The position numbers and the translations under genes were made by a program. The notes below the pieces were generated by a model. It did no database searches. It was not told where the DNA came from and saw only the letters and a list, made by a program, of their open reading frames with translations. Shown here piece by piece: positions 1-64,000 of a stretch of DNA of 64,000 nucleotides. Position 1 is the first letter of the stretch. Each line of letters starts with the position of its first letter. The stretch is from Synechococcus sp. JA-2-3B'a(2-13) (GTDB lineage: Bacteria > Cyanobacteriota > Cyanobacteriia > Thermostichales > Thermostichaceae), in assembly GCF_000013225.1 (NCBI RefSeq), contig NC_007776.1:2858501-2922500 (forward strand), written 5' to 3'.

Positions 1-968
1 ATACCCAGGCTCCAAAAGGCATTGAGCTGGGTGCTCTGGGCCACCGTCATGCCAAACACCTCGCCGCCGTAGGGTTCTAGGATCGGCTGTTGGATAAACA
101 GGCCCATGGTCATCAACACCAAGAAGCCGAAAAAGATCAGGGTTTGGCGGCTGGCGGTCAGCACCTTGATGGCCGTACCCAGGGTGATTTGGTCTTCTCG
201 TCCGGCCAAGGTGGAACGGGATCCGTAGCGGGAATAGCGCTTTTCCACTCCCCAGGTGGCGATCACCCCCAGCAGGATCACCACGGCTGGAATGATGACG
301 AAGAGGCGGTTGACGGTGCTCTGCAGGTTGTCTGGCTGCAAGCCCCGCAGCAGAACTGCCGAGCCAATGGCCCCGCCGGCAATCCCCACCATCAACATAG
401 ACCAGACGATCCCCACCAACTTAGAGCGGTTGTCCTCGTCTGACACATCCACCAGCAAAGCCGCAAAAGGCGTGGAGCAGGCGCTGAGGCAGAGACCATA
501 GAGGGCAAACATCAAACAGGCCAAGCCTACCCAGCCATAGGTGGCTCCAGACCAACCCGTGGCCGCAAAGCTCTCCCCCAAACCCCACACCACCTGCACC
601 CCCAGGAAGATACAAACGGCAAATAGAACCGATCCCAGACGCACATAGCCGGTGCGATGCAGGCCAAACAGGGGCTTGGCATCCGAGAGCTGCCCAAACC
701 AAACCCGAGCCGGGGAGACCAACTGGTGCATGGCTAGGGATCCCCCCACCACCGTTGCCGGGATGGCCAGCAGATCCGTGTCGATCATGACGCGGTTCAG
801 CACTCCCAGAGTGAGCAGCGACATCATTCCCAAGCCCATCTGAAACAGGCCCAGGCGGAACATGACATGCAGCGGCAAAGACTGAACCTGCACCTGAGGC
901 TCTGGAGAAGCTGGAGTTACAGAAGCCACAGAAGCGTTGACCTCGGGATCCCGGCGAATATTGGCCAT
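1..968 (-). CDS. PucC/BCH-family MFS transporter, 3' part cut by window edge
   Basis: The minus strand is open from an ATG at 968 to base 1 (322 complete codons, no stop). After a ~30-residue polar start it reads FQMGLGMMSLLTLGVLNRVM, then a second membrane segment ending in the loop RVWFGQLSDA and GLHRTGYVRLG, and further hydrophobic segments. The N-terminal FQ.GLGM...LN.VM block is typical of the PucC/LhaA (BCH) branch of the major facilitator superfamily, whose members sit in photosynthetic membranes and are linked to (bacterio)chlorophyll delivery and antenna assembly. Membrane location is clear; the chlorophyll link is family knowledge. The C-terminal third lies outside the window. Divergent from the broken gene at 1138. 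Confidence 0.75.
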   Translation of the reverse strand, partial: MANIRRDPEVNASVASVTPASPEPQVQVQSLPLHVMFRLGLFQMGLGMMSLLTLGVLNRVMIDTDLLAIPATVVGGSLAMHQLVSPARVWFGQLSDAKPLFGLHRTGYVRLGSVLFAVCIFLGVQVVWGLGESFAATGWSGATYGWVGLACLMFALYGLCLSACSTPFAALLVDVSDEDNRSKLVGIVWSMLMVGIAGGAIGSAVLLRGLQPDNLQSTVNRLFVIIPAVVILLGVIATWGVEKRYSRYGSRSTLAGREDQITLGTAIKVLTASRQTLIFFGFLVLMTMGLFIQQPILEPYGGEVFGMTVAQSTQLNAFWSLG

Positions 969-2079
969 GATCTGGAATGATCTGCGAAAGCGCTACAGCC
1001 TCTTATCCTAGCCCAGGCAGCCTGGGATCCCGGCAAAAGCATGGGGTTGCCAAAAGCGAAACCGCCACGTCCTCTCCCCTTTTGGGAGCTATTGTCAGGG
1101 TATAGTCCCCCAATTTCCAATCCTCAGGAATATTGCTATGCGCGCCCCCATCCCCTGGCTGCTGAGTTCACTGAGCTGGGTGGGCATTTCCCTGGCCGCT
1201 CCGCCGATGGTGTCTACTTCTCAGGCAACCCCTACGGATTTTCCCCTCCACCAGTTCCTTTCTTCCCCCTCGCCTTCAGAGTGGGCAGAGTACTTGGCCT
1301 ACAGGCAGGTGATTGACCAGACGATCTCCATGACCTGGGATCCGCAAGCGCGAGCCTTGGCAAAGCAGTATGGGCTGGATATCGTCAACATCACCTGGGA
1401 AGATACCGGACGCCACAAGGGATCTGCCCTTGGCCCCAACATCAGCGACATGACCATCCAGGTACAACAGCTCAACCCCAGAACGGGTCACTACGAGCTG
1501 AGCTTGATGCCGGTGATCCGCTACCCCAACTTTGCCGATCTGTCTGCCGACCTGCCCCTCGATAGCCTACAGGTGCTGGTGGGCAACGAAAAAGGAAAAC
1601 CCCTGCAACCCGTGTCGCTGCGAGAGCTGCTGGGGAATCTGCGCCGCTACTTACATGATCCCGGCTCTTGGGCCGGCAACCGCAACTCCCTGCTGGCTCC
1701 ACGGGATAGCCATGTGTTGGTGAGCGCCCAGGCCGCCTTTTTGCCTATCCCTGCCGGGGGATCCGCTCAATTCAACCCGGTGCTGTTCAACTACCAATCC
1801 CATCCCGGCAACCCAGCCGTGCTGGCAATCTTGGCCACCCACGAGGGCACCAGCATTACGGTGATCGAGAACCGCACCGAAGATAAGGTAGATAAGGTGG
1901 GCGGGGCTATTTGGGGCCAGCGCCTTTTCTTCAATCAAAACGGTGAACGGGCCAGCCTCACCGGGCAGCGCCTCAGCGATTTTCGGGCCGAGCAAGCCGC
2001 CAACCCAACCCCTCAGGATCCCCATTCGGCGGAAGTAGCAGAAGAAGCCCTGAACCTGGTGATGGTGATCCAAGTACCT

Positions 2080-2371
2080 GATACATTCACGCTGAACTCT
2101 CCTGAACATGGTTCAGGAAAGAAGCGATCGCATCCTGCCTATCTCTGTTCGCGTCAGCGGGACGGAGTCCAAACAGGAAGGCGGTATCCCGCAAAGCCCT
2201 GAGGAATACCCCCCGAGCGCTTTCCCCCTTCACTTCCCGGCAACCGTTGCGGTGGACTCAAGGATCAGGGGGAAACTTGGTCTACTATATCCCTCTCAAT
2301 GACTTTTGCCAAACCGCCTAAAGCTCAGTAAATTCAGCAAAGTTCAGGGTTTTGGGGGTTAGAGGCATGCT
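2080..2371 (+). mobile_element. MITE-like non-autonomous element, copy X
   Basis: This ~290-bp segment interrupts the gene above. Its left part matches, base for base over long stretches, the reverse complement of 61480-61650. Shared blocks are CTGATACATT-ACGCTGAAC, a subterminal hairpin, the repeat-A core, then AAACAG..GGCGGTATCCCGCAAAG and GAATACCC. The hairpin here is CCTGAAC-ATG-GTTCAGG; in the other copy it is TGAACA-TCAC-TGTTCA, so pairing is kept while sequence differs. The right halves are more diverged. No transposase is encoded. Boundaries are set by where the host reading frame breaks and resumes and are good to about 10 bp; I could not identify a target-site duplication. Subterminal hairpins without clear inverted ends would suit an IS200/IS605-like mobiliser, which is inference. 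Confidence 0.7.
2146..2170 (+). repeat. Dispersed repeat A, copy 1
   Basis: Reads TGTTCGCGTCAGC then GGGACGGAGTCC. It lies inside element X, as another copy (61560) lies inside element Y, so the repeat is either an old part of that element or a shared insertion. Confidence 0.8.
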
Positions 2372-3032
2372 CTCCAGCAGCGGCAGCCGCCGCGAAGGGA
2401 AGTTGAGGATATCTCTGTCAAGTTTTTCGGACCCGCAGCCGACCTGGCCGGCCTCAGCAATGTAGAAGCCGCTGTCATCGGACATGGAGAGGTAGAGGGC
2501 CCCTTCACCGAGGTCAACAACCTGGACATCGAGCGGGATCCTCGCTTTCCCATTCGGGTCACGGTCCAGTTCTACAAAGCCACCGACAATGGCGTGGTCT
2601 CTGCTGAAGACATGGCCCAAATCCACCATCAAATTGCCCGCGTCTATCGAGAGGCCGACTATGTGGGCAGCTTGGTGCTTCAGCGGGACACAGGCCGACC
2701 TACGGAGTACAACCGCGACGCAGAGACAGAGCGCCCCTTTCCCTTTCCTTGGTTTCCTTGGTGGCTTCCTTGGTTTCCTTGGTGGCCGCGACGCTAGGGC
2801 CTGCTGCGCATTTTTCCCACAACCTGCCGCCAGGTGGCAACATCTTCTCGCGCCTGGGTTTCTCCACTACACTGACTACTGACCTGACGCCAAGGGGAAT
2901 GGGTGTCGGCCCGATATCCTCGGCAAGGTCAGGGTCTGCAGAGACAGTTGCCAAGGTCTCATTTCTTGAGGCCATGGTGCTTGTCTGTGCCAGCTCTTGC
3001 CCAAGGCAGTGGGGAGCTTTTCCTGCAACACT

Positions 3033-4499
3033 ATGGCTGACGCAGTTCCCGTTCGGCGCTACGACCTGTTTGTGCAGGCTTCCCGGCTGCTGCAGCGCTA
3101 CCGGCAGCTCACGCCGGAACTCCGTCCCATAGGGCTAGAGGTGGCTCTGGCCATCCAGTATCACCGCGCTCAGGCCGGATCGGGATCCCTCTTGCCTTGG
3201 GTGGGATCCCCTCGCGGACTGCCCTTGCAGCAAGTGGCCCAGCGCATTTGCGACCCGTTTTACAGCAAAACCCACCCTCTTTTACCGACCTTGCCCGAAA
3301 CCGGCGAGCCTTTGGTGTGGCCTCTGTTCAACCAGGGGGAAAACGGTTTGATCCGGCCCCTGGCCCCGAGCAAAGTGGGCGGGAAACTGGCGGAACGGCG
3401 CTGGCTCAAAGCCTGCAACAGCCAGGAAGGGATCGGCTGTCATGCCTTGGCGGCCCACTTGTGGCAAGACGAGCGCTTTTTGGCCGAAGACCGGGATCTC
3501 TGTCCTTTCCGCCTTTATGATGGGCGCTACCCCTTGAGCGTGGATCAAGGGCGGCAGACCTGCGGCTTTGACGATCACCCCTGTGGCTGGCAGCCGGGAC
3601 ACCCCAAAATGTTGCAGGTGGTGGGCAAAGGCAAACAGGCCGAGATCCTGCTCCCCCACTGGACGGATGACATGTGGGCGATGCTCATTCCCTCCCATCG
3701 TCCGCTGCCGATTTACCCGCTCTTGGTGATGCTTTACTTTGGCCAGGAAACTTTGCAAAAGGGGCGGAGCAGCCTCTCCATCGAGCAATTTCGTCTGGAT
3801 TTTCAGTTTAGCCAGTCTCAACTGCGCCTGTTGTTCGACACCCACCCTGAGCACCCCTTGAATCGACACCTGCTTACCTGGGCTCAGCAGCCAGAGGTGG
3901 AGTGGGGATCCACAGAACTCTTGCCCCAGATGCCGCCCCTCCTGCATCAACCTGCTGGGGGCAAGGTGGTTTTGGATCCCGATGAGCCGCCCCAGTTCCG
4001 CAGCAGTGGGATCCCTCACAGCGCCGGGACAGACCCGCTGATGGCAGAACGCCGCCGTCGCCGTCAGTTGGAGCGCAGCGAACGCCACAACGAGATCTTG
4101 CACCAGTTTCGCCGCTGGTTCCGCCTGGCAGGATTGGAAGTCCGGGAGGATCAGCATACCTTTGACTTTTTGGCCGTGGCGGACGGGCATCTGCTTTTGG
4201 CCGAAGTAAAGCTCCTGCACCACAAGGATGCGGCAGAGGCTTTGCAGGAAGTGGTGGGACAGTTGCTCTACTACGAGCGCTTTGCCCTCGGCCCTTGGAT
4301 CGAGCAGGGCTTTTCCGTTCAGAAGGCCGCCGTTTTCGATGGGCCACCGCCAGATCCCTATGTGCGATTTCTAGAAGACCTGGGCATTGCTACCTACTGG
4401 ATCAACGAGCAGCAGATGATCGATGGGCCGGAAAACTCTTTGCGTCTGCTGCGCCAGATGGGGGTGCGGGTACGACCGGATCCCGAATTGGGGGATTAG
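3033..4499 (+). CDS. Protein with C-terminal PD-(D/E)XK nuclease-like domain
   Basis: 488 residues from ATG 3033; a TTG at 2997 would add 12 and neither has a clear ribosome site. The last ~150 residues look like a restriction-endonuclease-like fold: a basic helix (MAERRRRRQLERSERHNE, 337-354), then D378 in FDFLAV, then E391-V-K393 after a hydrophobic strand (LLLAEVK), then GQLLYYE with Q410, the Q/Y helix often seen after the ExK motif. The N-terminal ~330 residues match nothing I know. They carry scattered Cys/His (CNSQEGIGCH; DLCPFRL; CGFDDHPCGW) that might bind metal. There is no methyltransferase or helicase beside it, so a classical restriction system is not supported; a lone repair, defence or recombination nuclease is possible. 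The nuclease reading is motif-based inference. Confidence 0.65.
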   Translation: MADAVPVRRYDLFVQASRLLQRYRQLTPELRPIGLEVALAIQYHRAQAGSGSLLPWVGSPRGLPLQQVAQRICDPFYSKTHPLLPTLPETGEPLVWPLFNQGENGLIRPLAPSKVGGKLAERRWLKACNSQEGIGCHALAAHLWQDERFLAEDRDLCPFRLYDGRYPLSVDQGRQTCGFDDHPCGWQPGHPKMLQVVGKGKQAEILLPHWTDDMWAMLIPSHRPLPIYPLLVMLYFGQETLQKGRSSLSIEQFRLDFQFSQSQLRLLFDTHPEHPLNRHLLTWAQQPEVEWGSTELLPQMPPLLHQPAGGKVVLDPDEPPQFRSSGIPHSAGTDPLMAERRRRRQLERSERHNEILHQFRRWFRLAGLEVREDQHTFDFLAVADGHLLLAEVKLLHHKDAAEALQEVVGQLLYYERFALGPWIEQGFSVQKAAVFDGPPPDPYVRFLEDLGIATYWINEQQMIDGPENSLRLLRQMGVRVRPDPELGD

Positions 4500-4670
4500 G
4501 GGAAAAAGCCTGCCCATGTTCTCCCCTGAGTTTTGACTCAGGCGGGGGTAACTTCTTGTCTTCTTAAGCGTACCTTAACTGCCCCTTTACTCAGATTCCT
4601 TCCTGAAGATGGTGTCCATATAGACGGTAAAAATACGGGATCCTTTGAAGTTTCGGGAGGAGTGAAGCAG

Positions 4671-7193
4671 ATGTGGTCTAGGGTTACTTCGCGTCGTGTT
4701 GCCCAATCAATTGCGGTGCTAGTTTTTGGTTTGGTGCTTTTGGTTTCTCTTCAAGGGTTCGGCTCCAGAAGAACTCTTTTGCCAATACTTACACCTGTGC
4801 CCACACCGACCCCGACTTCAACACCCACAGCCACGCCAACACCGACGCCCACGCCGGGAGGCTGTGATCCCAACGCCAACCTGATCCCAGTTGGCACTGT
4901 CCAGGGCACTGGCTTCACTTCCCCCCTGGTGAACCAAACAGTCACGGTTTCTGGAATCGTAGTAGGAGACTTTGAAAATGAGGGGGTGGCTGGCCAAACC
5001 TATCTCCAGGGCTACTACCTACAAGATGATGGTGACGGGAATCCCGCCACATCAGATGGCATCTTCGTTTTCAGTGGCACAGCTAATAACGTCAGGCTTG
5101 GGGATAGGGTTCAGGTGACCGGAACGGTTGCTGAGTTCCGCCAGCAAACCCAGCTCTCCAACGTCACCAGCTTTACTGTCTGTAGCTCTGACAATCCGTT
5201 GCCGGCCCCAGTGCAGATCTCTCTACCGCTGACTGCGGAGCAAAGGGAAGCTCTGGAAGGAATGCTGGTCACATTTGGAAATCAGCCCCTGTTTGTAAGC
5301 GACTCCTTCTTGCTGGGACGCCACGGGGAGCTGAGTGTGGCCACAGAGCGGTTGTTCACTCCTACGCAAATTGCGGCTCCCAGCCAGGCAGCTGCCATTC
5401 AAGCGGAAAACGACCGAAAGCGGATTCGCATTGATGACCGGCTGCTCACCCAAAACCCAGATCCGGTTATCTACCCCACTCCGGGTGGCCTGAGCGCGGC
5501 TAACACTGTGCGCGGCGGCGATCGCGTCAGCAACATCACCGGGATCATGACCCAGTTGCGAGGCCGGAATGTCAGTGGCGATGTGGATGCGACCATCGAC
5601 TACCGTATCCACCCCAATGATCCCAACAACTTGCCCAGGTTTACAGCCACCAACCCTCGCCCGCAAAACCCACCCTCAGTAGGGGGCTCCCTGAGGGTAG
5701 CTAGCTTTAACCTGTTCAACTACTTCAACACCTTTGGCAACGCCTGCTTCCCCAATAACTCCTCCTGTCAGGGAGCCAGCAACGCCACCGAGTTCACCCG
5801 CCAGCGGGATAAGCTCATCGAGGCTATTCGCCGCATGGATGCCGATATCGTAGGCCTCAACGAGTTAGAAAACGATGGATACGGTTCGAATAGTTCCATT
5901 CAGGATTTGGTGAACGGGCTCAACCAGGTCATGGGGGCAGGAACCTACGCCTTTGTGAATGTTGGAGTGCCCAACCTGGGCGGCGATGCCATCACCAACG
6001 GCTTTATCTACAAGCCAGCTACGGTTGAAATTGCCCCCGGCACTAACCCGGCCTTCCTGGACACAGGGGAATTCACCCAAGGCCCCGGACGCTTCCATCG
6101 TCCTCCTCTGGCTGTAACCTTCCGGCAGCGGAGCAACAACGCCACCTTCACTGTTGTGGTCAACCACTTCAAGTCCAAGGTTTCTCCCTGCGATCCTATT
6201 GACAACGATCCCTTCCAAGGCAATTGCAACGGCAACCGCACCCGGGCCGCTCAGCAACTCTTGAGCTGGCTCGCCACCAATCCAACTGGCTCCACCGATC
6301 CGGATGTGTTGATTATGGGGGATCTCAACTCCTACGCTATGGAGGATCCGATCAAAACTCTGGAGGCGGGCGGGTTCATCAACCTCAATGGCCCCAACAG
6401 CTACTCCTTTAGCTTCCAAGGACAGTGGGGATCTCTGGATCATGCCCTGGCCAACAGCAGTCTGAGACCCCAAGTTACAGGCTCAGCTAAGTGGCACATC
6501 AACGCTGATGAGCCCGTGAGCTTGGACTACACCCTGAGCTTCAAGAGTCCCTCTCAGCAGAGCCTCTTCTACGCCAGCGATCCCTTCCGCTCTTCCGACC
6601 ACGATCCGGTGCTCGTTGGCTTGAACCTGACTCCGGCCCCAACACCGACACCGACGCCCACACCGACACCAACTCCTCCTTCCGTTAACCTGCCTTTGAC
6701 TGAAGGCTTTGATAACTGCAACCCTGCTCCAGCCGGCTGGCAGATTGTGGATGTGGACGGCGACACCAGTCGTTCCTGGCGTTGTGTCAACTCCCTTGCC
6801 GAGGCCAACGCTTTCAACGGTCAGCAACCGGGTAATGACTGGCTGATCACTCCTCCTCTGAACCTGGCTTCCGTCAGCAACCCAGTTCTGACCTTCCGCA
6901 ATCGGAGTTCTTTTAGAGATAACGGCCTTCCTCCTTCGCAACAACTAAGCGTTCTTTACTCCACCAACTACAGCGGTGCAGGCACTCCAGCGGCAGTGAA
7001 TGCAGCCACTTGGACTGCTCTGACGATTCCCACTCTCTCTACGGGCAGCTTCGTCAACTCCGGCCCGATTTCTCTGGCTGGGATCCAGCCTTCCAACCGT
7101 GTTTACATTGCCTTCCGCTATCGCTCTTCTGGTACAGCTTCCGGCTCGGCCACTCGCTGGCGGGTGGATAGTGTCAACATCTCCGGGAACTAG
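4671..7193 (+). CDS. Secreted ExeM/NucH-family endonuclease/exonuclease
   Basis: 840 residues from ATG 4671, chosen because GGAGG lies 9 bases upstream and a signal-like helix follows (SIAVLVFGLVLLVSL). Order: signal/anchor (~12-32), Thr-Pro linker (~40-63), an OB-like domain (from ~75), a DNase I-type endonuclease/exonuclease/phosphatase domain from ~341 (RVASFNLFNYF, N-E in GLNELEND near 391, GDLNSY near 550, SSDHDPVL near 644), a second Thr-Pro linker (~655-670), and a C-terminal beta domain of choice-of-anchor or carbohydrate-binding type (EGFDNCNPAPAGWQIVDVDG). ExeM/NucH enzymes degrade extracellular DNA for nutrients or biofilm release. Function in this organism is inferred. It stands alone; a decayed copy of its N-terminal part follows directly. 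Confidence 0.85.
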   Translation: MWSRVTSRRVAQSIAVLVFGLVLLVSLQGFGSRRTLLPILTPVPTPTPTSTPTATPTPTPTPGGCDPNANLIPVGTVQGTGFTSPLVNQTVTVSGIVVGDFENEGVAGQTYLQGYYLQDDGDGNPATSDGIFVFSGTANNVRLGDRVQVTGTVAEFRQQTQLSNVTSFTVCSSDNPLPAPVQISLPLTAEQREALEGMLVTFGNQPLFVSDSFLLGRHGELSVATERLFTPTQIAAPSQAAAIQAENDRKRIRIDDRLLTQNPDPVIYPTPGGLSAANTVRGGDRVSNITGIMTQLRGRNVSGDVDATIDYRIHPNDPNNLPRFTATNPRPQNPPSVGGSLRVASFNLFNYFNTFGNACFPNNSSCQGASNATEFTRQRDKLIEAIRRMDADIVGLNELENDGYGSNSSIQDLVNGLNQVMGAGTYAFVNVGVPNLGGDAITNGFIYKPATVEIAPGTNPAFLDTGEFTQGPGRFHRPPLAVTFRQRSNNATFTVVVNHFKSKVSPCDPIDNDPFQGNCNGNRTRAAQQLLSWLATNPTGSTDPDVLIMGDLNSYAMEDPIKTLEAGGFINLNGPNSYSFSFQGQWGSLDHALANSSLRPQVTGSAKWHINADEPVSLDYTLSFKSPSQQSLFYASDPFRSSDHDPVLVGLNLTPAPTPTPTPTPTPTPPSVNLPLTEGFDNCNPAPAGWQIVDVDGDTSRSWRCVNSLAEANAFNGQQPGNDWLITPPLNLASVSNPVLTFRNRSSFRDNGLPPSQQLSVLYSTNYSGAGTPAAVNAATWTALTIPTLSTGSFVNSGPISLAGIQPSNRVYIAFRYRSSGTASGSATRWRVDSVNISGN

Positions 7194-7319
7194 GTGTGGG
7201 ATCCTAGTGCCAACCTGAGTCTGATTGGCAGTGGCTGGGAAAGTGGATCTGCTTCCTCAGCCGTAACGCTCTCCTATGTGGTCTTGGCCGGGATCCACCG
7301 TTGCTCAGCGGGTTTCGAG
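7194..7319 (+). pseudogene. Remnant resembling the N-terminal domain of the ExeM-like gene
   Basis: After the TAG at 7191-7193 the same frame stays open for about 45 codons. It reads WDPSANLSLIGSGWESG then VTLSYVVLAGIH. This parallels CDPNANLIPVGTVQGTG then VTVSGIVVG near the start of the preceding gene, and the DNA agrees well around GATCC.A..GCCAACCTGA. I read it as the relic of a second, tandem ExeM-like gene. It is short, so chance similarity is possible. Confidence 0.4.
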
Positions 7320-7470
7320 CAGAGGGATTGACTTTTGGAGCACGGACTAAAGGGAGAGGAGCCGGGGGTGGTTGCCTTTGGCGGCACGGAGCGCTTAAGA
7401 CACTTCGGGAGAAAAATGGTTGAGGATCCGGGGGGATTGCAATGTCCTCGTCTCAATCGAAATGACCTCA

Positions 7471-8577
7471 TTATGGGATCCCCACCTGGGCGCAGATTTG
7501 CCCCTGTCGGTCGAACAACGTCACCGCCAACAGCAGGGATCGACCGGCATACTTTTGCACATAGCCTGTGGCTCTCTCCAGGATTTGGCGAGCCAACTCC
7601 TGCATCACGGGTGCTGCCCAGCCAAGGCCATCCAGATAGTGCACCGCTGCCTCTACTGTCCGCAACTCCAACACCTGCCGCGCCTGTTCTGCCGTTCCTC
7701 CGCGCCGGATCAGGGCTGCCGCCAGAATTTCCAAGCGAGCATCGGCCACGTGGCTGGAAGTGGTGAAGATCCCCCCTGCCAGCTTGATCAGCTTGCCGTG
7801 GTAGCCGATCAAATGAATGGACTCCGCCCCCCGCAGCGCCGCTTCCACCAGCAACGGCCCTATCCAATTGGCTACTCGCAGGATCTGGTCTTCCGGGATC
7901 CCTTGCCGCAGCGCCACCTGCTGCCCATGGCTGCCCACGCAAAAGATCAAATGCTTGTGCCGCTCCAACTTTTGTTGCAGCTCTTGGCGGGCTTGCTCTA
8001 AGCTCTCAACACTTGAGGAAGGCTCCACCTCCGCCCGCGTTCCCAACAGGGCCAGCCCTTCCAGCACCCCAAAAGCAGCATTGGAGGTGCGCTCGGCCAG
8101 CAGCTTTCCTTCAGGCAAGATAATGCGAACCCGCAACCGGCAATCGGGGGGGATCCCGGGCAAAAGATTGATCTCAAACAAACGGCGGGCATAGGCATAA
8201 ATGGCCGGGCTGCCATCGGTGCGTCGCCCCAGCCCTTCCCCGGCTTCCAAGATCAAGGGGGGATCCTCGGGATCCCTCTCCTCCAACCTCACCCAAGCCC
8301 AGACCGGCGTGTCGCGGGTGAGATCCAGGTGGGGGCCGGGATCCGAGCGGGTAATGGCCAGAGCTGTTGTCTTCTCCAAGGCAGCTACCTGCTCCACCGG
8401 GATGTGGATCCGAGCCTCAAGGGACTGGGGCTCAGCCTGCACCGCAACAACCAAGCGCCCCCCTTCCTTCTCCAAAGGGATCCCCAGAAGGTGGTGAAGA
8501 GCAGCCCTGGCCGAGGCAACGGCGAAAACGGGCAAGGTATAGCCCCGCGGTCGGGATCCCTGAACAGCATCCTGCAT
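7471..8577 (-). CDS. cbiD: Cobalt-precorrin-5B (C1)-methyltransferase CbiD
   Basis: 368 residues from ATG 8577 ([20 protein letters not shown]); the frame is open 40 codons further upstream but family members start near the [10 protein letters not shown] block. It has the CbiD hallmarks: early [17 protein letters not shown], the middle stretch [16 protein letters not shown], and the glycine-rich [27 protein letters not shown]. CbiD methylates C1 of cobalt-precorrin-5B with SAM in the anaerobic (early-cobalt) route to cobalamin. No other cobalamin gene is adjacent, as is usual in cyanobacteria with scattered cob/cbi genes. Divergent from the small coiled-coil gene at 8777. Confidence 0.9.
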
Positions 8578-8776
8578 CTGCACAGCTTTTTGCTTCGGAA
8601 ATGGATGACCGGAAAACCAAAATCTCCGGAAAATGCACACCTCAATTGTGGCTTGTGAGAGAACCCAGGAGTTTCGGGGAACACCTCCCGGAAGCAATCG
8701 TTAAATGATCTGGGGGAAGAAGAGGGGATCCGAAATTTGCCTTTTTCAATGAAGGTAGTCGAAAACTGGGGCAGCT

Positions 8777-9130
8777 ATGAGCGAAGCAGTGCAGCACTAC
8801 CTTGAGCGTCTGGAGTCGCAAATACAGGAGCTAAAAGCTGCCATCGAGCGGATGCCCGAGCAGGTGGTGGCTGTTCTCCTGGCTACCCAGGAAGCCAAAA
8901 AAAACACCCCCACCCCCTCCCGTTACAGCGTTCTAATCTCAGACTTGGTGGAAGATGGCAGCCACAACTTCCTGCTGGATGATGAACCCACCGTGGTGAG
9001 CAACCGCAGCATGGGGCATGAGCTGGCCCCCGAAGCCCAAATACAGCGCCTGAGTGCCCAGTTAACCGCTGCCTACAACCGCATTGCCGCTCTGGAAGAG
9101 CAGCTCTTGGCCCAGCGCTTGCAACACTAA
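8777..9130 (+). CDS. Small coiled-coil protein, unknown
   Basis: 117 residues from ATG 8777, preceded by GGGG at a fair distance. Two charged, leucine-spaced helices frame it: residues ~5-45 (YLERLESQIQELKAAIERM) and ~85-115 (IQRLSAQLTAAYNRIAALEEQLL), with a polar middle containing DLVEDGSHNFLLDDEP. That pattern suggests a coiled-coil adaptor or oligomer. I do not recognise a named family. It lies between divergent cbiD and convergent def. Confidence 0.6.
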   Translation: MSEAVQHYLERLESQIQELKAAIERMPEQVVAVLLATQEAKKNTPTPSRYSVLISDLVEDGSHNFLLDDEPTVVSNRSMGHELAPEAQIQRLSAQLTAAYNRIAALEEQLLAQRLQH

Positions 9131-9168
9131 ACCAAACCGACAGTCGTCCGGACCGGTCTGGAAAGGCT

Positions 9169-9759
9169 TCAACGGGGAACAGCAGAGGGCTTGCCTTTGC
9201 GTTGCACATCCTGCATCTGGAAGCCGTGCTTGCGCAGCTCTTGATCCAGCACCAGCTCGTTTTCCACGTGATCCACAAACAACACGCCGTTGAGGTGGTC
9301 GATTTCGTGTTGGATCACCCGCGCCAGCAAATCGTCCGCTCGAAGGGTGCGGGGCCGCCCCGTTTCATCCTTGAACGAAACCACAATCCCTTCTGGGCGC
9401 ATGACCTCGCAGAATACCCCCGGAATGCTCAGGCAACCCTCCTGCCCGGCAACGGCCTCGCCAATGTACTCCCGGATCTCCGGGTTGATCAGCACCAGCG
9501 GTGGCACCTCCGGCTTATCGGGATAAAGATCCACCACAATCATGCGCTTGGGAATGCCAACCTGCGGAGCCGCCAGACCAATCCCATCAAAGCTGTACAT
9601 GGTCTGCAGCATGTCCCGGGCAAGCTGGCGGATCTCGTCGTTGACCTGGCTGATGCGCTTGGCCGGCTGCCGCAGCACCTTGTCCCCCATGCGATAAATG
9701 CGCAGGGGCGGATGCTTCAGCTTCACTTTGGGAACAGCAACAGAAAGGGTAGCCACCAT
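9169..9759 (-). CDS. def: Peptide deformylase
   Basis: 196 residues. All three family motifs are present: GIGLAAPQVG (59-68), EGCLSIPG with the metal-binding Cys at 109, and QHEIDHLNG with metal His 151 and 155 and catalytic Glu 152. The enzyme removes the formyl group from nascent proteins, using an Fe2+-type metal. The N-terminal extension before PPLRIYRMGDKVLR is about 17 residues, common in cyanobacteria. Convergent with the coiled-coil gene; its upstream neighbour on the same strand is the DUF3593 gene, about 140 bases away. Confidence 0.95.
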   Translation of the reverse strand: MVATLSVAVPKVKLKHPPLRIYRMGDKVLRQPAKRISQVNDEIRQLARDMLQTMYSFDGIGLAAPQVGIPKRMIVVDLYPDKPEVPPLVLINPEIREYIGEAVAGQEGCLSIPGVFCEVMRPEGIVVSFKDETGRPRTLRADDLLARVIQHEIDHLNGVLFVDHVENELVLDQELRKHGFQMQDVQRKGKPSAVPR

Positions 9760-9901
9760 CTGGCAGATCTCACAGAATAACAGCAGGTATCAGGCCTGGA
9801 TCCCTATTCTACATTCAGTCCCAGTTGCGCCGAAACCACTGTTGCCTAACTCTCTTCTCCTTTTTGGTTTTGAAGAGGGGGTAGGGACCTGTTTGGGATG
9901 A

Positions 9902-10216
9902 TCATGGCTCAGGGTTGCCGTCGCCAGCCTCTGGAAGTCGTTGGGCCTGTTGGTCAATTCCCTGCTTAAAGCCCAAGGCCACCAAAATATTGGAGAGGGT
10001 GAGAAAAGCCTCTGCCCCTCCATGCAAGGGATCCACATTGGCCAGGGAAGTGCCGTAGTGCATCTGAGCGTACAGCCCTGCCGGGATGCTGACGGCCACA
10101 AAAAGCAACAACAGCCAAAATCCAACCAAAGCCAAACGTGGGATCCGGCGCAGCCGCGACAGAAAGAATAAAAAGACCAAGTAAGGGAACAGAGAGAGGG
10201 CAAATAAACTGTTCAT
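9902..10216 (-). CDS. DUF3593 membrane protein
   Basis: 104 residues with three hydrophobic stretches: LFALSLFPYLVFLFFL, ALVGFWLLLLFVAVSIPAGL and the segment around AFLTLSNILVALGF. The block AQMHYGTSLANVDPLHGGAEAFLTLSN is what I know of DUF3593, a family limited to cyanobacteria and plastid-bearing eukaryotes. Function unknown. Its ATG lies three bases after the TAG of the DUF2499 gene, so the two are co-transcribed and probably translated in sequence. Confidence 0.8.
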   Translation of the reverse strand: MNSLFALSLFPYLVFLFFLSRLRRIPRLALVGFWLLLLFVAVSIPAGLYAQMHYGTSLANVDPLHGGAEAFLTLSNILVALGFKQGIDQQAQRLPEAGDGNPEP

Positions 10217-10219
10217 CGC

Positions 10220-10546
10220 CTAGTCGGGATCCCCCTCCTGTGCAGGCTCGTCGGCTCTCTCAGCTCGCCAAATGCGGTAGGCAGCCCAAGCCAAGGTGCA
10301 GTTGCCCAGCAAGGTGAAGCTGGCCTGTGCAGTCACCACCCAGTCTAACTTGGGGTCGTTGTCAAACCAGTGCCAGGTGATCGCGCACATCGCCCCCGAC
10401 AAAGCAGGCAGCATCGCCCAGCTCAAACTTCGCCATTCGGGCTGGCCCACCCGCTCCCCAAATTGCCACACGAGCACAATAGCAGCGATCCACTCCAAGA
10501 CGCTGGCAATGTGAATCCACCAGGTGGGAAGCGAAAGGGCGTGCAT
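10220..10546 (-). CDS. DUF2499 membrane protein
   Basis: 108 residues with three to four membrane helices. MHALSLPTWWIHIASVLEWI at the start and SGAMCAITWHWFDNDP in the middle are typical of DUF2499, found in oxygenic phototrophs, usually beside DUF3593. The role is unknown; the fixed pairing suggests a small membrane complex. Its ATG overlaps the TGA of nblA by one base (TGATG), a classic sign of translational coupling. Confidence 0.85.
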   Translation of the reverse strand: MHALSLPTWWIHIASVLEWIAAIVLVWQFGERVGQPEWRSLSWAMLPALSGAMCAITWHWFDNDPKLDWVVTAQASFTLLGNCTLAWAAYRIWRAERADEPAQEGDPD

Positions 10547-10722
10547 CAGGCGCTGAGGGAATGACGCAGCAGTTGGCGGTAAGTGGCCTCCTGCAACAGC
10601 ATTTGCTTGTGCAGTTTGACCAAAATGTCTTTGGCCTGCTCGGGGCTCATGCGAGAAACCAAGGTCTCGAAAGCCCGCTGGCGAAATTGCTGCTCCAAAG
10701 AAAGCTCTAGCGTTTCATCCAT
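10546..10722 (-). CDS. nblA: Phycobilisome degradation protein NblA
   Basis: 58 residues from the second of two consecutive ATGs (10725 and 10722), behind GAGGTGAT. The sequence MDETLELSLEQQFRQRAF, then MSPEQAKDILVKLHKQML and a final YRQLLRH, is the NblA pattern: a short helical hairpin that dimerises, binds phycobiliprotein and recruits the Clp protease during nutrient starvation. Length fits the family (about 60). The frame is open 30 codons upstream, but that stretch is unlike NblA and includes the leader. It overlaps the next gene by one base, making nblA the first gene of an nblA-DUF2499-DUF3593 operon. Confidence 0.85.
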   Translation of the reverse strand: MDETLELSLEQQFRQRAFETLVSRMSPEQAKDILVKLHKQMLLQEATYRQLLRHSLSA

Positions 10723-10803
10723 CATTATCACCTCAGGGTGCTCAGGTAGAGAGGTCTGCAAAGAGTTCCAACAGCGCAGATCTGGCCAGGTAGTGCAAGC
10801 AGG

Positions 10804-10832
10804 ATAATACATATCTTAACAAATCGCAACAA
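10804..10832 (-). promoter_or_regulatory. Likely sigma-70 promoter of the nblA operon
   Basis: Read on the minus strand: TTGTTG, 17 bases, TATTAT. The start point would fall near 10797, giving a leader of about 75 bases. No GTA-N8-TAC NtcA site is visible around it. Confidence 0.55.
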
Positions 10833-11099
10833 CGTGACAAGATGCCGGATCTCGACGTGCCGGAAGGGAGCTTGGCCGAGGCGAGGGCAGAGGCATTCAA
10901 CCCAATGGCAGAAAAAGTACAGGCCCGTCAAGTTTGACGAAAGCGCATTTTGGATGGGGAAGGGGGAAGATTTTCCGGCAGGGATCCCTTTACATCCCGT
11001 CATGTTCGGCGATTCGGCAGGGCTCCATGATAGAAGTGAAGTACTCTGGAGCTTTGTTGCCACCCTTGCTGATTGGTGACTTACTTTGCTTGAATTGCC

Positions 11100-11351
11100 A
11101 TGACCATTTTTGTGGGGAACCTAAACTATAAAGCCTCAACAGAAGAACTGAAAGCTTTCTTCCAGCAGAGGTGGAACGTTAAGTCGGTTACAATCCCGAT
11201 AGACCGAGAGACAGGTCAGACACGAGGCTTCGCGTTTGTGGATCTGGCAACCGAAGCTGAGGAGGACGAAGCCATCGAGAGCGCGAACGGGCAGGAATTC
11301 ATGGGCCGGCCTCTGCGTTTGGATCGAGCCAGGCCCCGCCGCCAAGCCTAA
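11100..11351 (+). CDS. RRM-type RNA-binding protein (cyanobacterial Rbp)
   Basis: 83 residues: one RNA-recognition motif covering almost the whole protein, with RNP2 IFVGNL at 3-8 and RNP1 RGFAFVDL near 42-49, then a short basic tail (RLDRARPRRQA). Cyanobacterial Rbp proteins are single-RRM, glycine-poor or glycine-tailed, often cold- or stress-induced, and bind single-stranded RNA. This one lacks the glycine-rich tail. The ~275-base upstream region holds no other gene. Confidence 0.9.
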   Translation: MTIFVGNLNYKASTEELKAFFQQRWNVKSVTIPIDRETGQTRGFAFVDLATEAEEDEAIESANGQEFMGRPLRLDRARPRRQA

Positions 11352-11395
11352 GCAAAGATTGTTCAACCCTGGGTTTGCCATTCTGGGCAACCAAA

Positions 11396-11421
11396 GGACT
11401 CCGTCCCGCTAACGCGAACGG
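11396..11421 (-). repeat. Dispersed repeat A, copy 2
   Basis: Minus strand gives CCGTTCGCGTTAGC then GGGACGGAGTCC, a full-length copy between the RRM gene and sbcD. Confidence 0.85.
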
Positions 11422-11474
11422 CAAGGTTTATCCCAACAGATGGGAGAGCTGCAAAGTCTCCAAGAGCGCCCAAG

Positions 11475-12779
11475 ATGGTAAGGTTGCTACATCTTTCCGA
11501 CATTCATCTGGGCAGTGGTCTTGCCTACGGCCACATTAACCCAGCTACCGGCCTGAATACCCGTTTGGAAGATTTTGTAGCTTCTTTGCGCTTGTGCATT
11601 GACCATGCTCTCAACCAAGCGGTGGATCTGGTGTTGTTTGGGGGCGATGCTTTCCCCGATGCGACACCCCCCCCTCTCCATCAAGAGCTTTTTGCCCAAC
11701 AGTTTCGCCGCCTGGCCGATGCAGGGATCCCAACCGTCCTGTTGGTGGGCAACCACGATCAGTACGGGCAGGGACAGGGAGGCAACAGCCTGGCTATCTA
11801 CCGCGCTTTGGGGGTCTCAGGCTTTATTGTGGGGGACAGACTGGAAACTCATCGGATCGAAACTCGCGGTGGCCCGGTGCAGGTGACCACTTTACCTTGG
11901 CTGAGTCGCTCTGCTCTACTCGCCCAACAGGAAAGCTTGGCGCTTGAAGGGGAAATCCTCGCGCATCAGCTCCTGCAGCGCCTCCGCCTAGCCCTAGAAG
12001 GGGAGATCCGCACCCTGCAGCCAGGGATCCCGGCGATTTTGTTGGCTCACGTCATGGTGGAGACAGCCCGCTACGGAGCAGAACGCCATCTTTCGGTGGG
12101 CAGAGGATTTACGGTGCCCCTTTCGCTGCTGGCTCGGCCTGCCTATCAATATGTTGCCTTGGGGCATGTACACCGTCACCAGGTGCTGTGTCGGGATCCC
12201 TTGATGCTCTATCCCGGCAGCATTGAGCGGGTGGATTTTGGCGAAGAAAAAGAGGAAAAAGGCTGTGTGCTGGTGGAAGTCACCCCTACGGGGGCCAGCT
12301 ATGAATTTTTGCCCCTGCCAACCCGTACCTTTCACACCATTCGCCTGGATCTGAGCGCAGATCCACCCCAGCAGGCGCAGTCCAAGCTGCTGGCCGCCAT
12401 CGCCAAGGCCCCCGTGGCCGGCTCCATCCTGCGGTTGATCTACCGCATACGGCCCGACCAGCTAGAGTGCATTGATGAGCGGGCTCTGCACAACGCTCTT
12501 GCCCCTGCTTTTAGCTACACCATCGCCCCAGAAGTGGTCAGCCCCAGCCGCATCCGTCTGCCGGGATGGGATCCCAGCCGACTTGAGCCCCTGACGGCTC
12601 TGGAGCAGTATTTGGCCAACCGCAGCGATCTGGCCCCCTTGCACAACGATTTGCTGGCCGCCGCCCGTCAGTTGTTGGAGGAATATGCGGATCCCTTGCA
12701 GGACTGGGATCCCAACTGGGAGGAGCCGGGAGCTTCAAGCCCTGCCTCAGCAGAAGAGGAGCAGTTGCCTTTGTTTTGA
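11475..12779 (+). CDS. sbcD: SbcD/Mre11-like DNA repair exonuclease
   Basis: 434 residues. Calcineurin-like phosphoesterase motifs appear in order: SDIHLG (8-13), GGDAF, VGNHDQYGQG, AHVMVE and GHVHRHQ, which supply the two-metal site. The C-terminal ~180 residues resemble the capping and SbcC-contact region of SbcD. It would process DNA ends and hairpins with the SbcC/Rad50 ATPase, but no sbcC gene is in this window. About 120 bases downstream of the RRM gene and on the same strand, with a repeat A copy between. Confidence 0.85.
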   Translation: MVRLLHLSDIHLGSGLAYGHINPATGLNTRLEDFVASLRLCIDHALNQAVDLVLFGGDAFPDATPPPLHQELFAQQFRRLADAGIPTVLLVGNHDQYGQGQGGNSLAIYRALGVSGFIVGDRLETHRIETRGGPVQVTTLPWLSRSALLAQQESLALEGEILAHQLLQRLRLALEGEIRTLQPGIPAILLAHVMVETARYGAERHLSVGRGFTVPLSLLARPAYQYVALGHVHRHQVLCRDPLMLYPGSIERVDFGEEKEEKGCVLVEVTPTGASYEFLPLPTRTFHTIRLDLSADPPQQAQSKLLAAIAKAPVAGSILRLIYRIRPDQLECIDERALHNALAPAFSYTIAPEVVSPSRIRLPGWDPSRLEPLTALEQYLANRSDLAPLHNDLLAAARQLLEEYADPLQDWDPNWEEPGASSPASAEEEQLPLF

Positions 12780-12886
12780 GATGCTCCCTTTGTCGCCTCA
12801 GGGTTCGTAGGGGTGGGGATGGGGGATCCCTGTACGAAGAAATCAGGACAGGAGTGCTCGCCAAAGCTGCGGGCTCCTCAAGCTTC

Positions 12887-12904
12887 AAGTGATCTGAATC
12901 ACTT
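12887..12904. promoter_or_regulatory. CRP/FNR-like dyad
   Basis: AAGTGAT-CTGA-ATCACTT, a perfect 7-base inverted repeat, matching the GTGA-N6-TCAC form bound by cAMP receptor proteins such as SyCRP1. It lies about 110 bases beyond sbcD and 410 bases before the GlsB-type gene, so its target is unclear. Confidence 0.4.
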
Positions 12905-12990
12905 CGAAATGGCAAAAAGCAACACAAACTGAGGATTGGGTTGAAGACGTTGGCAACGACGGCATCAGCTCACTCACAGGGAACTGACTC

Positions 12991-13024
12991 AGACTGGTAG
13001 ACCTCACACTGCCAGTCTTTTTTT
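12991..13024 (+). terminator. Rho-independent terminator, distant from any gene
   Basis: Stem AGACTGGTAG / CTGCCAGTCT (10 pairs, one G-T), loop ACCTCACA, then a run of seven T. It lies 210 bases after sbcD. It may end sbcD transcripts or a small RNA from the 12.8-13.0 kb gap. Confidence 0.75.
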
Positions 13025-13101
13025 GTTTAGGGCCTGGGGGCTGTGAAGTCGCAGCGAGCGGGGGATCCCTTTCTAGCATTCATGAAATTCCCATCTTCTT
13101 T

Positions 13102-13145
13102 TCTATAGAGTCAGTCTATTAAATCTATAGAGTCTGTATATTAAA
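13102..13145 (+). repeat. Two tandem 22-bp units in a promoter region
   Basis: Units 13102-13123 and 13124-13145 share TCTATAGAGTC at the start and TATTAAA at the end and differ at two positions. Period 22 is two helical turns, which suits a pair of regulator sites. Three CAAGTG hexamers follow at 13188, 13199 and 13208. Confidence 0.6.
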
Positions 13146-13258
13146 AGACAAATAACGATCTGTTCTCGGCAGAGGCTACCAATTTGTCAAGTGGGCGTCA
13201 AGTGTGCCAAGTGTACAGAAGGTTAGTTCTCAGGGAATTTATTTTCTCACAACAATAG

Positions 13259-13280
13259 GTATGCTGTAGAAACAGCATAC
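13259..13280 (+). promoter_or_regulatory. Leader hairpin just before the GlsB-type gene
   Basis: GTATGCTGT-AGAA-ACAGCATAC, a perfect 9-bp stem with a tetraloop. It ends three bases before GGAG (13284-13287), the likely ribosome site of the gene at 13299, so folding or a bound factor could affect translation or stability. Confidence 0.55.
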
Positions 13281-13298
13281 TATGGAGAAGTAGGTTCT

Positions 13299-13544
13299 AT
13301 GGACAGTATCCTTTGGTTTCTCTTGATCGGAGCCCTGGCGGGTTGGCTGGCAGGGAATATTCGACGCGGTTACGGATTTGGATTGATAGGCAACATAATC
13401 GTTGGTGTTTGCGGGGCATTTTTTGGCGGGTTCCTCTTCGATTTGCTTGGCCTGTCGGCTACAGGTCTTTTGGGAAGTTTGTTGATGGCTACCGTTGGGG
13501 CTTTGGTTTTGTTGGCGTTAATTGGCTTCGTTCGTCAGGCTTGA
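13299..13544 (+). CDS. GlsB/YeaQ/YmgE-family small membrane protein
   Basis: 81 residues, three hydrophobic helices with the family pattern GALAGWLAGNIRRGYGFGLIGNIIVGVCGAFFGG read in two parts: WLAGNI...GFGLIGNIIVG and a final GALVLLALIG. Members, once called transglycosylase-associated proteins, are often induced by stress; molecular function is unknown. The preceding 500 bases carry an unusual set of signals (dyad, terminator, tandem 22-mers, CAAGTG trio, hairpin), so strong conditional control is likely. Confidence 0.85.
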   Translation: MDSILWFLLIGALAGWLAGNIRRGYGFGLIGNIIVGVCGAFFGGFLFDLLGLSATGLLGSLLMATVGALVLLALIGFVRQA

Positions 13545-13626
13545 TCTTTAAGATGGCCCGCAAGGGCTTGTGTTTCCGTTGGGATCTTGATCGAACATTT
13601 AATCGAACATTTACCGGAGAATTTTT

Positions 13627-14242
13627 ATGAGCATTCGTGTTCTTTCGGCAGCGATGATTGGCTTAGCCATCCCCAGCATGGGTCTGTTGACAATGCCATC
13701 TGCTTCTGCCCAGCACTTGTTTGATTTGGGAGTGCGCCAACTGCAGCCGGGCACCATCATTCCCGTCCAAAGCTTCAAGGGAGAAGAGCCCCAGTACTTC
13801 AGCCCCAACAGCACCCACCCACTTACCCTGCGGGTGGCTCAGGACATCTACAACGGCAGCGGCCAATTGGTAATCCCAGCAGGCAGCGAGGTGCGAGGCA
13901 GCTTACGACCGACTCAGGGAGGGGCCAGGTTCTTCGGCACGGCTTTGATTGCCAATGGGCGACTTTACTCGGTGCAGATGTCTTCTGATTTGATCCACTG
14001 ATTTGATCCACACTGAGAAAGACCCGCGCCACTATTCTGCCGAAGCGATTGCTCAAGATGCAGCCATTGGTGCTGTGGGGGGTACGGTGCTGGGCTTGCT
14101 CACAGGAGGCGTTTCTGCCTTAGGGGTCATTGGCGGAGCCGGAGCCGGAGTGGCGGTGGGCAATATCACAGCACCTCAAGTCGTGGTGTTGCGCCCTAAC
14201 CAAACGATTAACTTGACCCTGAACAGTCCAGTGCGCCTGTAA
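13627..14242 (+). pseudogene. Secreted glycine-zipper protein, frameshifted by a 13-bp duplication
   Basis: ATG 13627 starts a signal peptide (LSAAMIGLAIPSMGLLTMPSASAQ). The frame runs 124 residues through LTLRVAQDIYN...LVIPAGSEVRGSL and stops at 13999-14001. The protein clearly continues in another frame (HTEKDPRHYSAEAIAQDAAI, then a glycine zipper GAVGGTVLGLLTGG) to 14242. The break is an exact tandem duplication of 13 bases; removing one copy restores SSDLIHTEKD and a single ~200-residue protein. The family is conserved-looking but unnamed to me. It could revert by slippage. A TTG at 14003 might restart the second half. Confidence 0.8.
13986..14011 (+). repeat. 13-bp exact tandem duplication
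   Basis: TGATTTGATCCAC occurs twice head to tail (13986-13998, 13999-14011) and shifts the reading frame of the host gene by +1. Confidence 0.95.
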
Positions 14243-14284
14243 CCGGCCAAGTTTGATCCCAAACTTCCAGATGCAGAGAGATAA

Positions 14285-14313
14285 GGATCCCGGCCTAAAC
14301 CGGGATCCCTTTC
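14285..14313. terminator. Bidirectional terminator-like hairpin
   Basis: GGATCCCGG-CCTAAA-CCGGGATCC followed by CTTTCT. It sits between the convergent broken gene (13627) and speA. The stem is built from the GGGATCCC palindrome that is abundant genome-wide here. Confidence 0.65.
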
Positions 14314-14346
14314 TGGTTTCAAGGGTTTCGTAGAAAAAACCCAGCT

Positions 14347-16269
14347 TCAGTGCAAGTAGGTGTAGGCCCGCAAGTTGTCTTCAAAGTGCCGTTGCAAGGC
14401 GCGGGCCTGGGATAGGCTGATCTGCCCCCGTTGTAGGGCGGCTTCGGTGGCGTGGTGGAGGGTCTCCACCAGATCTTCGCTGTTGTACTGCACCCAGCTC
14501 AGCACTTCGCCAATGGTGTCCCCCTTGATGACTTGGGAAACGTGGTAGCCGCCGGGGCGGGAGCGGATATGCACCGCGTTGGTATCGCCAAACAGGTTGT
14601 GCAGATCTCCGAGAATCTCCTGGTAAGCGCCCCCCAGAAACACCCCCAGCAGGTAGGGATGTCCGTTGGGGTCGTGCAGCGGCAAGACCGAGGTGATCTG
14701 CCCGTCTTCGCCGAAGAAGCGGTTGATCTTGCCGTCGCTGTCGCAGGTGAGATCGGCCAGGGTGGCCCATTGGCGTGGCTCCTCATCCAGACGATGAATC
14801 GGCATGATGGGGAATACCTGGTCGATGGCCCAGCTATCCGGCAGGGATTGGAATAGAGAGAAATTGCCGTAGTAGATGCTGGCCAACATTTCGTCCAGAT
14901 CCAAGAGATCCACCGCCACCGGATGCCCCGCTTGGTGCTGCTCGTAGGCCAAGGTGCAGATCTTGTCGGAGCAGTTCCAAAACAGGCGTTCCACCTCGGC
15001 CCGCTCCTGCAGGCTGAGGGATCCCTCAGTGAACTGGCGCAGGGCGGCCTCCTTCAGCTCCTGACAACGGCGGTAATTGACCACCAGAGTATCGGGCTGG
15101 ATTTGGTAGTAAAGCTGGTTTAGCTTCTGGATCACCTCCGCATCGGAAGTGAGCTGGGTGGGCATCGGGTAGGGGCTGGCAGCGTTGACATCTTGCACGT
15201 CAAACACCAGCACCGACTGGTGGGACATGAGGGCGCGTCCGCTTTCGGTCACCAGTACCGGCGGCTGGATCCCGTGGGGTTCCAGGGCGGTGAGCACGGT
15301 CTGCACCACGGTGGCGGCGTAGTCCTCCATGCTGTAGCTCTGGGAAAAAGGATTGGGGGACTGGGATCCGTCGTAATCGACCCCCAAGCCGCCGCCGATA
15401 TCCAGGTAGCCCATGGGGGCCCCCAGCTTGACCAGCTCGATGTAGATTTGGCTGGCCTCCCGCACGGCCCGTCCATGCACGCTCACCATCGAGATCTGGG
15501 AGCCGATGTGGTAGTGCAACAGGCGTAGACAATGCAGCTTGCCCGCTTCCCGCAGCCGTTCCACCACTTGCAAAATCTCGGTGGCCGTGAGGCCGAACTT
15601 AGCCCGATCCCCAGCCGAGGTGCCCCAGCGTCCACTGCCCTGGGCGGAGAGCTTGGCCCGTACCCCCAAGATGGGGTCAATGCCCAGTTGGTCGGCAGCC
15701 TGCAGCACCAGCTCCAGCTCTTGCAGCCGCTCCAAAACGATGATCGGGGTGCGCCCCAGCCGCTGGGCCAAGAGGGCCGTCTCCATAAAGTCGCGGTCTT
15801 TGTAGCCGTTGCAGATCAACAAAGCCCCAGGAGTATCCAGCAGAGCCAGGGCAATCAACAGCTCCGGTTTGGATCCCGCCTCCAGGCCAAAGTGGTAGGC
15901 GCGACCGTGCTTCACCACTTCCTCCACCAGGTGGCGCTGCTGGTTCACCTTAACGGGGTAAACCCCCCGATAGACGTTGGGGTAGCCAAAGCGCTGGATG
16001 GCCTGCTGAAAGCTCTCGCAAATTTGCCGCATGCGGTCGGCCACGATCTCGGGAAAGCGAATCAACAGAGGCAACTGCAAACCCCGTGCCACCAGATCCA
16101 TCACCAAGTGGTACAGGTCAATGCCCGGTTCCTGCTGCTGTAGGCCCTGTGGGGTCACCTCCACATGACCGGCGGCGTTGATACGGAAGTAGGGATCCCC
16201 CCAACCTGAGATGCGATAGAGCTTTTCGCTGTCTCGCAGTGTCCAGGGAGAACGAGTCAAAGTCGGCAT
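14347..16269 (-). CDS. speA: Biosynthetic arginine decarboxylase
   Basis: 640 residues, normal for SpeA. The PLP-binding lysine lies in YRGVYPVKVNQQRHLVEEV; other fold III decarboxylase blocks are FGLEAGSKPELL, HYHIGSQI, YLDIGGGLGVDYDGS and the C-terminal WNCSDKICTLAYEQH. The enzyme makes agmatine from arginine, the first step of the plant/bacterial route to putrescine and spermidine. The C-terminal block (LHNLFGDTNAVHIRSR) is also canonical. A strong promoter lies about 60-90 bases upstream. Divergent from pstS. Confidence 0.95.
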   Translation of the reverse strand: MPTLTRSPWTLRDSEKLYRISGWGDPYFRINAAGHVEVTPQGLQQQEPGIDLYHLVMDLVARGLQLPLLIRFPEIVADRMRQICESFQQAIQRFGYPNVYRGVYPVKVNQQRHLVEEVVKHGRAYHFGLEAGSKPELLIALALLDTPGALLICNGYKDRDFMETALLAQRLGRTPIIVLERLQELELVLQAADQLGIDPILGVRAKLSAQGSGRWGTSAGDRAKFGLTATEILQVVERLREAGKLHCLRLLHYHIGSQISMVSVHGRAVREASQIYIELVKLGAPMGYLDIGGGLGVDYDGSQSPNPFSQSYSMEDYAATVVQTVLTALEPHGIQPPVLVTESGRALMSHQSVLVFDVQDVNAASPYPMPTQLTSDAEVIQKLNQLYYQIQPDTLVVNYRRCQELKEAALRQFTEGSLSLQERAEVERLFWNCSDKICTLAYEQHQAGHPVAVDLLDLDEMLASIYYGNFSLFQSLPDSWAIDQVFPIMPIHRLDEEPRQWATLADLTCDSDGKINRFFGEDGQITSVLPLHDPNGHPYLLGVFLGGAYQEILGDLHNLFGDTNAVHIRSRPGGYHVSQVIKGDTIGEVLSWVQYNSEDLVETLHHATEAALQRGQISLSQARALQRHFEDNLRAYTYLH

Positions 16270-16325
16270 AGTAGTCCCCCAGATACCGAGATGTGAACAG
16301 CGCAGGATTTCTGCACAGAATTCAC

Positions 16326-16355
16326 AATATATTGCCCTATTCCAGAATATGTCAA
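16326..16355 (-). promoter_or_regulatory. Sigma-70 promoter of speA
   Basis: Minus strand: consensus TTGACA (16355-16350), 18 bases, TATATT (16331-16326). The start point near 16319 gives a leader of about 50 bases. Confidence 0.65.
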
Positions 16356-16385
16356 GATTTTTCTGGTGCGGGGGGACTCAGGCCC

Positions 16386-16416
16386 AAAAACCGCTAAGCC
16401 TTGCCAGACAAGGCTT
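16386..16416 (-). terminator. Hairpin with T-run on the minus strand
   Basis: Minus strand: AAGCCTTG-TCTGG-CAAGGCTT, five bases, then TTTTT. It lies upstream of the speA promoter, in the speA-pstS gap, so it may stop antisense or a small transcript. I see no gene that it would serve. The rest of this ~450-base gap shows only a weak GC-rich TTGACA/AAGGAT pair (16658-16687) before pstS. Confidence 0.35.
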
Positions 16417-16716
16417 TGGCTTGGGGATCTCTGTGCAACTGCCGCAGAACTCAGCTCGCTTAATCTCTTGTTTGCGCTGTTTTTCTTTGTTTTTCTCTTG
16501 AATTCTCCATTTTCCGTCTCTCCTTTCTGAGCTTGGGTCGGATCCCGACTTTTGCTGGGAAGCGTAGCGAGGAATACGGGGATGGTACAGAGGGAAAGAC
16601 AGCCACCTGGGGAAAGTGGGCCACGCACGGGATCCCAAGAGCTCTCGCCGGCAACCCTTGACAGGGCCCCGCAGGCAAGACAAGGATCGGGGCGGTGACC
16701 TCGGAGAACCTGAACC

Positions 16717-17817
16717 ATGGCTCAACTGCCCCGCTTCCGTCGCCGAGAAGTGTTGCTTTCTTTATTGGCCACCGGCGCTACCTTGAGCGCCTGCCAAAGG
16801 GGATCCCGTTCTGACCAACCCAGCGGCAGGGATCCCGTTCCTGCCTCCGGCAGCCAGTCCTCCGACAAAGTTTTGCTGATCAACGGAGCCGGGTCCACCT
16901 TTCCGGCTCCTCTTTACTTGCGCTGGTTTTCCGATTACCGCCAGGTGGATCCCAAGGTGGAGATCAATTTCCAACCGGTGGGCAGCGCCGCTGGGATCCG
17001 GCAATTTATTGACCAGACAGTGGACTTTGCCGCCAGTGATGTGGCCATGACCGATGCCGAGATCGCCGAGGTGAAGCGGGGTGTGGTCATGATCCCGATG
17101 ACCGCAGGCAGCATTGCCGTAGGCTACAACCTGCCGGGGATCCCTTCTGGACTCAAGCTGTCTCGACCCGTTTTGGTGAAGATCTTTCGCGGCCAAATCG
17201 ACCAGTGGCGGGATCCGGAGATCCTGGCCCTGAACCCGGAGCTAACCATTCCCGATCTGCCCATCACCGTCTGCTACCGCTCCGATGGCAGCGGCACCAC
17301 CGATACCTTTACCCGCCACCTGGCGGCCATCGATCCGGCTTGGGCCTCAGAAATCGGTGTTGGCATGTCGCTAGAGTGGCCGGTGGGCATTGGGGTAAAG
17401 GGCAACGAGGGCATGAGCGCCCAAATGCTCCTCAGCGAAGGGGTGATCGGCTACGTGGAGTCGGTCTATGCCTGCGAGCTGGATCTGTCGGTGGCAGCTC
17501 TGGAGAACCGCCGCGGCGAGTTCATTCTCCCCTCCCCGGAAGCCTCGGCCCTGGCCTTGAGCGAAATTGAGCTGCCGGAAAACCTGCGGGCTTTTGTGCC
17601 GGATCCCGCTGGCCCTGGAGCGTATCCCATCGTCACCTACACCTGGATCCTGACCTACCGCCGGTACTCGGATCCCGCCATGGCCGCCGCCCTGCAAGCT
17701 GTGCTCCGCTGGGCCCTTGCCGAAGGACAAGCCCTGGCCGAGGAGATGGGCTACCTGCCCCTGGCCGCAACCGTTGTGAACCGCGGCCTGGAGGCGCTGC
17801 AGCTTATCCAGAGCTAG
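16717..17817 (+). CDS. pstS: Phosphate ABC transporter substrate-binding protein PstS
   Basis: 366 residues. The start carries RRREVLLSLLATGATLSAC: a lipobox with Cys26 and a twin-arginine-like signal, so the protein is probably a membrane-anchored lipoprotein. Mature-protein landmarks are GAGSTFPAPLYLRW, VGSAAGIRQFI, DFAASDVAMTD, and YRSDGSGTTDTFTRHL, which form the phosphate site. PstS delivers phosphate to PstSCAB; no pstC, pstA or pstB follows here, so it is a solitary copy or separated from its operon. No clear Pho box seen upstream. Confidence 0.9.
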   Translation: MAQLPRFRRREVLLSLLATGATLSACQRGSRSDQPSGRDPVPASGSQSSDKVLLINGAGSTFPAPLYLRWFSDYRQVDPKVEINFQPVGSAAGIRQFIDQTVDFAASDVAMTDAEIAEVKRGVVMIPMTAGSIAVGYNLPGIPSGLKLSRPVLVKIFRGQIDQWRDPEILALNPELTIPDLPITVCYRSDGSGTTDTFTRHLAAIDPAWASEIGVGMSLEWPVGIGVKGNEGMSAQMLLSEGVIGYVESVYACELDLSVAALENRRGEFILPSPEASALALSEIELPENLRAFVPDPAGPGAYPIVTYTWILTYRRYSDPAMAAALQAVLRWALAEGQALAEEMGYLPLAATVVNRGLEALQLIQS

Positions 17818-18107
17818 CCTGGCAGTAGTCCCCCAAGAGTTGCCAATAGCTGCCAACCCAGGCCATACCCCAAGCGGCACCGAAAGCAAGGCTGCTGCAG
17901 GTACGGAGATCCGTAACCGGTCTGCCCTTCAGCCCCGAGAAATGGGCGGCATTCTCGCCCTGGCCTCGCCAACCAGCTGGTTAGGATCGACCCAGGAAGT
18001 GACCAAGCATCTGCCGGATTTTCACAGATTGGCTGCCCAAGCTACTTCACACAGGCTGGCGGCGGTAACCGAAGCAATGTACTCAAGAAGAGGAGAATAA
18101 GGAGCCG

Positions 18108-20000
18108 ATGGGAAAAGTTGTAGGAATTGACCTGGGCACAACCAACTCGGTTGTCGCCGTAATGGAGGGGGGTGTCCCCACCGTCATCGCCAATGCTGAG
18201 GGTACTCGCACCACACCCTCGGTGGTCGCCTTCACCAAAGATGGAGAGCGCCTGGTGGGCCAAATGGCCCGCCGCCAAGCGGTGCTCAACCCCGAAAACA
18301 CGTTCTACTCCGTTAAGCGGTTCATCGGTCGCAAGTACGATGAGCTGAATGCCGACTCCAAGCGGGTCTCCTACCAGGTGCGGCGGGACGAGCGGGGCAA
18401 TGTCAAACTGTACGCCCCCCGCCTGAACAAGGAATTTGCGCCGGAAGAGATTTCGGCCATGGTGCTGCGCAAGCTAGCGGATGATGCCAGCCGCTACCTG
18501 GGCCAGCCGGTCACCCAAGCGGTGATCACGGTTCCTGCTTACTTTAATGACTCGCAGCGGCAGGCCACCAAAGATGCGGGCCGCATTGCCGGTTTGGAAG
18601 TGCTGCGCATCATCAACGAGCCGACAGCAGCCTCTTTGGCCTACGGCTTGGACAAGCGCAACAACGAGACCATCCTCGTCTTCGACCTGGGCGGCGGCAC
18701 CTTCGACGTGTCCATCCTGGAAGTGGGGGATGGCGTTTTCGAGGTGAAATCCACCAGCGGCGACACGCAGTTGGGGGGCGACGACTTCGACAAGAAGATC
18801 GTCGATTGGATGGCCGAGCAGTTCAAGCAAATGGAAGGGATCGACCTGCGGCAAGACCGGCAGGCGCTGCAACGGCTAACGGAAGCCGCGGAAAAAGCCA
18901 AGATCGAGCTGTCCAGCGTTTCCGAAACCACCATCAACCTGCCCTTCATCACTGCCACTGCCGATGGGCCCAAACACCTGGAGCTGAAGCTCTCCCGCGC
19001 CCAGTTTGAGCACCTCTGTGCCGACCTGCTGGAGCGCTGCAAGGGGCCGGTGGAGCAAGCCCTGCGGGATGCCAAGCTCACCAAGGCCGACATCAACGAA
19101 GTGGTGCTGGTGGGGGGATCTACCCGCATTCCGGCGGTGCAGCGGCTGGTGAGGGAGCTGCTGGGAAAAGAACCCAACCAGAGCGTCAACCCCGATGAGG
19201 TGGTGGCCGTTGGGGCAGCCATTCAGGCTGGCGTACTGGCGGGCGAAGTCAAAGACGTGCTGTTGCTGGATGTCACCCCCTTGTCCTTGGGGGTGGAAAC
19301 CCTGGGCGGCGTGGCCACCAAGCTGATCCCGCGCAACACCACCATCCCCACCCGCAAGTCGGAGATCTTCTCCACTGCCGAAGATGGGCAGACCTCTGTG
19401 GAAATCCACGTGGTGCAAGGGGAGCGGGAGCTGGCCCGCGACAACAAATCTCTGGGCCGCTTCAAGCTGGACGGGATCCCGCCGGCCCCCCGCGGTGTGC
19501 CGCAGATCGAGGTCACCTTCGACATCGACGCCAACGGCATCCTCAAGGTGACGGCCAAAGACAAAGGCAGCGGCAAAGAGCAGAGCATCTCCATCACCGG
19601 CGCCTCTACTTTGGATAGCAAAGAGGTGGAGCGCATGATTGCTGAGGCAGAAAAATACGCTGCCGAAGACCGGGCCCGCCGGGAGAAAATTGAGCGCCGC
19701 AACAAGGCCGACTCGCTGGCCTACCAAGCCGAGCGGCAGTTGAAGGAGTTGGGCGACAAGATCTCCTCCAGCAAACGCAGCCAAATCGAGACTCTGGTGC
19801 GAGAACTGCGGGAGGCCATCCAGCGGGAGGACGACAGCGCCATCCAGAGCAAAGAGCGGGAGCTGCAAGAGGCTCTCTACGCCATGAGCAGCGAGCTGTA
19901 TCAACAGCCGGGGGCCTCCTCTGGCCCCACTCCCGGCTCAGGGAAAACCTCCGGCGGCAGCGATGATGTGATCGATGCCGACTTCACCGAGAGCAAGTGA
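18108..20000 (+). CDS. dnaK: Chaperone DnaK (Hsp70)
   Basis: 630 residues behind [23 protein letters not shown] opens the ATPase domain; further marks are [60 protein letters not shown] in parts, and the linker [19 protein letters not shown] near 390. The C-terminal lid ends in [13 protein letters not shown]. Cyanobacteria carry several dnaK paralogues; this one resembles the essential DnaK2 type by its tail, a tentative call. No CIRCE element is visible in the 290-base upstream gap. It is followed by a dnaJ-type gene. Confidence 0.95.
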
Positions 20001-20066
20001 CTGCTCAGGGATCCCTCCGTGGGCCGCGGGCCCAGGGCGGATCCCGCCCTTACTTGTAGCGCCGAT

Positions 20067-20118
20067 AATGAGGAGGGACGGGATGGGCGATGGCGTCTAG
20101 CCCGCCTCCTCATTTTCT
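20067..20118 (+). terminator. Large hairpin between dnaK and dnaJ
   Basis: AATGAGGAGG (20067-20076) pairs perfectly with CCTCCTCATT (20105-20114), with a smaller GGGC/GCCC stem inside, followed by TTCTTC. It could be a terminator or attenuator that lowers dnaJ relative to dnaK. Confidence 0.5.
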
Positions 20119-20208
20119 TCAGTAGGTCGGAGGGAAGGAGCCCTTGCCGGGGACGCCTAGCCTCGTGGTTTTCTGCCCACTCTCAGCGATTTGCCTGCGG
20201 ACGCCTCC

Positions 20209-21168
20209 ATGCAAAACTTTAAGGACTACTACAAGATTTTGGGGGTCAGCAAAACGGCCACTGCCGATGAGGTGAAACAAGCCTATCGGCGCCTAGCCCG
20301 CAAGTATCACCCAGATGTCAACCCCAACGACAAAGCGGCTGAAGAGAAATTCAAAGACATTAACGAAGCCTACGAAGTTCTCTCGGATCCCAGCAAGCGC
20401 AGGCAATACGACCAATTTGGCCAATACTATCAGCAGGGCGGGTTTCGCTCCAGCCGCGATGCCTACACCTACAGCAGCAGCCCCTTCAGCCAAGACTTTG
20501 GGGGGAGCGGATTTGGGGGGAGTGGCGTCGATTTCAGCCAATTTGATGATTTTCAAGACTTCATCGATCAACTGCTGGGCCGGGTGCGCAGCCAAACCGC
20601 AGACCGCAGCAGCGGATTTTCGGGATCCACTGGCAACACCAGTTACGATGCTGAGGCCACCATCCAGATCAGCATTCCAGAAGCTTTTGAGGGGGGCAAG
20701 CGTCGCCTGCGGGTGGGCGGGGATCGCGTGCTCGAGGTAAACATCCCGCCGGGAATTACGCCAGGGAAGCGGATTCGCCTGCGCGGCCAAGGCCACCCCA
20801 ACCCCAACGGCGGTGCCGGTGATCTGTACCTTAAAATTGAGCTGAAAGACCACCCCTTCTATCGCCTAGAGGGATTCGACGTTTACTGCGATCTGCCCAT
20901 CAGCCCCAGCGAAGCGGTTTTGGGCGCCCAGGTGGAAGTGCCCACCTTGGATGGGGTGGTGAAGCTGCGGATCCCACCTGGCATGCAGCCGGGGCGAAAG
21001 TTGCGGCTGGCGGAAAGGGGATTTCCCAAAGGCAACGGAGAACGGGGGGATTTTTACGTGGTGGTGCAGATCCATTTGCCCACCCAGATCTCCGAAGAAG
21101 AGCGAGAACTTTACGAAAAGCTGCAGCGGGTTCAATCCTACGATCCCCGCGCCACCCTTAAGCTCTAG
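20209..21168 (+). CDS. dnaJ: DnaJ/CbpA-type co-chaperone without zinc domain
   Basis: 319 residues from ATG 20209. The J domain occupies about 1-70 with HPD at 34-36 ([11 protein letters not shown]). A Gly/Phe/Ser-rich linker with GGSGFGGSG follows, then the two C-terminal substrate domains ([49 protein letters not shown]). The four CxxCxGxG zinc motifs of type I DnaJ are absent, so this is a type II (CbpA-like) protein. It stimulates DnaK ATPase; the gene order dnaK-dnaJ supports that. No Shine-Dalgarno is obvious. Confidence 0.9.
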
Positions 21169-21308
21169 CATTGATATTCTCCGATATTCTCCCACGGCCA
21201 AAGCCTCAAGATTCTTGACAAGCGCTCCGCGCCGCCTGAAAGCAGGAAGCCGCCCTTCTAGCTTGCTTCCAGTAGCGGTAGGGCGGGGCTGGAGGCCCAG
21301 CCTTGGGG

Positions 21309-22139
21309 TCAAGATGGGGTCCTGCTGGAATCTGGTTGCGTCGGCGGGACGGGAGCTGCATTTGCTTCCAGAGGTTCCTGACGAGAGCATCCCTGGCTCC
21401 ATTGCAGTTGCCGCAGGATCCCGCGCAACAAGGCCACCTCGGCTACGGTCAGGCCGGCTCGCTGGAACAGGGCGCGAAACTTGAGCATTTTGCGGCGGGC
21501 TGTGTGGGGGTGCAGGTAGCCAATTTGCAGCAACAGCGCTTCTAAGTGGTCGAAAAATCCCTCCAGCAGCTCGAAGGGGGCAAGCCTTTGCGGTGAGGGC
21601 ATAGGAGGAGCAGGGGAAGGGCTCTGGCAGACGAGGGTGTACAGCTCATAGCAACAAATGGCCACGGCTTGGGCCAAGTTTAAAGAGGGATAGGTCGCAT
21701 CGGTGGGGATCTGGATCTGGCGATGGCAAAGGGCCAGCTCCTCGTTGCTCAAGCCGCGATCTTCGGGGCCAAACACGAGGGCGGCAGGGCCGGCGGCCAG
21801 CAGAGCGGGAAAGGCTTGGCGGGGGGACTGAATTTGCCATTCGGGTGGGTAGGTTTGGCTGCGCCCCGTTGTCCCGAAAACCTGCACACACCCTTGCAGG
21901 GCTTCGGGCAAAGTTTGCACCTTCCGGGCTTGATGGAGCAGGTCTGCCCCATGCACGGCTGTGGTGATCGCTTCTATATCGAGGGGATCGCATTGGGGAT
22001 CCACCAGCACCCACTGCCTGAAGCCCATGTTTTTCATCACGCGGGCAATGGCGCCGAGGTTGCGCGGCCCAGCCGGCTGCACCAATACAAGCCGTACCTG
22101 CGCCAGTTGTTCAGGGCCAGAGTGGGGTAATATCGGCAT
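21309..22139 (-). CDS. TrmJ-like tRNA 2'-O-methyltransferase (SpoU/TrmH family)
   Basis: 276 residues from ATG 22139 (MPILPHSGPEQLAQVRLVLV). An upstream ATG at 22208 would add 23 residues but overlaps the start codon of the divergent gene, so I prefer the shorter form. SPOUT landmarks: VLVQPAGPRNLGAIARVMKNMGF in two parts (AGPRNLGAIARVMKNMG, motif 1 Asn), LVFGPEDRGLSNEEL (motif 2) and PSLNLAQAVAICCYEL (motif 3). The C-terminal ~100 residues form the TrmJ-type helical extension. It methylates ribose at position 32 of tRNA in E. coli; the same target here is inferred. Confidence 0.8.
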   Translation of the reverse strand: MPILPHSGPEQLAQVRLVLVQPAGPRNLGAIARVMKNMGFRQWVLVDPQCDPLDIEAITTAVHGADLLHQARKVQTLPEALQGCVQVFGTTGRSQTYPPEWQIQSPRQAFPALLAAGPAALVFGPEDRGLSNEELALCHRQIQIPTDATYPSLNLAQAVAICCYELYTLVCQSPSPAPPMPSPQRLAPFELLEGFFDHLEALLLQIGYLHPHTARRKMLKFRALFQRAGLTVAEVALLRGILRQLQWSQGCSRQEPLEANAAPVPPTQPDSSRTPS

Positions 22140-22206
22140 CAGGTTGGGATCCCCCAGAGTGCCTAGAGTAGAGAAGAGGAGCTTGATTCTGTCATAGATT
22201 GCATCC

Positions 22207-22794
22207 ATGGGATCCGCATACCGTTGTTGGCTGAGCTTGATTTGTCTGGTGTTGGTGGGATGCTGCTGGGGATCCCCGGCGCTGGCTGCCCCTTCATCGC
22301 TGGCAGGGCCGGCTCAGGTATCGCCCCAGCTCGTTCGCGATAGCGACTCAGAGCGGTTTTCTCTGGCCGAGGCGCGGCAGCGGCTGGAAGCCATTGCCGA
22401 GGTCATGCGCTCGATTCGCCTGTGCAACCGGCCCAACTGCCGCTACCGAGATATCGCTGTGGACGTGTGGCCTGTGGACATATCCATCCCCAATGGTGGT
22501 GCCGAGCCGTTCTACGAGGGCAGCATCGACGCCATGATCGACCGTCCTTCCGGCAGCTTGGATAAAGCCCACTACCGGCTGCAGTTTCGCCAGGGGCGCT
22601 GGCAGTTGCTGGGGGGCGAAGAGATGTCCGATGTCTCTTCCTTTTTCTTTGAGGGAGATACCTACGAGGTGTTCAGCGCCTATGGCACCCGCAGCCACAA
22701 AGCCAAGTTGGCAGATGCCAGCAGCAACCTGCGCGTGGGCTATCGGGAGCTGTATTACCGCGTTTTCGACCAGGGCCAAGAGCGTTTGCACTAG
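22207..22794 (+). CDS. Secreted protein, unknown
   Basis: 195 residues. N-terminal signal CWLSLICLVLVGCCWGSPALA, cut probably after ALA; LVGCCWG might act as a lipobox. The mature part contains VMRSIRLCNRPNCRYRDIAVD (a possible disulfide pair) and FRQGRWQLLGGEEMSDVSSF. I do not recognise the family. It sits 14 bases before lpxC on the same strand, so it may be co-transcribed with the lipid A genes. Confidence 0.7.
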   Translation: MGSAYRCWLSLICLVLVGCCWGSPALAAPSSLAGPAQVSPQLVRDSDSERFSLAEARQRLEAIAEVMRSIRLCNRPNCRYRDIAVDVWPVDISIPNGGAEPFYEGSIDAMIDRPSGSLDKAHYRLQFRQGRWQLLGGEEMSDVSSFFFEGDTYEVFSAYGTRSHKAKLADASSNLRVGYRELYYRVFDQGQERLH

Positions 22795-22808
22795 CGCTGC
22801 GGAGCACG

Positions 22809-23663
22809 ATGAGAGGCCGGCAACACACCTTAGCCAGCTCTATTGCCCTAGAAGGCGTTGGCCTGCACACCGGCCTGCCAATTGGCTGCAGTCTGCATCC
22901 AGCTCCTGCCGGCAGCGGTCGGGTGTTTGTGCGGGTGGATCAACCGGGATCCCCTGAGATCCCGGCTCGGTTGGGATCCCTGGCCCCTGCCCATCTCTGC
23001 ACCCTGTTGCAGCAGGGATCCCCCTCTGTTCAAGTGCAGACGGTGGAACACCTGCTGGCCGCCCTTTACATCCTGGGCATTGACAACTGCCGCATCGAGG
23101 TGGAGGGGCCGGAGCTGCCGATTCTGGATGGCTCTGCCCTGCCCTTTGTAGAGGCCATTGCCCAGGCCGGGATCCAGGCCCAAGATCAGCCAGCCCTGCT
23201 GGGGGTGATCCAAGAACCGGTCACTGTCTGGGCGGGGGAAGCCTTTGTCAGCGCCCTCCCCCATCCTACAGCCCGCTTTACCTATGGCATCGATTTTGCC
23301 GATTGCCCGATTGGAGAACAGTGGCTGAGCTGGAGGGAGAACAGGCCGGATTTTGTCCAGTCCATTGCGCCGGCCCGCACCTTCGCCCGCCAGCAGGATG
23401 TGGAGCTGGCCCGGGAACGGGGGCTAATCCAGGGGGGCAGCCTGGAAAATGCCATTGTCTGTAGCCAAACCGAGTGGTTGGGGCCATTGCGCTACCCAGA
23501 TGAGCCGGTGCGCCATAAGCTGATAGATTTACTAGGAGATCTCAGCCTCCTGGGCTGCCGACTGCAGGGGCACATTGTGGCCTACAAGGCGGGCCATGCC
23601 CTGCACCACCGTTTGGCCGAGCAGTTGCTCAAGAGTGGATCCCTGCTGATCCATGAAGAGTGA
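22809..23663 (+). CDS. lpxC: UDP-3-O-acyl-N-acetylglucosamine deacetylase
   Basis: 284 residues. LpxC signature pieces: TLASSIALEGVGLHTGLP, VQTVEHLLAALYILGIDN with the zinc His in VEHLLAAL, ELPILDGSALPFVEAI, and a C-terminal PVRHKLIDLLGDLSLLG (metal His and Asp) then GHALHH. The enzyme commits UDP-acyl-GlcNAc to lipid A. First gene of the lpxC-fabZ-lpxA-lpxB cluster. Confidence 0.95.
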   Translation: MRGRQHTLASSIALEGVGLHTGLPIGCSLHPAPAGSGRVFVRVDQPGSPEIPARLGSLAPAHLCTLLQQGSPSVQVQTVEHLLAALYILGIDNCRIEVEGPELPILDGSALPFVEAIAQAGIQAQDQPALLGVIQEPVTVWAGEAFVSALPHPTARFTYGIDFADCPIGEQWLSWRENRPDFVQSIAPARTFARQQDVELARERGLIQGGSLENAIVCSQTEWLGPLRYPDEPVRHKLIDLLGDLSLLGCRLQGHIVAYKAGHALHHRLAEQLLKSGSLLIHEE

Positions 23664-23710
23664 GGGGGAGCAAGGGATCCGGTTGCGCAGCAACAACCCT
23701 GCCATCCTCA

Positions 23711-23733
23711 GTTGCGAGAGCGGTGCGGAGCAC
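23711..23733 (+). repeat. Dispersed repeat B, copy
   Basis: GTTGCGAGAGCGG then TGCGGAGCAC, between lpxC and fabZ. A weaker match (AGCGCTGCGGAGCA) lies just before lpxC at 22793-22806. Confidence 0.65.
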
Positions 23734-23876
23734 TTGTCTTCAAGGGGATCCCCAGGGTGGGATCCGCTTCATTCCCCTCCTTTCCGCAGCTCCCTGGGTG
23801 CTCTTTTGGCTGAGTTCTGGCCTGCCGTCCTCCCCGTCCGGGATTTGGTTTTGTCCTCTGCCTCTGTGGGTTCACC

Positions 23877-24377
23877 ATGTCCTCTGATGTCTCTCCTCCT
23901 CCCCTTCTCTCGGCTGAGGCAGCCGCTCAATTGGCAACCGCTCCCCCCGTCTTCACAACGGAGCAGATTTTGGAGATCTTGCCCCATCGCTATCCTTTCT
24001 TGCTGGTGGATCGGGTTGTGGAGTATCAACCGGGGCAACGGGCGGTGGGCCTGAAAAACGTCACCTTCAACGAGCCTTTTTTTCAAGGGCATTTCCCCAA
24101 CCGACCCATCATGCCCGGCGTCCTAATCGTCGAGGCCATGGCCCAGATAGGGGGGATCGTGTTGACCAAGTTGCCGGACGTGGCCGGGCGTTTGGCCCTG
24201 TTTGCCGGGATCGATGGCGTTCGCTTTCGCCGCCCGGTACTGCCGGGGGATCAACTGCTGCTCTCCGCCGATTTGCTCACCATTCGCCAGAGGCGCATTG
24301 GCAAGATGTTCTGCCGCGCTCAGGTGGGAGGGCAACTGGTAACCGAGGGGGAGCTGATGTTCTCCCTGGTGGATTGA
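23877..24377 (+). CDS. fabZ: 3-hydroxyacyl-ACP dehydratase FabZ
   Basis: 166 residues. The hot-dog fold core is complete: [17 protein letters not shown] (catalytic His in LPHRYPFL), [23 protein letters not shown] (catalytic Glu in VEAMAQ), and [15 protein letters not shown]. The first ~28 residues are a cyanobacterial extension. It supplies acyl chains for fatty acid and lipid A synthesis, fitting its place between lpxC and lpxA. Confidence 0.95.
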
Positions 24378-24502
24378 TGGGCCAACAGCGGCCATCCAGG
24401 AGGCGCTCCGGTGTGGGTGTTCTCGCAATTGAGATAAAGTGTTGGGATAGAAAGATGGCTCAGGGGCTGCTTGCGCCTTTCTGTCGGGATACGGTAAACA
24501 TG

Positions 24503-24527
24503 TTGTCGCGACAGTGGGGCGTAGCTC
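24503..24527 (+). repeat. Variant of dispersed repeat B
   Basis: TTGTCGCGACAGTGG then GGCGTAGCTC: shares TCGCGACAG with repeat B but ends differently. A related GGAGCGTAGCTC occurs at 25609-25620, just before lpxB. Confidence 0.4.
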
Positions 24528-24610
24528 TAAGGCTCATCTCCCCTGGAGTCAAGTCTTGGTGATCCTTCGCGGGGTTGGGAGCGTAACCACAGTTGCTGGC
24601 TAGGTCGGAA

Positions 24611-25597
24611 ATGAGTTCGTTCGCTTCAGCGGGATCCACTCCCAACATCTCTGCAAGTGCGCCGCACCGCTCACGGGAGCGGATTCATCCCACTGCGGTG
24701 ATCCATCCGAAAGCTGAGCTGCACGAAACGGTGCAGGTTGGCCCCTATGCGGTGATCGGCGAGCATGTTCGCATTGCTGCCCATACGGTGGTGGGGGCCC
24801 ATGTGGTGATCGATGGCTGGACGGAAATCGGCGAGGGCAACCACATTTTTCCGGGAGCAGTTGTGGGCACCGAGCCTCAGGATCTGAAGTACAGCGGCGC
24901 CCCCTCTCAAGTGGTAATCGGCAGAGGCAATCGCATCCGCGAGTTCGTCACCATCAACCGGGCTACCAATGAAGGGGAAGCCACCCTGATTGGAGATTAC
25001 AACCTGCTGATGGCCTACACCCATGTCGCCCACAACTGCGTCATCGAAAATCAGGTGGTGATTACCAATGCTGTTTCCTTGGCCGGCCATATCCACATCG
25101 AGTCTCAAGCCCGCATCGGCGGCATGGTCGGGATCCACCAGTTCACCCGCATTGGGCGCTTGGCCATGGTGGGGGCGATGAGCCGGGTTGACCGCGACGT
25201 TCCCCCCTACATGTTGGTGGAAGGACATCCGGCTCGCATCCGCGGTCTGAACTTGGTGGGGCTGCGGCGAGCCCAAGGGATGGAGGGATCCCTGCCCTTG
25301 CTGCGGCAGGTCTACCGATTTTTGTACCGCTCAGGGTTGCCTTTGGAAAAAGCGCTGCAAACGCTGCGCAGCAGCCTGTGTGTCGTTTGTAACAGCGGTG
25401 CGGAGGGAGAGCGCCATGTCCTTTCCCTACAGGGGAAAGAGTGGGTGGACGAGACGGGATCCCTGCAACATCTGCTGCAATTTTTGGAAGACTCCCTCTC
25501 CCAGCCCCAACGACGTGGCCCTCTGCCGGCCCTGCGCGGGAGGGGGGAAGATTCCTTATCGACAGCGATGCAGAGCACTTCAGAGCTGGATGACTAA
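24611..25597 (+). CDS. lpxA: UDP-N-acetylglucosamine acyltransferase LpxA
   Basis: 328 residues from ATG 24611. Left-handed beta-helix hexapeptides run from ERIHPTAVIHPKAEL; AYTHVAHNC holds the catalytic His and GGMVGIHQFTRIG the base-binding region. Most LpxA proteins have 255-275 residues. This one carries about 15 extra at the N-terminus and a long C-terminal stretch that includes a copy of dispersed repeat B (VCNSGAEG) before a family-like end (LQHLLQFLEDSLS...RRGPLPAL). The first acylation of lipid A is its task. Overlap with the repeat suggests the tail was lengthened by insertion. Confidence 0.92.
   Translation: MSSFASAGSTPNISASAPHRSRERIHPTAVIHPKAELHETVQVGPYAVIGEHVRIAAHTVVGAHVVIDGWTEIGEGNHIFPGAVVGTEPQDLKYSGAPSQVVIGRGNRIREFVTINRATNEGEATLIGDYNLLMAYTHVAHNCVIENQVVITNAVSLAGHIHIESQARIGGMVGIHQFTRIGRLAMVGAMSRVDRDVPPYMLVEGHPARIRGLNLVGLRRAQGMEGSLPLLRQVYRFLYRSGLPLEKALQTLRSSLCVVCNSGAEGERHVLSLQGKEWVDETGSLQHLLQFLEDSLSQPQRRGPLPALRGRGEDSLSTAMQSTSELDD
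25383..25405 (+). repeat. Dispersed repeat B inside lpxA
   Basis: TCGTTTGTAACAGCGG then TGCGGAG, in frame near the 3' end of lpxA. Confidence 0.5.
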
Positions 25598-25623
25598 AGA
25601 TTGGGGTCGGGAGCGTAGCTCTG

Positions 25624-26832
25624 GTGAGCCACCTGTTCATCTGCACGGGCGAGGTCTCAGGGGATCTGCAGGCCGGCCATCTGATTGAAGAATTGCTGCG
25701 CCAGCGCCCTCAACTGCGCATCACAGCGGTCGGGGGAGAGCGCATGGCTGCTGCCGGGGCCCGTTTATTGCACCGCACTACCGAGATCAGCTCCGTTGGC
25801 ATTTTAGAGGCTCTTCCCTTTATCGGCCCCGCCCTCTGGACGGAATGGAAGATTCGCCGCTTTTTGGCCCAAGACCCGCCAGATGTGGCTGTGCTGGTGG
25901 ACTACATCGGCGTCAACAGCCGCATTGCCCGTCTGCTGCAACGGCGGCAGATCCCTGCTGTCTATTACATTGCCCCCCAAGAGTGGGTGTGGTCGCAGGA
26001 CGCCCGCCTCACCTACCAACTGGCCCAGCAGATGCGGCTGATGTTGGCAATTTTCCCTGAGGAAGCCCGCTACTACGCGGCGGCAGGAGCCCATGTCCAG
26101 TATGTGGGCCATCCCCTGTTGGATATTTTGGCCGCTGTGCCCAGCCGTGCTGCCGCCAGAGCCCAGTTGGGGATCCCTGCCGAAGCCACGGTGGTGGTGG
26201 TGGTGCCGGCTTCGCGTCGGCAAGAGCTGCGCTCGGTTCTGCCTGTCTTGCTCAAGGCGGCTCAGTTGTTGCAAGCTCACCTGCCTCAGGCACAGTTTTG
26301 GGTGCCCCTGGCCTCGCCCCGTTTTGCTGCCCCGATTGCGCGGGCTGCCCGCCGCCTTGGGCTCAACCTCACCCTTTTGGATCCCCAAGCTCTGCCCTTC
26401 TTCTCCCCCCACAAAGCTCATCACCTCGCCTTGGCAGCGGCTGATTTGGTGTTGGCCAAGTCGGGCACGGTGAACTTGGAGACGGCCATCTTGGGGATCC
26501 CCCAGGTGGTGATCTATCGCCTCAACCCCCTCACCTTCTGGATCGCCCGCCATTGGCTGAGGGTGTCGGTGCCCTTCATGTCTCCGCCCAACCTGGTGCA
26601 GATGCGCCCCATTGTCCCGGAGTTGCTGCAGGAGCAGGCCCAGCCAGAGAAGATTGCCCAACTGGCGCTGGAGTTGCTAACTCGGCCCGAACGCAAAGCC
26701 CAACTGCAAGCCGACTACGCCGCGATGCGGGCAGCCCTGGGAGAACCCGGCGTTCTGGCTCGCGCTGCCAAGGCCATCCTAGAGGTGTTGGATGGCGCAG
26801 CCGGCCCCCAGCGGCATCCCTTTTGCCGCTAG
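25624..26832 (+). CDS. lpxB: Lipid-A-disaccharide synthase
   Basis: 402 residues from GTG 25624. LpxB marks: FICTGEVSGDLQAGHLIEEL, SSVGILEALPFI, PPDVAVLVDYIGVN, YYIAPQEWVW, YVGHPLLD and KSGTVNLETAILGIPQVVIYR. A GT-B fold enzyme that joins UDP-diacyl-GlcN and lipid X at the membrane surface. Ends overlapping by four bases with the convergent FAD oxidoreductase. lpxD, which should act between lpxC and lpxB, is not in this window. Confidence 0.95.
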   Translation: MSHLFICTGEVSGDLQAGHLIEELLRQRPQLRITAVGGERMAAAGARLLHRTTEISSVGILEALPFIGPALWTEWKIRRFLAQDPPDVAVLVDYIGVNSRIARLLQRRQIPAVYYIAPQEWVWSQDARLTYQLAQQMRLMLAIFPEEARYYAAAGAHVQYVGHPLLDILAAVPSRAAARAQLGIPAEATVVVVVPASRRQELRSVLPVLLKAAQLLQAHLPQAQFWVPLASPRFAAPIARAARRLGLNLTLLDPQALPFFSPHKAHHLALAAADLVLAKSGTVNLETAILGIPQVVIYRLNPLTFWIARHWLRVSVPFMSPPNLVQMRPIVPELLQEQAQPEKIAQLALELLTRPERKAQLQADYAAMRAALGEPGVLARAAKAILEVLDGAAGPQRHPFCR

Positions 26833-28301
26833 CTCCGGTGACCCAGGGCCCGGGGCACCGCCCGTCCTCCCGCCAGGGCTGCCGTTGAATCTTCCTCTTC
26901 CAGATACTCAGCATCTTGGTTGACGCGCCACCCATCGTAGCGCCGTTCCCCCGCCACAATGTTGCGAGCGGCCAAAAGGCCCGTCATCATGGCGTGATCC
27001 TGGTTATTGTAGCGGTGCATGCCGTTGCGGCCTGCCACCTGCAAATTGGGCAGTGCTTCTTCCAAAAAGGTTCGAATGGTCTGGATGTGAGCTTGATAGC
27101 CGTGATTGTAAACTGGGTAGGCTTTTGGGGCGCGAATGACTGTGCCGCCCAAAACCTTTGCCCTCCCCAGCAGGCCCAACCGCTGCAATTCCAGCGTTGC
27201 CAAGGCCATCAAATCCCCATCGGTTTGTCCCCAAAAGGGATCCGTCGCTGAGCAAAAATACTCCAAACCCAAGCAGGTGACCGAGGGATCCGGAACCATG
27301 TCCGCGCTCCAATTCTTGAAGTTTTGGATACGCCCCACCCGCACCGAGGGATCGTGAATATAGATCCAGTGATCTGGAAATAGGTTGGGCTCATCCACCA
27401 GCAAAGCCACCGTCAAAAAATCCCGATACCGCAGTTGTTCGGCGGCCTCTCGCACCGGCTCCGGTGCTGCAGGTACCAAAGCCCGCACCAGAGAGCGCAG
27501 CGGCATGGTGGAAATGAACTGCTCGCCGGTCACCCAAAAGGTCTCTCCCCCTTGAGAACAGGCTTGTACAGCTTGAACTCCGGCCCGGTTCCAGTGGATT
27601 GCCGTAACCTTGCGATCCAGTTGTACCGGCTGCCCGGCTTCTGCCAGCAAGGTTTGAACGCGCTCCCACATCTGGCCTGGCCCTAGGCGAGGATAGCGAA
27701 AGCGATCGATCAGGGTTTTGATCACCCCCTCTCGGTTGGGGAAAAAGGTTTTACGGATCAAAGAAGCCATCGACAGACCCTTGATCCGCTGGGCTGCCCA
27801 GTCGGCGCTGATCTCGTGACAAGGGATCCCCCACACTTTCTCGGTGTAGGTCTTAAAAAAAGTGCGATACAGCCGTTCCCCAAATTGGTTAATGACCCAA
27901 TCTTCAAAAGATACAGGATTGGGCCTGGGAAAGAGGCGCGCCTTTAGGTAACTGAGCAGACAGAGGGTGGTAAACCCTGGCCCCAGTTTGGCAAAAACAT
28001 CCGTAGGTCGAATTGGATAATCAAAGAAAACACCTCGGTAAAAAATGTGGGAAAGCCGACGGCAAACCTGCATTTCCGAGCCCAAAATCTCCGTCCACAG
28101 AGCCTCAATTTCCGCCGACTTGGAGAAAAAGCGGTGTCCACCGATATCAAAGCGATAGCCTTGGTAGGTTACAGTGCGGGATAGCCCCCCTACCTGCACC
28201 GGATCCGCTTCCAAAACCGTTACCGGGTAGCCCTGCTTGTTCAGCTCGTAGGCGGCACTCAATCCAGCTGGCCCCGCCCCGATCACCACTGTGGACTGCA
28301 C
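26829..28301 (-). CDS. FAD-dependent oxidoreductase, UDP-galactopyranose mutase/amine oxidase-like
   Basis: 490 residues from GTG 28301. The dinucleotide site VVIGAGPAGLSAAYELNKQG opens it, followed by the acidic residue in VTVLEAD and the second FAD block GYRFDIGGHRFFSKS. The C-terminus has GRNGMHRYNNQDHAMMTGLLAARNI, the FAD-closing block. Proteins of this type in bacteria are often sugar-nucleotide or protoporphyrinogen/carotenoid-like oxidoreductases; the GGHRFFS and YPVYNHGY features are close to the Glf-like branch found near glycan genes. The substrate is unknown. Its 5' side abuts a transposon remnant, so its own promoter may have been replaced. Confidence 0.75.
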   Translation of the reverse strand: MQSTVVIGAGPAGLSAAYELNKQGYPVTVLEADPVQVGGLSRTVTYQGYRFDIGGHRFFSKSAEIEALWTEILGSEMQVCRRLSHIFYRGVFFDYPIRPTDVFAKLGPGFTTLCLLSYLKARLFPRPNPVSFEDWVINQFGERLYRTFFKTYTEKVWGIPCHEISADWAAQRIKGLSMASLIRKTFFPNREGVIKTLIDRFRYPRLGPGQMWERVQTLLAEAGQPVQLDRKVTAIHWNRAGVQAVQACSQGGETFWVTGEQFISTMPLRSLVRALVPAAPEPVREAAEQLRYRDFLTVALLVDEPNLFPDHWIYIHDPSVRVGRIQNFKNWSADMVPDPSVTCLGLEYFCSATDPFWGQTDGDLMALATLELQRLGLLGRAKVLGGTVIRAPKAYPVYNHGYQAHIQTIRTFLEEALPNLQVAGRNGMHRYNNQDHAMMTGLLAARNIVAGERRYDGWRVNQDAEYLEEEDSTAALAGGRAVPRALGHRS

Positions 28302-28335
28302 TCTGGATAGCTGCCTTGAGGTACCATCTGGTAAT

Positions 28336-28497
28336 ATAGCAAAGGGATTGCAGTTTGACGGCGTTGGCTGTCTTTTGTGGTGTGTTCTGATTCACCCAGT
28401 TCAACGCCTGCACAAAGGCATCTATTGTCGCATCCAATTTTGCAGCTTGCGACTGGGACACCTTGAGTTTGCAAGCTACAGTCAGGACTTGGGTCAT
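28336..28497 (-). pseudogene. TnpB (IS200/IS605 OrfB) N-terminal remnant
   Basis: From ATG 28497 the minus strand reads MTQVLTVACKLKVSQSQ, then ATIDAFVQALNWVNQNT and NAVKLQSLCY, which is the N-terminal helix-turn-helix domain of IS605-type TnpB. After about 54 residues the homology stops at the junction with the region upstream of the FAD gene, so the rest (RuvC and zinc domains) is deleted. Confidence 0.7.
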
Positions 28498-28565
28498 GCG
28501 CCGATTGTACTTCATCAAGGAAGGCCGCATTCCTTCCGGCACTGACCCTGGATAGTGGTGAGTGG

Positions 28566-28600
28566 GTAGTGACTAGCCACTAGTCACTAGCCACTAATAG
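28566..28600. repeat. Nested palindromes and direct repeats
   Basis: A 35-base tract made of GTGACTAGCCACTAGTCAC and a second ACTAGCCACTA: direct repeats that also fold on themselves. It marks the junction between the tnpB remnant and the truncated kinase. Confidence 0.65.
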
Positions 28601-28625
28601 AGTGCGGGGCTCCTGCGGGTTCTAG

Positions 28626-29588
28626 CTGAAAACAGCACGTCCCGGTTGGCTGGCCACCAATCAGGATCTGATCTTGGCCCTGGCCGATCACCTCTCCATC
28701 GCCATTCGGCAGGCGGAATTGCTCCAACAGGTTCAGGAGCTGAACCGCACCCTGGAAGAAAAGGTACAGGCCCGCACCGCCCAACTGGATCGCCAGATAC
28801 AGGAATTGCATCGGCTGGATTGCCTGAAAGATGACTTCCTTAGCACGGTGTCCCACGAGCTGCGCACCCCTCTTTCCAACATGAAAATGGCCATCCGCCT
28901 GCTCAGCTCCGTCCTGCTGCCTGCCCAGGGCGCTCCCAGATCCCCGGATCCGGCCAAAATCTCTCAGTACTTGAAGGTGTTGGACAACGAATGTGAGCGG
29001 GAGATCAGACTGGTCGAGGATCTGCTGGAACTGCAGCAGTTAGAGGTGCTCAAGGGACTCCGTCCCGCTAACGCGAACGGTTCACAGCGGCCCTGCTGGT
29101 TGGAGCTGCAAGAGTGGTTGCCCCAGATCGCGGAGCCCTTTGCTCAGGAGGCCCATAGCCGCCATCAGCGCTTCAGCCTTGGGATCCCTTCAGGACTGCC
29201 TGCCATTTTTACCCTGCCGGGAGTGCTAAAGTCGGTGCTGGCGGAATTGCTGAAAAATGCATGTAAATTCACCCCTGCTGGGCACCTGATCAGCCTTCAG
29301 GCCACCTGCCATTCCGACCACCTGGACATCCAAGTCCTCAACACCGGCGTAACCATTCCTCCAGAAGAACAAAAGCGGGTATTCGAGAAGTTCTATCGGG
29401 TGCCCAGCGTGGATCCCTGGCGGCAAGGGGGGACAGGGTTGGGGTTGGCCCTTGTGCAGCAGCGGGTAAGCCTGTTGCAAGGAAGCATTCACCTCAACAG
29501 CGAGGCCAACCACACCTGCTTTACCTTGCGGCTGCCTCGGGTTCTCCCTGTCTTTGGCCAAGGCAAGCCAGCTCAGCCTAGGGTGTAG
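28626..29588 (+). pseudogene. 5'-truncated GAF/histidine kinase
   Basis: The frame opens right after a TAG at 28623-28625 and begins in mid-domain: GWLATNQDLILALADHLSIAIRQAEL in parts is the end of a GAF domain. It continues with a coiled linker, HisKA with H61 (counting from TTG 28674) in STVSHELRTPLSNMK, and an ATPase domain with LLKNACKFTP and GGTGLGLALVQQ, ending at TAG 29588. The intact paralogue at 34812 shows what is missing (PAS domains and most of the GAF). If translated from TTG 28674 the 304-residue piece could still be a kinase without sensor. A repeat A copy interrupts HisKA-ATPase spacing in frame (GLRPANANGSQRP). Confidence 0.7.
29055..29080 (-). repeat. Dispersed repeat A, in frame inside the kinase
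   Basis: Minus strand CCGTTCGCGTTAGC then GGGACGGAGTCC. It adds residues LRPANANG to the kinase, absent at the matching place in the paralogue at 34812. Confidence 0.9.
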
Positions 29589-30069
29589 GCGTCGGGGTGG
29601 CCGGCTTTGGAGAGTTGGAAGCTTCCCCTTCCTGCAAAACTTCTTGCAAGCGGGCCCGAACCCGCTGGTTGAGAACAGGATTTTCGTTCGCCAAGGTCAT
29701 CAATTCGCGGTATTGAAGCACTGTCAGCCCTTGCTCCTCGACAATGCGGCTGGCTTGGGTTTCTGTGCGCTGCATAATTTGCTCGTACTCTTCCTCGTTC
29801 TGGGTTTCCCGCAGTTGGGCGCTCGCTTCCCGAATCAGGGGATCCAACTCCAACAAAATCCGCACCAACTGTTCCACCTGGGCATCGGTGACTTGCTCTG
29901 GGGTTAGAGTCGGAGATGCCAGAGGGCTAGGAGTTGCTGTGGCCGGAGCCTCCCCCGAAGTTGGAGAAGCAGTTGCAGCAGGGCCAGGCGACGGGGTTGC
30001 TCCCTGTGCCCAAGCCGGCAGGGATCCCAAGCTGAGTCCCAGACCCATCAGCAACGCGAATTTCATCAT
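29578..30069 (-). CDS. DUF4168-type secreted protein
   Basis: 163 residues from ATG 30069 (a second ATG is next; TTG 30075 is also possible). Signal peptide FALLMGLGLSLGSLPAWAQG, a Pro/Thr/Ala-rich segment to about residue 55, then a helical domain (TDAQVEQLVRILLELDPLIREA; IVEEQGLTVLQYRELMTLANENPVLNQRV in parts) and a Pro-Thr tail. The helical part with its L..Y..l...a..np.l..rv pattern matches DUF4168 as I know it. Periplasmic, function unknown. Its 3' end overlaps the kinase by 11 bases, tail to tail. Confidence 0.7.
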   Translation of the reverse strand: MMKFALLMGLGLSLGSLPAWAQGATPSPGPAATASPTSGEAPATATPSPLASPTLTPEQVTDAQVEQLVRILLELDPLIREASAQLRETQNEEEYEQIMQRTETQASRIVEEQGLTVLQYRELMTLANENPVLNQRVRARLQEVLQEGEASNSPKPATPTPTP

Positions 30070-30075
30070 GCCCAA

Positions 30076-30812
30076 AACTCCCCAAACCCAGACAAGATAG
30101 ACCTAAGCCCTTGAGGTGCAGCCAAACCTGAAGCCAGACTAGCAAGATGCCTGAATTCCGTCTAATCGGTTCAACGCAGTCCTGGCAGCCCATCAAGCTC
30201 ATTCCAGCTTGCCGGCACCTGAGGCGGGATCCATCCAATCCCTACGGTACCAGAACTCCTCACTCCAGGGCTCCCAGGATGAACTCGCGAAAGGGCTGTG
30301 TGGACATGCTGGGGATCTGCAGTGGATCTCTTGTAGAAACAAGAAGTTGGTTGTACAGTCTTACATGCGCTGTTCAACGGTAGCCCGGCACCGGAGTGCC
30401 CCTTTCTCTCCTCGGTTGAGCAGCTCCAGACTTGCAGCATTGGCAATTGACTTAGCACTTCAGCCCAAAGGGGGTTGTCTTGAAGCTGAGCTTAGGTATA
30501 TGTTCTGTTGAGTATCGTTTTTGTTAATGTTAGGCTAGGGGCCAGATTTGATGCGGATCTCCCACATCGGCATCTGACTTTCTTCGCAGGTGTCAGAGCC
30601 CGTGGATCCCCTATCAATATCAGCAGTTAACCTAGCAAACGCCCAATCGCCAGCTCTCTTTGCAGGCGATTGTTGGAGGATTTTTTGTTCGGAGAAAGGT
30701 TCCCGATTAGATTTTTTTGGGCGCGTCCATAAGTAACCCTTCAAGGGCTTTGAGGGCGACTGCTGTCTTTATTGCCTTTGTAAAAGATGATAACAAAAAT
30801 GGGTAAAAGTTA
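30076..30812. other. Gene-poor gap, possible decayed transposon end
   Basis: About 740 bases without a gene I trust. On the minus strand around 30370-30445 there is a short TnpB-end-like string (NAASLELLNRGE), too weak to call. A 7-bp stem AATCGCC/GGCGATT with T6 downstream lies near 30640-30680 and may be a terminator. The base composition becomes AT-rich after 30,650. Confidence 0.4.
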
Positions 30813-30841
30813 TTGCTTTTCTTAAGCAGCGCTGATATATT
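30813..30841 (+). promoter_or_regulatory. Promoter of the DUF3155 gene
   Basis: TTGCTT, 17 bases, TATATT. The start would be near 30848, 40 bases before the coding start. Confidence 0.55.
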
Positions 30842-30887
30842 CTTTGCGGTTGCGGTTGTTCGGTCATCCTTCTACAGGAGGCTTACA

Positions 30888-31229
30888 TTGGTTAGGAGAA
30901 GAAAGCGTAAGAGCCGCCGTCGTCTGGAAGGGCGCAAGATTTTAGATCACATTCCTCAATTTAATTTGGACAGTGGTGAGGAGAAGTCTGTAACCGCTGC
31001 TCGAAAATATATTCAGGAGAAGTCTATTCAGCCCCCCGCACTTATTTTGGTGCGACGAAATGAACATACAGTTGATCGGTTTTTCTGGGCGGAGAAGGGG
31101 TTGTTCGGCGCGCAATATGTCGAGGAGAACCACTTCCTTTTTCCCAGCCTGCGAGCTTTGTTAGCAGAGGTTGCGGCTGAAAAGCCAGAGAAAAAATCCT
31201 CGAAGACCCTTGCAACTGCCGCTCGCTAG
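30888..31229 (+). CDS. DUF3155 protein
   Basis: 113 residues from TTG 30888, chosen because a perfect AGGAGG (30876-30881) precedes it by six bases; the frame is open 25 codons further but that part overlaps the promoter. A very basic start (VRRRKRKSRRRLEGR), then ILDHIPQFNLDSGEEKSVTAARKYI in parts, and RNEHTVDRFFWAEKGLFGAQYVEENHF, which is the core of DUF3155, a family of cyanobacteria. Function unknown; the basic end may bind nucleic acid. Confidence 0.85.
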   Translation: MVRRRKRKSRRRLEGRKILDHIPQFNLDSGEEKSVTAARKYIQEKSIQPPALILVRRNEHTVDRFFWAEKGLFGAQYVEENHFLFPSLRALLAEVAAEKPEKKSSKTLATAAR

Positions 31230-31261
31230 CTTCTGGCCAGCTTTTCCTACAGCAGGAGCCC

Positions 31262-31294
31262 AGGAAACAGCCCCCCTACCCTGGGGGGTTTGTT
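31262..31294 (+). terminator. Rho-independent terminator after DUF3155
   Basis: CCCCCC-TACCCT-GGGGGG then TTTGTT, 40 bases after the stop codon. Confidence 0.8.
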
Positions 31295-31462
31295 GCAGCC
31301 GCTCTCAGAAAATCAAGAAAATCAAAAGAACTGACCCTATTTAGGGGATCCCTTTCACTCAATGGGTTGAGCTTCTGATACCTCACTCCCCATGCTGGAT
31401 CTGCTGGCGGCAGCGAGGGAGCCACGCGCTACCCTACAAGGGATCCCGTCGGGAGATGCCGG

Positions 31463-31720
31463 ATGAGCCGACTGCCTCAGACCACTGCCCACATCCAAAT
31501 TACCCGCCGCTCTTGGCAAGAGGGTGCCATTGAGGGGGAAGTCAACGCCAATGGTTGGGCTTGGCGCTTTTGCTGGCGCTTTCGGGCCGGAGAGCTCAGA
31601 GTGGAGCCTTCTGTGGGGCGGGCTTTGATTTGCGAGCCCTTGAGCCGTTTTCTGGAAAAATCCGACTATCTGCTGGAACCGGGCAGCAACTACTCGTTTG
31701 TGATTCGCAGCAGCTTGTGA
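31463..31720 (+). CDS. Small DUF3146-like protein
   Basis: 85 residues from ATG 31463. Pattern TTAHIQITRRSWQEGAIEGEV, then WRFCWRFRAGELRVEPS, RALICEPLSRFLEK and YLLEPGSNYSF. I match this to DUF3146, a small cyanobacterial family, with moderate certainty. Function unknown. It stands alone between the DUF3155 terminator and the convergent amine oxidase. Confidence 0.6.
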   Translation: MSRLPQTTAHIQITRRSWQEGAIEGEVNANGWAWRFCWRFRAGELRVEPSVGRALICEPLSRFLEKSDYLLEPGSNYSFVIRSSL

Positions 31721-31901
31721 ACTCTCAATCTGAGCAGATCTGAGCAGAGCTTTTGCCCAGCACCAAAGACCGGGGCTGAGCAATGGAAGGCACCTGCTAC
31801 GGTGACCCAGAAACCAGGTCTCAAGCCCCGTGGGCGAAGAGTGCCTCCCCTCTCACTCCTGTCGCGCCCAAGCTGTTCGCACTTGAAAGAATCCTCGCCC
31901 T

Positions 31902-34025
31902 CTAGGCAGGGGGGTAGTCAATAAAGCTGCAGCAGCCTTTGGTCTTCGGCGGGGGAGGAGGCACATCCAGAGCTGGGTTGCACTCAAAGAAGCCCAGGGG
32001 CTTGAGCATAAAGCCGATGTAGCTAGCCGGCATCACTGGCCAGTCCTCGGTGCGGGGGAAGTGATTGCAGCCAAAGCTATACCAGAGCACCAGGCGGGTG
32101 TTTTCCAGGGATCGGTTCGCTTGCGTCCATTGCACCAGCCCTTCGCCACCGGGGTGTTGGTTGGGGTAGTCCCCTGCTGGGAACTTCTCGCCGGGATGGT
32201 AGGGCGTGGCCCAGAGGTGGTGGGCCAGGTATCCTGCCCGTCGGTACAGCCAAGAGTCGGGGTGGGCCAAAAGCTGGACATTGTCCCCCGGCATCAGTTT
32301 GTAGGCCACCGGCTGTCCCAGGCGGTTGTGGCGATTGGGGTTGACAATCTTCCAATAGCGGCCCCGCAAGGGATCCACCGTTTGCTTAGCCTCCTGCTCG
32401 GTTTTGAGCAGGGTGGAGCGGGCGCGAAAGGCGTTGCCGTGAGGGTTATCCGGCCCCAGAGGCAGAGGTTCTGCATGCACTTCATAGAGGGAGTTGCACG
32501 GCCCATCCACCGCCATATCGAGGCGGACAGTGAAAAAGTGCTGGTGGTTGAGGCCAGACAATTGGGGTGCCACCAAGACGCCAAACTCCGGCTCTTCCCC
32601 CGGCAACGTGGCGCAAGTGTTGATGATGCCGGTGAGCTTGGCTTCAAACTCCAGCGTGCCGTCTTGGTAGAAATACCAGAAAAAGCCGTAGTCGTAGTTG
32701 CCAATGGTGGTGAAAAAGGAAAGCACCAACCGCCGCGAGCGCCGCACCTGCGCCCGTTCCGTGCGCCAGTCGGTGTGCTTCCAGAGCACCCCAAAGTCCT
32801 CCTCGTGCATACAGACGGCATTTTTCAAAAGCATGGGCTCACCGCTGTTAGTGGGCAGCCAGGCATCGAAGTAGTAGATTTCCCCCAGACAGTCGCAGCC
32901 CAGCTGCAGGGAATTGGCCTGCATGCCAATGCCGTATTCCCCCACATCAAAGGCATTTTTGCGACAGTGGGGATCCCGCGGATCCCCGTAGGGCACCACC
33001 ATCTCGGCTACCGAGGCGCGGTAGAGAATGGGGCGAAGGCGGCCTTGATCCTCGTAGCTCACCTGGTGGAGGACGAGCCCCTCTCGCGGGTTAAAGCTGA
33101 TGCGCAGATCCCACTTCTGCCAGCGGATGTGGTGGCCGTCCACCTGGAAGCTCACCCCTTGGGGCTGAGTGATTTCTAGCGGCTTCAAGTCTTGGCGAAA
33201 ATCTTTGAAAAACAGCTCGTCGAAGTTGCCGGACTCCGGCGGCAAGGGCCACAGACCCCGATCCTCCACCTTGACAACTTGCATGCGGTTGAGGTCAATC
33301 CAGGGGTAGAGCCCCTCGATGGGGCGGGCATAGCCGTTGTCGCAAGGGGAAGTACGTAGGAAACAAAAGCCTCGCACCAGCCGCCGCCCTTCTTCTTCCG
33401 GGATCCCGAAGTAGCCCACCGTCCAGTAGTCCACCATCACCAAATCCACATCGGCAATCCCCCGCCGCTGCAGAGCCGCCAAAAATTGGGGATCCTCCTT
33501 GAGCAGGCGGTCGCAGGCGTACACCTCATCGTCGAGCAGAGGGGGCTGCACGCCCGGAACGAGCTGCCAAGAGCGCACCTGCTGTGTTGACAGAGAGACC
33601 ACGGCTTCGTAGGTGTTGCCACTGGCCGGATCCAACAGCACCACGAAAGCCTGCCGATCCCACGGCTGCCCCGGCTGCCACGCTTCCATCCAAGGCCGCT
33701 CCGGCTCTTGTAGCTGGATGGTTACAAAGCGCCCCTGAGAACTGAGGGGCCGTTGCCGGCGCAGGATCTGCACCACTTGCCGCATCTCCTCGGCGCTAAG
33801 GGGATCCAAGGGGTGGCCTTGGGGCAATGAAGCCTGGCCAAGCAAAGCAGATTCACTCGACTGGCTATGTCGATCCAAACTGGGAGAAACTTTACAAACC
33901 ACAGCAATAACCTTGAATTCTTCGGTTGGAAAATGATTGAGCTGAGTAGGAGAAAATGGAGAGAAGTCTGTTGGGAACGGCCAAACGGATCCCTTCGCTC
34001 GCCATGCCGCGGGCCAGCCCATCAA
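31902..34025 (-). CDS. Copper amine oxidase
   Basis: Up to 707 residues from ATG 34025; the first ~40 look unlike the family, and HPLDPLSAEEMRQVVQIL is the normal beginning, so the true start may lie further in. The topaquinone site is TIGNYDYGF (Tyr near 443). Copper ligands are His in NHQHFF (near 493/495) and in NHFPRTEDW (near 655). The catalytic Asp should be in DVGEYGIGMQANSLQLG. The enzyme oxidises primary amines such as tyramine or phenylethylamine to aldehydes with release of ammonia and hydrogen peroxide. No signal peptide is evident, so it may be cytoplasmic. It may let the cell use amines as nitrogen; that is inference. Confidence 0.9.
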   Translation of the reverse strand: MMGWPAAWRAKGSVWPFPTDFSPFSPTQLNHFPTEEFKVIAVVCKVSPSLDRHSQSSESALLGQASLPQGHPLDPLSAEEMRQVVQILRRQRPLSSQGRFVTIQLQEPERPWMEAWQPGQPWDRQAFVVLLDPASGNTYEAVVSLSTQQVRSWQLVPGVQPPLLDDEVYACDRLLKEDPQFLAALQRRGIADVDLVMVDYWTVGYFGIPEEEGRRLVRGFCFLRTSPCDNGYARPIEGLYPWIDLNRMQVVKVEDRGLWPLPPESGNFDELFFKDFRQDLKPLEITQPQGVSFQVDGHHIRWQKWDLRISFNPREGLVLHQVSYEDQGRLRPILYRASVAEMVVPYGDPRDPHCRKNAFDVGEYGIGMQANSLQLGCDCLGEIYYFDAWLPTNSGEPMLLKNAVCMHEEDFGVLWKHTDWRTERAQVRRSRRLVLSFFTTIGNYDYGFFWYFYQDGTLEFEAKLTGIINTCATLPGEEPEFGVLVAPQLSGLNHQHFFTVRLDMAVDGPCNSLYEVHAEPLPLGPDNPHGNAFRARSTLLKTEQEAKQTVDPLRGRYWKIVNPNRHNRLGQPVAYKLMPGDNVQLLAHPDSWLYRRAGYLAHHLWATPYHPGEKFPAGDYPNQHPGGEGLVQWTQANRSLENTRLVLWYSFGCNHFPRTEDWPVMPASYIGFMLKPLGFFECNPALDVPPPPPKTKGCCSFIDYPPA

Positions 34026-34811
34026 CCCAACTCAGAGAATCCAGAAAACCTAACAGCAGGCTAAACAGACTATCCTGTTGCCATCGCCAACATCGGGCAA
34101 CTTTGCAAGAGATACCCGGGGAAAGGAAAACTTAAGCCAAAGCCCAAGGAAGTGAAGACAACCTCGGCCCTGCTAATTGTCCAGATCTAGCAATCTTCTG
34201 TTTCCCCGTCCGCTAACCAAATGAAGAGGGCAACGGCACCTTGAGAAGCCGCGCCAGGGCGAACAGGAAGCCGTCAACCCATCGGGAAAATCTGAATACA
34301 GGTCTTACTACAGATAAACCCAAACTCGAGAGCAGGAGAAGTTTTCTGTGATTAAACGTCAGGCTTAACGTTGCACAGGAAAGCATAAAAAAGAGAAAAC
34401 GCTTCACGCAGGCTAAGGGCAGGATCACACCGAGAAAGCTCAACGCAACGTCAACTCTCGCAAGAGCGCAAAGACATCTCGAAGCCTGCCCTGACCCTAC
34501 CTGCCAGGGGGATCCCACCACTTGGGATCCGAAATGCAACCGACCATCACTATAGCAGAGGCACCCCCCTTTCCCACAAGCCCGGCCCAAAGCCTCCCGG
34601 TCGCATCAGCAGGGTGTGACCCTAGGCCTTCTCCCCGTGAAGTTGAAGTCCAGCTCAAGTTGAAGGTTTGGTGTCGGAGAACACATATCTAAGAGTTACC
34701 CTGGAGCCATGCTTAAGGTTAAGAATTTCTAACAGTTCGAATAGTAGGATCTCCCAGGTTCTCTGAAAATTGTCCACAATGAGGCAGGGCTCATAGAATC
34801 TGGTGAGGGAG
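34026..34811. other. Long gap between divergent genes
   Basis: About 785 bases between the amine oxidase and the sensor kinase. The minus strand is open at 34213-34590, but the predicted peptide has no family character and poor coding bias. I see no RNA gene and no strong promoter hexamers. Confidence 0.4.
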
Positions 34812-37472
34812 ATGGCTTCAACTCGATACCGCCTGGTGCCGGTGCGGCCAGGAGACGGCAGCTTTTATCCAGAGCATCTCTATTTGGCCTTAGAAGCCAC
34901 CCAACTGGGCTATTGGCAACTGGATCTGCGCACCTGGGAGTTGAGTGCTTCTCCCCAGTGCAAGGCCAAATACGGGCTGGATCCCGGCCAAGATTTCACC
35001 CTGGAAGTGTTTTTGCAGCACGTTCACCCGGAAGATCGCCAAAGGGTGAAAGAAGCTTTGCAGACGGCTGGGCCCAGGGCGGTAGAGGGGGATCCCAACT
35101 TTTCGGTGGAATATCGGGTTTACCAGGCCGACGGCCAGATGCGCTGGCAGCTTTCCCAGGGGATTGTGCTCTTGGGGCCGAAAGGGGATCCCGGCCAGGT
35201 TGTCGGGGTGACCCTGGATATCAGCGAGCGCAAGCAATTAGAGATCACCTTGGCCGAGCGAGAGCGCCACTATCGCCAGCTCCTGGAAGCCCTGCCCGAC
35301 ATGCTGCTTCGTCTGGATCGCCAGGGCCGATGTCTGGAGTTCAAGCCGCCCAGCTATTTTTCTGTCCCCCATCCCCCTGCCTACTACCTGGGCAAAACTC
35401 CTGAAGAGCTGTTTCCTGAGGTCGCCTGCGCCGGTGCGGCAGAGCCCACAGCCCAAGCCATTCGCGAGCATCTGGAGCTGGCCTTGGCAACCCGGCAAGC
35501 TCAAGAGATCGAGTACCCCTGCCCAGAGGGATCCCCTCAGCCCCAATATCAGCAGGCTCGCATCGCCCCCTATGGGGAAGATCAAGTCCTGATGATCATT
35601 AGAAACATCACCCCTCGTAAGCAAGCCGAGCTGAAGCTGCAGCGGCAATTGCAGCGAGAAAGGCTGTTCAGCCAGCTCATTCAGGCCATCAACGCCTCGC
35701 TCGACTTGCCCACCCTGTTTGATGTGGCAGTCCGGGAAGTGAGGGCAGTGTTACAGGCAGCACGGGTTACCCTTTACCAGTACCTGCCGGCTGAGGCTGT
35801 ATGGTTAGGTGTTGCCAGCTACGTCCAATCGCCTGATCTGCCCACTGCCCTTCACCTGCACATCCCGGATAGTCCAGACATTGTGGCCATCCAATACTTG
35901 AAGCAGCTGCAAGTTTTTCATGCGCCGGATCCCGAGCAAGTTTTGGATCCCTTTGCTATCCATGAAAAGCGAGAATACCACCTGGGCCCTTGGTTGGTGA
36001 TCCCAGTGGCTTGCCAGGGAAAAGTGTGGGGTGCCCTGGCCCTGCGGCGCCTGATCTCAGATCCGGATTGGCAAACCGACGAGATCGAGCTGGCCAAGGC
36101 TATCGGGGAGCACCTGGCGGTGGCCATTCAGCAGGCAGAGCTTTATCAAAAGCTGCAGCAGGCCAATGCTGAATTGGATTACCAAGTGCGGGTGCGCAAT
36201 GCAGAGCTCGAACAAGCTTACAACGACGAAGCGCTACTCCAGCTCATCACCGAAGAAATTCGCTCCACTTTGGATGAACAAAAAATCTTGGAAACGGTAG
36301 CCCGAGAACTGGCCCTGAGCTTGAACCTATCCAATTGCACCATTGCCCTTCATGACCCAGAGCGGCAGGTCAGCGTTTTGGCGGTGGACTATTTGGCCGG
36401 AGAAGGGATCCAGCGCTTCCCCCTGGAGGTTTCGTTTGCGGATTTCACCCATGTGCTTCGTCAGCTCCAGCGCGGACAGCTTTGCCAATTGAGCAACTTC
36501 CATCACCCCTGCTGGCCCAACCACGACCGCTACACCCTGATCATCGCTCCCATTTGCGACAAAAGGGATCTGACAGCTCAACACGAGGAACTGCTTGTTT
36601 TGGGGAATATTTGTGGATCCCGTCCACCGGGGCAGATATTTACCGAGCGGGAACAACGGCTCATCCAACGGGTAGCCGGCCAATGTGCCATCGCCATTCG
36701 CCAAGCACGTCTTTATCAAACGATCCAGCGTCAGGTGCAACAGTTGCAGGAGCTCAACCAACTCAAAGATGAGTTTCTGCACATGGTCTCCCACGAAATG
36801 CGCACACCTCTCACCAACATGAAGCTGGCTATTGGGTTTCTATCTAAAGCCAACCTAACTGAGCGGGAAAGGCGCTACTTTCAAATTTTGGAGATGGAGA
36901 CCAACCGCGAGCTGGAGTTAATCAACGACCTGTTGGAATTGCAAGCCCTCGAATCCGGAAACAAAGTCCTCAGACTTACCTGTTTATCTCCCCAGGAATG
37001 GATCCCCAATCTTGCCGAGCCCTTCCGGCTGCGGGCTGCGCAGCAAGGCCAACAGTTCCAGGTGGAATGGGATCCCGACCTTTGGCCCCTCTGCACGGAT
37101 GAGAGCCTCTTGTCGCGGGTGGTCAGCGAGCTTTTAAACAATGCGTGTAAGTACACCCCCACTGGGGAAAGCATCTATTTAAGTGTGAGCCAGGCTAACT
37201 CCAATGGCCGTCCCGGCTGGCTGATCACGGTGCGCAATACAGGGGTGGAAATTCCTGCAGAAGCGTTGCCCCGCCTTTTTGAAAAGTTCTATCGCCTCCC
37301 CCAGTTGGATTGCCGCAACGCCGGGGGAACGGGCTTGGGTCTATCGCTGGTTCAAAAGGCAGTGGAGCTGCTGCAGGGATCCCTGCGGGTGGAAAGCCAC
37401 TCCCGGCAGGTGGTTGTTCAGGTGTGGTGCCCCCACCAGGGCAGCTTGTCGGAAACCCCAAGCAAGGCTTAG
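34812..37472 (+). CDS. PAS/GAF sensor histidine kinase
   Basis: 886 residues from ATG 34812 (GTG 34803 would add three). Order: PAS with PAC (~20-140, ending VVGVTLDISERK), a second PAS (~145-280, ending MIIRNITPRKQAEL), a GAF domain (~295-445, ending GEHLAVAIQQAELYQ), a second GAF (~475-640, ending GQCAIAIRQARLYQ), HisKA with H661 in HMVSHEMRTPLTN, and HATPase with LLNNACKYTPTG and GGTGLGLSLVQKA (near 840). The first GAF lacks an obvious bilin Cys, so it is not clearly a phytochrome. No response regulator is nearby. The truncated kinase at 28626 is a paralogue of its C-terminal half. Confidence 0.9.
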   Translation: MASTRYRLVPVRPGDGSFYPEHLYLALEATQLGYWQLDLRTWELSASPQCKAKYGLDPGQDFTLEVFLQHVHPEDRQRVKEALQTAGPRAVEGDPNFSVEYRVYQADGQMRWQLSQGIVLLGPKGDPGQVVGVTLDISERKQLEITLAERERHYRQLLEALPDMLLRLDRQGRCLEFKPPSYFSVPHPPAYYLGKTPEELFPEVACAGAAEPTAQAIREHLELALATRQAQEIEYPCPEGSPQPQYQQARIAPYGEDQVLMIIRNITPRKQAELKLQRQLQRERLFSQLIQAINASLDLPTLFDVAVREVRAVLQAARVTLYQYLPAEAVWLGVASYVQSPDLPTALHLHIPDSPDIVAIQYLKQLQVFHAPDPEQVLDPFAIHEKREYHLGPWLVIPVACQGKVWGALALRRLISDPDWQTDEIELAKAIGEHLAVAIQQAELYQKLQQANAELDYQVRVRNAELEQAYNDEALLQLITEEIRSTLDEQKILETVARELALSLNLSNCTIALHDPERQVSVLAVDYLAGEGIQRFPLEVSFADFTHVLRQLQRGQLCQLSNFHHPCWPNHDRYTLIIAPICDKRDLTAQHEELLVLGNICGSRPPGQIFTEREQRLIQRVAGQCAIAIRQARLYQTIQRQVQQLQELNQLKDEFLHMVSHEMRTPLTNMKLAIGFLSKANLTERERRYFQILEMETNRELELINDLLELQALESGNKVLRLTCLSPQEWIPNLAEPFRLRAAQQGQQFQVEWDPDLWPLCTDESLLSRVVSELLNNACKYTPTGESIYLSVSQANSNGRPGWLITVRNTGVEIPAEALPRLFEKFYRLPQLDCRNAGGTGLGLSLVQKAVELLQGSLRVESHSRQVVVQVWCPHQGSLSETPSKA

Positions 37473-37485
37473 AGGGCAAGGCCAG

Positions 37486-37558
37486 CGCCTTGCGCAGGAC
37501 TCGAACCTGCAACCATCGACTTAGAAGGTCGGTGCTCTATCCATTGAGCTAGCAAGGC
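37486..37558 (-). tRNA. tRNA-Arg (anticodon UCU)
   Basis: 73 bases, CCA not encoded. Acceptor GCCTTGC/GCAAGGC pairs fully; D stem GCTC/GAGC; anticodon loop CTTCTAA with TCT; T arm GCAGG-TTCGAGT-CCTGC. The anticodon stem has a C-A mismatch at its top pair. Reads rare AGA codons. Confidence 0.95.
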
Positions 37559-37731
37559 CGAAGAAAAGGGTGCAGAGCCATTATATCCCCGACCCAGTTC
37601 CCAATCCCCAACCCTGCCCACCTGCCTCTGGCTTGGATTTCCGCAGTGTTGCTTGGGCAAATTGCGCGGTTTGCCTTAGGGAGCCAGGGCGGGATCCCTT
37701 CACCATGGGAATGTTGGTTTTCGCTCAGGAT

Positions 37732-37925
37732 ATGAACGTCAAAGAGATCGTCTGCCAAGCTCTTGGAACGGGACGTCTGGGCGTCTCTCAGGAAACTTGA
37801 CTGTACGGATAAGGAAGACTTGCAGACGGCAGATGCTTTGAGCAGATGCTTTGATCAGTGCCTTTTTGGATGGCGCTGTGCAGCGGGAGAGCCACAACTG
37901 GGCTCCCTGTGCATCGATCCCTTAA
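37732..37925 (+). pseudogene. Decayed small cyanobacterial gene
   Basis: ATG 37732 gives MNVKEIVCQALGTGRLGVSQ and stops at 37798. The plus-one frame from 37793 continues sensibly (KLDCTDKEDLQTADAL). After a tandem 13-base duplication a third frame continues (ISAFLDGAVQRES) to TAA 37925. Undoing a one-base loss near 37792 and the duplication would give about 60 residues, resembling small cyanobacterial proteins that begin MNV.E.V...L.TG.L...QE and end ..AL..G.VQRE. The following gene begins one base later, so the two were once an operon. Confidence 0.55.
37829..37854 (+). repeat. 13-bp exact tandem duplication
   Basis: GCAGATGCTTTGA occurs twice head to tail (37829-37841, 37842-37854), shifting frame in the decayed gene. 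Same length as the duplication at 13986. Confidence 0.95.
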
Positions 37926-37926
37926 A

Positions 37927-38481
37927 ATGGGCGAGCCGAAAGCAGAAAAGTACTCGTTTGAGTTCGAGGATCCCATGCAACCGAGCTATTGCGTCGGAGA
38001 TAAGTCCAAAATGGGTGTTGAGGTGTCGAAAATTGGGATCCCCATGCCCTTGCTCCCTGATCCTGGCTCAGTTGGGCGAAAGAAAGCTTCTTCCGGCACT
38101 CAAGCTCTGTCTCCGGCAGCCAAGCGTCTGCTGCGCCTCTATCACGGTGGTAGCTTCATCTTTCTGGGCCTGTTGTGGCTGGTGGTCGGGATCCCCAGTC
38201 TCTGGGCTTTGCGAGCGGATATAGCCCGCCTGTGGGATTACTTTACTTGGACGGGCCTGCGATATGCCTTGTTTCACCGCCCAGGATGGCCGACTTTGGG
38301 GTTGTTGCTCTGTGTCAGCTTCACGATGGGGATCCTGATCGCCCAAAGCCGCTATGAGCTGTTCGGCCTGTATCCGGTGGAGCGTCTCATGCTGGAGCAG
38401 CAATCCCGCTGGATCCTGTCCTTGCCGGTGTGGCATCCGCTGCGGCGCTGGTTGGTGCGCAGGTTGGATACTCAAGATTAG
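37927..38481 (+). CDS. Small membrane protein, unknown
   Basis: 184 residues from ATG 37927, which lies one base after the stop of the decayed gene. A polar ~60-residue start (GEPKAEKYSFEFEDPMQPS) precedes a membrane part with helices at LYHGGSFIFLGLLWLVVGIPSLWAL in two pieces and WPTLGLLLCVSFTMGILI, then an amphipathic C-terminus (YPVERLMLEQQSRWILSLPVWHPLRRW). I recognise no named family. Other ATGs (37975, 38011) are possible starts. Confidence 0.6.
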   Translation: MGEPKAEKYSFEFEDPMQPSYCVGDKSKMGVEVSKIGIPMPLLPDPGSVGRKKASSGTQALSPAAKRLLRLYHGGSFIFLGLLWLVVGIPSLWALRADIARLWDYFTWTGLRYALFHRPGWPTLGLLLCVSFTMGILIAQSRYELFGLYPVERLMLEQQSRWILSLPVWHPLRRWLVRRLDTQD

Positions 38482-38583
38482 GTTTTGGCTGCCACTTGGG
38501 ATCCCTGCCGGCACCGAGGCAAAATCTCGTTTGCGTGCGGCTGAAATCCCGCACAAGCACCACTTCCGAAGCAGCAGGAGAAT

Positions 38584-38913
38584 TCAACCATGCTCAACCA
38601 AAGCCTCAGCCTGGGATTTTTCCGAGGAAGCCACAGATAGCTTCACAATCCGGGCCAGCCGAGCCTTACGACGAGCGGCTGTGTTTTTGTGCAGGACGCC
38701 GGTTTTGGCAGCTTTATCAATGCGGCTGAAAGCAGCACTCATCGCCGCCTGGATTTCCTGCAGAGTTTCTTGCTGTGGGTTGGCGGCATAGGCAGTTGAG
38801 AGGGAGATCACTTTCTTCATCAGAGCGCGCACCATGGCTTTGGTGGCTTTATTGCGCAGCCGATTACGCTCTGCGATCTGAACGCGCTTGATGGCAGATT
38901 TGATGCGTGGCAT
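38584..38913 (-). CDS. rpsT: 30S ribosomal protein S20
   Basis: 109 residues from ATG 38913 (MPRIKSAIKRVQIAERNRLRN); the frame extends 19 codons upstream without family character. Highly basic with the S20 pattern AIKR....ERNR.RNKA.K and a C-terminal NTAARRKARLA. Binds 16S rRNA in the 30S body. Monocistronic, divergent from the FG-GAP protein. Confidence 0.95.
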   Translation of the reverse strand: MPRIKSAIKRVQIAERNRLRNKATKAMVRALMKKVISLSTAYAANPQQETLQEIQAAMSAAFSRIDKAAKTGVLHKNTAARRKARLARIVKLSVASSEKSQAEALVEHG

Positions 38914-39000
38914 GGTTGAAGGGGAAGTTCCAGCGAAGATCCAGCATACCATCAGAGCTGGAAGCTCCACCAGTTCCTATTGTTCTCCGATGGGATCCCC

Positions 39001-40365
39001 ATGTTCCAAGATTGCAGCTCGCAGATCCGCTTTAACCCACCTGCCCTTTTCTACGGGGTTGCCGCTTGCGATTTGGATCGGGATGGGGCCTTTGAGCTGT
39101 TTGTGTGCGGGTTCCGCGGCTCCAATCGAGTCTTGAAGTGGGATGGGCAAACCTTGGTGGATCAAGCAGACGACACCCTGGCCGATGCAGGGCGCATGGC
39201 AATTGGGGTGGCTGCCGCCGACTTTGACGGGGACGGGCAGGAAGAACTTTATGTCTTGAACACCGATACCTTCGGCGGGCGCAAGCGCTTTGGGGATCGC
39301 CTCTTCGACTGGCAGGGATCCGCCTGGGTGGACCTGTTCTCCCTGCCGCAAAACCAAGATGCCCTCAACTTGACGGCAGGTCGCTCTGTAGCCTGTGTGG
39401 ATCGTCTTGGCCAGGGGAGCTATGGATTTTTCGTAGCCAACTACGGCGGCCCTATGCGCCTCTACGAGTTGGGCCCTAACCAAATGATCGCCGATGTGGC
39501 GCCAGAAGCGAGACTCAATCGGGTGACGGGCGGGCGGGGGTTGGTGGCCTTGCCCTTGGTCTCGCAGCGGATGGACATTTTTGCCGTCAATGAGCAGGGG
39601 CCCAACTTTCTGTTTCGCAACCGGGGGGATGGCACCTTTGAAGAGATTGCCGCTGAGGTGGGCCTGGCGGATCCGGACGAGCACGGACGTGGCGTGGCGG
39701 CGGTGGATCTGGATGGGGATGGACGGCTGGATTTGCTCTATGGCAACTGGGAAGGCCCCCATCGCCTCTGGATCCAGACCCCCGACGGTTTTTTTAAGGA
39801 TGTAGCCCCCCCGGAGTTGGCTAGGCCCTCCCGCATTCGCACAGTCATCGCTGCCGACTTCGACAACGACGGCTACCCAGAGCTGTTTTTCAACAACATC
39901 GGCGAGCCCAACCGTCTGTTTGCTTGGCGCTCAGGCCGTTGGCAAGCCATTGACATTGGAGATGCTGCCGAGCCCCAGGGATTGGGGACAGGAGCAGCAG
40001 TGGCCGATGTGGATGGGGATGGTCGTCTGGAATTGTTGATTGCCCATGGGGAGTCTGGCGCCCAGCCTCTCAGCTTCTATCGCCCTCAGGCCAATGCCAA
40101 CAACTGGCTGAGGGTTCTGCCCCTCACCCGCCAGGGAGCCCCGGCCCGCGGCGCGTTGGTAAGGCTGCTCACCTCCACCCGTACCCAGATCCAGGCCATC
40201 GACGCCGGCAGCGGCTACCTCTGTCAGATGGAGCCGGTGGCCCACTTTGGCCTGGGATCCGAAACAGGGGTCAAGGAAATCCAGATCCAGTGGCCAGATG
40301 GGAAACAGTTGCAGGTGGCCCACCCACCGGTCAACCAGCTTTTGCGGATCCCTTATCCCCGCTAG
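39001..40365 (+). CDS. FG-GAP/VCBS repeat protein with ASPIC/UnbV end
   Basis: 454 residues from ATG 39001 (TTG 38980 would add seven). At least five calcium-type loops DxDx[64 protein letters not shown]. These are blades of an integrin-alpha/CRTAC1-like propeller. The C-terminal GARGALVRL-type segment and [20 protein letters not shown] form an ASPIC/UnbV domain. No signal peptide is clear, which is unusual for the family. Function unknown; a binding or adhesion role is usual. Its stop overlaps that of moaA. Confidence 0.8.
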
Positions 40366-41339
40366 CCGCCAATCTGAGACATGGTGCGCCGGTAGGATCC
40401 CTGGCTGCCGGTGTCCCGCCCTTTGAAGTTGATATCCGGCTTGATGTCCAGCAATTCCCGCACCTGCTGCCTTAGCCTTTCGGCAGGGATCCCAGCTCGC
40501 AGCGGATCCCGCAGGTTGATTTGGCCGGATTCGTTGAGCAGGCAAGGGCGCAGCCAACCGTCGCTGGATAGCCGCATGCGGTTGCATCGATCACAAAAGC
40601 ACTCCGACATCTGGCTGATAAAGCCCAAGGTGCCTTTTGCCCCCGGGATTCGAAACACATCCGCCGGCCCATTGCCGGCCACAAACCCAGGTTCCAGGCC
40701 GAAGCGAGCGCGAATTCGCTGTCGCAGCACCTCAGACTCCACCCAGCCGGCCTGCTGAAAGAGGGCGGCATTGCCAATGGGCATAAACTCGATGAAGCGC
40801 ACATGCCATTGTCGCTCCAGAGTAAGGGCAGCCAGATCTTCCACTTCCGATTCGTTGAGCCCAGGGATCACCACCACATTCAACTTGAGGGGATCAAACC
40901 CCACTTGGTGGGCAACTTGGATCCCGGCCCAGACCTGCCGCCAGCGATCCCGCCCCGTGATCAGTCGAAAGGTCTCGGGGTTGAGGGAATCAAAGCTGAT
41001 GTTGATGCGGCGCAACCCCGCTTCATAGAGGAGTTGAGCTTTTTGGCTGAGGTTGAAGCCGTTGGTGGTAAGGGCCACATCTCTCACCCCAGGCAGGCTG
41101 CATAGAGCCCGGATGAGGTGCTCCAGCCCCGGCCTGAGCAGGGGTTCGCCGCCGGTGAGGCGAAAGCAATCGATCCCCAACGGCAAAAACACCTCTCGAA
41201 CCAACGTGAGGATTTCCTCATCCGTTAAACGCTCTGGGGCTTGCAGCCACGTCAACTCCGCCTCGTCAGGCATGCAGTACTGGCAGCGGAAATTGCAGCG
41301 ATCGATCAAGCTGATGCGCAGATAGTTAACGGTCGGCAT
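40362..41339 (-). CDS. moaA: GTP 3',8-cyclase MoaA
   Basis: 325 residues. N-terminal radical-SAM cluster [11 protein letters not shown] motif [13 protein letters not shown], second cluster CDRCNRMRL...C near the end, and the C-terminal GG (SQIGG) needed for activity. Catalyses the first step of molybdenum cofactor synthesis with MoaC. No other mo genes are adjacent. Confidence 0.95.
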
Positions 41340-41535
41340 GGCAAGCTAGGCCCAAAAAAGATGTGGCACCCCCTCCCCCAAGGTGCCGAGCAACGCCGGG
41401 GACCCTTTCCGTTGCCTCTGGAAAACCTCCCAGCGTCTCCATCCGCGAAGGCAGCGGGAACTGTCTCCAGGCTTTCAACTTGCGGTGGCCACACCTCCAG
41501 TTTGCAGGATACTACGAAGATTGAGGTGCAAATCT

Positions 41536-43518
41536 CTACTCGGCAGAGCCAGGGATCCCTGCCCATTCGGGTTGAACAGGCCGCTGCCAGCGTTCCCACC
41601 AGGCCAGCACAGACTCAGGTGGGTGGCTGTCGTGGCTGCCGTTGGCATTGGCGGGGAGGGGGGGAGAGGGAGGTGGGGCCGGCGGTGTCAGCCAACTGAC
41701 AGGCGCGGGGATCAGACAACTGGGGTGGAGAGGGCGCAGATCGCGGTAGTGGCTGCTGCGAATGGCCAGGATCTCCTGCTGAATGATGTCTGGGGGTTCT
41801 CCCAACTCCAGCAACACATGGCTGCACAGACCCAAGCTGGCCTCGAATTCGGGATGGACGACTTCTCTGGCCCCCAACTGATAGAGCTGTTCGATGTCTT
41901 CCTTGTCGGTAGCTCGCACCACCACATCCAATCGCGGCGCCAACTCCAGAGCTCGTTTCAGGCAGAGGCGGATGCTCATGCGATCCGGCAGGGCAATGAC
42001 CAGAGCGCGGGCCTGGGGCAGGCCAGCTTTCTCCAGCACCAACGGGCTGGCCGCATTTCCGTAGAGGTAAGGGATCCCACGGGAACGCAGGTGTTGGATC
42101 ACCCGTTCTGACTGATCGATAACCAAGAGGGGGTGACGACGGGCTTCGAGAATGCGCACAATGTCTTGCCCCACCTGCCCATAGCCGCACACCACCACGT
42201 GCCCCTGTTGAGGAGCATCGGGGGCCAAAGCGCGGGGCCGCTCGCCCGATTCCAACCAGCGGGCCAAGAAGGGGATCCCGTGTAGCCCGGAAAACAGTCG
42301 AGGAGCGCCCCTCAGCAGAAAGGGGGTGAGCAGAAGGGTAACGGCTGTAGTGCTGACAATCAACAAATAGATCTGCCGCGACACCAACCCCAAAGCCTGC
42401 CCCTCGCTGGCCAGCACAAAGGAGAATTCGCCGATTTGCGATAGGCCCAGCCCCACCACCACCGCTGCCGGCAGAGTGTAACCAAACAGCCGCGCCAAGG
42501 GAGCCACGATGCAAAACTTGCCCACCATCACCAGCCCCACCAGCCCCAGGATCAGCAACAGATGGCCGAGGATAAAGCTGGGATCGATGAGCATGCCGAT
42601 GGCCGCAAAAAAGAGAGCGGCAAACACATCTCGCAAAGGCTCCACATAGTCCAGGGTTTGGTCGGCGTATTCCACCTCCGAGATCATCAGCCCGGCAATG
42701 AAGGCCCCAATCTCGCTGGAAATGCCCAGCCGCTCCGTCAACAGGGCAATCCCCACGCAGAGGCTGATCACCCCCAGCAAAAACACCTCTTTGCTCTCCT
42801 GCTGAGCCAAAAGCCGCAAGAAGGCCGGAACGAGCCAAATGCCACTCACCACTGCCCCCAGCCCCACCAGGCCAATTTCCGCTACCGACTTGACCAGGGA
42901 TCCCGCCAGCTCCGGCAAGGGACAATCCAAAGCCGGCAACACCGCCAACATCAGCCCCACCGCCAAATCTTGCACAATCAGGATCCCCAGCATGGCCTGG
43001 GCTTGGGGAGTGCCCATTTGGTTGGTCTCAGTGAGACTTTTCAGCACCACCGCCGTGGAAGACAAGGAGAGCACGGCCCCCAAAAAGATCCCTTGCACCG
43101 GCGTCAACCAGCCGCTGACCACCGCCAGCACCGCCGTGATCAAAATCGTCAGGCCAATTTGCAAAATGCCTCCGCCAACGGCGATCCCCCGCACTTTGCG
43201 CAATTCTTTCAGGGAAAACTCCACCCCCAAGGTGAACAGCAAAAAGGTCACCCCAAACTGGGCCAAGGTTTCCACCTGAACCAACTCTTTGATCCACCCC
43301 AACCCGGTTGGCCCCACCAAGATCCCGGCCAGTAAGTAGCCGAGCAACACCGGCTGCCTCAGCAGCGAAGCCAAGAATCCACCTGCTGCCGCTGCCGCCA
43401 ATACCGTCACAATGTCCAAAATCAGACGAAAGTCTTCCTGCACAGGGCACCCACCAAGGAATGTGAACTTTTGTAGCCAATCCTGAGGATTCTTCCACGA
43501 TAATGCTTCCTCTGGCAT
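41536..43518 (-). CDS. Kef-type cation:proton antiporter with TrkA-N domain
   Basis: 660 residues. A CPA2-type membrane domain of about 12-13 helices (LLGYLLAGILVGPTGLG; FTLGVEFSLKEL; VLSLSSTAVVLKSL; FFAAIGMLID) occupies residues ~30-410. It is followed by a Rossmann TrkA-N domain (VVVCGYGQVGQDIVRILE with acidic D in LLVIDQ) and then a ~90-residue tail with a proline stretch. Exports K+ or Na+ in exchange for protons; the NAD-binding domain gates it. The last ~60 residues (PPAPPPSPPLPANANGS) contain a small NANG motif reminiscent of repeat A, but not a clear copy. Confidence 0.9.
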   Translation of the reverse strand: MPEEALSWKNPQDWLQKFTFLGGCPVQEDFRLILDIVTVLAAAAAGGFLASLLRQPVLLGYLLAGILVGPTGLGWIKELVQVETLAQFGVTFLLFTLGVEFSLKELRKVRGIAVGGGILQIGLTILITAVLAVVSGWLTPVQGIFLGAVLSLSSTAVVLKSLTETNQMGTPQAQAMLGILIVQDLAVGLMLAVLPALDCPLPELAGSLVKSVAEIGLVGLGAVVSGIWLVPAFLRLLAQQESKEVFLLGVISLCVGIALLTERLGISSEIGAFIAGLMISEVEYADQTLDYVEPLRDVFAALFFAAIGMLIDPSFILGHLLLILGLVGLVMVGKFCIVAPLARLFGYTLPAAVVVGLGLSQIGEFSFVLASEGQALGLVSRQIYLLIVSTTAVTLLLTPFLLRGAPRLFSGLHGIPFLARWLESGERPRALAPDAPQQGHVVVCGYGQVGQDIVRILEARRHPLLVIDQSERVIQHLRSRGIPYLYGNAASPLVLEKAGLPQARALVIALPDRMSIRLCLKRALELAPRLDVVVRATDKEDIEQLYQLGAREVVHPEFEASLGLCSHVLLELGEPPDIIQQEILAIRSSHYRDLRPLHPSCLIPAPVSWLTPPAPPPSPPLPANANGSHDSHPPESVLAWWERWQRPVQPEWAGIPGSAE

Positions 43519-43660
43519 CTCGGACAGAGTGGAGAACCTGGCCCCAAGCCCTGCACCTTACTTCCCCCAGGGATCCCGGCTGACTAGTCCCGATTAGAGG
43601 AAGCTGGCCAGAAACTCAGTGGAAATTTTTGTTAAAACTTGCTGGCAATACCTCAAAACC

Positions 43661-43674
43661 GTAGCTTATAATAC
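43661..43674 (+). promoter_or_regulatory. NtcA operator over the -10 box of gifB
   Basis: GTA-GCTTATAA-TAC is an exact GTA-N8-TAC NtcA site and contains TATAAT (43667-43672), the likely -10 box. In this position NtcA blocks transcription, as known for gif genes of Synechocystis. Start point near 43679. Confidence 0.75.
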
Positions 43675-43690
43675 AGAATGTAGATAGAAA

Positions 43691-43789
43691 TCGTTCATCC
43701 TCTCGCGTGCTGGGCGGCTCGTTAATGTAGGTAGAGCGACATCACGGCCAGAGGACGGAAGTAGGGAGATATCCCGAAGGAACGCGCCT
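43691..43789 (+). ncRNA. Glutamine riboswitch (glnA RNA motif)
   Basis: All conserved blocks of the glnA-type aptamer are present in order: CGTTCATCC (43692-43700), GGACGGAAGTAGG (43753-43765) and CCGAAGGAACGCGCC (43774-43788). P1 forms from CGTTC and GAACG (43780-43784). TCCTCT (43698) pairs with AGAGGA (43750), enclosing a variable arm, and GGGA-GATA-TCCC (43764-43775) forms the third stem. It lies in the leader of the gifB gene, 80 bases before its start codon. In cyanobacteria this class is known upstream of gifB and raises synthesis of the inactivating factor when glutamine is high. Confidence 0.9.
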
Positions 43790-43867
43790 CAACTCTTCTG
43801 GTAACCGTGTGGCTTCTCTTGGGAGAAGGCGAACGGATGAAAACTCAACTCATTGGAGGCGAAGATC

Positions 43868-44320
43868 ATGGCACTCTTTTACCGTGGCGTCGATTACACC
43901 CCCTCTTCTGCAACTGCAGCGGTTTCTCCCGGCAAAGTGGGGGGTCGTTACCGGGGGCTGGACTGGCGGTTCCGCCACCTGAGCAAGCCGGTGGTTTTGC
44001 CCACCAACCTTGACCTGCTCTATCGGGGTGTTGCTCATCACCTCAAGGCGGCCGAAGGGCCGGCTCAACCCGTTCAGACGGCAGAGGCATCTGCCCCGGT
44101 GGCTGCCAATGGCCGTTCTCATGTCTTGGATGAGCTGTCTCGCCGCTTGATGATGAGCCATCAACGCTTGATTCGGATTCGCCAGCAATCCATGCTGCTC
44201 CGCGGTACAGAGCAGATTGGCCTGCATGTCAACGTGCGCAACTTCTGGAACCGCATCCAAGGAAAAGTGCATCCCACCTTTCGGCTCAACTACGACCGTA
44301 GCCGTGTCAGCATGAGCTGA
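43868..44320 (+). CDS. gifB: Glutamine synthetase inactivating factor (IF17-like), DUF4278 N-terminus
   Basis: 150 residues from ATG 43868 behind GGAGG. The N-terminal third (MALFYRGVDYTP; LLYRGVAHHL) is of the DUF4278 type. The C-terminal ~65 residues (SRRLMMSHQRLIRIRQQSML, then RNFWNRIQGKVHPTF) match the basic IF7/IF17 inhibitor domain, whose arginines bind acidic residues on glutamine synthetase type I. Length fits IF17 (about 149). The riboswitch and NtcA operator upstream support the call. glnA lies next door, convergent. Confidence 0.88.
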   Translation: MALFYRGVDYTPSSATAAVSPGKVGGRYRGLDWRFRHLSKPVVLPTNLDLLYRGVAHHLKAAEGPAQPVQTAEASAPVAANGRSHVLDELSRRLMMSHQRLIRIRQQSMLLRGTEQIGLHVNVRNFWNRIQGKVHPTFRLNYDRSRVSMS

Positions 44321-44361
44321 TCTGCCCGTAACTGTTGATGCTCTGGCATGAGCTCAGCGAG

Positions 44362-44390
44362 AAGGGATCCCGGCTGGGGATCCCCTTTTG
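44362..44390 (+). terminator. Terminator of gifB
   Basis: AAGGGATCCC-GGCT-GGGGATCCCC followed by TTTT. Confidence 0.75.
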
Positions 44391-44518
44391 GTTTCTGGGT
44401 TGAGCTTCCTCAGGTCGATGGACGGCACAGGACGCTTCAACGCTGGCACGAGGTGCTGTTGACCAAAAGTAGCTAAGTTGCCCAAGGGATCCACAATTGA
44501 GGGGTGCTATTTCCTCGG

Positions 44519-44547
44519 AAAAAAACGGGATCCCATCAGGGATCCCG
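44519..44547 (-). terminator. Terminator of glnA
   Basis: Minus strand: CGGGATCCC-TGAT-GGGATCCCG followed by T7; a perfect 9-bp stem 22 bases after the glnA stop. Confidence 0.85.
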
Positions 44548-44568
44548 CTGCAGAATCGGCCACACCGC

Positions 44569-45993
44569 TTAGGCGTCGAAGTAAAGGGCGAACTCGTAGG
44601 GGTGAGGCCGCAGATTGATGGGGTTGATCTCGTTGTCGATCTTGTACTCGATATAGGTCTGGATCAGATCCTCAGTAAAGACACCGCCCTCTAGCAAGAA
44701 GGCATGATCCTTCTGCAGGTTTTCCAGGGCATCCAGCAGGGATCCAGGCGTGGAAGGGATCTTGGCCAGCTCTTCCGGCTCCAGATCGTAGATATCTTTG
44801 TCCAAGGGCTCGCCGGGATGGATCTTATTCTTGATCCCGTCCAGGCCAGCCATCAGCATGGCCGAAAAGGCGATGTAGGGGTTGCAGGTGGCATCCGGGC
44901 AGCGGAACTCCAGACGCTTGGCCTTGGGATTGTTGCCGGTCACCGGAATGCGAATGGCAGCGGAACGGTTGCCCTGGGAGTAAGCCAGGTTCACCGGCGC
45001 CTCGAAGCCGGGCACCAAGCGCTTGTAGGAGTTGGTGGTGGGGTTGGTGAAGGCCAGGATTGCCGGGGCATGCTTGAGCAGGCCACCGATGTAGTAGAGA
45101 GCTGTCTCGCTCAGGTTGGCATAGGTGCCTTCGCTGTAGAACAGGGGCTGGCCATCCTTCCAGAGGGACTGGTGGGTGTGCATGCCGGTGCCGTTGTCGT
45201 TAAATAGGGGCTTGGGCATGAAGGTGACGGTTTTGCCGTGCTTGCGGGCCACGTTCCGGATCACGTATTTGTAAACCATCATGTAGTCGGCAGCCGTGAT
45301 CAGATCGGCAAAGCGATAGCCCAACTCCCCTTGCCCGCCGGTAGCCACCTCGTGGTGATGCTTCTCGATGGGCACCCCCAACTTGCCCATGGTCAGCAGC
45401 ATCTCGGTGCGGATGTTTTGATGGGCATCGGTGGGCGGTGCCGGGAAATAGCCCTCTTTGTAGCGAGGCTTGTAGCCCAGGTTGCCACCTTTCTCCTCGC
45501 GGCCCGAGTTCCAGCGACCTTCGATGGAATCCACGAAGTAGTAGGCCGAGTTTTGGGTTTGGTCGAAGCGAACATCCTCAAAAATGAAAAACTCCGCTTC
45601 CGGCCCGAAGTAAGCCGTATCGGCAATGCCCGTCGATTGCAGATAGGCAACGGCACGGGCGGCAAGGCTGCGGGGACAGCGGCTATAGGGCTGGCCAGTG
45701 CGCGGCTCAACAATGCTGCAAGTTATGCTGAGGGTGGGCACCTCCAGAAAGGGATCAATCCAAGCCGTCTTGGGATCCGGCACCATGTACATGTCCGACT
45801 CGTTGATCGCTTTCCAGCCCCGGATACTGGATCCGTCAAAGGGAAGCCCCTCGGTGAAGGTTTCTTCCTTGATCATCGAGGTGTGGAAGGAAACATGCTG
45901 CCAGGTGCCAAAGATATCCACAAACTTGAGATCCACTATCTGGACGTTGTTGTCCTGGATCATCTGAAGCACTTCTTGGGGCGTGGATGCCAT
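44569..45993 (-). CDS. glnA: Glutamine synthetase type I
   Basis: 474 residues, the standard GSI-beta length. Blocks seen: [85 protein letters not shown] and the ATP/adenylation region [15 protein letters not shown]. Makes glutamine from glutamate and ammonia; in cyanobacteria it is inhibited by IF7/IF17 rather than adenylylation. Its promoter carries an NtcA site at the activating distance, and its inhibitor gene gifB is the convergent neighbour. Confidence 0.97.
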
Positions 45994-46106
45994 TACTCTC
46001 TCCTGATTGGGTTGCGGTTAAGACTGGGGGAACTGTGGCTGAAACAAATGGGATCCCAGCAGGTGATCCCCACGCTTCGACCCAGACAGGCCAAAAACGC
46101 TCACTC

Positions 46107-46148
46107 ATCCTAGAAAGGCCAACACGGGTATTTTGTAGTTTCTGATAC
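46107..46148 (-). promoter_or_regulatory. NtcA-activated promoter of glnA
   Basis: GTA-N8-TAC (46135-46148, palindromic), then 22 bases, then TAGGAT (46112-46107 on the minus strand) as the TAN3T -10 box. This is the textbook NtcA class II layout with the site near -41. Start near 46100 and a ~105-base leader. Confidence 0.88.
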
Positions 46149-46458
46149 AAAATTCATTTGAGCTCCGCTTTCTGACCAAGACCAAATTGCTGGCCATCTC
46201 AGACACCTCTTTTCCTTCTGGCTTGGGTCAACCGGGATTGGGTGTTGGGGATCCAAAACTTGGGCAATGGCCGCCACTTGGCCAACCTCTGGGCAGAGAT
46301 AACCCTATGGGATGGGCAAAAAAGGCCCCAATGGCCTGAGGCGAGCGAAAATGAGGCTAATAGGCCTCGGCCTCGACCGGTTCGCCAAGGGGTGTTAAGC
46401 TAAAGCGTAGTCGTTATGAGTTTGGCTTTTATTCCCATTGCAGAAGGAGAGACATCGG

Positions 46459-47889
46459 ATGACAGAGCAAAGTCGGGTTGAGAATGTGGTGATTATCGGC
46501 TCCGGCCCTGCTGGGTTTACAGCAGCCATTTACGCTGGGCGTGCCAACCTGAAGCCGGTTGTGTTTGAGGGGTTCCAGGCGGGCGGGATCCCGGGCGGGC
46601 AACTGATGACCACCACCGAGGTGGAGAACTTTCCGGGCTTTCCCGAGGGCATCACCGGCCCCCAACTGATGAAGAACATGCGGGCTCAAGCGCAGCGGTG
46701 GGGGGCAGAACTTTACACCGAAGATGTCACCTTTGTGGATTTAAGCCAGCGGCCCTTTGTCGTCTGTTCTGACGAGCGGGAATTGCGCACCCACAGCCTG
46801 ATCATCGCCACCGGGGCCACAGCCAAGCGCCTACACCTGCCGGGGGAGGAGACCTACTGGAACCGGGGCATGTCAGCTTGTGCTGTCTGCGATGGGGCTA
46901 TGCCCATGTTCAGAGGGGTGGAATTGGTGGTGATCGGCGGCGGCGATACTGCCTGTGAGGAGGCCACCTACCTGACCAAGTTTGGATCCCACGTGCACAT
47001 GCTGGTGCGCAGCGACAAAATGCGGGCCAGCAAGGCCATGCAGGATCGTGTTCTCAACAACCCCAAGATCACTGTGCACTGGAACACCGAGGCGGTGGAA
47101 GTGATGGGCGACGGCCTGCGCCTGACCGGGGTGAAAGTGCGGAACAACCAAACCGGCGAAATACGCGAGATGTCAGTGGGTGGCCTATTTTATGCCATTG
47201 GCCACAAGCCCAACACCGACTTGTTCAAAGGACAACTGGAACTGGATGAAGTCGGCTACATCGTCACCCGCCCGGGATCCGTGGCCACCAGTGTGGAGGG
47301 GGTGTTTGCCGCCGGCGACGTGCAGGATCACGAGTTTCGTCAGGCGATTACCGCTGCCGGCACTGGCTGTATGGCGGCCATGTTGGCAGAGCGTTGGCTC
47401 TCGGAACACGGCTTGGCCCAGGAGTATCACGTCCTTCCCCAAAGCCATCCTGAACCCAGCCCTGCTGCGACTTCTGCGGCAGAGTCTGCTGGGGATCCTG
47501 CTGTTGAGGAGGCCAGCTTTGAGGAGAATGGACAGGATGACTTAGACTTCAGCAAGACTTGCCATGAGGGGAGCTATGCCCTGCGGCGACTCTACCACGA
47601 AAGCGATCGCCTGCTCATGGTCAAGTACACCGCCCCCACCTGTGCCCCTTGTCATGCCCTCAAGCCGATCTTGAACAAGATCATCGATGAGTTCTCGGAC
47701 AAGCTGCACGTGGTGGAGATCGATATTGAGAAAGATCCGGAGATTGCAGAGGCAGGGGGGGTGGCGGGCACCCCGACGGTGCAATTTTTCAAAAACAAGA
47801 CGCTGGTGGCCCAGTTGGTGGGCGTTAAGCCCAAGTCCCAATATCGAGAGGTGATCCAGGCCAATTTGTGTGAGGAAAAATCCCCCTAA
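46459..47889 (+). CDS. trxB: NADPH-thioredoxin reductase C (TrxR-Trx fusion)
   Basis: 476 residues from ATG 46459 behind AAGGAGAG. Residues ~10-320 are a low-molecular-weight thioredoxin reductase: [16 protein letters not shown] (FAD), C141-AV-C144 (redox pair), [13 protein letters not shown] (NADPH) and [20 protein letters not shown] in parts. A ~45-residue acidic linker leads to a thioredoxin domain with C395-AP-C398 in [11 protein letters not shown]. This fusion (NTRC) occurs in oxygenic phototrophs and reduces 2-Cys peroxiredoxin with NADPH in the dark or under oxidative stress. The Trx site is CAPC rather than the CGPC of free thioredoxins, as in other NTRCs. Divergent from glnA. Confidence 0.93.
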
Positions 47890-47975
47890 GGATGTTGTCC
47901 TCTCCAACCTCTGGCCCCTCTCCCCAAGGGAGAAGGGAGCTGGGCGCAGAAAACGGTTTCCCAACCGAGGCTCAG

Positions 47976-50282
47976 CTAGTCCGAAAAGGCACCGTGGTAG
48001 GCGGCCTGCATGGCTGCCAAAGACACCACCAGTAAGGGATCCTCTTCTGCCGTCCTTAAGAGCAGGGGATCCGCAGGGGATCCCACCTCTCCCAAAAGCT
48101 GCCACTGGCCGGCAAGCTGCGCTTCTAAGTAGGCTTCCCAAGCAGAGCGCTGGGCCGGATCCACAGAAACCAGGATGCGGCTGGATCCCTCTCCAAACAG
48201 GGCTTGATCCCAGCGCAAGGATCCAGGAGCCAGGGAGAGGGTTGCGCCGCGGCCTCCGCTCAAGCAGGCTTCTGCCAAAGCCACAGCCAATCCCCCCTCG
48301 CTGCAGTCGTGGGCAGAGCGCACCCAGCCCTGGCGGATTCCATGGCGACAGGCAGCTTGCACCCGCTTTTCCAATTCCAGATCCACTGGCGCGGGCCGGC
48401 CCGTAACTTGCTGGTGGATGACCGCCAAATACTCGCTGCCCCCCAAGCTGGTGAGGGCCTGGGATCCCAGGAGGTAAATGAGATCCCCTTCTTGCTGCCA
48501 CCCCTGGCCACAGATGCATTTCAAGTCGGGAATAAGACCCACCATGCCAATGACAGGGGTAGGGTAGATAGCCTGCGATCCCTGGGGGGTGAGGGTCTCG
48601 TTGTAGAGAGAAACGTTTCCCCCCGTTACCGGCGTACCGAGGGCACGGCAGGCATCTCCAATCCCCCGACAGGCCAGGGCCAGCTGCCAGTACACCACCG
48701 GGTTTTCGGGATTGCCAAAGTTAAGGTTATCGGTAACAGCTAGGGGATCGGCCCCCACACAGGTGAGGTTGCGGGCAGCTTCCGCCACGGCTGCCTTGGC
48801 CCCCTCGTAGGGATCCAAATACACCCAGCGGCCATTGCCATCCAGGGTGGCAGCGATGGCCTTGCGGGAAGCTCGCAGGGGCGGCACCTCGCCCACGCCA
48901 AACCTTTGGGAACGGATGCGGATAACCGCCGCATCTCCCTGGCCCGGCCAAAGGACGGTGTTGTTTTGCACCTGGTGGTCGTATTGGCGATAGATCCAGG
49001 CTTTGCTGGCTAGGGTGGGGCTGGCCAAAAGCTGCAGCAGCACCTCTTTCCATGCCAGCGTTGCCTGAGCGAGGTGGATCCCCTGGCAATCACAAGGGGG
49101 TAGAGTGGCGGGATCCCATTGCCACGCTGCCTGCACGTAGGCTGGCGGCTCTGGCAACACCGGACGGACATAGACGGGGGTGTCTTCGGCCAAAGCCCGC
49201 ACCGGCACCTGCACCACGCAGGATCCCTGGTGCCAGATCTCCACCAGCGGCTCGGCAATGACTTCCCCGGCCACACTAGCTTGCAAACCCCAGCGGTGGA
49301 AGATCTCCATCACCTCCGCCTCGCGGCCTTTTTGCACCACCAGCAGCATCCGCTCCTGGGATTCCGAGAGCAGGTATTCCCAGGCAGCCATGCCGCTTTC
49401 CCGCGCCGGCACTCGGTCGAGGTCAAAGCGGATCCCCACCCCTCCCTTGGCGGCCATCTCCGCGGTGGAGCAGGTGATCCCGGCTGCCCCCATATCCTGG
49501 GCAGCCACCACAGCTCCTGTGGCAAAGGCCTCCAGACAGGCCTCGATGAGGCACTTGCCCAGGAAGGGATCCCCCACCTGCACTGCCGGCCGATCCTGCT
49601 GCGCATCCTCCTTGAGCTCGGCGCTGGCAAAGCTGGCCCCGCGGATGCCATCCCGCCCGGTGGTGGCGCCCACGTACAAGACCGGGTTCCCCACCCCCCG
49701 CGCTGCCGATTTCACCACTGCCGGCGTCTCCAGCAGCCCCAGGGCCATGACGTTGACCAAGGGATTGCCGCTGTAGCAGGGATCCACGGCCACCTCGCCG
49801 CCTACGGTGGGCACCCCAACACAGTTGCCGTAGTGGGCGATCCCTTCCACCACCCTGGCCATGAGGCGGCGGTTGCGGGGATCGGTCAGCGGCCCAAAGC
49901 GCAGCGAGTTGAGGAGGGCAATGGGACGGGCGCCCAGGGTAAAGATATCCCGCAGGATCCCTCCCACGCCGGTAGCTGCCCCCTGGAAGGGCTCCACTGC
50001 CGAAGGATGGTTGTGGGACTCGATCTTAAACGCCAGCCAATCCCCCTCCCCCAGATCCACTACGCCGGCATTTTCCCCCGGCCCCACCACTACCCGCTCG
50101 CCCGTGGTGGGAAAGTTTTTCAGCAGAGGGCGGGAGTTTTTGTAGCAGCAGTGCTCTGACCACATCACCCCAAACATGGCCAGCTCGTTGGGGTTGGGAT
50201 CCCGGCCCAGCTGCTGCTGGATCTGTTGATATTCCGCCGGGGAAAGGCCGTGGGCTTTTAAGTCTTCGAGAGTATAGGGCAT
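47976..50282 (-). CDS. purL: Phosphoribosylformylglycinamidine synthase PurL
   Basis: 768 residues, the small PurL type that works with separate PurQ and PurS. Landmarks: [39 protein letters not shown] in parts, [18 protein letters not shown], and [17 protein letters not shown]. Converts FGAR to FGAM using glutamine and ATP. recG lies 22 bases upstream on the same strand, so they may be co-transcribed. Confidence 0.95.
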
Positions 50283-50303
50283 AGTGCTCCAATTGCCCCT
50301 AGC

Positions 50304-52826
50304 TTAGGTCAACAACCCAGGGCCCAAGAGACGGGCCTGACGCTCTTCCAGTATGCGGCTTAAGGGGGGCCAGCGCTTCAGGTCGGGGTCTTGGACAATA
50401 AGCTGCTCTGCCGCTTGGCGGGCCAGCTGCAGCACCTCTTGATCCTCCATGAGGCTGGCCAGGGCAAAATCGGGTAGCCCCGACTGGCGGGTGCCCATCA
50501 CCTCCCCTGGGCCGCGGAAGCGCAGATCCATCTCGGCAATGAAAAACCCGTCGTGGGACTGCTCCAGCACCTTGAGCCGCCGCAGGGCCTCCTCGCTTTT
50601 GGATCCTGTCATCAGGATGCAGTAGGCCTGGTCAGATCCCCGCCCTACCCGCCCCCGCAGTTGGTGCAGTTGGGAGAGCCCAAAGCGCTCCGCATGCTCC
50701 ACCAGCATCACCGAGGCATTGGGCACATCTACCCCCACCTCCACCACCGTGGTAGAGACCAGAATATCCAGCTCCCGCCGGCGAAAGGCCGCAATGACAG
50801 CTTCCTTCTCGCTACTGGTCAAGCGCCCGTGCAGCAGGCTCACCCGAAATTGGGGGAAGACCTTTTCCTGCAGACGCTGGTGTTCCTCGATGGCAGATTT
50901 GAGATCCAGCTTCTCCGACTCTTCAATCAACGGCAGCACCACGTAGGCCTGCCGCCCTTGGGCAATTTCCCGCTCGATAAGCCGCATCACCTGCAGGCGA
51001 TCCCCTGGCCGGGCCACCAGGGTGTGCACGGGCTTGCGCCCCGGCGGCAGCTCGTCAATTTGGGTAACATCCAGATCCCCATGCAGGGCCAGGGTGAGGG
51101 TGCGGGGGATGGGGGTGGCGGTCATAGTGAGCACATCGGGGTGATCCCCTTTCTGTTGCAGAGCGGCCCGCTGCTCCACGCCAAAGCGGTGCTGCTCGTC
51201 GATGACCACCAAGCCCAGGTTGCGAAACTGCACTGCCGGCTGGATGAGAGCATGGGTGCCCACCACCAAGGGCAATTCCCCGGTCTGCAACTGCCGCAGG
51301 ATCTCCCGGCGCTTAGCAGGGGGCGTGGATCCAGTCAACAGTTCAACGGGCACCTGCAGCTGGCTGAGCCATTCCACCAACTTGCGGTAGTGTTGCTCGG
51401 CCAAAACCTCGGTGGGAGCCATGAGGGCCGCCTGCCAACCGGATTGAATGGCTGCCAGCACAGCTGCCACCGCCACCACGGTTTTGCCGGATCCCACATC
51501 TCCCTGCAAGAGGCGGTTCATGGGCAAGGGATCCCGCAGATCCGCTAGGATCTCGTCGATGGCCCGCTGCTGGGCAGCGGTAAGCTGAAAGGGCAGGATT
51601 TGGTAGAAGCGATCCAACAGCTCCCCTCTAGCCGGCTGGTAACGAGGTATGGCCTGAGCTTGGGCACGATAGCGGTGTCGCCGCTGCAATAGGCTTAGTT
51701 GTAGGTAGAAAAACTCATCGAACACCAGCCGCCGCCGGGCCTGGGCCAGCAGCTCTCGGGTCTCAGGAAAGTGGATCTGCTGCAGGGCAACAGGCAAGTC
51801 CAAAAGCTGCAACTGCCGCTTGAGATCCGCCGGCAAGGGATCCTCCACCAAGGCCGCCGCCGGCAAAGCCAGTTGCACCGCCTTGCGCACCAGATCGGCG
51901 GGGATCCCTTCTGAGAGAGGGTAAACTGGCAAGATCTTGCCCAGCCTGTCCAGCTCCTCGCCCTCTCCCCCCAGCACCTCCAGTTGCGGGTTATCCAGCG
52001 TTAGGCCCAACCGGCCCTTTTTGACCAGGCCGCTGGCAGCCACCAGGGCCCCCTTGGGGTATTGCCGCTCCAGGGAAGCTTGCCAACTGCGCTGGGCAAA
52101 CTGCCGCCCGCTGTAGAAGCGGCTGAGGGTAATTACACCACTTTTGTCGGCAATCTTTAGGTTGAAGATGGTCAGCGAGGGATTCTTGGGGCTGGTAAAG
52201 CAACTGCAACTTTTCACCGTCCCTACAAGGGTAACGGTCTCCCCCACCTTGGCTTGGCGGATGAGCACCCGCCGGGAATAGTCCAGGTAGTCGCGGGGGA
52301 AGTAGTAGAGGGCATCCCGCACGCTGTGTAGGCCCAGTTGTGCCAGTTTCTCCGCCGACTTGGGACCAATCCCTTTGAGAAACTGCAGCGGCTGCTCCAG
52401 GCTGAGGCCGGCAGGGAGAGATGGGGAAATCGTGCTCCGCCCTGCCTCTGGGGGGGTTGTTGCTACGCCTACGGCAGGGAAACCAGAGCGCTGTGGCAAC
52501 GAGGCTGCAAACGAGCCAGGTTGGTGGGAACTCGGTCGGGACAGCTCTTGCTGACGTCGGACTCGCTCCAGCCAGCGGCGGGTTTCGGCCACCAGGTGCT
52601 GGCGTTCGGGCAGCTCCAGCTCGGAATACAGGGTATAGCGGGATCCCAGTTCTTTCCATCGCCGCCGGTCATCTCCATTCAGCACCCAGTCAGAGGGGGG
52701 ATCCTGTCCGAACACACTCCCCAAAAATTGGGAGAAGGTCTGCTCTCGCCCCCGCAGGTCGGTAAACCCCACCTCTGCTTCTAGGGAAAGGGCGCGCTGA
52801 AGCCGCTGTAGATCCACCTGGCTCAA
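50304..52826 (-). CDS. recG: ATP-dependent DNA helicase RecG
   Basis: 840 residues. The wedge/OB domain (~165-350) begins at PLQFLKGIGPKSAEKLAQLG. Helicase motifs: LQGDVGSGKTVVA (I), MAPTEVLAEQHY (Ia), VVIDEQHRFGVEQ (II), TMTATPIPRTL (III), STTVVEVGVDVPNA (V), HQLRGRVGRG (VI). It remodels stalled forks and Holliday junctions. An N-terminal extension of ~150 residues, usual in cyanobacteria, contains a low-complexity stretch (SLPQRSGFPAVGVATTPPEAG in parts) that looks repeat-derived. Confidence 0.95.
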   Translation of the reverse strand: MSQVDLQRLQRALSLEAEVGFTDLRGREQTFSQFLGSVFGQDPPSDWVLNGDDRRRWKELGSRYTLYSELELPERQHLVAETRRWLERVRRQQELSRPSSHQPGSFAASLPQRSGFPAVGVATTPPEAGRSTISPSLPAGLSLEQPLQFLKGIGPKSAEKLAQLGLHSVRDALYYFPRDYLDYSRRVLIRQAKVGETVTLVGTVKSCSCFTSPKNPSLTIFNLKIADKSGVITLSRFYSGRQFAQRSWQASLERQYPKGALVAASGLVKKGRLGLTLDNPQLEVLGGEGEELDRLGKILPVYPLSEGIPADLVRKAVQLALPAAALVEDPLPADLKRQLQLLDLPVALQQIHFPETRELLAQARRRLVFDEFFYLQLSLLQRRHRYRAQAQAIPRYQPARGELLDRFYQILPFQLTAAQQRAIDEILADLRDPLPMNRLLQGDVGSGKTVVAVAAVLAAIQSGWQAALMAPTEVLAEQHYRKLVEWLSQLQVPVELLTGSTPPAKRREILRQLQTGELPLVVGTHALIQPAVQFRNLGLVVIDEQHRFGVEQRAALQQKGDHPDVLTMTATPIPRTLTLALHGDLDVTQIDELPPGRKPVHTLVARPGDRLQVMRLIEREIAQGRQAYVVLPLIEESEKLDLKSAIEEHQRLQEKVFPQFRVSLLHGRLTSSEKEAVIAAFRRRELDILVSTTVVEVGVDVPNASVMLVEHAERFGLSQLHQLRGRVGRGSDQAYCILMTGSKSEEALRRLKVLEQSHDGFFIAEMDLRFRGPGEVMGTRQSGLPDFALASLMEDQEVLQLARQAAEQLIVQDPDLKRWPPLSRILEERQARLLGPGLLT

Positions 52827-52950
52827 GTTGCTTGGCTGCCGGGAGTGCTCCTTATCAATCCAACTTTAGCCAACAACGGCAGGACAACCGAAGGAGTGCA
52901 GCAGCGCAAGCCACACTTTCCATTCCTTGATAAAGAAAAAAGCCTGCCTT

Positions 52951-52974
52951 ATTACTCCGCAACACTGTCGTGAC
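52951..52974 (-). repeat. Dispersed repeat B, diverged copy
   Basis: Minus strand GTCACGACAGTG then TTGCGGAGTAAT, between recG and psaM. Confidence 0.6.
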
Positions 52975-53023
52975 GGGGCAGGCCGAAGGGATCCAGAGGC
53001 ACTTTTTGGGAGATGCAGGAGCT

Positions 53024-53116
53024 TTAGCTGCGGGCCAGGGCGGATCCCAAAAGCAGAGCCATCACTGCCGGCACCAAGGCAATCGCCAGGATGGTGAAAA
53101 CTTGTGCGTCCGTCAT
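53024..53116 (-). CDS. psaM: Photosystem I subunit XII PsaM
   Basis: 30 residues, one membrane helix. The translation begins MTDAQVFTILAIALVPAVMA and ends LLLGSALARS. It aligns with PsaM of other cyanobacteria (TD.QV...L.IAL.PAV.A..L...L), which also has 31 or so residues. AGGGAG lies six bases before the ATG. PsaM sits at the trimer interface of photosystem I near PsaB. Monocistronic between recG and glyA. Confidence 0.8.
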   Translation of the reverse strand: MTDAQVFTILAIALVPAVMALLLGSALARS

Positions 53117-53279
53117 AACCAACTCCCTAACAGTGGAATTGCACAAAAGTCAGCCCCCTCACTCTACCGTAGCTTGAGGGGTAGCCTTGACACCGAGAAG
53201 AAAAGCTCAACATTCTTTACAAAGCAGCCCTTGCCCATCCCGCTTGACCGTGGCTCCCAGATCCTCTGCTTGGATCGAT

Positions 53280-53303
53280 GTTGCTCCGCAACGCTGTCGC
53301 GAC
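53280..53303 (-). repeat. Dispersed repeat B, full copy
   Basis: Minus strand GTCGCGACAGCG then TTGCGGAGCAAC, 185 bases before glyA. GTTGC-TCC-GCAAC forms a small hairpin. Confidence 0.85.
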
Positions 53304-53411
53304 TGACATTCTCCCCACCCCTAAAGCAAGGGATTCTTTCTCAGTTTTGGGGTTTTACCCCAGGCAGAAAGGCCGGGGCCTGCGCTGCTGGTTTGCGGGT
53401 CATGCTACGAT

Positions 53412-53435
53412 GTTGCTCCGCAACGCCGTCGCGAC
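53412..53435 (-). repeat. Dispersed repeat B, full copy
   Basis: Minus strand GTCGCGACGGCG then TTGCGGAGCAAC, 52 bases before glyA and 132 bases from the previous copy. Read in the glyA frame, both copies give MLLRNAVAT. Confidence 0.85.
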
Positions 53436-53487
53436 GGCGAAGCAGTTCTTGCCCATTCCTCCTGCGAAGTTCGGTCTTGGCGTCATC

Positions 53488-54813
53488 ATGGTAGCTGCTC
53501 CACAAAGTCTGACCACCTCACGGGATAGCTTGGCCATCCTGGCGGAAACGGATCCCGTTGTTTACCGCCTGATCCAGCAAGAGCTCAACCGGCAGCGGGA
53601 TCACCTGGAGATGATTGCCAGCGAGAACTTCACCTCTCCTGCCGTCTTGGCAGCCCAGGGCTCGGTGCTCACCAACAAGTATGCAGAAGGGCTGCCGGGC
53701 AAGCGCTACTACGGCGGCTGCGAGTTTATTGACGAGATTGAACAACTGGCCATTGACCGCGCCAAGCAACTGTTTGGGGCGGCTCACGCCAACGTGCAAC
53801 CCCACTCCGGGGCGCAGGCCAATTTCGCTGTTTTCTTGGCCCTGCTGCAGCCGGGGGACACGATCATGGGCATGGATTTGTCTCATGGCGGCCACCTCAC
53901 CCACGGCTCGCCGGTGAATGTCTCCGGCAAGTGGTTCCGCGTGGTGCACTACGGGGTGCATCCGCAGACGGAGCGGATTGATTTTGACCAAGTGCGGGAT
54001 CTGGCTTTGCAGCATCGGCCTAAGCTGATCATCTGCGGCTACTCCGCCTACCCGCGGGCAATCGACTTTGCTGCTTTCCGCACCATTGCCGATGAGGTGG
54101 GAGCTTATCTGCTGGCCGACATTGCCCATATTGCCGGCCTGGTGGCCACCGGACACCACCCCAACCCCGTGCCCCTCTGCGATGTGGTGACCACCACCAC
54201 CCACAAGACGTTGCGCGGGCCGCGTGGAGGGCTCATTCTCACCCGCGACCCAGAGCTGGGCAAAAAGCTGGATAAGGCAGTGTTCCCCGGCAGTCAAGGG
54301 GGGCCGCTGGAGCATGTTATTGCTGGCAAGGCGGTGGCCTTTGGAGAAGCCCTGCAGCCCAGCTTTGCCCAGTACTCGGCCCAAGTTATCGCCAATGCCC
54401 AAGCCCTGGCGGGATCCCTGCAACGGCGAGGCATCCGGCTAGTTTCGGGGGGCACCGACAATCACCTGATGTTGCTGGATCTGCGCTCGGTTTCGGCGGT
54501 GCTGGAAAAAACTGGGGCGGCGGATCCGGTAATGACGGGCAAACGGGCGGATCGGCTGATGGGGAAGATCCACATCACCGCCAATAAGAACACCATTCCC
54601 TTCGACCCACAGCCGCCCTTTGTAGCTAGCGGCCTGCGTCTGGGATCCCCAGCCTTGACCACCCGCGGCCTGGGGCCGGTAGAATTTGAAGAAATTGGGG
54701 AGATCATCGCCGATTGTCTGTTTCAGCCTGAGGAGCCTGCTGTGTTGGAAGAGTGTCGCCAGCGGGTGGCTCAGCTCTGTCGTCGTTTCCCCCTCTACCC
54801 CCACTTGGGATAA
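53488..54813 (+). CDS. glyA: Serine hydroxymethyltransferase
   Basis: 441 residues from ATG 53488; the frame is open 70 codons upstream but that part consists of two repeat B copies. Landmarks: [53 protein letters not shown] and the PLP lysine in [14 protein letters not shown]. Interconverts serine and glycine with folate; in phototrophs it is important for one-carbon supply and photorespiration. Confidence 0.96.
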
Positions 54814-54837
54814 CCGCAATCCTCGCCACGGCTTGCT

Positions 54838-55947
54838 ATGCCCTACTTGGTTGCCTTTCTGGCTGCTGCCTGTGTGGTTCTGTGGGCAACCCCGGTGGTG
54901 AAGGCGGTCGGGATCCGCAGTGGCCAGTTGGACTTTCCCGACGAGCGCAAGATCCACCGGCAGCCGATGGTACGCCTGGGGGGGGTTTCCATCTTTTTTG
55001 GCAACTTGGTGGCCCTGCTGTTGCTCTGGGGAGCCGGAGCTTTTGGGGGCTTGCGCACCGAGCAGGAGTACGAGATTTGGGGGGTGACAATTGGCGGGGT
55101 TTTGTTTTTCTCAATCGGCCTGGCGGACGACCTGTTTCACCTGTCGCCTTTTTCCCGCTTGTTGATGCAATTCGGCGTGGCTGCTGCCGCTTGGGGAGTA
55201 GGGGTGCGCATTGAGTTCGTCAACCTGCCCGGGAGAGGGATCTGGCCCTTTCCGGTGTGGTTGAGCCTGCTGATTACCTTGCTCTGGCTGGTGGGGATGG
55301 CCAACGCCATCAACTTTATGGATGGGCTGGATGGGCTGGCGGCAGGGGTGTCGGGAATCGCGGCGGTGGTGATGCTGATCGTAACCCTGCTGCTGGATCG
55401 ACCGGCGGCGGCCATGCTGGCGGCGGCTTTGGCGGGAGCTTGCCTAGGCTTTTTGCGCTACAACTTCAACCCAGCGCAGATCTTCATGGGGGATGGGGGG
55501 GCCTATTTTTTGGGCTTTACCCTGGCTGGGATCGGGGTGATCGGGGTGGCCAAGGGGGTGACCACGCTGGCAGTGGCTCTGCCTTTCTTTATCTTGGCGG
55601 TGCCGATCCTGGATATGTCCACCGTAATCCTCAAGCGGCTGGCCAGGGGGAAGTCGCCTTTCCATCCCGACAAAGGCCACTTGCACCACCGCTTGCTCAA
55701 AGCCGGCCTATCCCATCGGCATTCAGTGCTGCTCATCTACGCCATGACCCTCTGGGGGGGATCCCTGGCCTTGGCCTTGGCGGGCTTGCCAGCAGGGGGC
55801 ACCTACCTGGGCGGGGCCTCGCTGGTGTTGGCAGGGGTGGCTTGGGGGGCTTGGCAACGGCAACGAGCTTTGCCCTCGGAGGACAGGCCCGAACAGGAAT
55901 ATGTTGCTCCGCAATGCTGTTGCGACCAGGAATGTAAAGAAGATTGA
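54838..55947 (+). CDS. MraY/WecA/TagO-type glycosyl-phosphate transferase
   Basis: 369 residues, about 11 membrane helices. Diagnostic pieces: DFPDERKIHRQPMVRLGG, IGLADDLFHLSPFSRLL (DD motif), ANAINFMDGLDGLAAGV, FMGDGGAYFLGF and HPDKGHLHHRLL, the last being the basic HxH region of the WecA subgroup. It transfers a HexNAc-phosphate to undecaprenyl phosphate to start a cell-envelope glycan. The last ~14 residues (VAPQCCCDQECKED) come from a repeat B copy, so the tail is an acquired extension. 24 bases after glyA. Confidence 0.88.
   Translation: MPYLVAFLAAACVVLWATPVVKAVGIRSGQLDFPDERKIHRQPMVRLGGVSIFFGNLVALLLLWGAGAFGGLRTEQEYEIWGVTIGGVLFFSIGLADDLFHLSPFSRLLMQFGVAAAAWGVGVRIEFVNLPGRGIWPFPVWLSLLITLLWLVGMANAINFMDGLDGLAAGVSGIAAVVMLIVTLLLDRPAAAMLAAALAGACLGFLRYNFNPAQIFMGDGGAYFLGFTLAGIGVIGVAKGVTTLAVALPFFILAVPILDMSTVILKRLARGKSPFHPDKGHLHHRLLKAGLSHRHSVLLIYAMTLWGGSLALALAGLPAGGTYLGGASLVLAGVAWGAWQRQRALPSEDRPEQEYVAPQCCCDQECKED
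55903..55926 (-). repeat. Dispersed repeat B at the 3' end of the transferase gene
   Basis: Minus strand GTCGCAACAGCA then TTGCGGAGCAAC; in frame it codes for VAPQCCC. Confidence 0.8.
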
Positions 55948-56045
55948 GCTGGGCTTGTTCTCCATCGCTCGCCTGCCTAGACTGGAGGCGCTCTATATTT
56001 GTTGTTTTTTGTTTTGTTGTTTTTTGTTTAGCTCTGTGTTGCCTC

Positions 56046-56612
56046 ATGCGCCCCACACCTGAGTTGGCAGCTCTCCTGCGCCGCACCGCGGATCGTATCC
56101 AATCCCAACACTGGGGCTTCTGGGACTGGGAGTACTGCTGGCGGGACAGCACCCGCTGCAATTGCGGCCTGTTGGTGCGAGAAGCCCTGGGCTGGGATCG
56201 GCAGCAACTCAGCCTGCGCATCCACCGCGGCACCTGGCGATCCATCGCCCAAACCGCCTACCGAACTGTTGCCCTGGCCTTGAGGGATCCCTGGCAACTG
56301 GAGGGGCAGTGCGAGGCCACCGGCCTGCGGCTGGGGTATGTGTTCGAGAAAATGGCAGAGCTGGGGTTCGACCAACCGGAAGACTTTGCCGCCCTGGAGG
56401 AGCTGAGCGATCCCGTAATTCTGGCCCGCCTGGCGGAAAAAGGTGTGGAGCCAGCACAGCGCGACCAGGCGATCCATGTGGCGCTTTACATGCGGGAACT
56501 GGCGGACTGGATTGACGAACAACTGCAGGCGCAGGCTCAGATCAGCCGCTTGAGCCAACCTTTGCCCAAAACACCAGGGATCCTCGTCCAACAGTCGGTG
56601 CACCTTACTTGA
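56046..56612 (+). CDS. Conserved-looking soluble protein, unknown
   Basis: 188 residues from ATG 56046; the upstream frame (34 codons) covers a T-rich tract and is unlikely to be coding. Features: helix-rich, with WGFWDWEYCWRDSTRCNCGLLV (a Cys cluster), LRLGYVFEKMAELGFDQPEDF and a C-terminal VALYMRELADWIDEQL. I do not recognise a family. The T-tract (55998-56026, two units of TTTGTTGTTTTTTG) lies just before the start. Confidence 0.6.
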   Translation: MRPTPELAALLRRTADRIQSQHWGFWDWEYCWRDSTRCNCGLLVREALGWDRQQLSLRIHRGTWRSIAQTAYRTVALALRDPWQLEGQCEATGLRLGYVFEKMAELGFDQPEDFAALEELSDPVILARLAEKGVEPAQRDQAIHVALYMRELADWIDEQLQAQAQISRLSQPLPKTPGILVQQSVHLT

Positions 56613-56617
56613 GGAAC

Positions 56618-57145
56618 TCAGTTGCCTTCCTCTACCATCACCACATGGGCAGGGATCCCAGGGGGAAGAGCCTTGCAGCCGGACAAAAAGGCCAGCTCGA
56701 TTAAGAAGGCAAATCCCCCCACCTCAGCGCCGCTCTGGGCCACCAATTGGGCGGTGGCAGCGGCTGTACCCCCGGTGGCAATGACATCATCCACGATCAA
56801 CACCCGCTCTCCAGGCCGCAGGGCGTGGGCGTGCAGTTGGAGCTGGTCTTGGCCGTATTCCAGGCTGTAAGTCTGGCTGAGCACCGGCGGCGGCAGTTTG
56901 CCTGGCTTGCGAACCGGGACAAAGCCCAAGCCCAGGTGTTGTGCCAAAGCAGCCCCTAAAATGAACCCCCGCGACTCGATGCCGACCACATAATCTAGGG
57001 ATCCCATGCCGGTGGTGCCGGCGGCCAACTGTTCAATAGCCGCCCGGAAGCCTGCCGGATCCTGCAGCAGGGGGGTCATATCCCGAAAGAGGATGCCGGG
57101 TCTGGGAAAATCGGGCACCAAGCGAATGAGGGCTCGCAGATCCAT
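56618..57145 (-). CDS. apt: Adenine phosphoribosyltransferase
   Basis: 175 residues. [20 protein letters not shown] at the start, [14 protein letters not shown], and the PRPP loop [16 protein letters not shown] are diagnostic. Salvages adenine to AMP with PRPP. Convergent with the gene at 56046 (5-base gap). Confidence 0.95.
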
Positions 57146-57174
57146 CCTGTTTTCCTCGCTGGCCAGTGGCTTGC

Positions 57175-57199
57175 TGTTCGCGCTATTCGGACGGAGTCC
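57175..57199 (+). repeat. Dispersed repeat A, diverged copy
   Basis: TGTTCGCGCTATT then CGGACGGAGTCC, just upstream of apt. Confidence 0.7.
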
Positions 57200-57355
57200 T
57201 CAAAGGGCACTCCAAGCAACCCATCATACTCGGTTAGCTAATGGGCAGATGGGATCCCTTTTGGTCAGTCGAGCAACGGGGAAGATTTTTTATAATTGGC
57301 AAGGCTAGGGGCCGCGGCTCACCTGGTCACCCATCTGTGAACTCGGAGACTTCTC

Positions 57356-57793
57356 ATGCGTTATTACATGGCCATCGACTCCAATCCCCTAGCCAGTTTG
57401 CCGCTGGCTCTGTTTGGAGTGAGCAGCGAGGCGGCCTATGTCGATCTGCTGCAAGACAAGCTCATTGTGCGGGCGGGCAGCCTGTTCAACGAGACGTTCT
57501 CCTTGAGCGAGTTGGGGCGAGGGGAGCGCTTTCCCTGGCCCTGGTACTACGGGGTGGGCGTGCGCACCGATTTTCAGGGGATCGTTGGCCCGGTCACCAG
57601 CACCCAAGGGGTAATTGCCATTCCACTGGTGCAGGAAAAGCCTCTTTTTATTCCGTTGCTGGGGCCGGTGGGGCTGCAAGTGCCCTGCAAAAAGCTGGTC
57701 TTCAGCCTCAAAGATCCAGACACCTTCCTGGCCAACTTCAATCAGGGTCGCCCAGAGGTGAACGCCGGCCCGAAGAGTGTGGTGATTGAGTAG
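57356..57793 (+). CDS. Conserved-looking soluble protein, unknown
   Basis: 145 residues from ATG 57356. Beta-rich, no signal: YMAIDSNPLASLPLALFGVSS, then GVGVRTDFQGIVGPVTSTQGV and PLFIPLLGPVGLQVPCKKLVF. A TATAAT box lies at 57291-57296 with no good -35. I do not recognise the family. Confidence 0.6.
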   Translation: MRYYMAIDSNPLASLPLALFGVSSEAAYVDLLQDKLIVRAGSLFNETFSLSELGRGERFPWPWYYGVGVRTDFQGIVGPVTSTQGVIAIPLVQEKPLFIPLLGPVGLQVPCKKLVFSLKDPDTFLANFNQGRPEVNAGPKSVVIE

Positions 57794-57838
57794 ATGGGGA
57801 TCCCTGTGAAACCTGAGAGACGGCGGCCTGTCAAGAGC

Positions 57839-59788
57839 CTACAGAGATCCCCCAGGGGTTGGGGTGACAGGCCCAGAAGCAACGCGGCTTATGCGACGCA
57901 AGCCCGGCAAGCCGGCATCCACCACCACCACACTGCCATCCGGTAAGACTGCCAAGCCGGCAGGTTGATCGAACCGGGCCACCGAGGTGGGGCCATCCTG
58001 CCAGCCGGGCTGATTCTGTCCGGCCAAGGTGGAAACTTGTCCCCCAGGCTGAAGACGACGAATGCGATGGTTATCTCGGTCGGCTACCCAGAGGTTGCCT
58101 GCCGCATCGAAGGCCAGCCCCCCCAGGGTTTGAAAACGGGCCTCTGCCAGGGGGCCATCCCGATAGCCTGGCTCTGCCCCGGAGAGGGTGGTCACTCGTC
58201 CGCCAGCAGAGAGCCGGCGCAGGCGATGTCCATCGGCAATCCAGAGGTTCCCCTCCTTATCCACCGCCAGAGCCGTGGGCTGCAGGAGCTGGGCCTGTTC
58301 TGCTGGGCCATCGACGGATCCCGGCTGGCCGGTGCCGGCAACCGTGGTCACTTCACCTGCAGGGGTGATGCGGCGGATGCGGCGATTGGCGCGGTCGGCA
58401 ACGTAGAGGCTGCCATCTGAACCCAAAGCCAGCCCAGATGGCTCCCGGAACTGAGCTCGGTCAAGCCCCCCATCTCGGTATCCGGCTATACAAGTGCCGG
58501 CAAAGGTGCTCACCTGTCGTTGCAGGTTGATATAGCGCAGGCAATGGTTGCCGCTGTCGGCCACCCACAATCCCCCCTTGGGATCCCAGAGCAGCCCCTG
58601 TGGGGAGTCAAACTGAGCTTGATTGGCTGCTCCGTCGCGGCGGCCTGCTTGGCCTGTGCCGGCCCAAACTTCCAATTCCCCCTCTGGAGACAGCCGGAAG
58701 ATGCGGTGCTGGGCTCTATCGGCTAAATAGAAGGCTCCTTCAGGATCCACAGCAATGCCGCTGATTTGCTGCAGGTAGATCCTGGACTCGGTGCCGGTGT
58801 TATCAGGGGCGTTGCCGACAGGATCTGCCGCGGGCGAGGTGCGGCCATCCAGCAAAGTTTCCACCACCCAGGCCGATGCTGCCGGAGCAGTGGGGGTGGG
58901 AGAGGGGCTGGGGGAAGGAGTAGCGGCAGGCCAATCGTAGACCAGAGTGCCCAACCCTTGCCCGGAAGCATCCGCAACAGCAACCCAAACTGAGCCGGAA
59001 AGAGAAGAAGGCGGCATCACCACCAAACGGTCACCGCTGCGGGAGCGAATTTCCCCCCTCAGGATGCGCTCGGGATTGGCTGCTGCAGCAAAGAGAACTG
59101 TTTCCACCCGCTCCAAATTTTCCCCTGAGAGCAGCAACGGCTGGCCGAGAGCGGGAGTTGCCGAGCTACTGTGCAGAAGCGGTACCCCCACCTCAGAGAG
59201 CACCAACATAGAAAGGCGGCGCTGGCGCTCTGTGTCTTGGGGAGGACGATTGACACTGCCAGAACTCCCAGAGCGGGCAGAAAGGGTCAGGGATCCCTTC
59301 CCTTGCGCCAGAGTGGTGGATCCCCGATAGGCGATGGCGCTGAGCTCCGCTTCCCCGGCGGGAGGATTGGTGAAGGTGAAGGTGGCCGGTTGCCCCGGGC
59401 GCAGAGGGGCAGTGGCGGTTTGGCGATAAGTGCCCAGGGTAATGCTCAGGTCGATCCCTTCCACCCCCGGCCAGGTGGGGGTGCGGGCCAGCCAGCGATC
59501 CACCTCTGAGGCCGGTAGCTGGGCCACCAGATCGGATCCCTGTTCCTGAAGCAGCAGAACAATGCGGTTGCTGGGCACCGACAAGCCGGCCTGACGCGCT
59601 TGCTCAAAAGTGAGAGAAAGCGGGGAGAGAGGGAGAGGAGTTGGGGTTGAAACCGGCTGTAGGGCCGCAGGGGGAAGAACGCTGGGAGACAGACTAGAAG
59701 AAGAAAGCTCGCCACAGCCCGAGAGAGCCAGCACCAAGGCACTCAGCGCAGGCCAAGGTAGCGGTGTCAGGGAAGCCCGTCGTGGCAT
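57839..59788 (-). CDS. NHL-repeat lipoprotein
   Basis: 649 residues from ATG 59788. Lipoprotein signal LSALVLALSGC, then a Ser/Pro linker, a ~150-residue region, an IPT/TIG-like segment (PALGQPLLLSGENLERVETVLF), a Pro-Ser linker (ATPSPSPSPTPTAP), and a C-terminal propeller of about five to six NHL units (GIAVDPEGAFYLADRAQHRIFRL; GLALGSDGSLYVADRANRRIRRI; ALAVDKEGNLWIADGHRLRRL; GLAFDAAGNLWVADRDNHRIRRL). Extracytoplasmic, probably a binding scaffold; ligand unknown. The 57,794-57,838 and 59,813-60,110 flanks hold no other clear gene. Confidence 0.85.
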   Translation of the reverse strand: MPRRASLTPLPWPALSALVLALSGCGELSSSSLSPSVLPPAALQPVSTPTPLPLSPLSLTFEQARQAGLSVPSNRIVLLLQEQGSDLVAQLPASEVDRWLARTPTWPGVEGIDLSITLGTYRQTATAPLRPGQPATFTFTNPPAGEAELSAIAYRGSTTLAQGKGSLTLSARSGSSGSVNRPPQDTERQRRLSMLVLSEVGVPLLHSSSATPALGQPLLLSGENLERVETVLFAAAANPERILRGEIRSRSGDRLVVMPPSSLSGSVWVAVADASGQGLGTLVYDWPAATPSPSPSPTPTAPAASAWVVETLLDGRTSPAADPVGNAPDNTGTESRIYLQQISGIAVDPEGAFYLADRAQHRIFRLSPEGELEVWAGTGQAGRRDGAANQAQFDSPQGLLWDPKGGLWVADSGNHCLRYINLQRQVSTFAGTCIAGYRDGGLDRAQFREPSGLALGSDGSLYVADRANRRIRRITPAGEVTTVAGTGQPGSVDGPAEQAQLLQPTALAVDKEGNLWIADGHRLRRLSAGGRVTTLSGAEPGYRDGPLAEARFQTLGGLAFDAAGNLWVADRDNHRIRRLQPGGQVSTLAGQNQPGWQDGPTSVARFDQPAGLAVLPDGSVVVVDAGLPGLRRISRVASGPVTPTPGGSL

Positions 59789-60110
59789 GATGCAGCTCAT
59801 CCCCTCCCACAAACTGGGAAATGGCGGAAACCCAAACCCCCACGCTTACCTTCATCAGCGTACAAACCGGCGAAAATTGCCCAGCACCCTCTCTGCCGCA
59901 GGAGCCACCTCGACCAATGCCTTGGCCCCTGAACCGCATTCCTATTCATGACCAACCATCCTCACCCGCAGGTGAGTCGCACTCCTCACTCCATCTATCC
60001 TTACTCAAATCCCCACCGAAAGACCAGATAGCAGTTTCAGCGGCCAGGAAATCATCCAGGCCATAGCGGTAGCGCTGTAAGTCGATGCTGCCCGCGTTCG
60101 CCCGGTTCGG

Positions 60111-61343
60111 CTATAGAGTGGGGACAGGCCACTCTCGCGGATGAATCAAGTAGACGGTACCCCCGGAGTGCTCCAGCCACAACGACTCTAGCTGTTCGCG
60201 GCGGTAGGTACGGCGAACCTCTTCGTTGGTTTTGGCCGCCGGATCGTGGAGGATGGGATCCCCGTGGCTAAACTGCTCCGCACCGCTGCCGCGAGCAAAC
60301 CCCACCAGCACCGCCAGATGGCCGTTGCTTCTGGGAATTGGCGCCCCTTCCAGTTCTCCCTCACCCCAAGCATAGCTGAGGACCACCGGAACCCCTGCCG
60401 CGATCCAGGCTTCTGCTTGGGCCAAGCTCTCCAGCCGCGCCACCACGCCGGACAAACCCTGCTCTGCAGCATGGGCGACGTTGAAAGCCCAGTTGCCATG
60501 GCCCTGGTAAACCCGGTCATACACACCGGCCACTGCTGCGCGCACCAACACCTCACAGGGACGGGGATCCCGCTTCCAGTAGGCCATCACCATCGCCAAA
60601 GAGGTGGGGCTACACCAGACCTCTCCCCCATCGGGGTACACCATCTGGGAGCACCAAGGCAGATCCAAGATTTTGCCCCAGCGGCTGGGATCCCCAGGGG
60701 ATAGGCGGCTGGGCCTGACCGGCTCGTTGGAAATGGCAACTGCCACCTGATCCACAACGGCAGAACGGCCTGGCTCTTGCGTGAACAGGCGCACCCTGAC
60801 CTGGAAGGCTTCTGCTCCGTTGAGGGTATCCTTGAGCACCAGCAAGTCCGTGTACAGGTTGCCATCCTCATCCCCTTGTCCTTGCACTGAGTGGCTGGCC
60901 AGAGTCAAGGGATCCGCAGCCCATACCCCGCCGTGATACCACTTTGTCCAGCGGTCTGAAAGCTTGGCCCGAATCCACAGTTCCAACCAGGTGCCGGGGG
61001 GCGTGGTGGCATTCCAGGAAGCGATTGCCCCGACCATAGGGAAGCTGGTGGGGACTGCTGGGCTGGTGGCTTCTCCCACCCAGTAGGGGCCAAGGGGATA
61101 GAAAGGGCGCCCCCGATCGCGTAAGCGGTGCGGAGCATTATCGCGTAAGCGGGACGGAGTCCTTAGCGCCACCTCAGGCTCTTCAAGGCTGACTTCTTGC
61201 CGCAAACCCTCTGGATCCAAGACCAATTGCCCTCGGGCGTTCAGGCAGATCCCTTGGGTTGACCAGTCCTGAAACCCCTGAGCTTCTCCCGCCCGCCAGC
61301 GCTGAAACCCGGTGCGATAGGTGAAGTGGGTCTGGGCTTGCAT
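60111..61343 (-). CDS. C39-like cysteine peptidase-family protein
   Basis: 410 residues from ATG 61343 (61355 and 61379 are alternatives, but lie in the flank of a mobile element). The C-terminal half is peptidase C39-like: EVWCSPTSLAMVMAYW with the Cys, NGHLAVLVGFARG with the His, and HDPAA with the acidic or Asn third residue. The N-terminal half is beta-rich (WNATTPPGTWLELWIRAKLSDRWTKWY in parts) and may bind substrate. No signal peptide. Two dispersed repeats sit in frame: one gives LRTPSRLRDNAPHRLRDRG, the other ARGSGAEQ beside the catalytic His block. The frame continues for ~55 codons after the TAG. Confidence 0.7.
   Translation of the reverse strand: MQAQTHFTYRTGFQRWRAGEAQGFQDWSTQGICLNARGQLVLDPEGLRQEVSLEEPEVALRTPSRLRDNAPHRLRDRGRPFYPLGPYWVGEATSPAVPTSFPMVGAIASWNATTPPGTWLELWIRAKLSDRWTKWYHGGVWAADPLTLASHSVQGQGDEDGNLYTDLLVLKDTLNGAEAFQVRVRLFTQEPGRSAVVDQVAVAISNEPVRPSRLSPGDPSRWGKILDLPWCSQMVYPDGGEVWCSPTSLAMVMAYWKRDPRPCEVLVRAAVAGVYDRVYQGHGNWAFNVAHAAEQGLSGVVARLESLAQAEAWIAAGVPVVLSYAWGEGELEGAPIPRSNGHLAVLVGFARGSGAEQFSHGDPILHDPAAKTNEEVRRTYRREQLESLWLEHSGGTVYLIHPREWPVPTL
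60273..60296 (-). repeat. Dispersed repeat B, in frame in the C39-like gene
   Basis: Minus strand GCTCGCGGCAGCGG then TGCGGAGCAG. Confidence 0.65.
61116..61162 (+). repeat. Repeats B and A head to tail, in frame in a gene
   Basis: ATCGCGTAAGCGG-TGCGGAGCATT directly followed by ATCGCGTAAGCGG-GACGGAGTCC. The shared first half shows that A and B are variants of one family. Confidence 0.9.
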
Positions 61344-61655
61344 CGTCAAGAGCATGACTCTAGTCAATAATAAGCTCAACTATACTGAAAATAATGTATA
61401 ATATGTTCAGTACGGATTACTACCAGTTGATCTTTCTGTTTACTTTCGAGTCTGCCAACATGGTAGCCAAAGCAAAGCAGAAAATTGGTAGTAAGACGAC
61501 ACGGAAACTGCGCTTTGGGTATTCTACTCAAAGCTTTGCGGGATACCGCCATTCTGTTTGGACTCCGTCCCGCTAACGCGAATGGAAACAAACAGAATGC
61601 TATCGCTGCATAGTTGAACAGTGATGTTCAGCAGTGTTCAGCGTAAATGTATCAG
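61340..61655 (-). mobile_element. MITE-like element, copy Y
   Basis: Second copy of the element at 2080-2371, in opposite orientation. Reading the minus strand from 61655: ACTGATACATTTACGCTGAAC, hairpin TGAACA-TCAC-TGTTCA, repeat A, AAACAGAATGGCGG then TATCCCGCAAAG, and an AT-rich second half to about 61340. Small open frames inside (for example plus-strand 61460-61576, MVAKAKQKIGSKTTRKL) have no recognised family. It abuts the 5' end of the C39-like gene, so it may carry or have replaced that gene's promoter. Confidence 0.65.
61560..61585 (-). repeat. Dispersed repeat A inside element Y
   Basis: Minus strand CCATTCGCGTTAGC then GGGACGGAGTCC. Confidence 0.85.
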
Positions 61656-61742
61656 TCCTGGAAAAGTTGGAACAGGCTGGGCCAACGCGGGCAACCCCAG
61701 CAAGAGCAGCACAACCCCGCTGACCAGCCCAGGCAGCCCCTG

Positions 61743-61768
61743 CCGTTCGCGTAAGCGGGACGGAGTCC
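61743..61768 (+). repeat. Dispersed repeat A, full copy
   Basis: CCGTTCGCGTAAGC then GGGACGGAGTCC, between element Y and the glycosylase gene. Confidence 0.85.
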
Positions 61769-61809
61769 TTTAGCCACTGCCTTCTGCGAGCATTGTCCGC
61801 CTGCCCCCA

Positions 61810-62397
61810 CTAATAGCGCGACACCGCCGGATGTCCACCAATGTACCAGCGCCAGGGGATCTCGGCTCCTTGGGTGATGCCGATGCGGGTGGTTTGGACG
61901 ATGGACAACTGCGTTTGCCAAGAGGGGGATCCCTCCAGCCAAATGCCTTCCTGGCCGGCTTCCGCCCGCTCTAGCCGCCAGCCGTTGTGGGATCCGTCGA
62001 TGCGCAGGGCTTGACAGAGCAGGCCCGGCCCCGCCGCCGCCCGTGCTGGCTGATTCTGTTTGTTGGCCGGGATCCAGTCTGGCAGGCGATCCAACTGAGC
62101 TGCCCGGATCAGAACCGCCGCCGGGATCCCTTCTGGCTCGGTAACGATATTTAGGCAGTGGTAGAGGCCGTAGATGCGATAGATGTAGAGATGCCCTGGC
62201 GGGCCAAACATGACCTGGTTGCGTTGGGTCTTGCGGCGGTAGGCATGGCAGGCCGGATCCCCAGCCGTGTAGGCCTCCGTCTCTACGATCTGGGCCCGCA
62301 CCTGCAGCCCATCGGCAAATTGCCGCACCAGAACCATGCCCAGCAAGGCAGGTGCCACCAGCGGGGCCGGCTGGCTCAACCACTCCACAGCGTCCAC
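61810..62397 (-). CDS. 3-methyladenine DNA glycosylase (AAG/MPG family)
   Basis: 195 residues. Family pattern [36 protein letters not shown] in parts (catalytic Glu in VETEAY), [22 protein letters not shown] in parts and [13 protein letters not shown]. Removes alkylated purines in base excision repair. Last gene of a minus-strand run thrC-fasciclin-moaD-glycosylase; 17 bases after the MoaD-like gene. Confidence 0.93.
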
Positions 62398-62414
62398 GGC
62401 AGGCTTGGCAGCCC

Positions 62415-62690
62415 TCAGCCCCCAGCAACGGCAGGGACGATGCTCACCTCATCCCCATCTTGCAGAGGGGTGTCACATCCCTTGAGGAAGCGAATGTCTT
62501 CGCTGTTCACATAAAAGTTGACGAAGCGGCGCAATTCCCCCTTCTCATCGCACAGCCGCGCCTTAATCCCCGGACAGCGTTGTTCCAAAGCATCCAACAA
62601 TTCGCGGATGGTGGATCCCTCGCAATTCACCACCCCCTGATCCTGGGTGAGCGCCCGCAGCGTGTTGGGAATCAGCACCTTGACTGCCAT
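62415..62690 (-). CDS. MoaD/ThiS-family sulfur carrier
   Basis: 91 residues: a ubiquitin-like fold with C-terminal GG (SIVPAVAGG), needed for adenylation and thiocarboxylate formation. It has the longer form (about 90) with [11 protein letters not shown] and [14 protein letters not shown], typical of carriers near thrC or cysteine synthase genes in cyanobacteria and actinobacteria (CysO-like). It may supply sulfur for amino acid synthesis or for molybdopterin; moaA is 21 kb away. Inference. Confidence 0.85.
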
Positions 62691-62726
62691 AGCCCAATGC
62701 CTCGTCCATTAACCAACATCAAAAAA

Positions 62727-63248
62727 CTAGGGTAGCAGCACCCCATCGATGCCGTGAATCACGCCGTTGGAAACTGGAATATCCGCCAGGTTCACGTTAG
62801 CCCCGTTGACCCGGATGCTGCCATCGGATCCCACCTGCACCTGCAGCGGCAGCCCTGCCAAGGTGGTCAGAGTGGTCGATTGGCCGGGCCGCAGGTCAAA
62901 CGAGGTAATCCGCCCCGGCACCACATGATACGTGAGAATGCGGGTGAGCTGAGCCCGGCTGGCCGGCTGCAACAGCGTCTCCACCGTACCCGGCGGCAGT
63001 TGCCCAAAGGCCACATCGGAAGGGGCAAAGACCGTGAACGGCCCCGGCCCTGCCAACGCCGTATTCAGGCCCGTCGCCCGCAAAGCTGCCGCCAGCGTCG
63101 AGTAGCTGCTGGGCAAAGTTTCCAGCTCAACGGCAATGGTGTTTAGCCCTTGAGGCTGGGCCGCAGGAGCAAAGACAAGCGGGGCCACTACAGCCGCCAA
63201 CGGGATCCAACGGCGAACAAGGCGTTGAACAGAAGGAAAGATAGGCAT
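62727..63248 (-). CDS. Secreted fasciclin-domain protein
   Basis: 173 residues from ATG 63248. Signal peptide WIPLAAVVAPLVFAPAAQPQG, then one FAS1 domain with TVFAPSDVAFGQLP (H1) and LTYHVVPGRI (H2 neighbourhood), ending NGVIHGIDGVLLP. FAS1 proteins mediate adhesion or envelope binding. Lies between thrC and the MoaD-like gene. Confidence 0.9.
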   Translation of the reverse strand: MPIFPSVQRLVRRWIPLAAVVAPLVFAPAAQPQGLNTIAVELETLPSSYSTLAAALRATGLNTALAGPGPFTVFAPSDVAFGQLPPGTVETLLQPASRAQLTRILTYHVVPGRITSFDLRPGQSTTLTTLAGLPLQVQVGSDGSIRVNGANVNLADIPVSNGVIHGIDGVLLP

Positions 63249-63352
63249 TGTGCAAAGCTCCTGAGCCAATAGGTCTACGCCAGGGATCTTAACAGTTCTT
63301 CATTAAGATCCTGTTAAGAGGCAGTGGAGAGGGTCTTCCCTGCAAACCGAGT

Positions 63353-64000
63353 TCATACTGATGCCTCTTGCCAGTCCAGCCGCTCTAGGGTGCGGGCGCG
63401 CTCCAAAGCCTGTTCAAAGCTCTCCAGCTTGGGCGAGATCACCAGAGGATGGCCTACGTGGGGTTGAACCGCCTCCTGGGTCTTCAGGCCGTTGCCAGTA
63501 ATGTAGGCTACTGTAACCGCCTCCGGATCGATTTGACCGGATTCTGCCAGGTGTTTGAGCACGGCAATGGTGGTGCCGCCGGCAGTCTCGGTGAAGATGC
63601 CTTCGGTCTCGGCCAAAAGCTTGATGCCGGCAACAATCTCCGGATCGGCAGCCGTCTCGATCTGGCCGCCGGTTTTGCGGGCAATGTCCAGGGCGTAGAT
63701 CCCGTCGGCAGGGTTGCCGATGGCGATGGATTTGGCGATGGTATTGGGCTTAACAGGGCTGACAAAATCCCGCCCCTCGCGAAACGCCTGGGCAATGGGC
63801 GCGCAGCCCTGCGCCTGTGCGCCGTGGAAGGCGACCGGCTTATCCGCCACCAGCCCCACCTTCACAAACTCCTGGAAGCCTTTATAAACCTTGGTGTACA
63901 GGGATCCCGAGGCCAGCGGGATCACCACCTGATCCGGCAGTTGCCAGCCCAGTTGCTCCACCACCTCGTAGGCCAGGGTTTTGGAGCCTTCCGAGTAGTA
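63353..64000 (-). CDS. thrC: Threonine synthase, N-terminal part beyond the window
   Basis: The minus strand is open from base 64000 (YYSEGSKTLAYEVVEQLGWQ) to the stop at 63353, 215 residues. VVIPLASGSLYTKVYKGFQE, NTIAKSIAIGNPADG, and TAGGTTIAVLKHLAESG fit the PLP fold II threonine synthase of cyanobacteria. Makes threonine from O-phosphohomoserine. The PLP lysine lies upstream, outside the window. Confidence 0.88.
   Translation of the reverse strand, partial: YYSEGSKTLAYEVVEQLGWQLPDQVVIPLASGSLYTKVYKGFQEFVKVGLVADKPVAFHGAQAQGCAPIAQAFREGRDFVSPVKPNTIAKSIAIGNPADGIYALDIARKTGGQIETAADPEIVAGIKLLAETEGIFTETAGGTTIAVLKHLAESGQIDPEAVTVAYITGNGLKTQEAVQPHVGHPLVISPKLESFEQALERARTLERLDWQEASV

What the first reader, a model, noticed from the sequence alone, without database searches (positions are those of the whole stretch)
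9902..10832. nblA heads an operon with two uncharacterised photosynthesis-linked membrane proteins
nblA and DUF2499 overlap as TGATG, and DUF3593 starts three bases after DUF2499. Coupling ties DUF2499 and DUF3593 to phycobilisome breakdown. They might anchor NblA or the protease at the membrane, or handle released pigment.
Basis: partly seen in the sequence, partly recalled or inferred. Interest (0 to 1): 0.5.

Follow-up and report, generated by a model that had tools for sequence, protein, structure and literature searches.

The report
nblA joined to a photosystem-I-linked gene pair
In one family of cyanobacteria the only gene for dismantling the light-harvesting antenna heads a pair of unstudied membrane-protein genes that elsewhere come and go with photosystem I rather than with the antenna, which gives this widespread unstudied pair a testable role.

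Summary
On the minus strand nblA overlaps DUF2499 as TGATG, and DUF3593 starts three bases later. The arrangement is not unique to the strain: 8 of 8 genomes of the window's family have it, with a TGATG/TAATG overlap in 6 of 6 of its genus. It is lineage-specific: the one sister-family genome lacks it, and in a phylum sample 0 of 94 other genomes with DUF2499 and a listed nblA have the two within 20 kb.

A general role of the pair in phycobilisome breakdown is not supported. All 36 of 138 sampled cyanobacteria without an NblA hit keep DUF2499 (Ycf49) and DUF3593. In 23 of 23 picocyanobacteria-like genomes examined the pair precedes psaK. Two tiny genomes with psaA/psaB but no full-length CP43/CP47 gene and no NblA keep both; four without intact psaA/psaB have neither intact. 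Best reading: an uncharacterised two-part membrane module for building or maintaining photosystem I, which in this family probably shares a message with the sole nblA. The photosystem I role is inferred from gene content and order, not shown.

The parts
10546..10725 (-). nblA (58-59 aa; start ATG at 10722, conserved in the genus, or at 10725)
   Evidence: PF04485 E 7e-20; end-to-end match to solved NblA 1ojh, E 5.6e-16; single copy in this genome
10727..10734 (-). Shine-Dalgarno sequence GAGGTGAT of nblA
   Evidence: sequence; match of at least 5 bases in 8 of 8 family genomes
10813..10840 (-). candidate sigma-70-type promoter TTGTCA-16-TAAGAT upstream of nblA
   Evidence: consensus scan (1 found, 1.0 expected by chance); the TTAAGAT block is conserved in 6 of 6 genomes of the genus, but in one of them (L063) a 14-base insertion changes the spacing
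10544..10548 (-). TGATG stop/start overlap of nblA and DUF2499
   Evidence: sequence; TGATG or TAATG in 6 of 6 genomes of the genus
10220..10546 (-). DUF2499 / Ycf49 gene (108 aa, predicted three long helices)
   Evidence: PF10693 E 2e-39; model pLDDT mostly above 90 in this half
9902..10216 (-). DUF3593 gene (104 aa, predicted three helices)
   Evidence: PF12159 E 3e-38; models
9169..9759 (-). def, peptide deformylase, downstream on the same strand; follows DUF3593 also in the sister-family genome G291
   Evidence: PF01327 E 7e-52; neighbours
11100..11351 (+). RRM-type RNA-binding protein, divergent neighbour upstream of nblA (context, not part of the operon)
   Evidence: PF00076 E 2.4e-18; found in this place in 6 of 8 family loci

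Best explanation
DUF2499 (Ycf49) and DUF3593 are the two small membrane subunits of one module (usually adjacent, often overlapping by 4 bases, fused in a diatom) that serves the making or upkeep of photosystem I, probably assembly or delivery of one of its cofactors. In the window's family the last remaining nblA came to lie directly in front of this old pair, and in the window's genus it is fused to it translationally (stop/start overlap, no ribosome site of its own for DUF2499). There the sole NblA and the module are therefore probably made from one message: NblA removes phycobilisomes in the usual way, and the module acts on its own, on photosystem I, not on the phycobilisome. Shown here: gene identities, order, overlap, distribution, co-loss with psaA/psaB, psaK neighbourhood. 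Inferred: one transcript, translational coupling, complex of the two proteins, and the photosystem I function.
For: (1) Pair: DUF3593 within 1 kb downstream of DUF2499 on the same strand in 104 of 134 genomes (one of the 104, G266, is a broken pair); 4-base overlap in 32 of 64 selected loci; both domains in one diatom protein (passage of PMC3478156). (2) Not tied to NblA: both genes present in 36 of 36 class genomes without an NblA hit (the 36 by subtraction, 20 of them listed); nblA within 20 kb of DUF2499 in 1 of 95. (3) Tied to photosystem I: of 49 genomes tested for PsaA/PsaB, both genes are intact in 43 of 45 with psaA/psaB and in 0 of 4 without intact psaA/psaB (Fisher p 7e-5, not corrected for kinship). 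(4) Not tied to photosystem II: G300 and G301 keep psaA/psaB and both genes, still adjacent, but have no full-length CP43/CP47 gene and no NblA. (5) psaK directly downstream on the same strand in 23 of 23 genomes examined of family f20, 11 genera; ycf49 lies between petL and ycf4 in cyanidiophyte and eustigmatophyte plastids (passage of PMC4603697). (6) The order in the window's family is old and conserved.
Against: The four genomes without psaA/psaB are of one genus, so the losses may be one or few events, and other photosynthesis genes went with them. Chlorophyll, phylloquinone, carotenoid and cytochrome b6f genes were not tested, so the module could serve one of those. One genome with psaA/psaB, CP43/CP47, phycobilisome genes and nblA (G087, 100 contigs) shows neither gene, and G205 shows DUF3593 only; assembly gaps or real exceptions. 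psaK is beside the pair in one family only: 0 of 37 ten-kb loci from other families and 0 of 1 window stretch (one psaK query, may miss divergent psaK). In 30 of 134 genomes the pair is split. The joint AlphaFold2 model has pTM 0.53, so no interface is shown, and no solved structure matches. No expression data were seen.
Confidence: 0.5

Rival explanations
1. The pair handles a pigment or cofactor (chlorophyll, phylloquinone, carotenoid) or the cytochrome b6f / electron-transport chain rather than photosystem I assembly as such; it follows photosystem I because these systems are lost together.
For: Invariant polar and aromatic residues in 50-row alignments: W9 H12 E18 W19 T57 W58 H59 D62 N63 Q74 N82 in DUF2499, P11 Y12 D62 H65 G66 E69 in DUF3593, as expected for cofactor binding or catalysis; ycf49 beside petL and ycf4 in some plastids.
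Against: psaK neighbourhood in 23 of 23 f20 genomes examined. A passage of PMC11070190 says diazoplasts keep thylakoids and oxidative phosphorylation on them, while the genomes of that kind here lost the pair, which speaks against a role in the respiratory chain; not against a chlorophyll or phylloquinone role. T57 is not kept in G300/G301.
Confidence: 0.25
2. One reading: the pair takes part in NblA-driven phycobilisome breakdown, as membrane anchor or by handling released pigment.
For: Conserved overlap with the sole nblA throughout the genus and adjacency throughout the family.
Against: 36 of 36 genomes without an NblA hit keep the pair; 18 of 35 f20 genomes have only 1-2 phycobiliprotein genes and keep it; 94 of 95 genomes with DUF2499 and a listed nblA show no neighbourhood within 20 kb (contig breaks allowed for only where both lie on one contig).
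Confidence: 0.07
3. Pure hitch-hiking: nblA landed in front of a housekeeping cluster (DUF2499-DUF3593-def, also present without nblA in the sister family) and the overlap is compaction without regulatory meaning; DUF2499 has its own promoter inside or before nblA.
For: The sister-family genome G291 has DUF2499-DUF3593-def without nblA and three nblA genes elsewhere; no conserved NtcA-type site GTAN8TAC before nblA in the family.
Against: Kept in 8 of 8 family genomes of three genera while the only nblA; DUF2499 has a Shine-Dalgarno match of 5 or more bases in 1 of 8. Fourfold-site identity in nblA is 0.65 against 0.58 and 0.62 in the two followers, so no clear sign of an internal promoter.
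Confidence: 0.18

Closest known systems
NblA, phycobilisome degradation adaptor (PF04485; solved structure 1ojh)
   Same: Length, PF04485 match, alignment over residues 1-55 of 1ojh without gaps
   Different: Only copy in the genome and first gene of a three-gene unit with a stop/start overlap; in 94 of 95 sampled genomes nblA is not near DUF2499. Below the cut-off of the narrower NCBIfam model NF045916 (19.9 of 100 bits)
Ycf49 / DUF2499 (PF10693), plastid and nuclear-encoded in algae and plants
   Same: Full-length family match; same family as plastid ycf49 by the papers' own naming
   Different: Function undescribed in the passages seen; here coupled to nblA rather than to petL/ycf4 or psaK
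DUF3593 (PF12159)
   Same: Full-length family match
   Different: Function undescribed; fused to DUF2499 in Thalassiosira pseudonana (passage), separate here
Photosystem I assembly factors such as Ycf3, Ycf4, Ycf37/PYG7 (recalled, and named in a passage of PMC6015050)
   Same: Photosynthesis-linked, widely conserved, small; genomic neighbour of photosystem I genes in some lineages
   Different: No sequence relation looked for or shown; no mutant evidence for DUF2499/DUF3593

Membership tests
NblA (PF04485) | Pfam gathering score | tested here: met
   70.1-71.7 bits, cut-off 25
NblA (PF04485) | end-to-end match to a solved NblA | tested here: met
   1ojh, E 5.6e-16, residues 1-55. L51 kept and K53 replaced by R53; that these residues matter for phycobiliprotein binding is recalled, from no call
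NblA equivalog of NCBIfam (NF045916) | curated cut-off of 100 bits | tested here: not met
   19.9 bits; not filed under this narrower model
NblA (PF04485) | binds phycobiliprotein and ClpC and triggers bleaching | not testable with these tools
   needs protein and mutant work
DUF2499 / Ycf49 (PF10693) | Pfam gathering score over the whole model | tested here: met
   134.2 bits, cut-off 22.1, positions 1-88 of 89
DUF3593 (PF12159) | Pfam gathering score over the whole model | tested here: met
   130.1 bits, cut-off 25, positions 2-87 of 88
Photosystem I biogenesis factor (functional class) | present wherever photosystem I is | tested here: inconclusive
   both genes in 43 of 45 genomes with psaA/psaB; G087 neither, G205 only DUF3593
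Photosystem I biogenesis factor (functional class) | lost when photosystem I is lost | tested here: met
   0 of 4 genomes without intact psaA/psaB keep either gene intact; one genus only
Photosystem I biogenesis factor (functional class) | kept when photosystem II is lost but photosystem I stays | tested here: met
   2 of 2 genomes, G300 and G301; photosystem II judged by PF00421 only
Photosystem I biogenesis factor (functional class) | mutant loses photosystem I | not testable with these tools
   no mutant data seen
Photosystem I biogenesis factor (functional class) | membrane protein with known fold | tested here: inconclusive
   all-helical models, mean pLDDT 86.4 and 83.5; no PDB match at E 0.001 or better

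The most novel reading that the evidence does not exclude
DUF2499 and DUF3593 form a two-subunit photosystem-I-specific biogenesis factor, undescribed so far, carried from cyanobacteria into plastids and fused in diatoms; and in the window's family it is expressed from one coupled message with the only NblA, so that each round of antenna removal also supplies the photosystem I module, setting the ratio of antenna to photosystem I in one stroke.
Probability: 0.2. Interest if true: 0.7.

Novelty: new variant of a known kind. Interest (0 to 1): 0.5.

Why it matters
Ycf49 and DUF3593 are near-universal in photosynthetic cyanobacteria (133 and 134 of 138 sampled genomes with copies free of internal stops, a few of them partial) and reach plants and diatoms, yet no function was found in the passages seen. 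Gene loss in two kinds of reduced genomes and a conserved psaK neighbourhood turn 'photosynthesis-linked' into a sharper, testable claim: photosystem I, not photosystem II or phycobilisomes. The nblA fusion is a lineage-specific arrangement in which expression of the pair under nitrogen starvation can be tested directly.

Tried and rejected
Rejected: nblA linkage as a general rule (1 of 95). Rejected: nblA start at 10812. Looked for and not found: a conserved exact NtcA box GTAN8TAC within 400 bases before nblA in 8 family genomes (only one-mismatch sites at shifting places); a phage relative of this NblA (tblastn, E 0.01, no match); sequence relatives of DUF2499 or DUF3593 in the PDB (only weak matches, best E 0.0097 to a designed protein); fold relatives (Foldseek best E 0.91 for the joint model and 0.91 for DUF3593 alone; VIA-align best Z 9.5 to vinculin-like bundles, which its note puts within the common range for helical bundles). 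DUF2499 against DUF3593 profiles: probability 10.6, a weak hint of kinship in the last helix, not used. Neighbourhoods in 41 stretches of up to 10 kb: besides the pair, the commonest neighbour is a polysaccharide-pyruvyl-transferase-like gene in 15, divergent from DUF2499 in 10 of the 11 where my ORF caller also placed DUF2499; no function drawn. That ORF caller missed DUF2499 in 11 of 41 stretches where it should lie; the later phmmer scan found it in all 41.

Literature: searches for DUF2499 (3 papers), DUF3593 (1), ycf49 (8), At4g22830 (2), sll0608/Ycf49-like and two other locus names (10) are listings; passages only were seen of PMC3999925, PMC4603697, PMC3478156, PMC6015050 (its 'ycf49' are reference marks after Ycf4), PMC9385824, PMC13358223, PMC4448311, PMC10053587, PMC4477158, PMC2897979, PMC12903740, PMC11070190, PMC4804200. 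PMC3750441 and PMC8438445 hold the word ycf49 and were not opened. So 'no function described' covers those searches only. In one soybean chlorosis study the YCF49-like gene is one of six candidates in a mapped interval, its change marked as outside a major domain (passage); not evidence for function.

Data handling: coordinates for one search were copied by hand. Left out of that count: broken DUF3593 copies of G147 and G181, second fragments of G111 and G181, the out-of-class hit G224, the second hit of G266. The NblA table was cut at 150 rows (97 genomes), so weaker NblA copies were not placed. Non-matching genomes beyond 20 per call are not listed; class totals (138) and the 36 without NblA are by subtraction. 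35 f20 genomes are in the sample; 23 were examined for psaK. Loci are the best-scoring ones, not random. Named loci L109, L110, L111 give the same hits as G295, G297, G293 and are not counted again.

Full report
What is there. The minus strand of 9902-10725 holds nblA, DUF2499 and DUF3593 in that order, each confirmed by Pfam. The nblA stop and the DUF2499 start share one base; three bases (GCG) part the DUF2499 stop from the DUF3593 start, in frame. def follows at 9169-9759 on the same strand; an RRM protein gene at 11100 runs the other way. The window lies in a single-contig genome of 3,046,682 bases; from memory this is the size of Synechococcus sp. JA-2-3B'a(2-13), which a passage of PMC10053587 places in the Thermostichaceae. 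No call names the genome.

How far the arrangement reaches. The order (as the tool groups genomes) holds 9 genomes; 8 are of the window's family, of three genera. All 8 have nblA-DUF2499-DUF3593 on one strand and one nblA each. In the window's genus 6 of 6 have TGATG or TAATG; the other two genera have gaps of 5 and 113 bases. G291, the one genome of the sister family, has DUF2499-DUF3593-def without nblA and three nblA genes elsewhere. In a phylum sample, 95 genomes have DUF2499 and a listed nblA; the two are within 20 kb in one, the window's own. In G109 an nblA lies about 4.8 kb from DUF3593, not adjacent. The simplest story is that nblA came to lie in front of an existing DUF2499-DUF3593-def row in the ancestor of this family and the other nblA copies were lost.

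Expression. nblA has a Shine-Dalgarno match of at least 5 bases in 8 of 8 family genomes, DUF2499 in 1 of 8, which with the overlap suggests that ribosomes reach DUF2499 through nblA. A TTAAGAT block upstream is conserved in 6 of 6 genomes of the genus, but the promoter scan as such is no better than chance, and one genome has a 14-base insertion between the two boxes. No exact NtcA box was found. No expression data were seen.

What the pair follows. DUF2499 hits occur in 134 of 138 genomes of the window's class, 133 without internal stops; DUF3593 in 137 of 138, 134 without internal stops (in G111 it is in two pieces about 3 kb apart, in G054 the match is partial). Outside the class there is none for DUF2499 and one sub-threshold, stop-ridden hit for DUF3593 (G224). 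NblA hits occur in 102 of 138 (a few are broken or weak). All 36 without an NblA hit keep both genes. Of 35 genomes of family f20, 18 have only 1-2 phycobiliprotein genes and 17 have 9-13, and all 35 keep the pair: these look like Prochlorococcus and marine Synechococcus by size and gene content, a label of mine.

Photosystem I. Of 45 genomes tested first, psaA/psaB are free of stops in 42 (one, G257, in pieces at contig ends); G147 has none and G181 and G266 have broken pieces. These three carry no DUF2499 or a broken one, and a broken DUF3593. A search of the family of G143 added G331 (2.5 Mb), with no psaA/psaB, DUF2499 or DUF3593, and G300/G301 (1.5 and 1.4 Mb), with intact psaA, psaB, DUF2499 and DUF3593, the last two adjacent. 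G300 and G301 have no NblA and no full-length CP43/CP47: G301 shows a 347-aa frame matching parts of PF00421, like the accessory antenna frames also seen in other genomes, and G300 a broken piece. By size, family and gene content G300/G301 look like UCYN-A and the other four like diatom diazoplasts; passages of PMC11070190 say that UCYN-A kept photosystem I and lost photosystem II and that diazoplasts lost photosynthesis. Taken together, both genes are intact in 43 of 45 genomes with psaA/psaB and in 0 of 4 without (Fisher p 7e-5, kinship ignored). The exceptions are G087, with photosystem I, CP43/CP47, phycobilisome and NblA hits but neither gene, and G205, with DUF3593 only; both are fragmented assemblies.

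Neighbours. In 23 of 23 f20 genomes examined, of 11 genera, psaK (PF01241) follows DUF3593 directly on the same strand. In 37 ten-kb or shorter loci of other families none was found with the same query. Plastid ycf49 lies in petL-ycf49-ycf4 in cyanidiophytes and eustigmatophytes (passage of PMC4603697).

The proteins. Alignments of 50 rows each show invariant His, Glu, Asp, Asn, Gln and Trp residues in helices of both proteins, which suggests a bound cofactor or active site. AlphaFold2 gives three long helices in each. The joint chain has pTM 0.53, so the interface is not established. No solved relative by sequence or fold.

Mechanism I commit to. The pair is a thylakoid-membrane module of photosystem I biogenesis or cofactor supply (0.5); in this family it is made together with the sole NblA. 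The steps from gene order to one transcript, from co-loss to function, and from adjacency and fusion to a complex are inferences. The closest rival is a chlorophyll, phylloquinone, carotenoid or b6f role that follows photosystem I (0.25).

Novelty. The gene families are known by number; the arrangement with nblA and the photosystem I link were not seen in print in the searches. I rate the finding a new variant of a known kind, interest 0.5, mainly for the photosystem I link that came out of the check.

Noticed in passing
window, 94 sites, e.g. 10226-10233, 10981-10988, 44364-44371: The palindrome GGGATCCC occurs 94 times in the window against 3.0 expected (GGATCC 217 against 25), while the HIP1 octamer GCGATCGC occurs 3 times against 1.1: a lineage-specific counterpart of HIP1.
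   Followed up: partly
L140, L141, L150, L163-L182: DUF2499-DUF3593-psaK on one strand in 23 of 23 picocyanobacteria-like genomes examined.
   Followed up: yes
G087 (no locus); G205: G087 has photosystem I, CP43/CP47, phycobilisome and NblA hits but no hit for DUF2499 or DUF3593; G205 lacks DUF2499 only.
   Followed up: no
G060 C23 and C9; G333 C1:1034231 and C1:7498816: G060 has two copies of the DUF2499-DUF3593 pair; G333 has a second, partial DUF2499 with a stop inside.
   Followed up: no
G111 C71:25380-28532: DUF3593 in two pieces about 3 kb apart on one strand, as if split by an insertion.
   Followed up: no
L113 (JAAUUT010000071.1): A contig labelled Candidatus Gracilibacteria SU_1_2 encodes a cyanobacterial DUF2499 with 61% identity, probably a misplaced contig in that metagenome bin.
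   Followed up: no
A2 against A3; DUF2499 residues 62-105, DUF3593 residues 56-99: Weak profile similarity between the last helices of the two proteins (probability 10.6), perhaps an old duplication.
   Followed up: no
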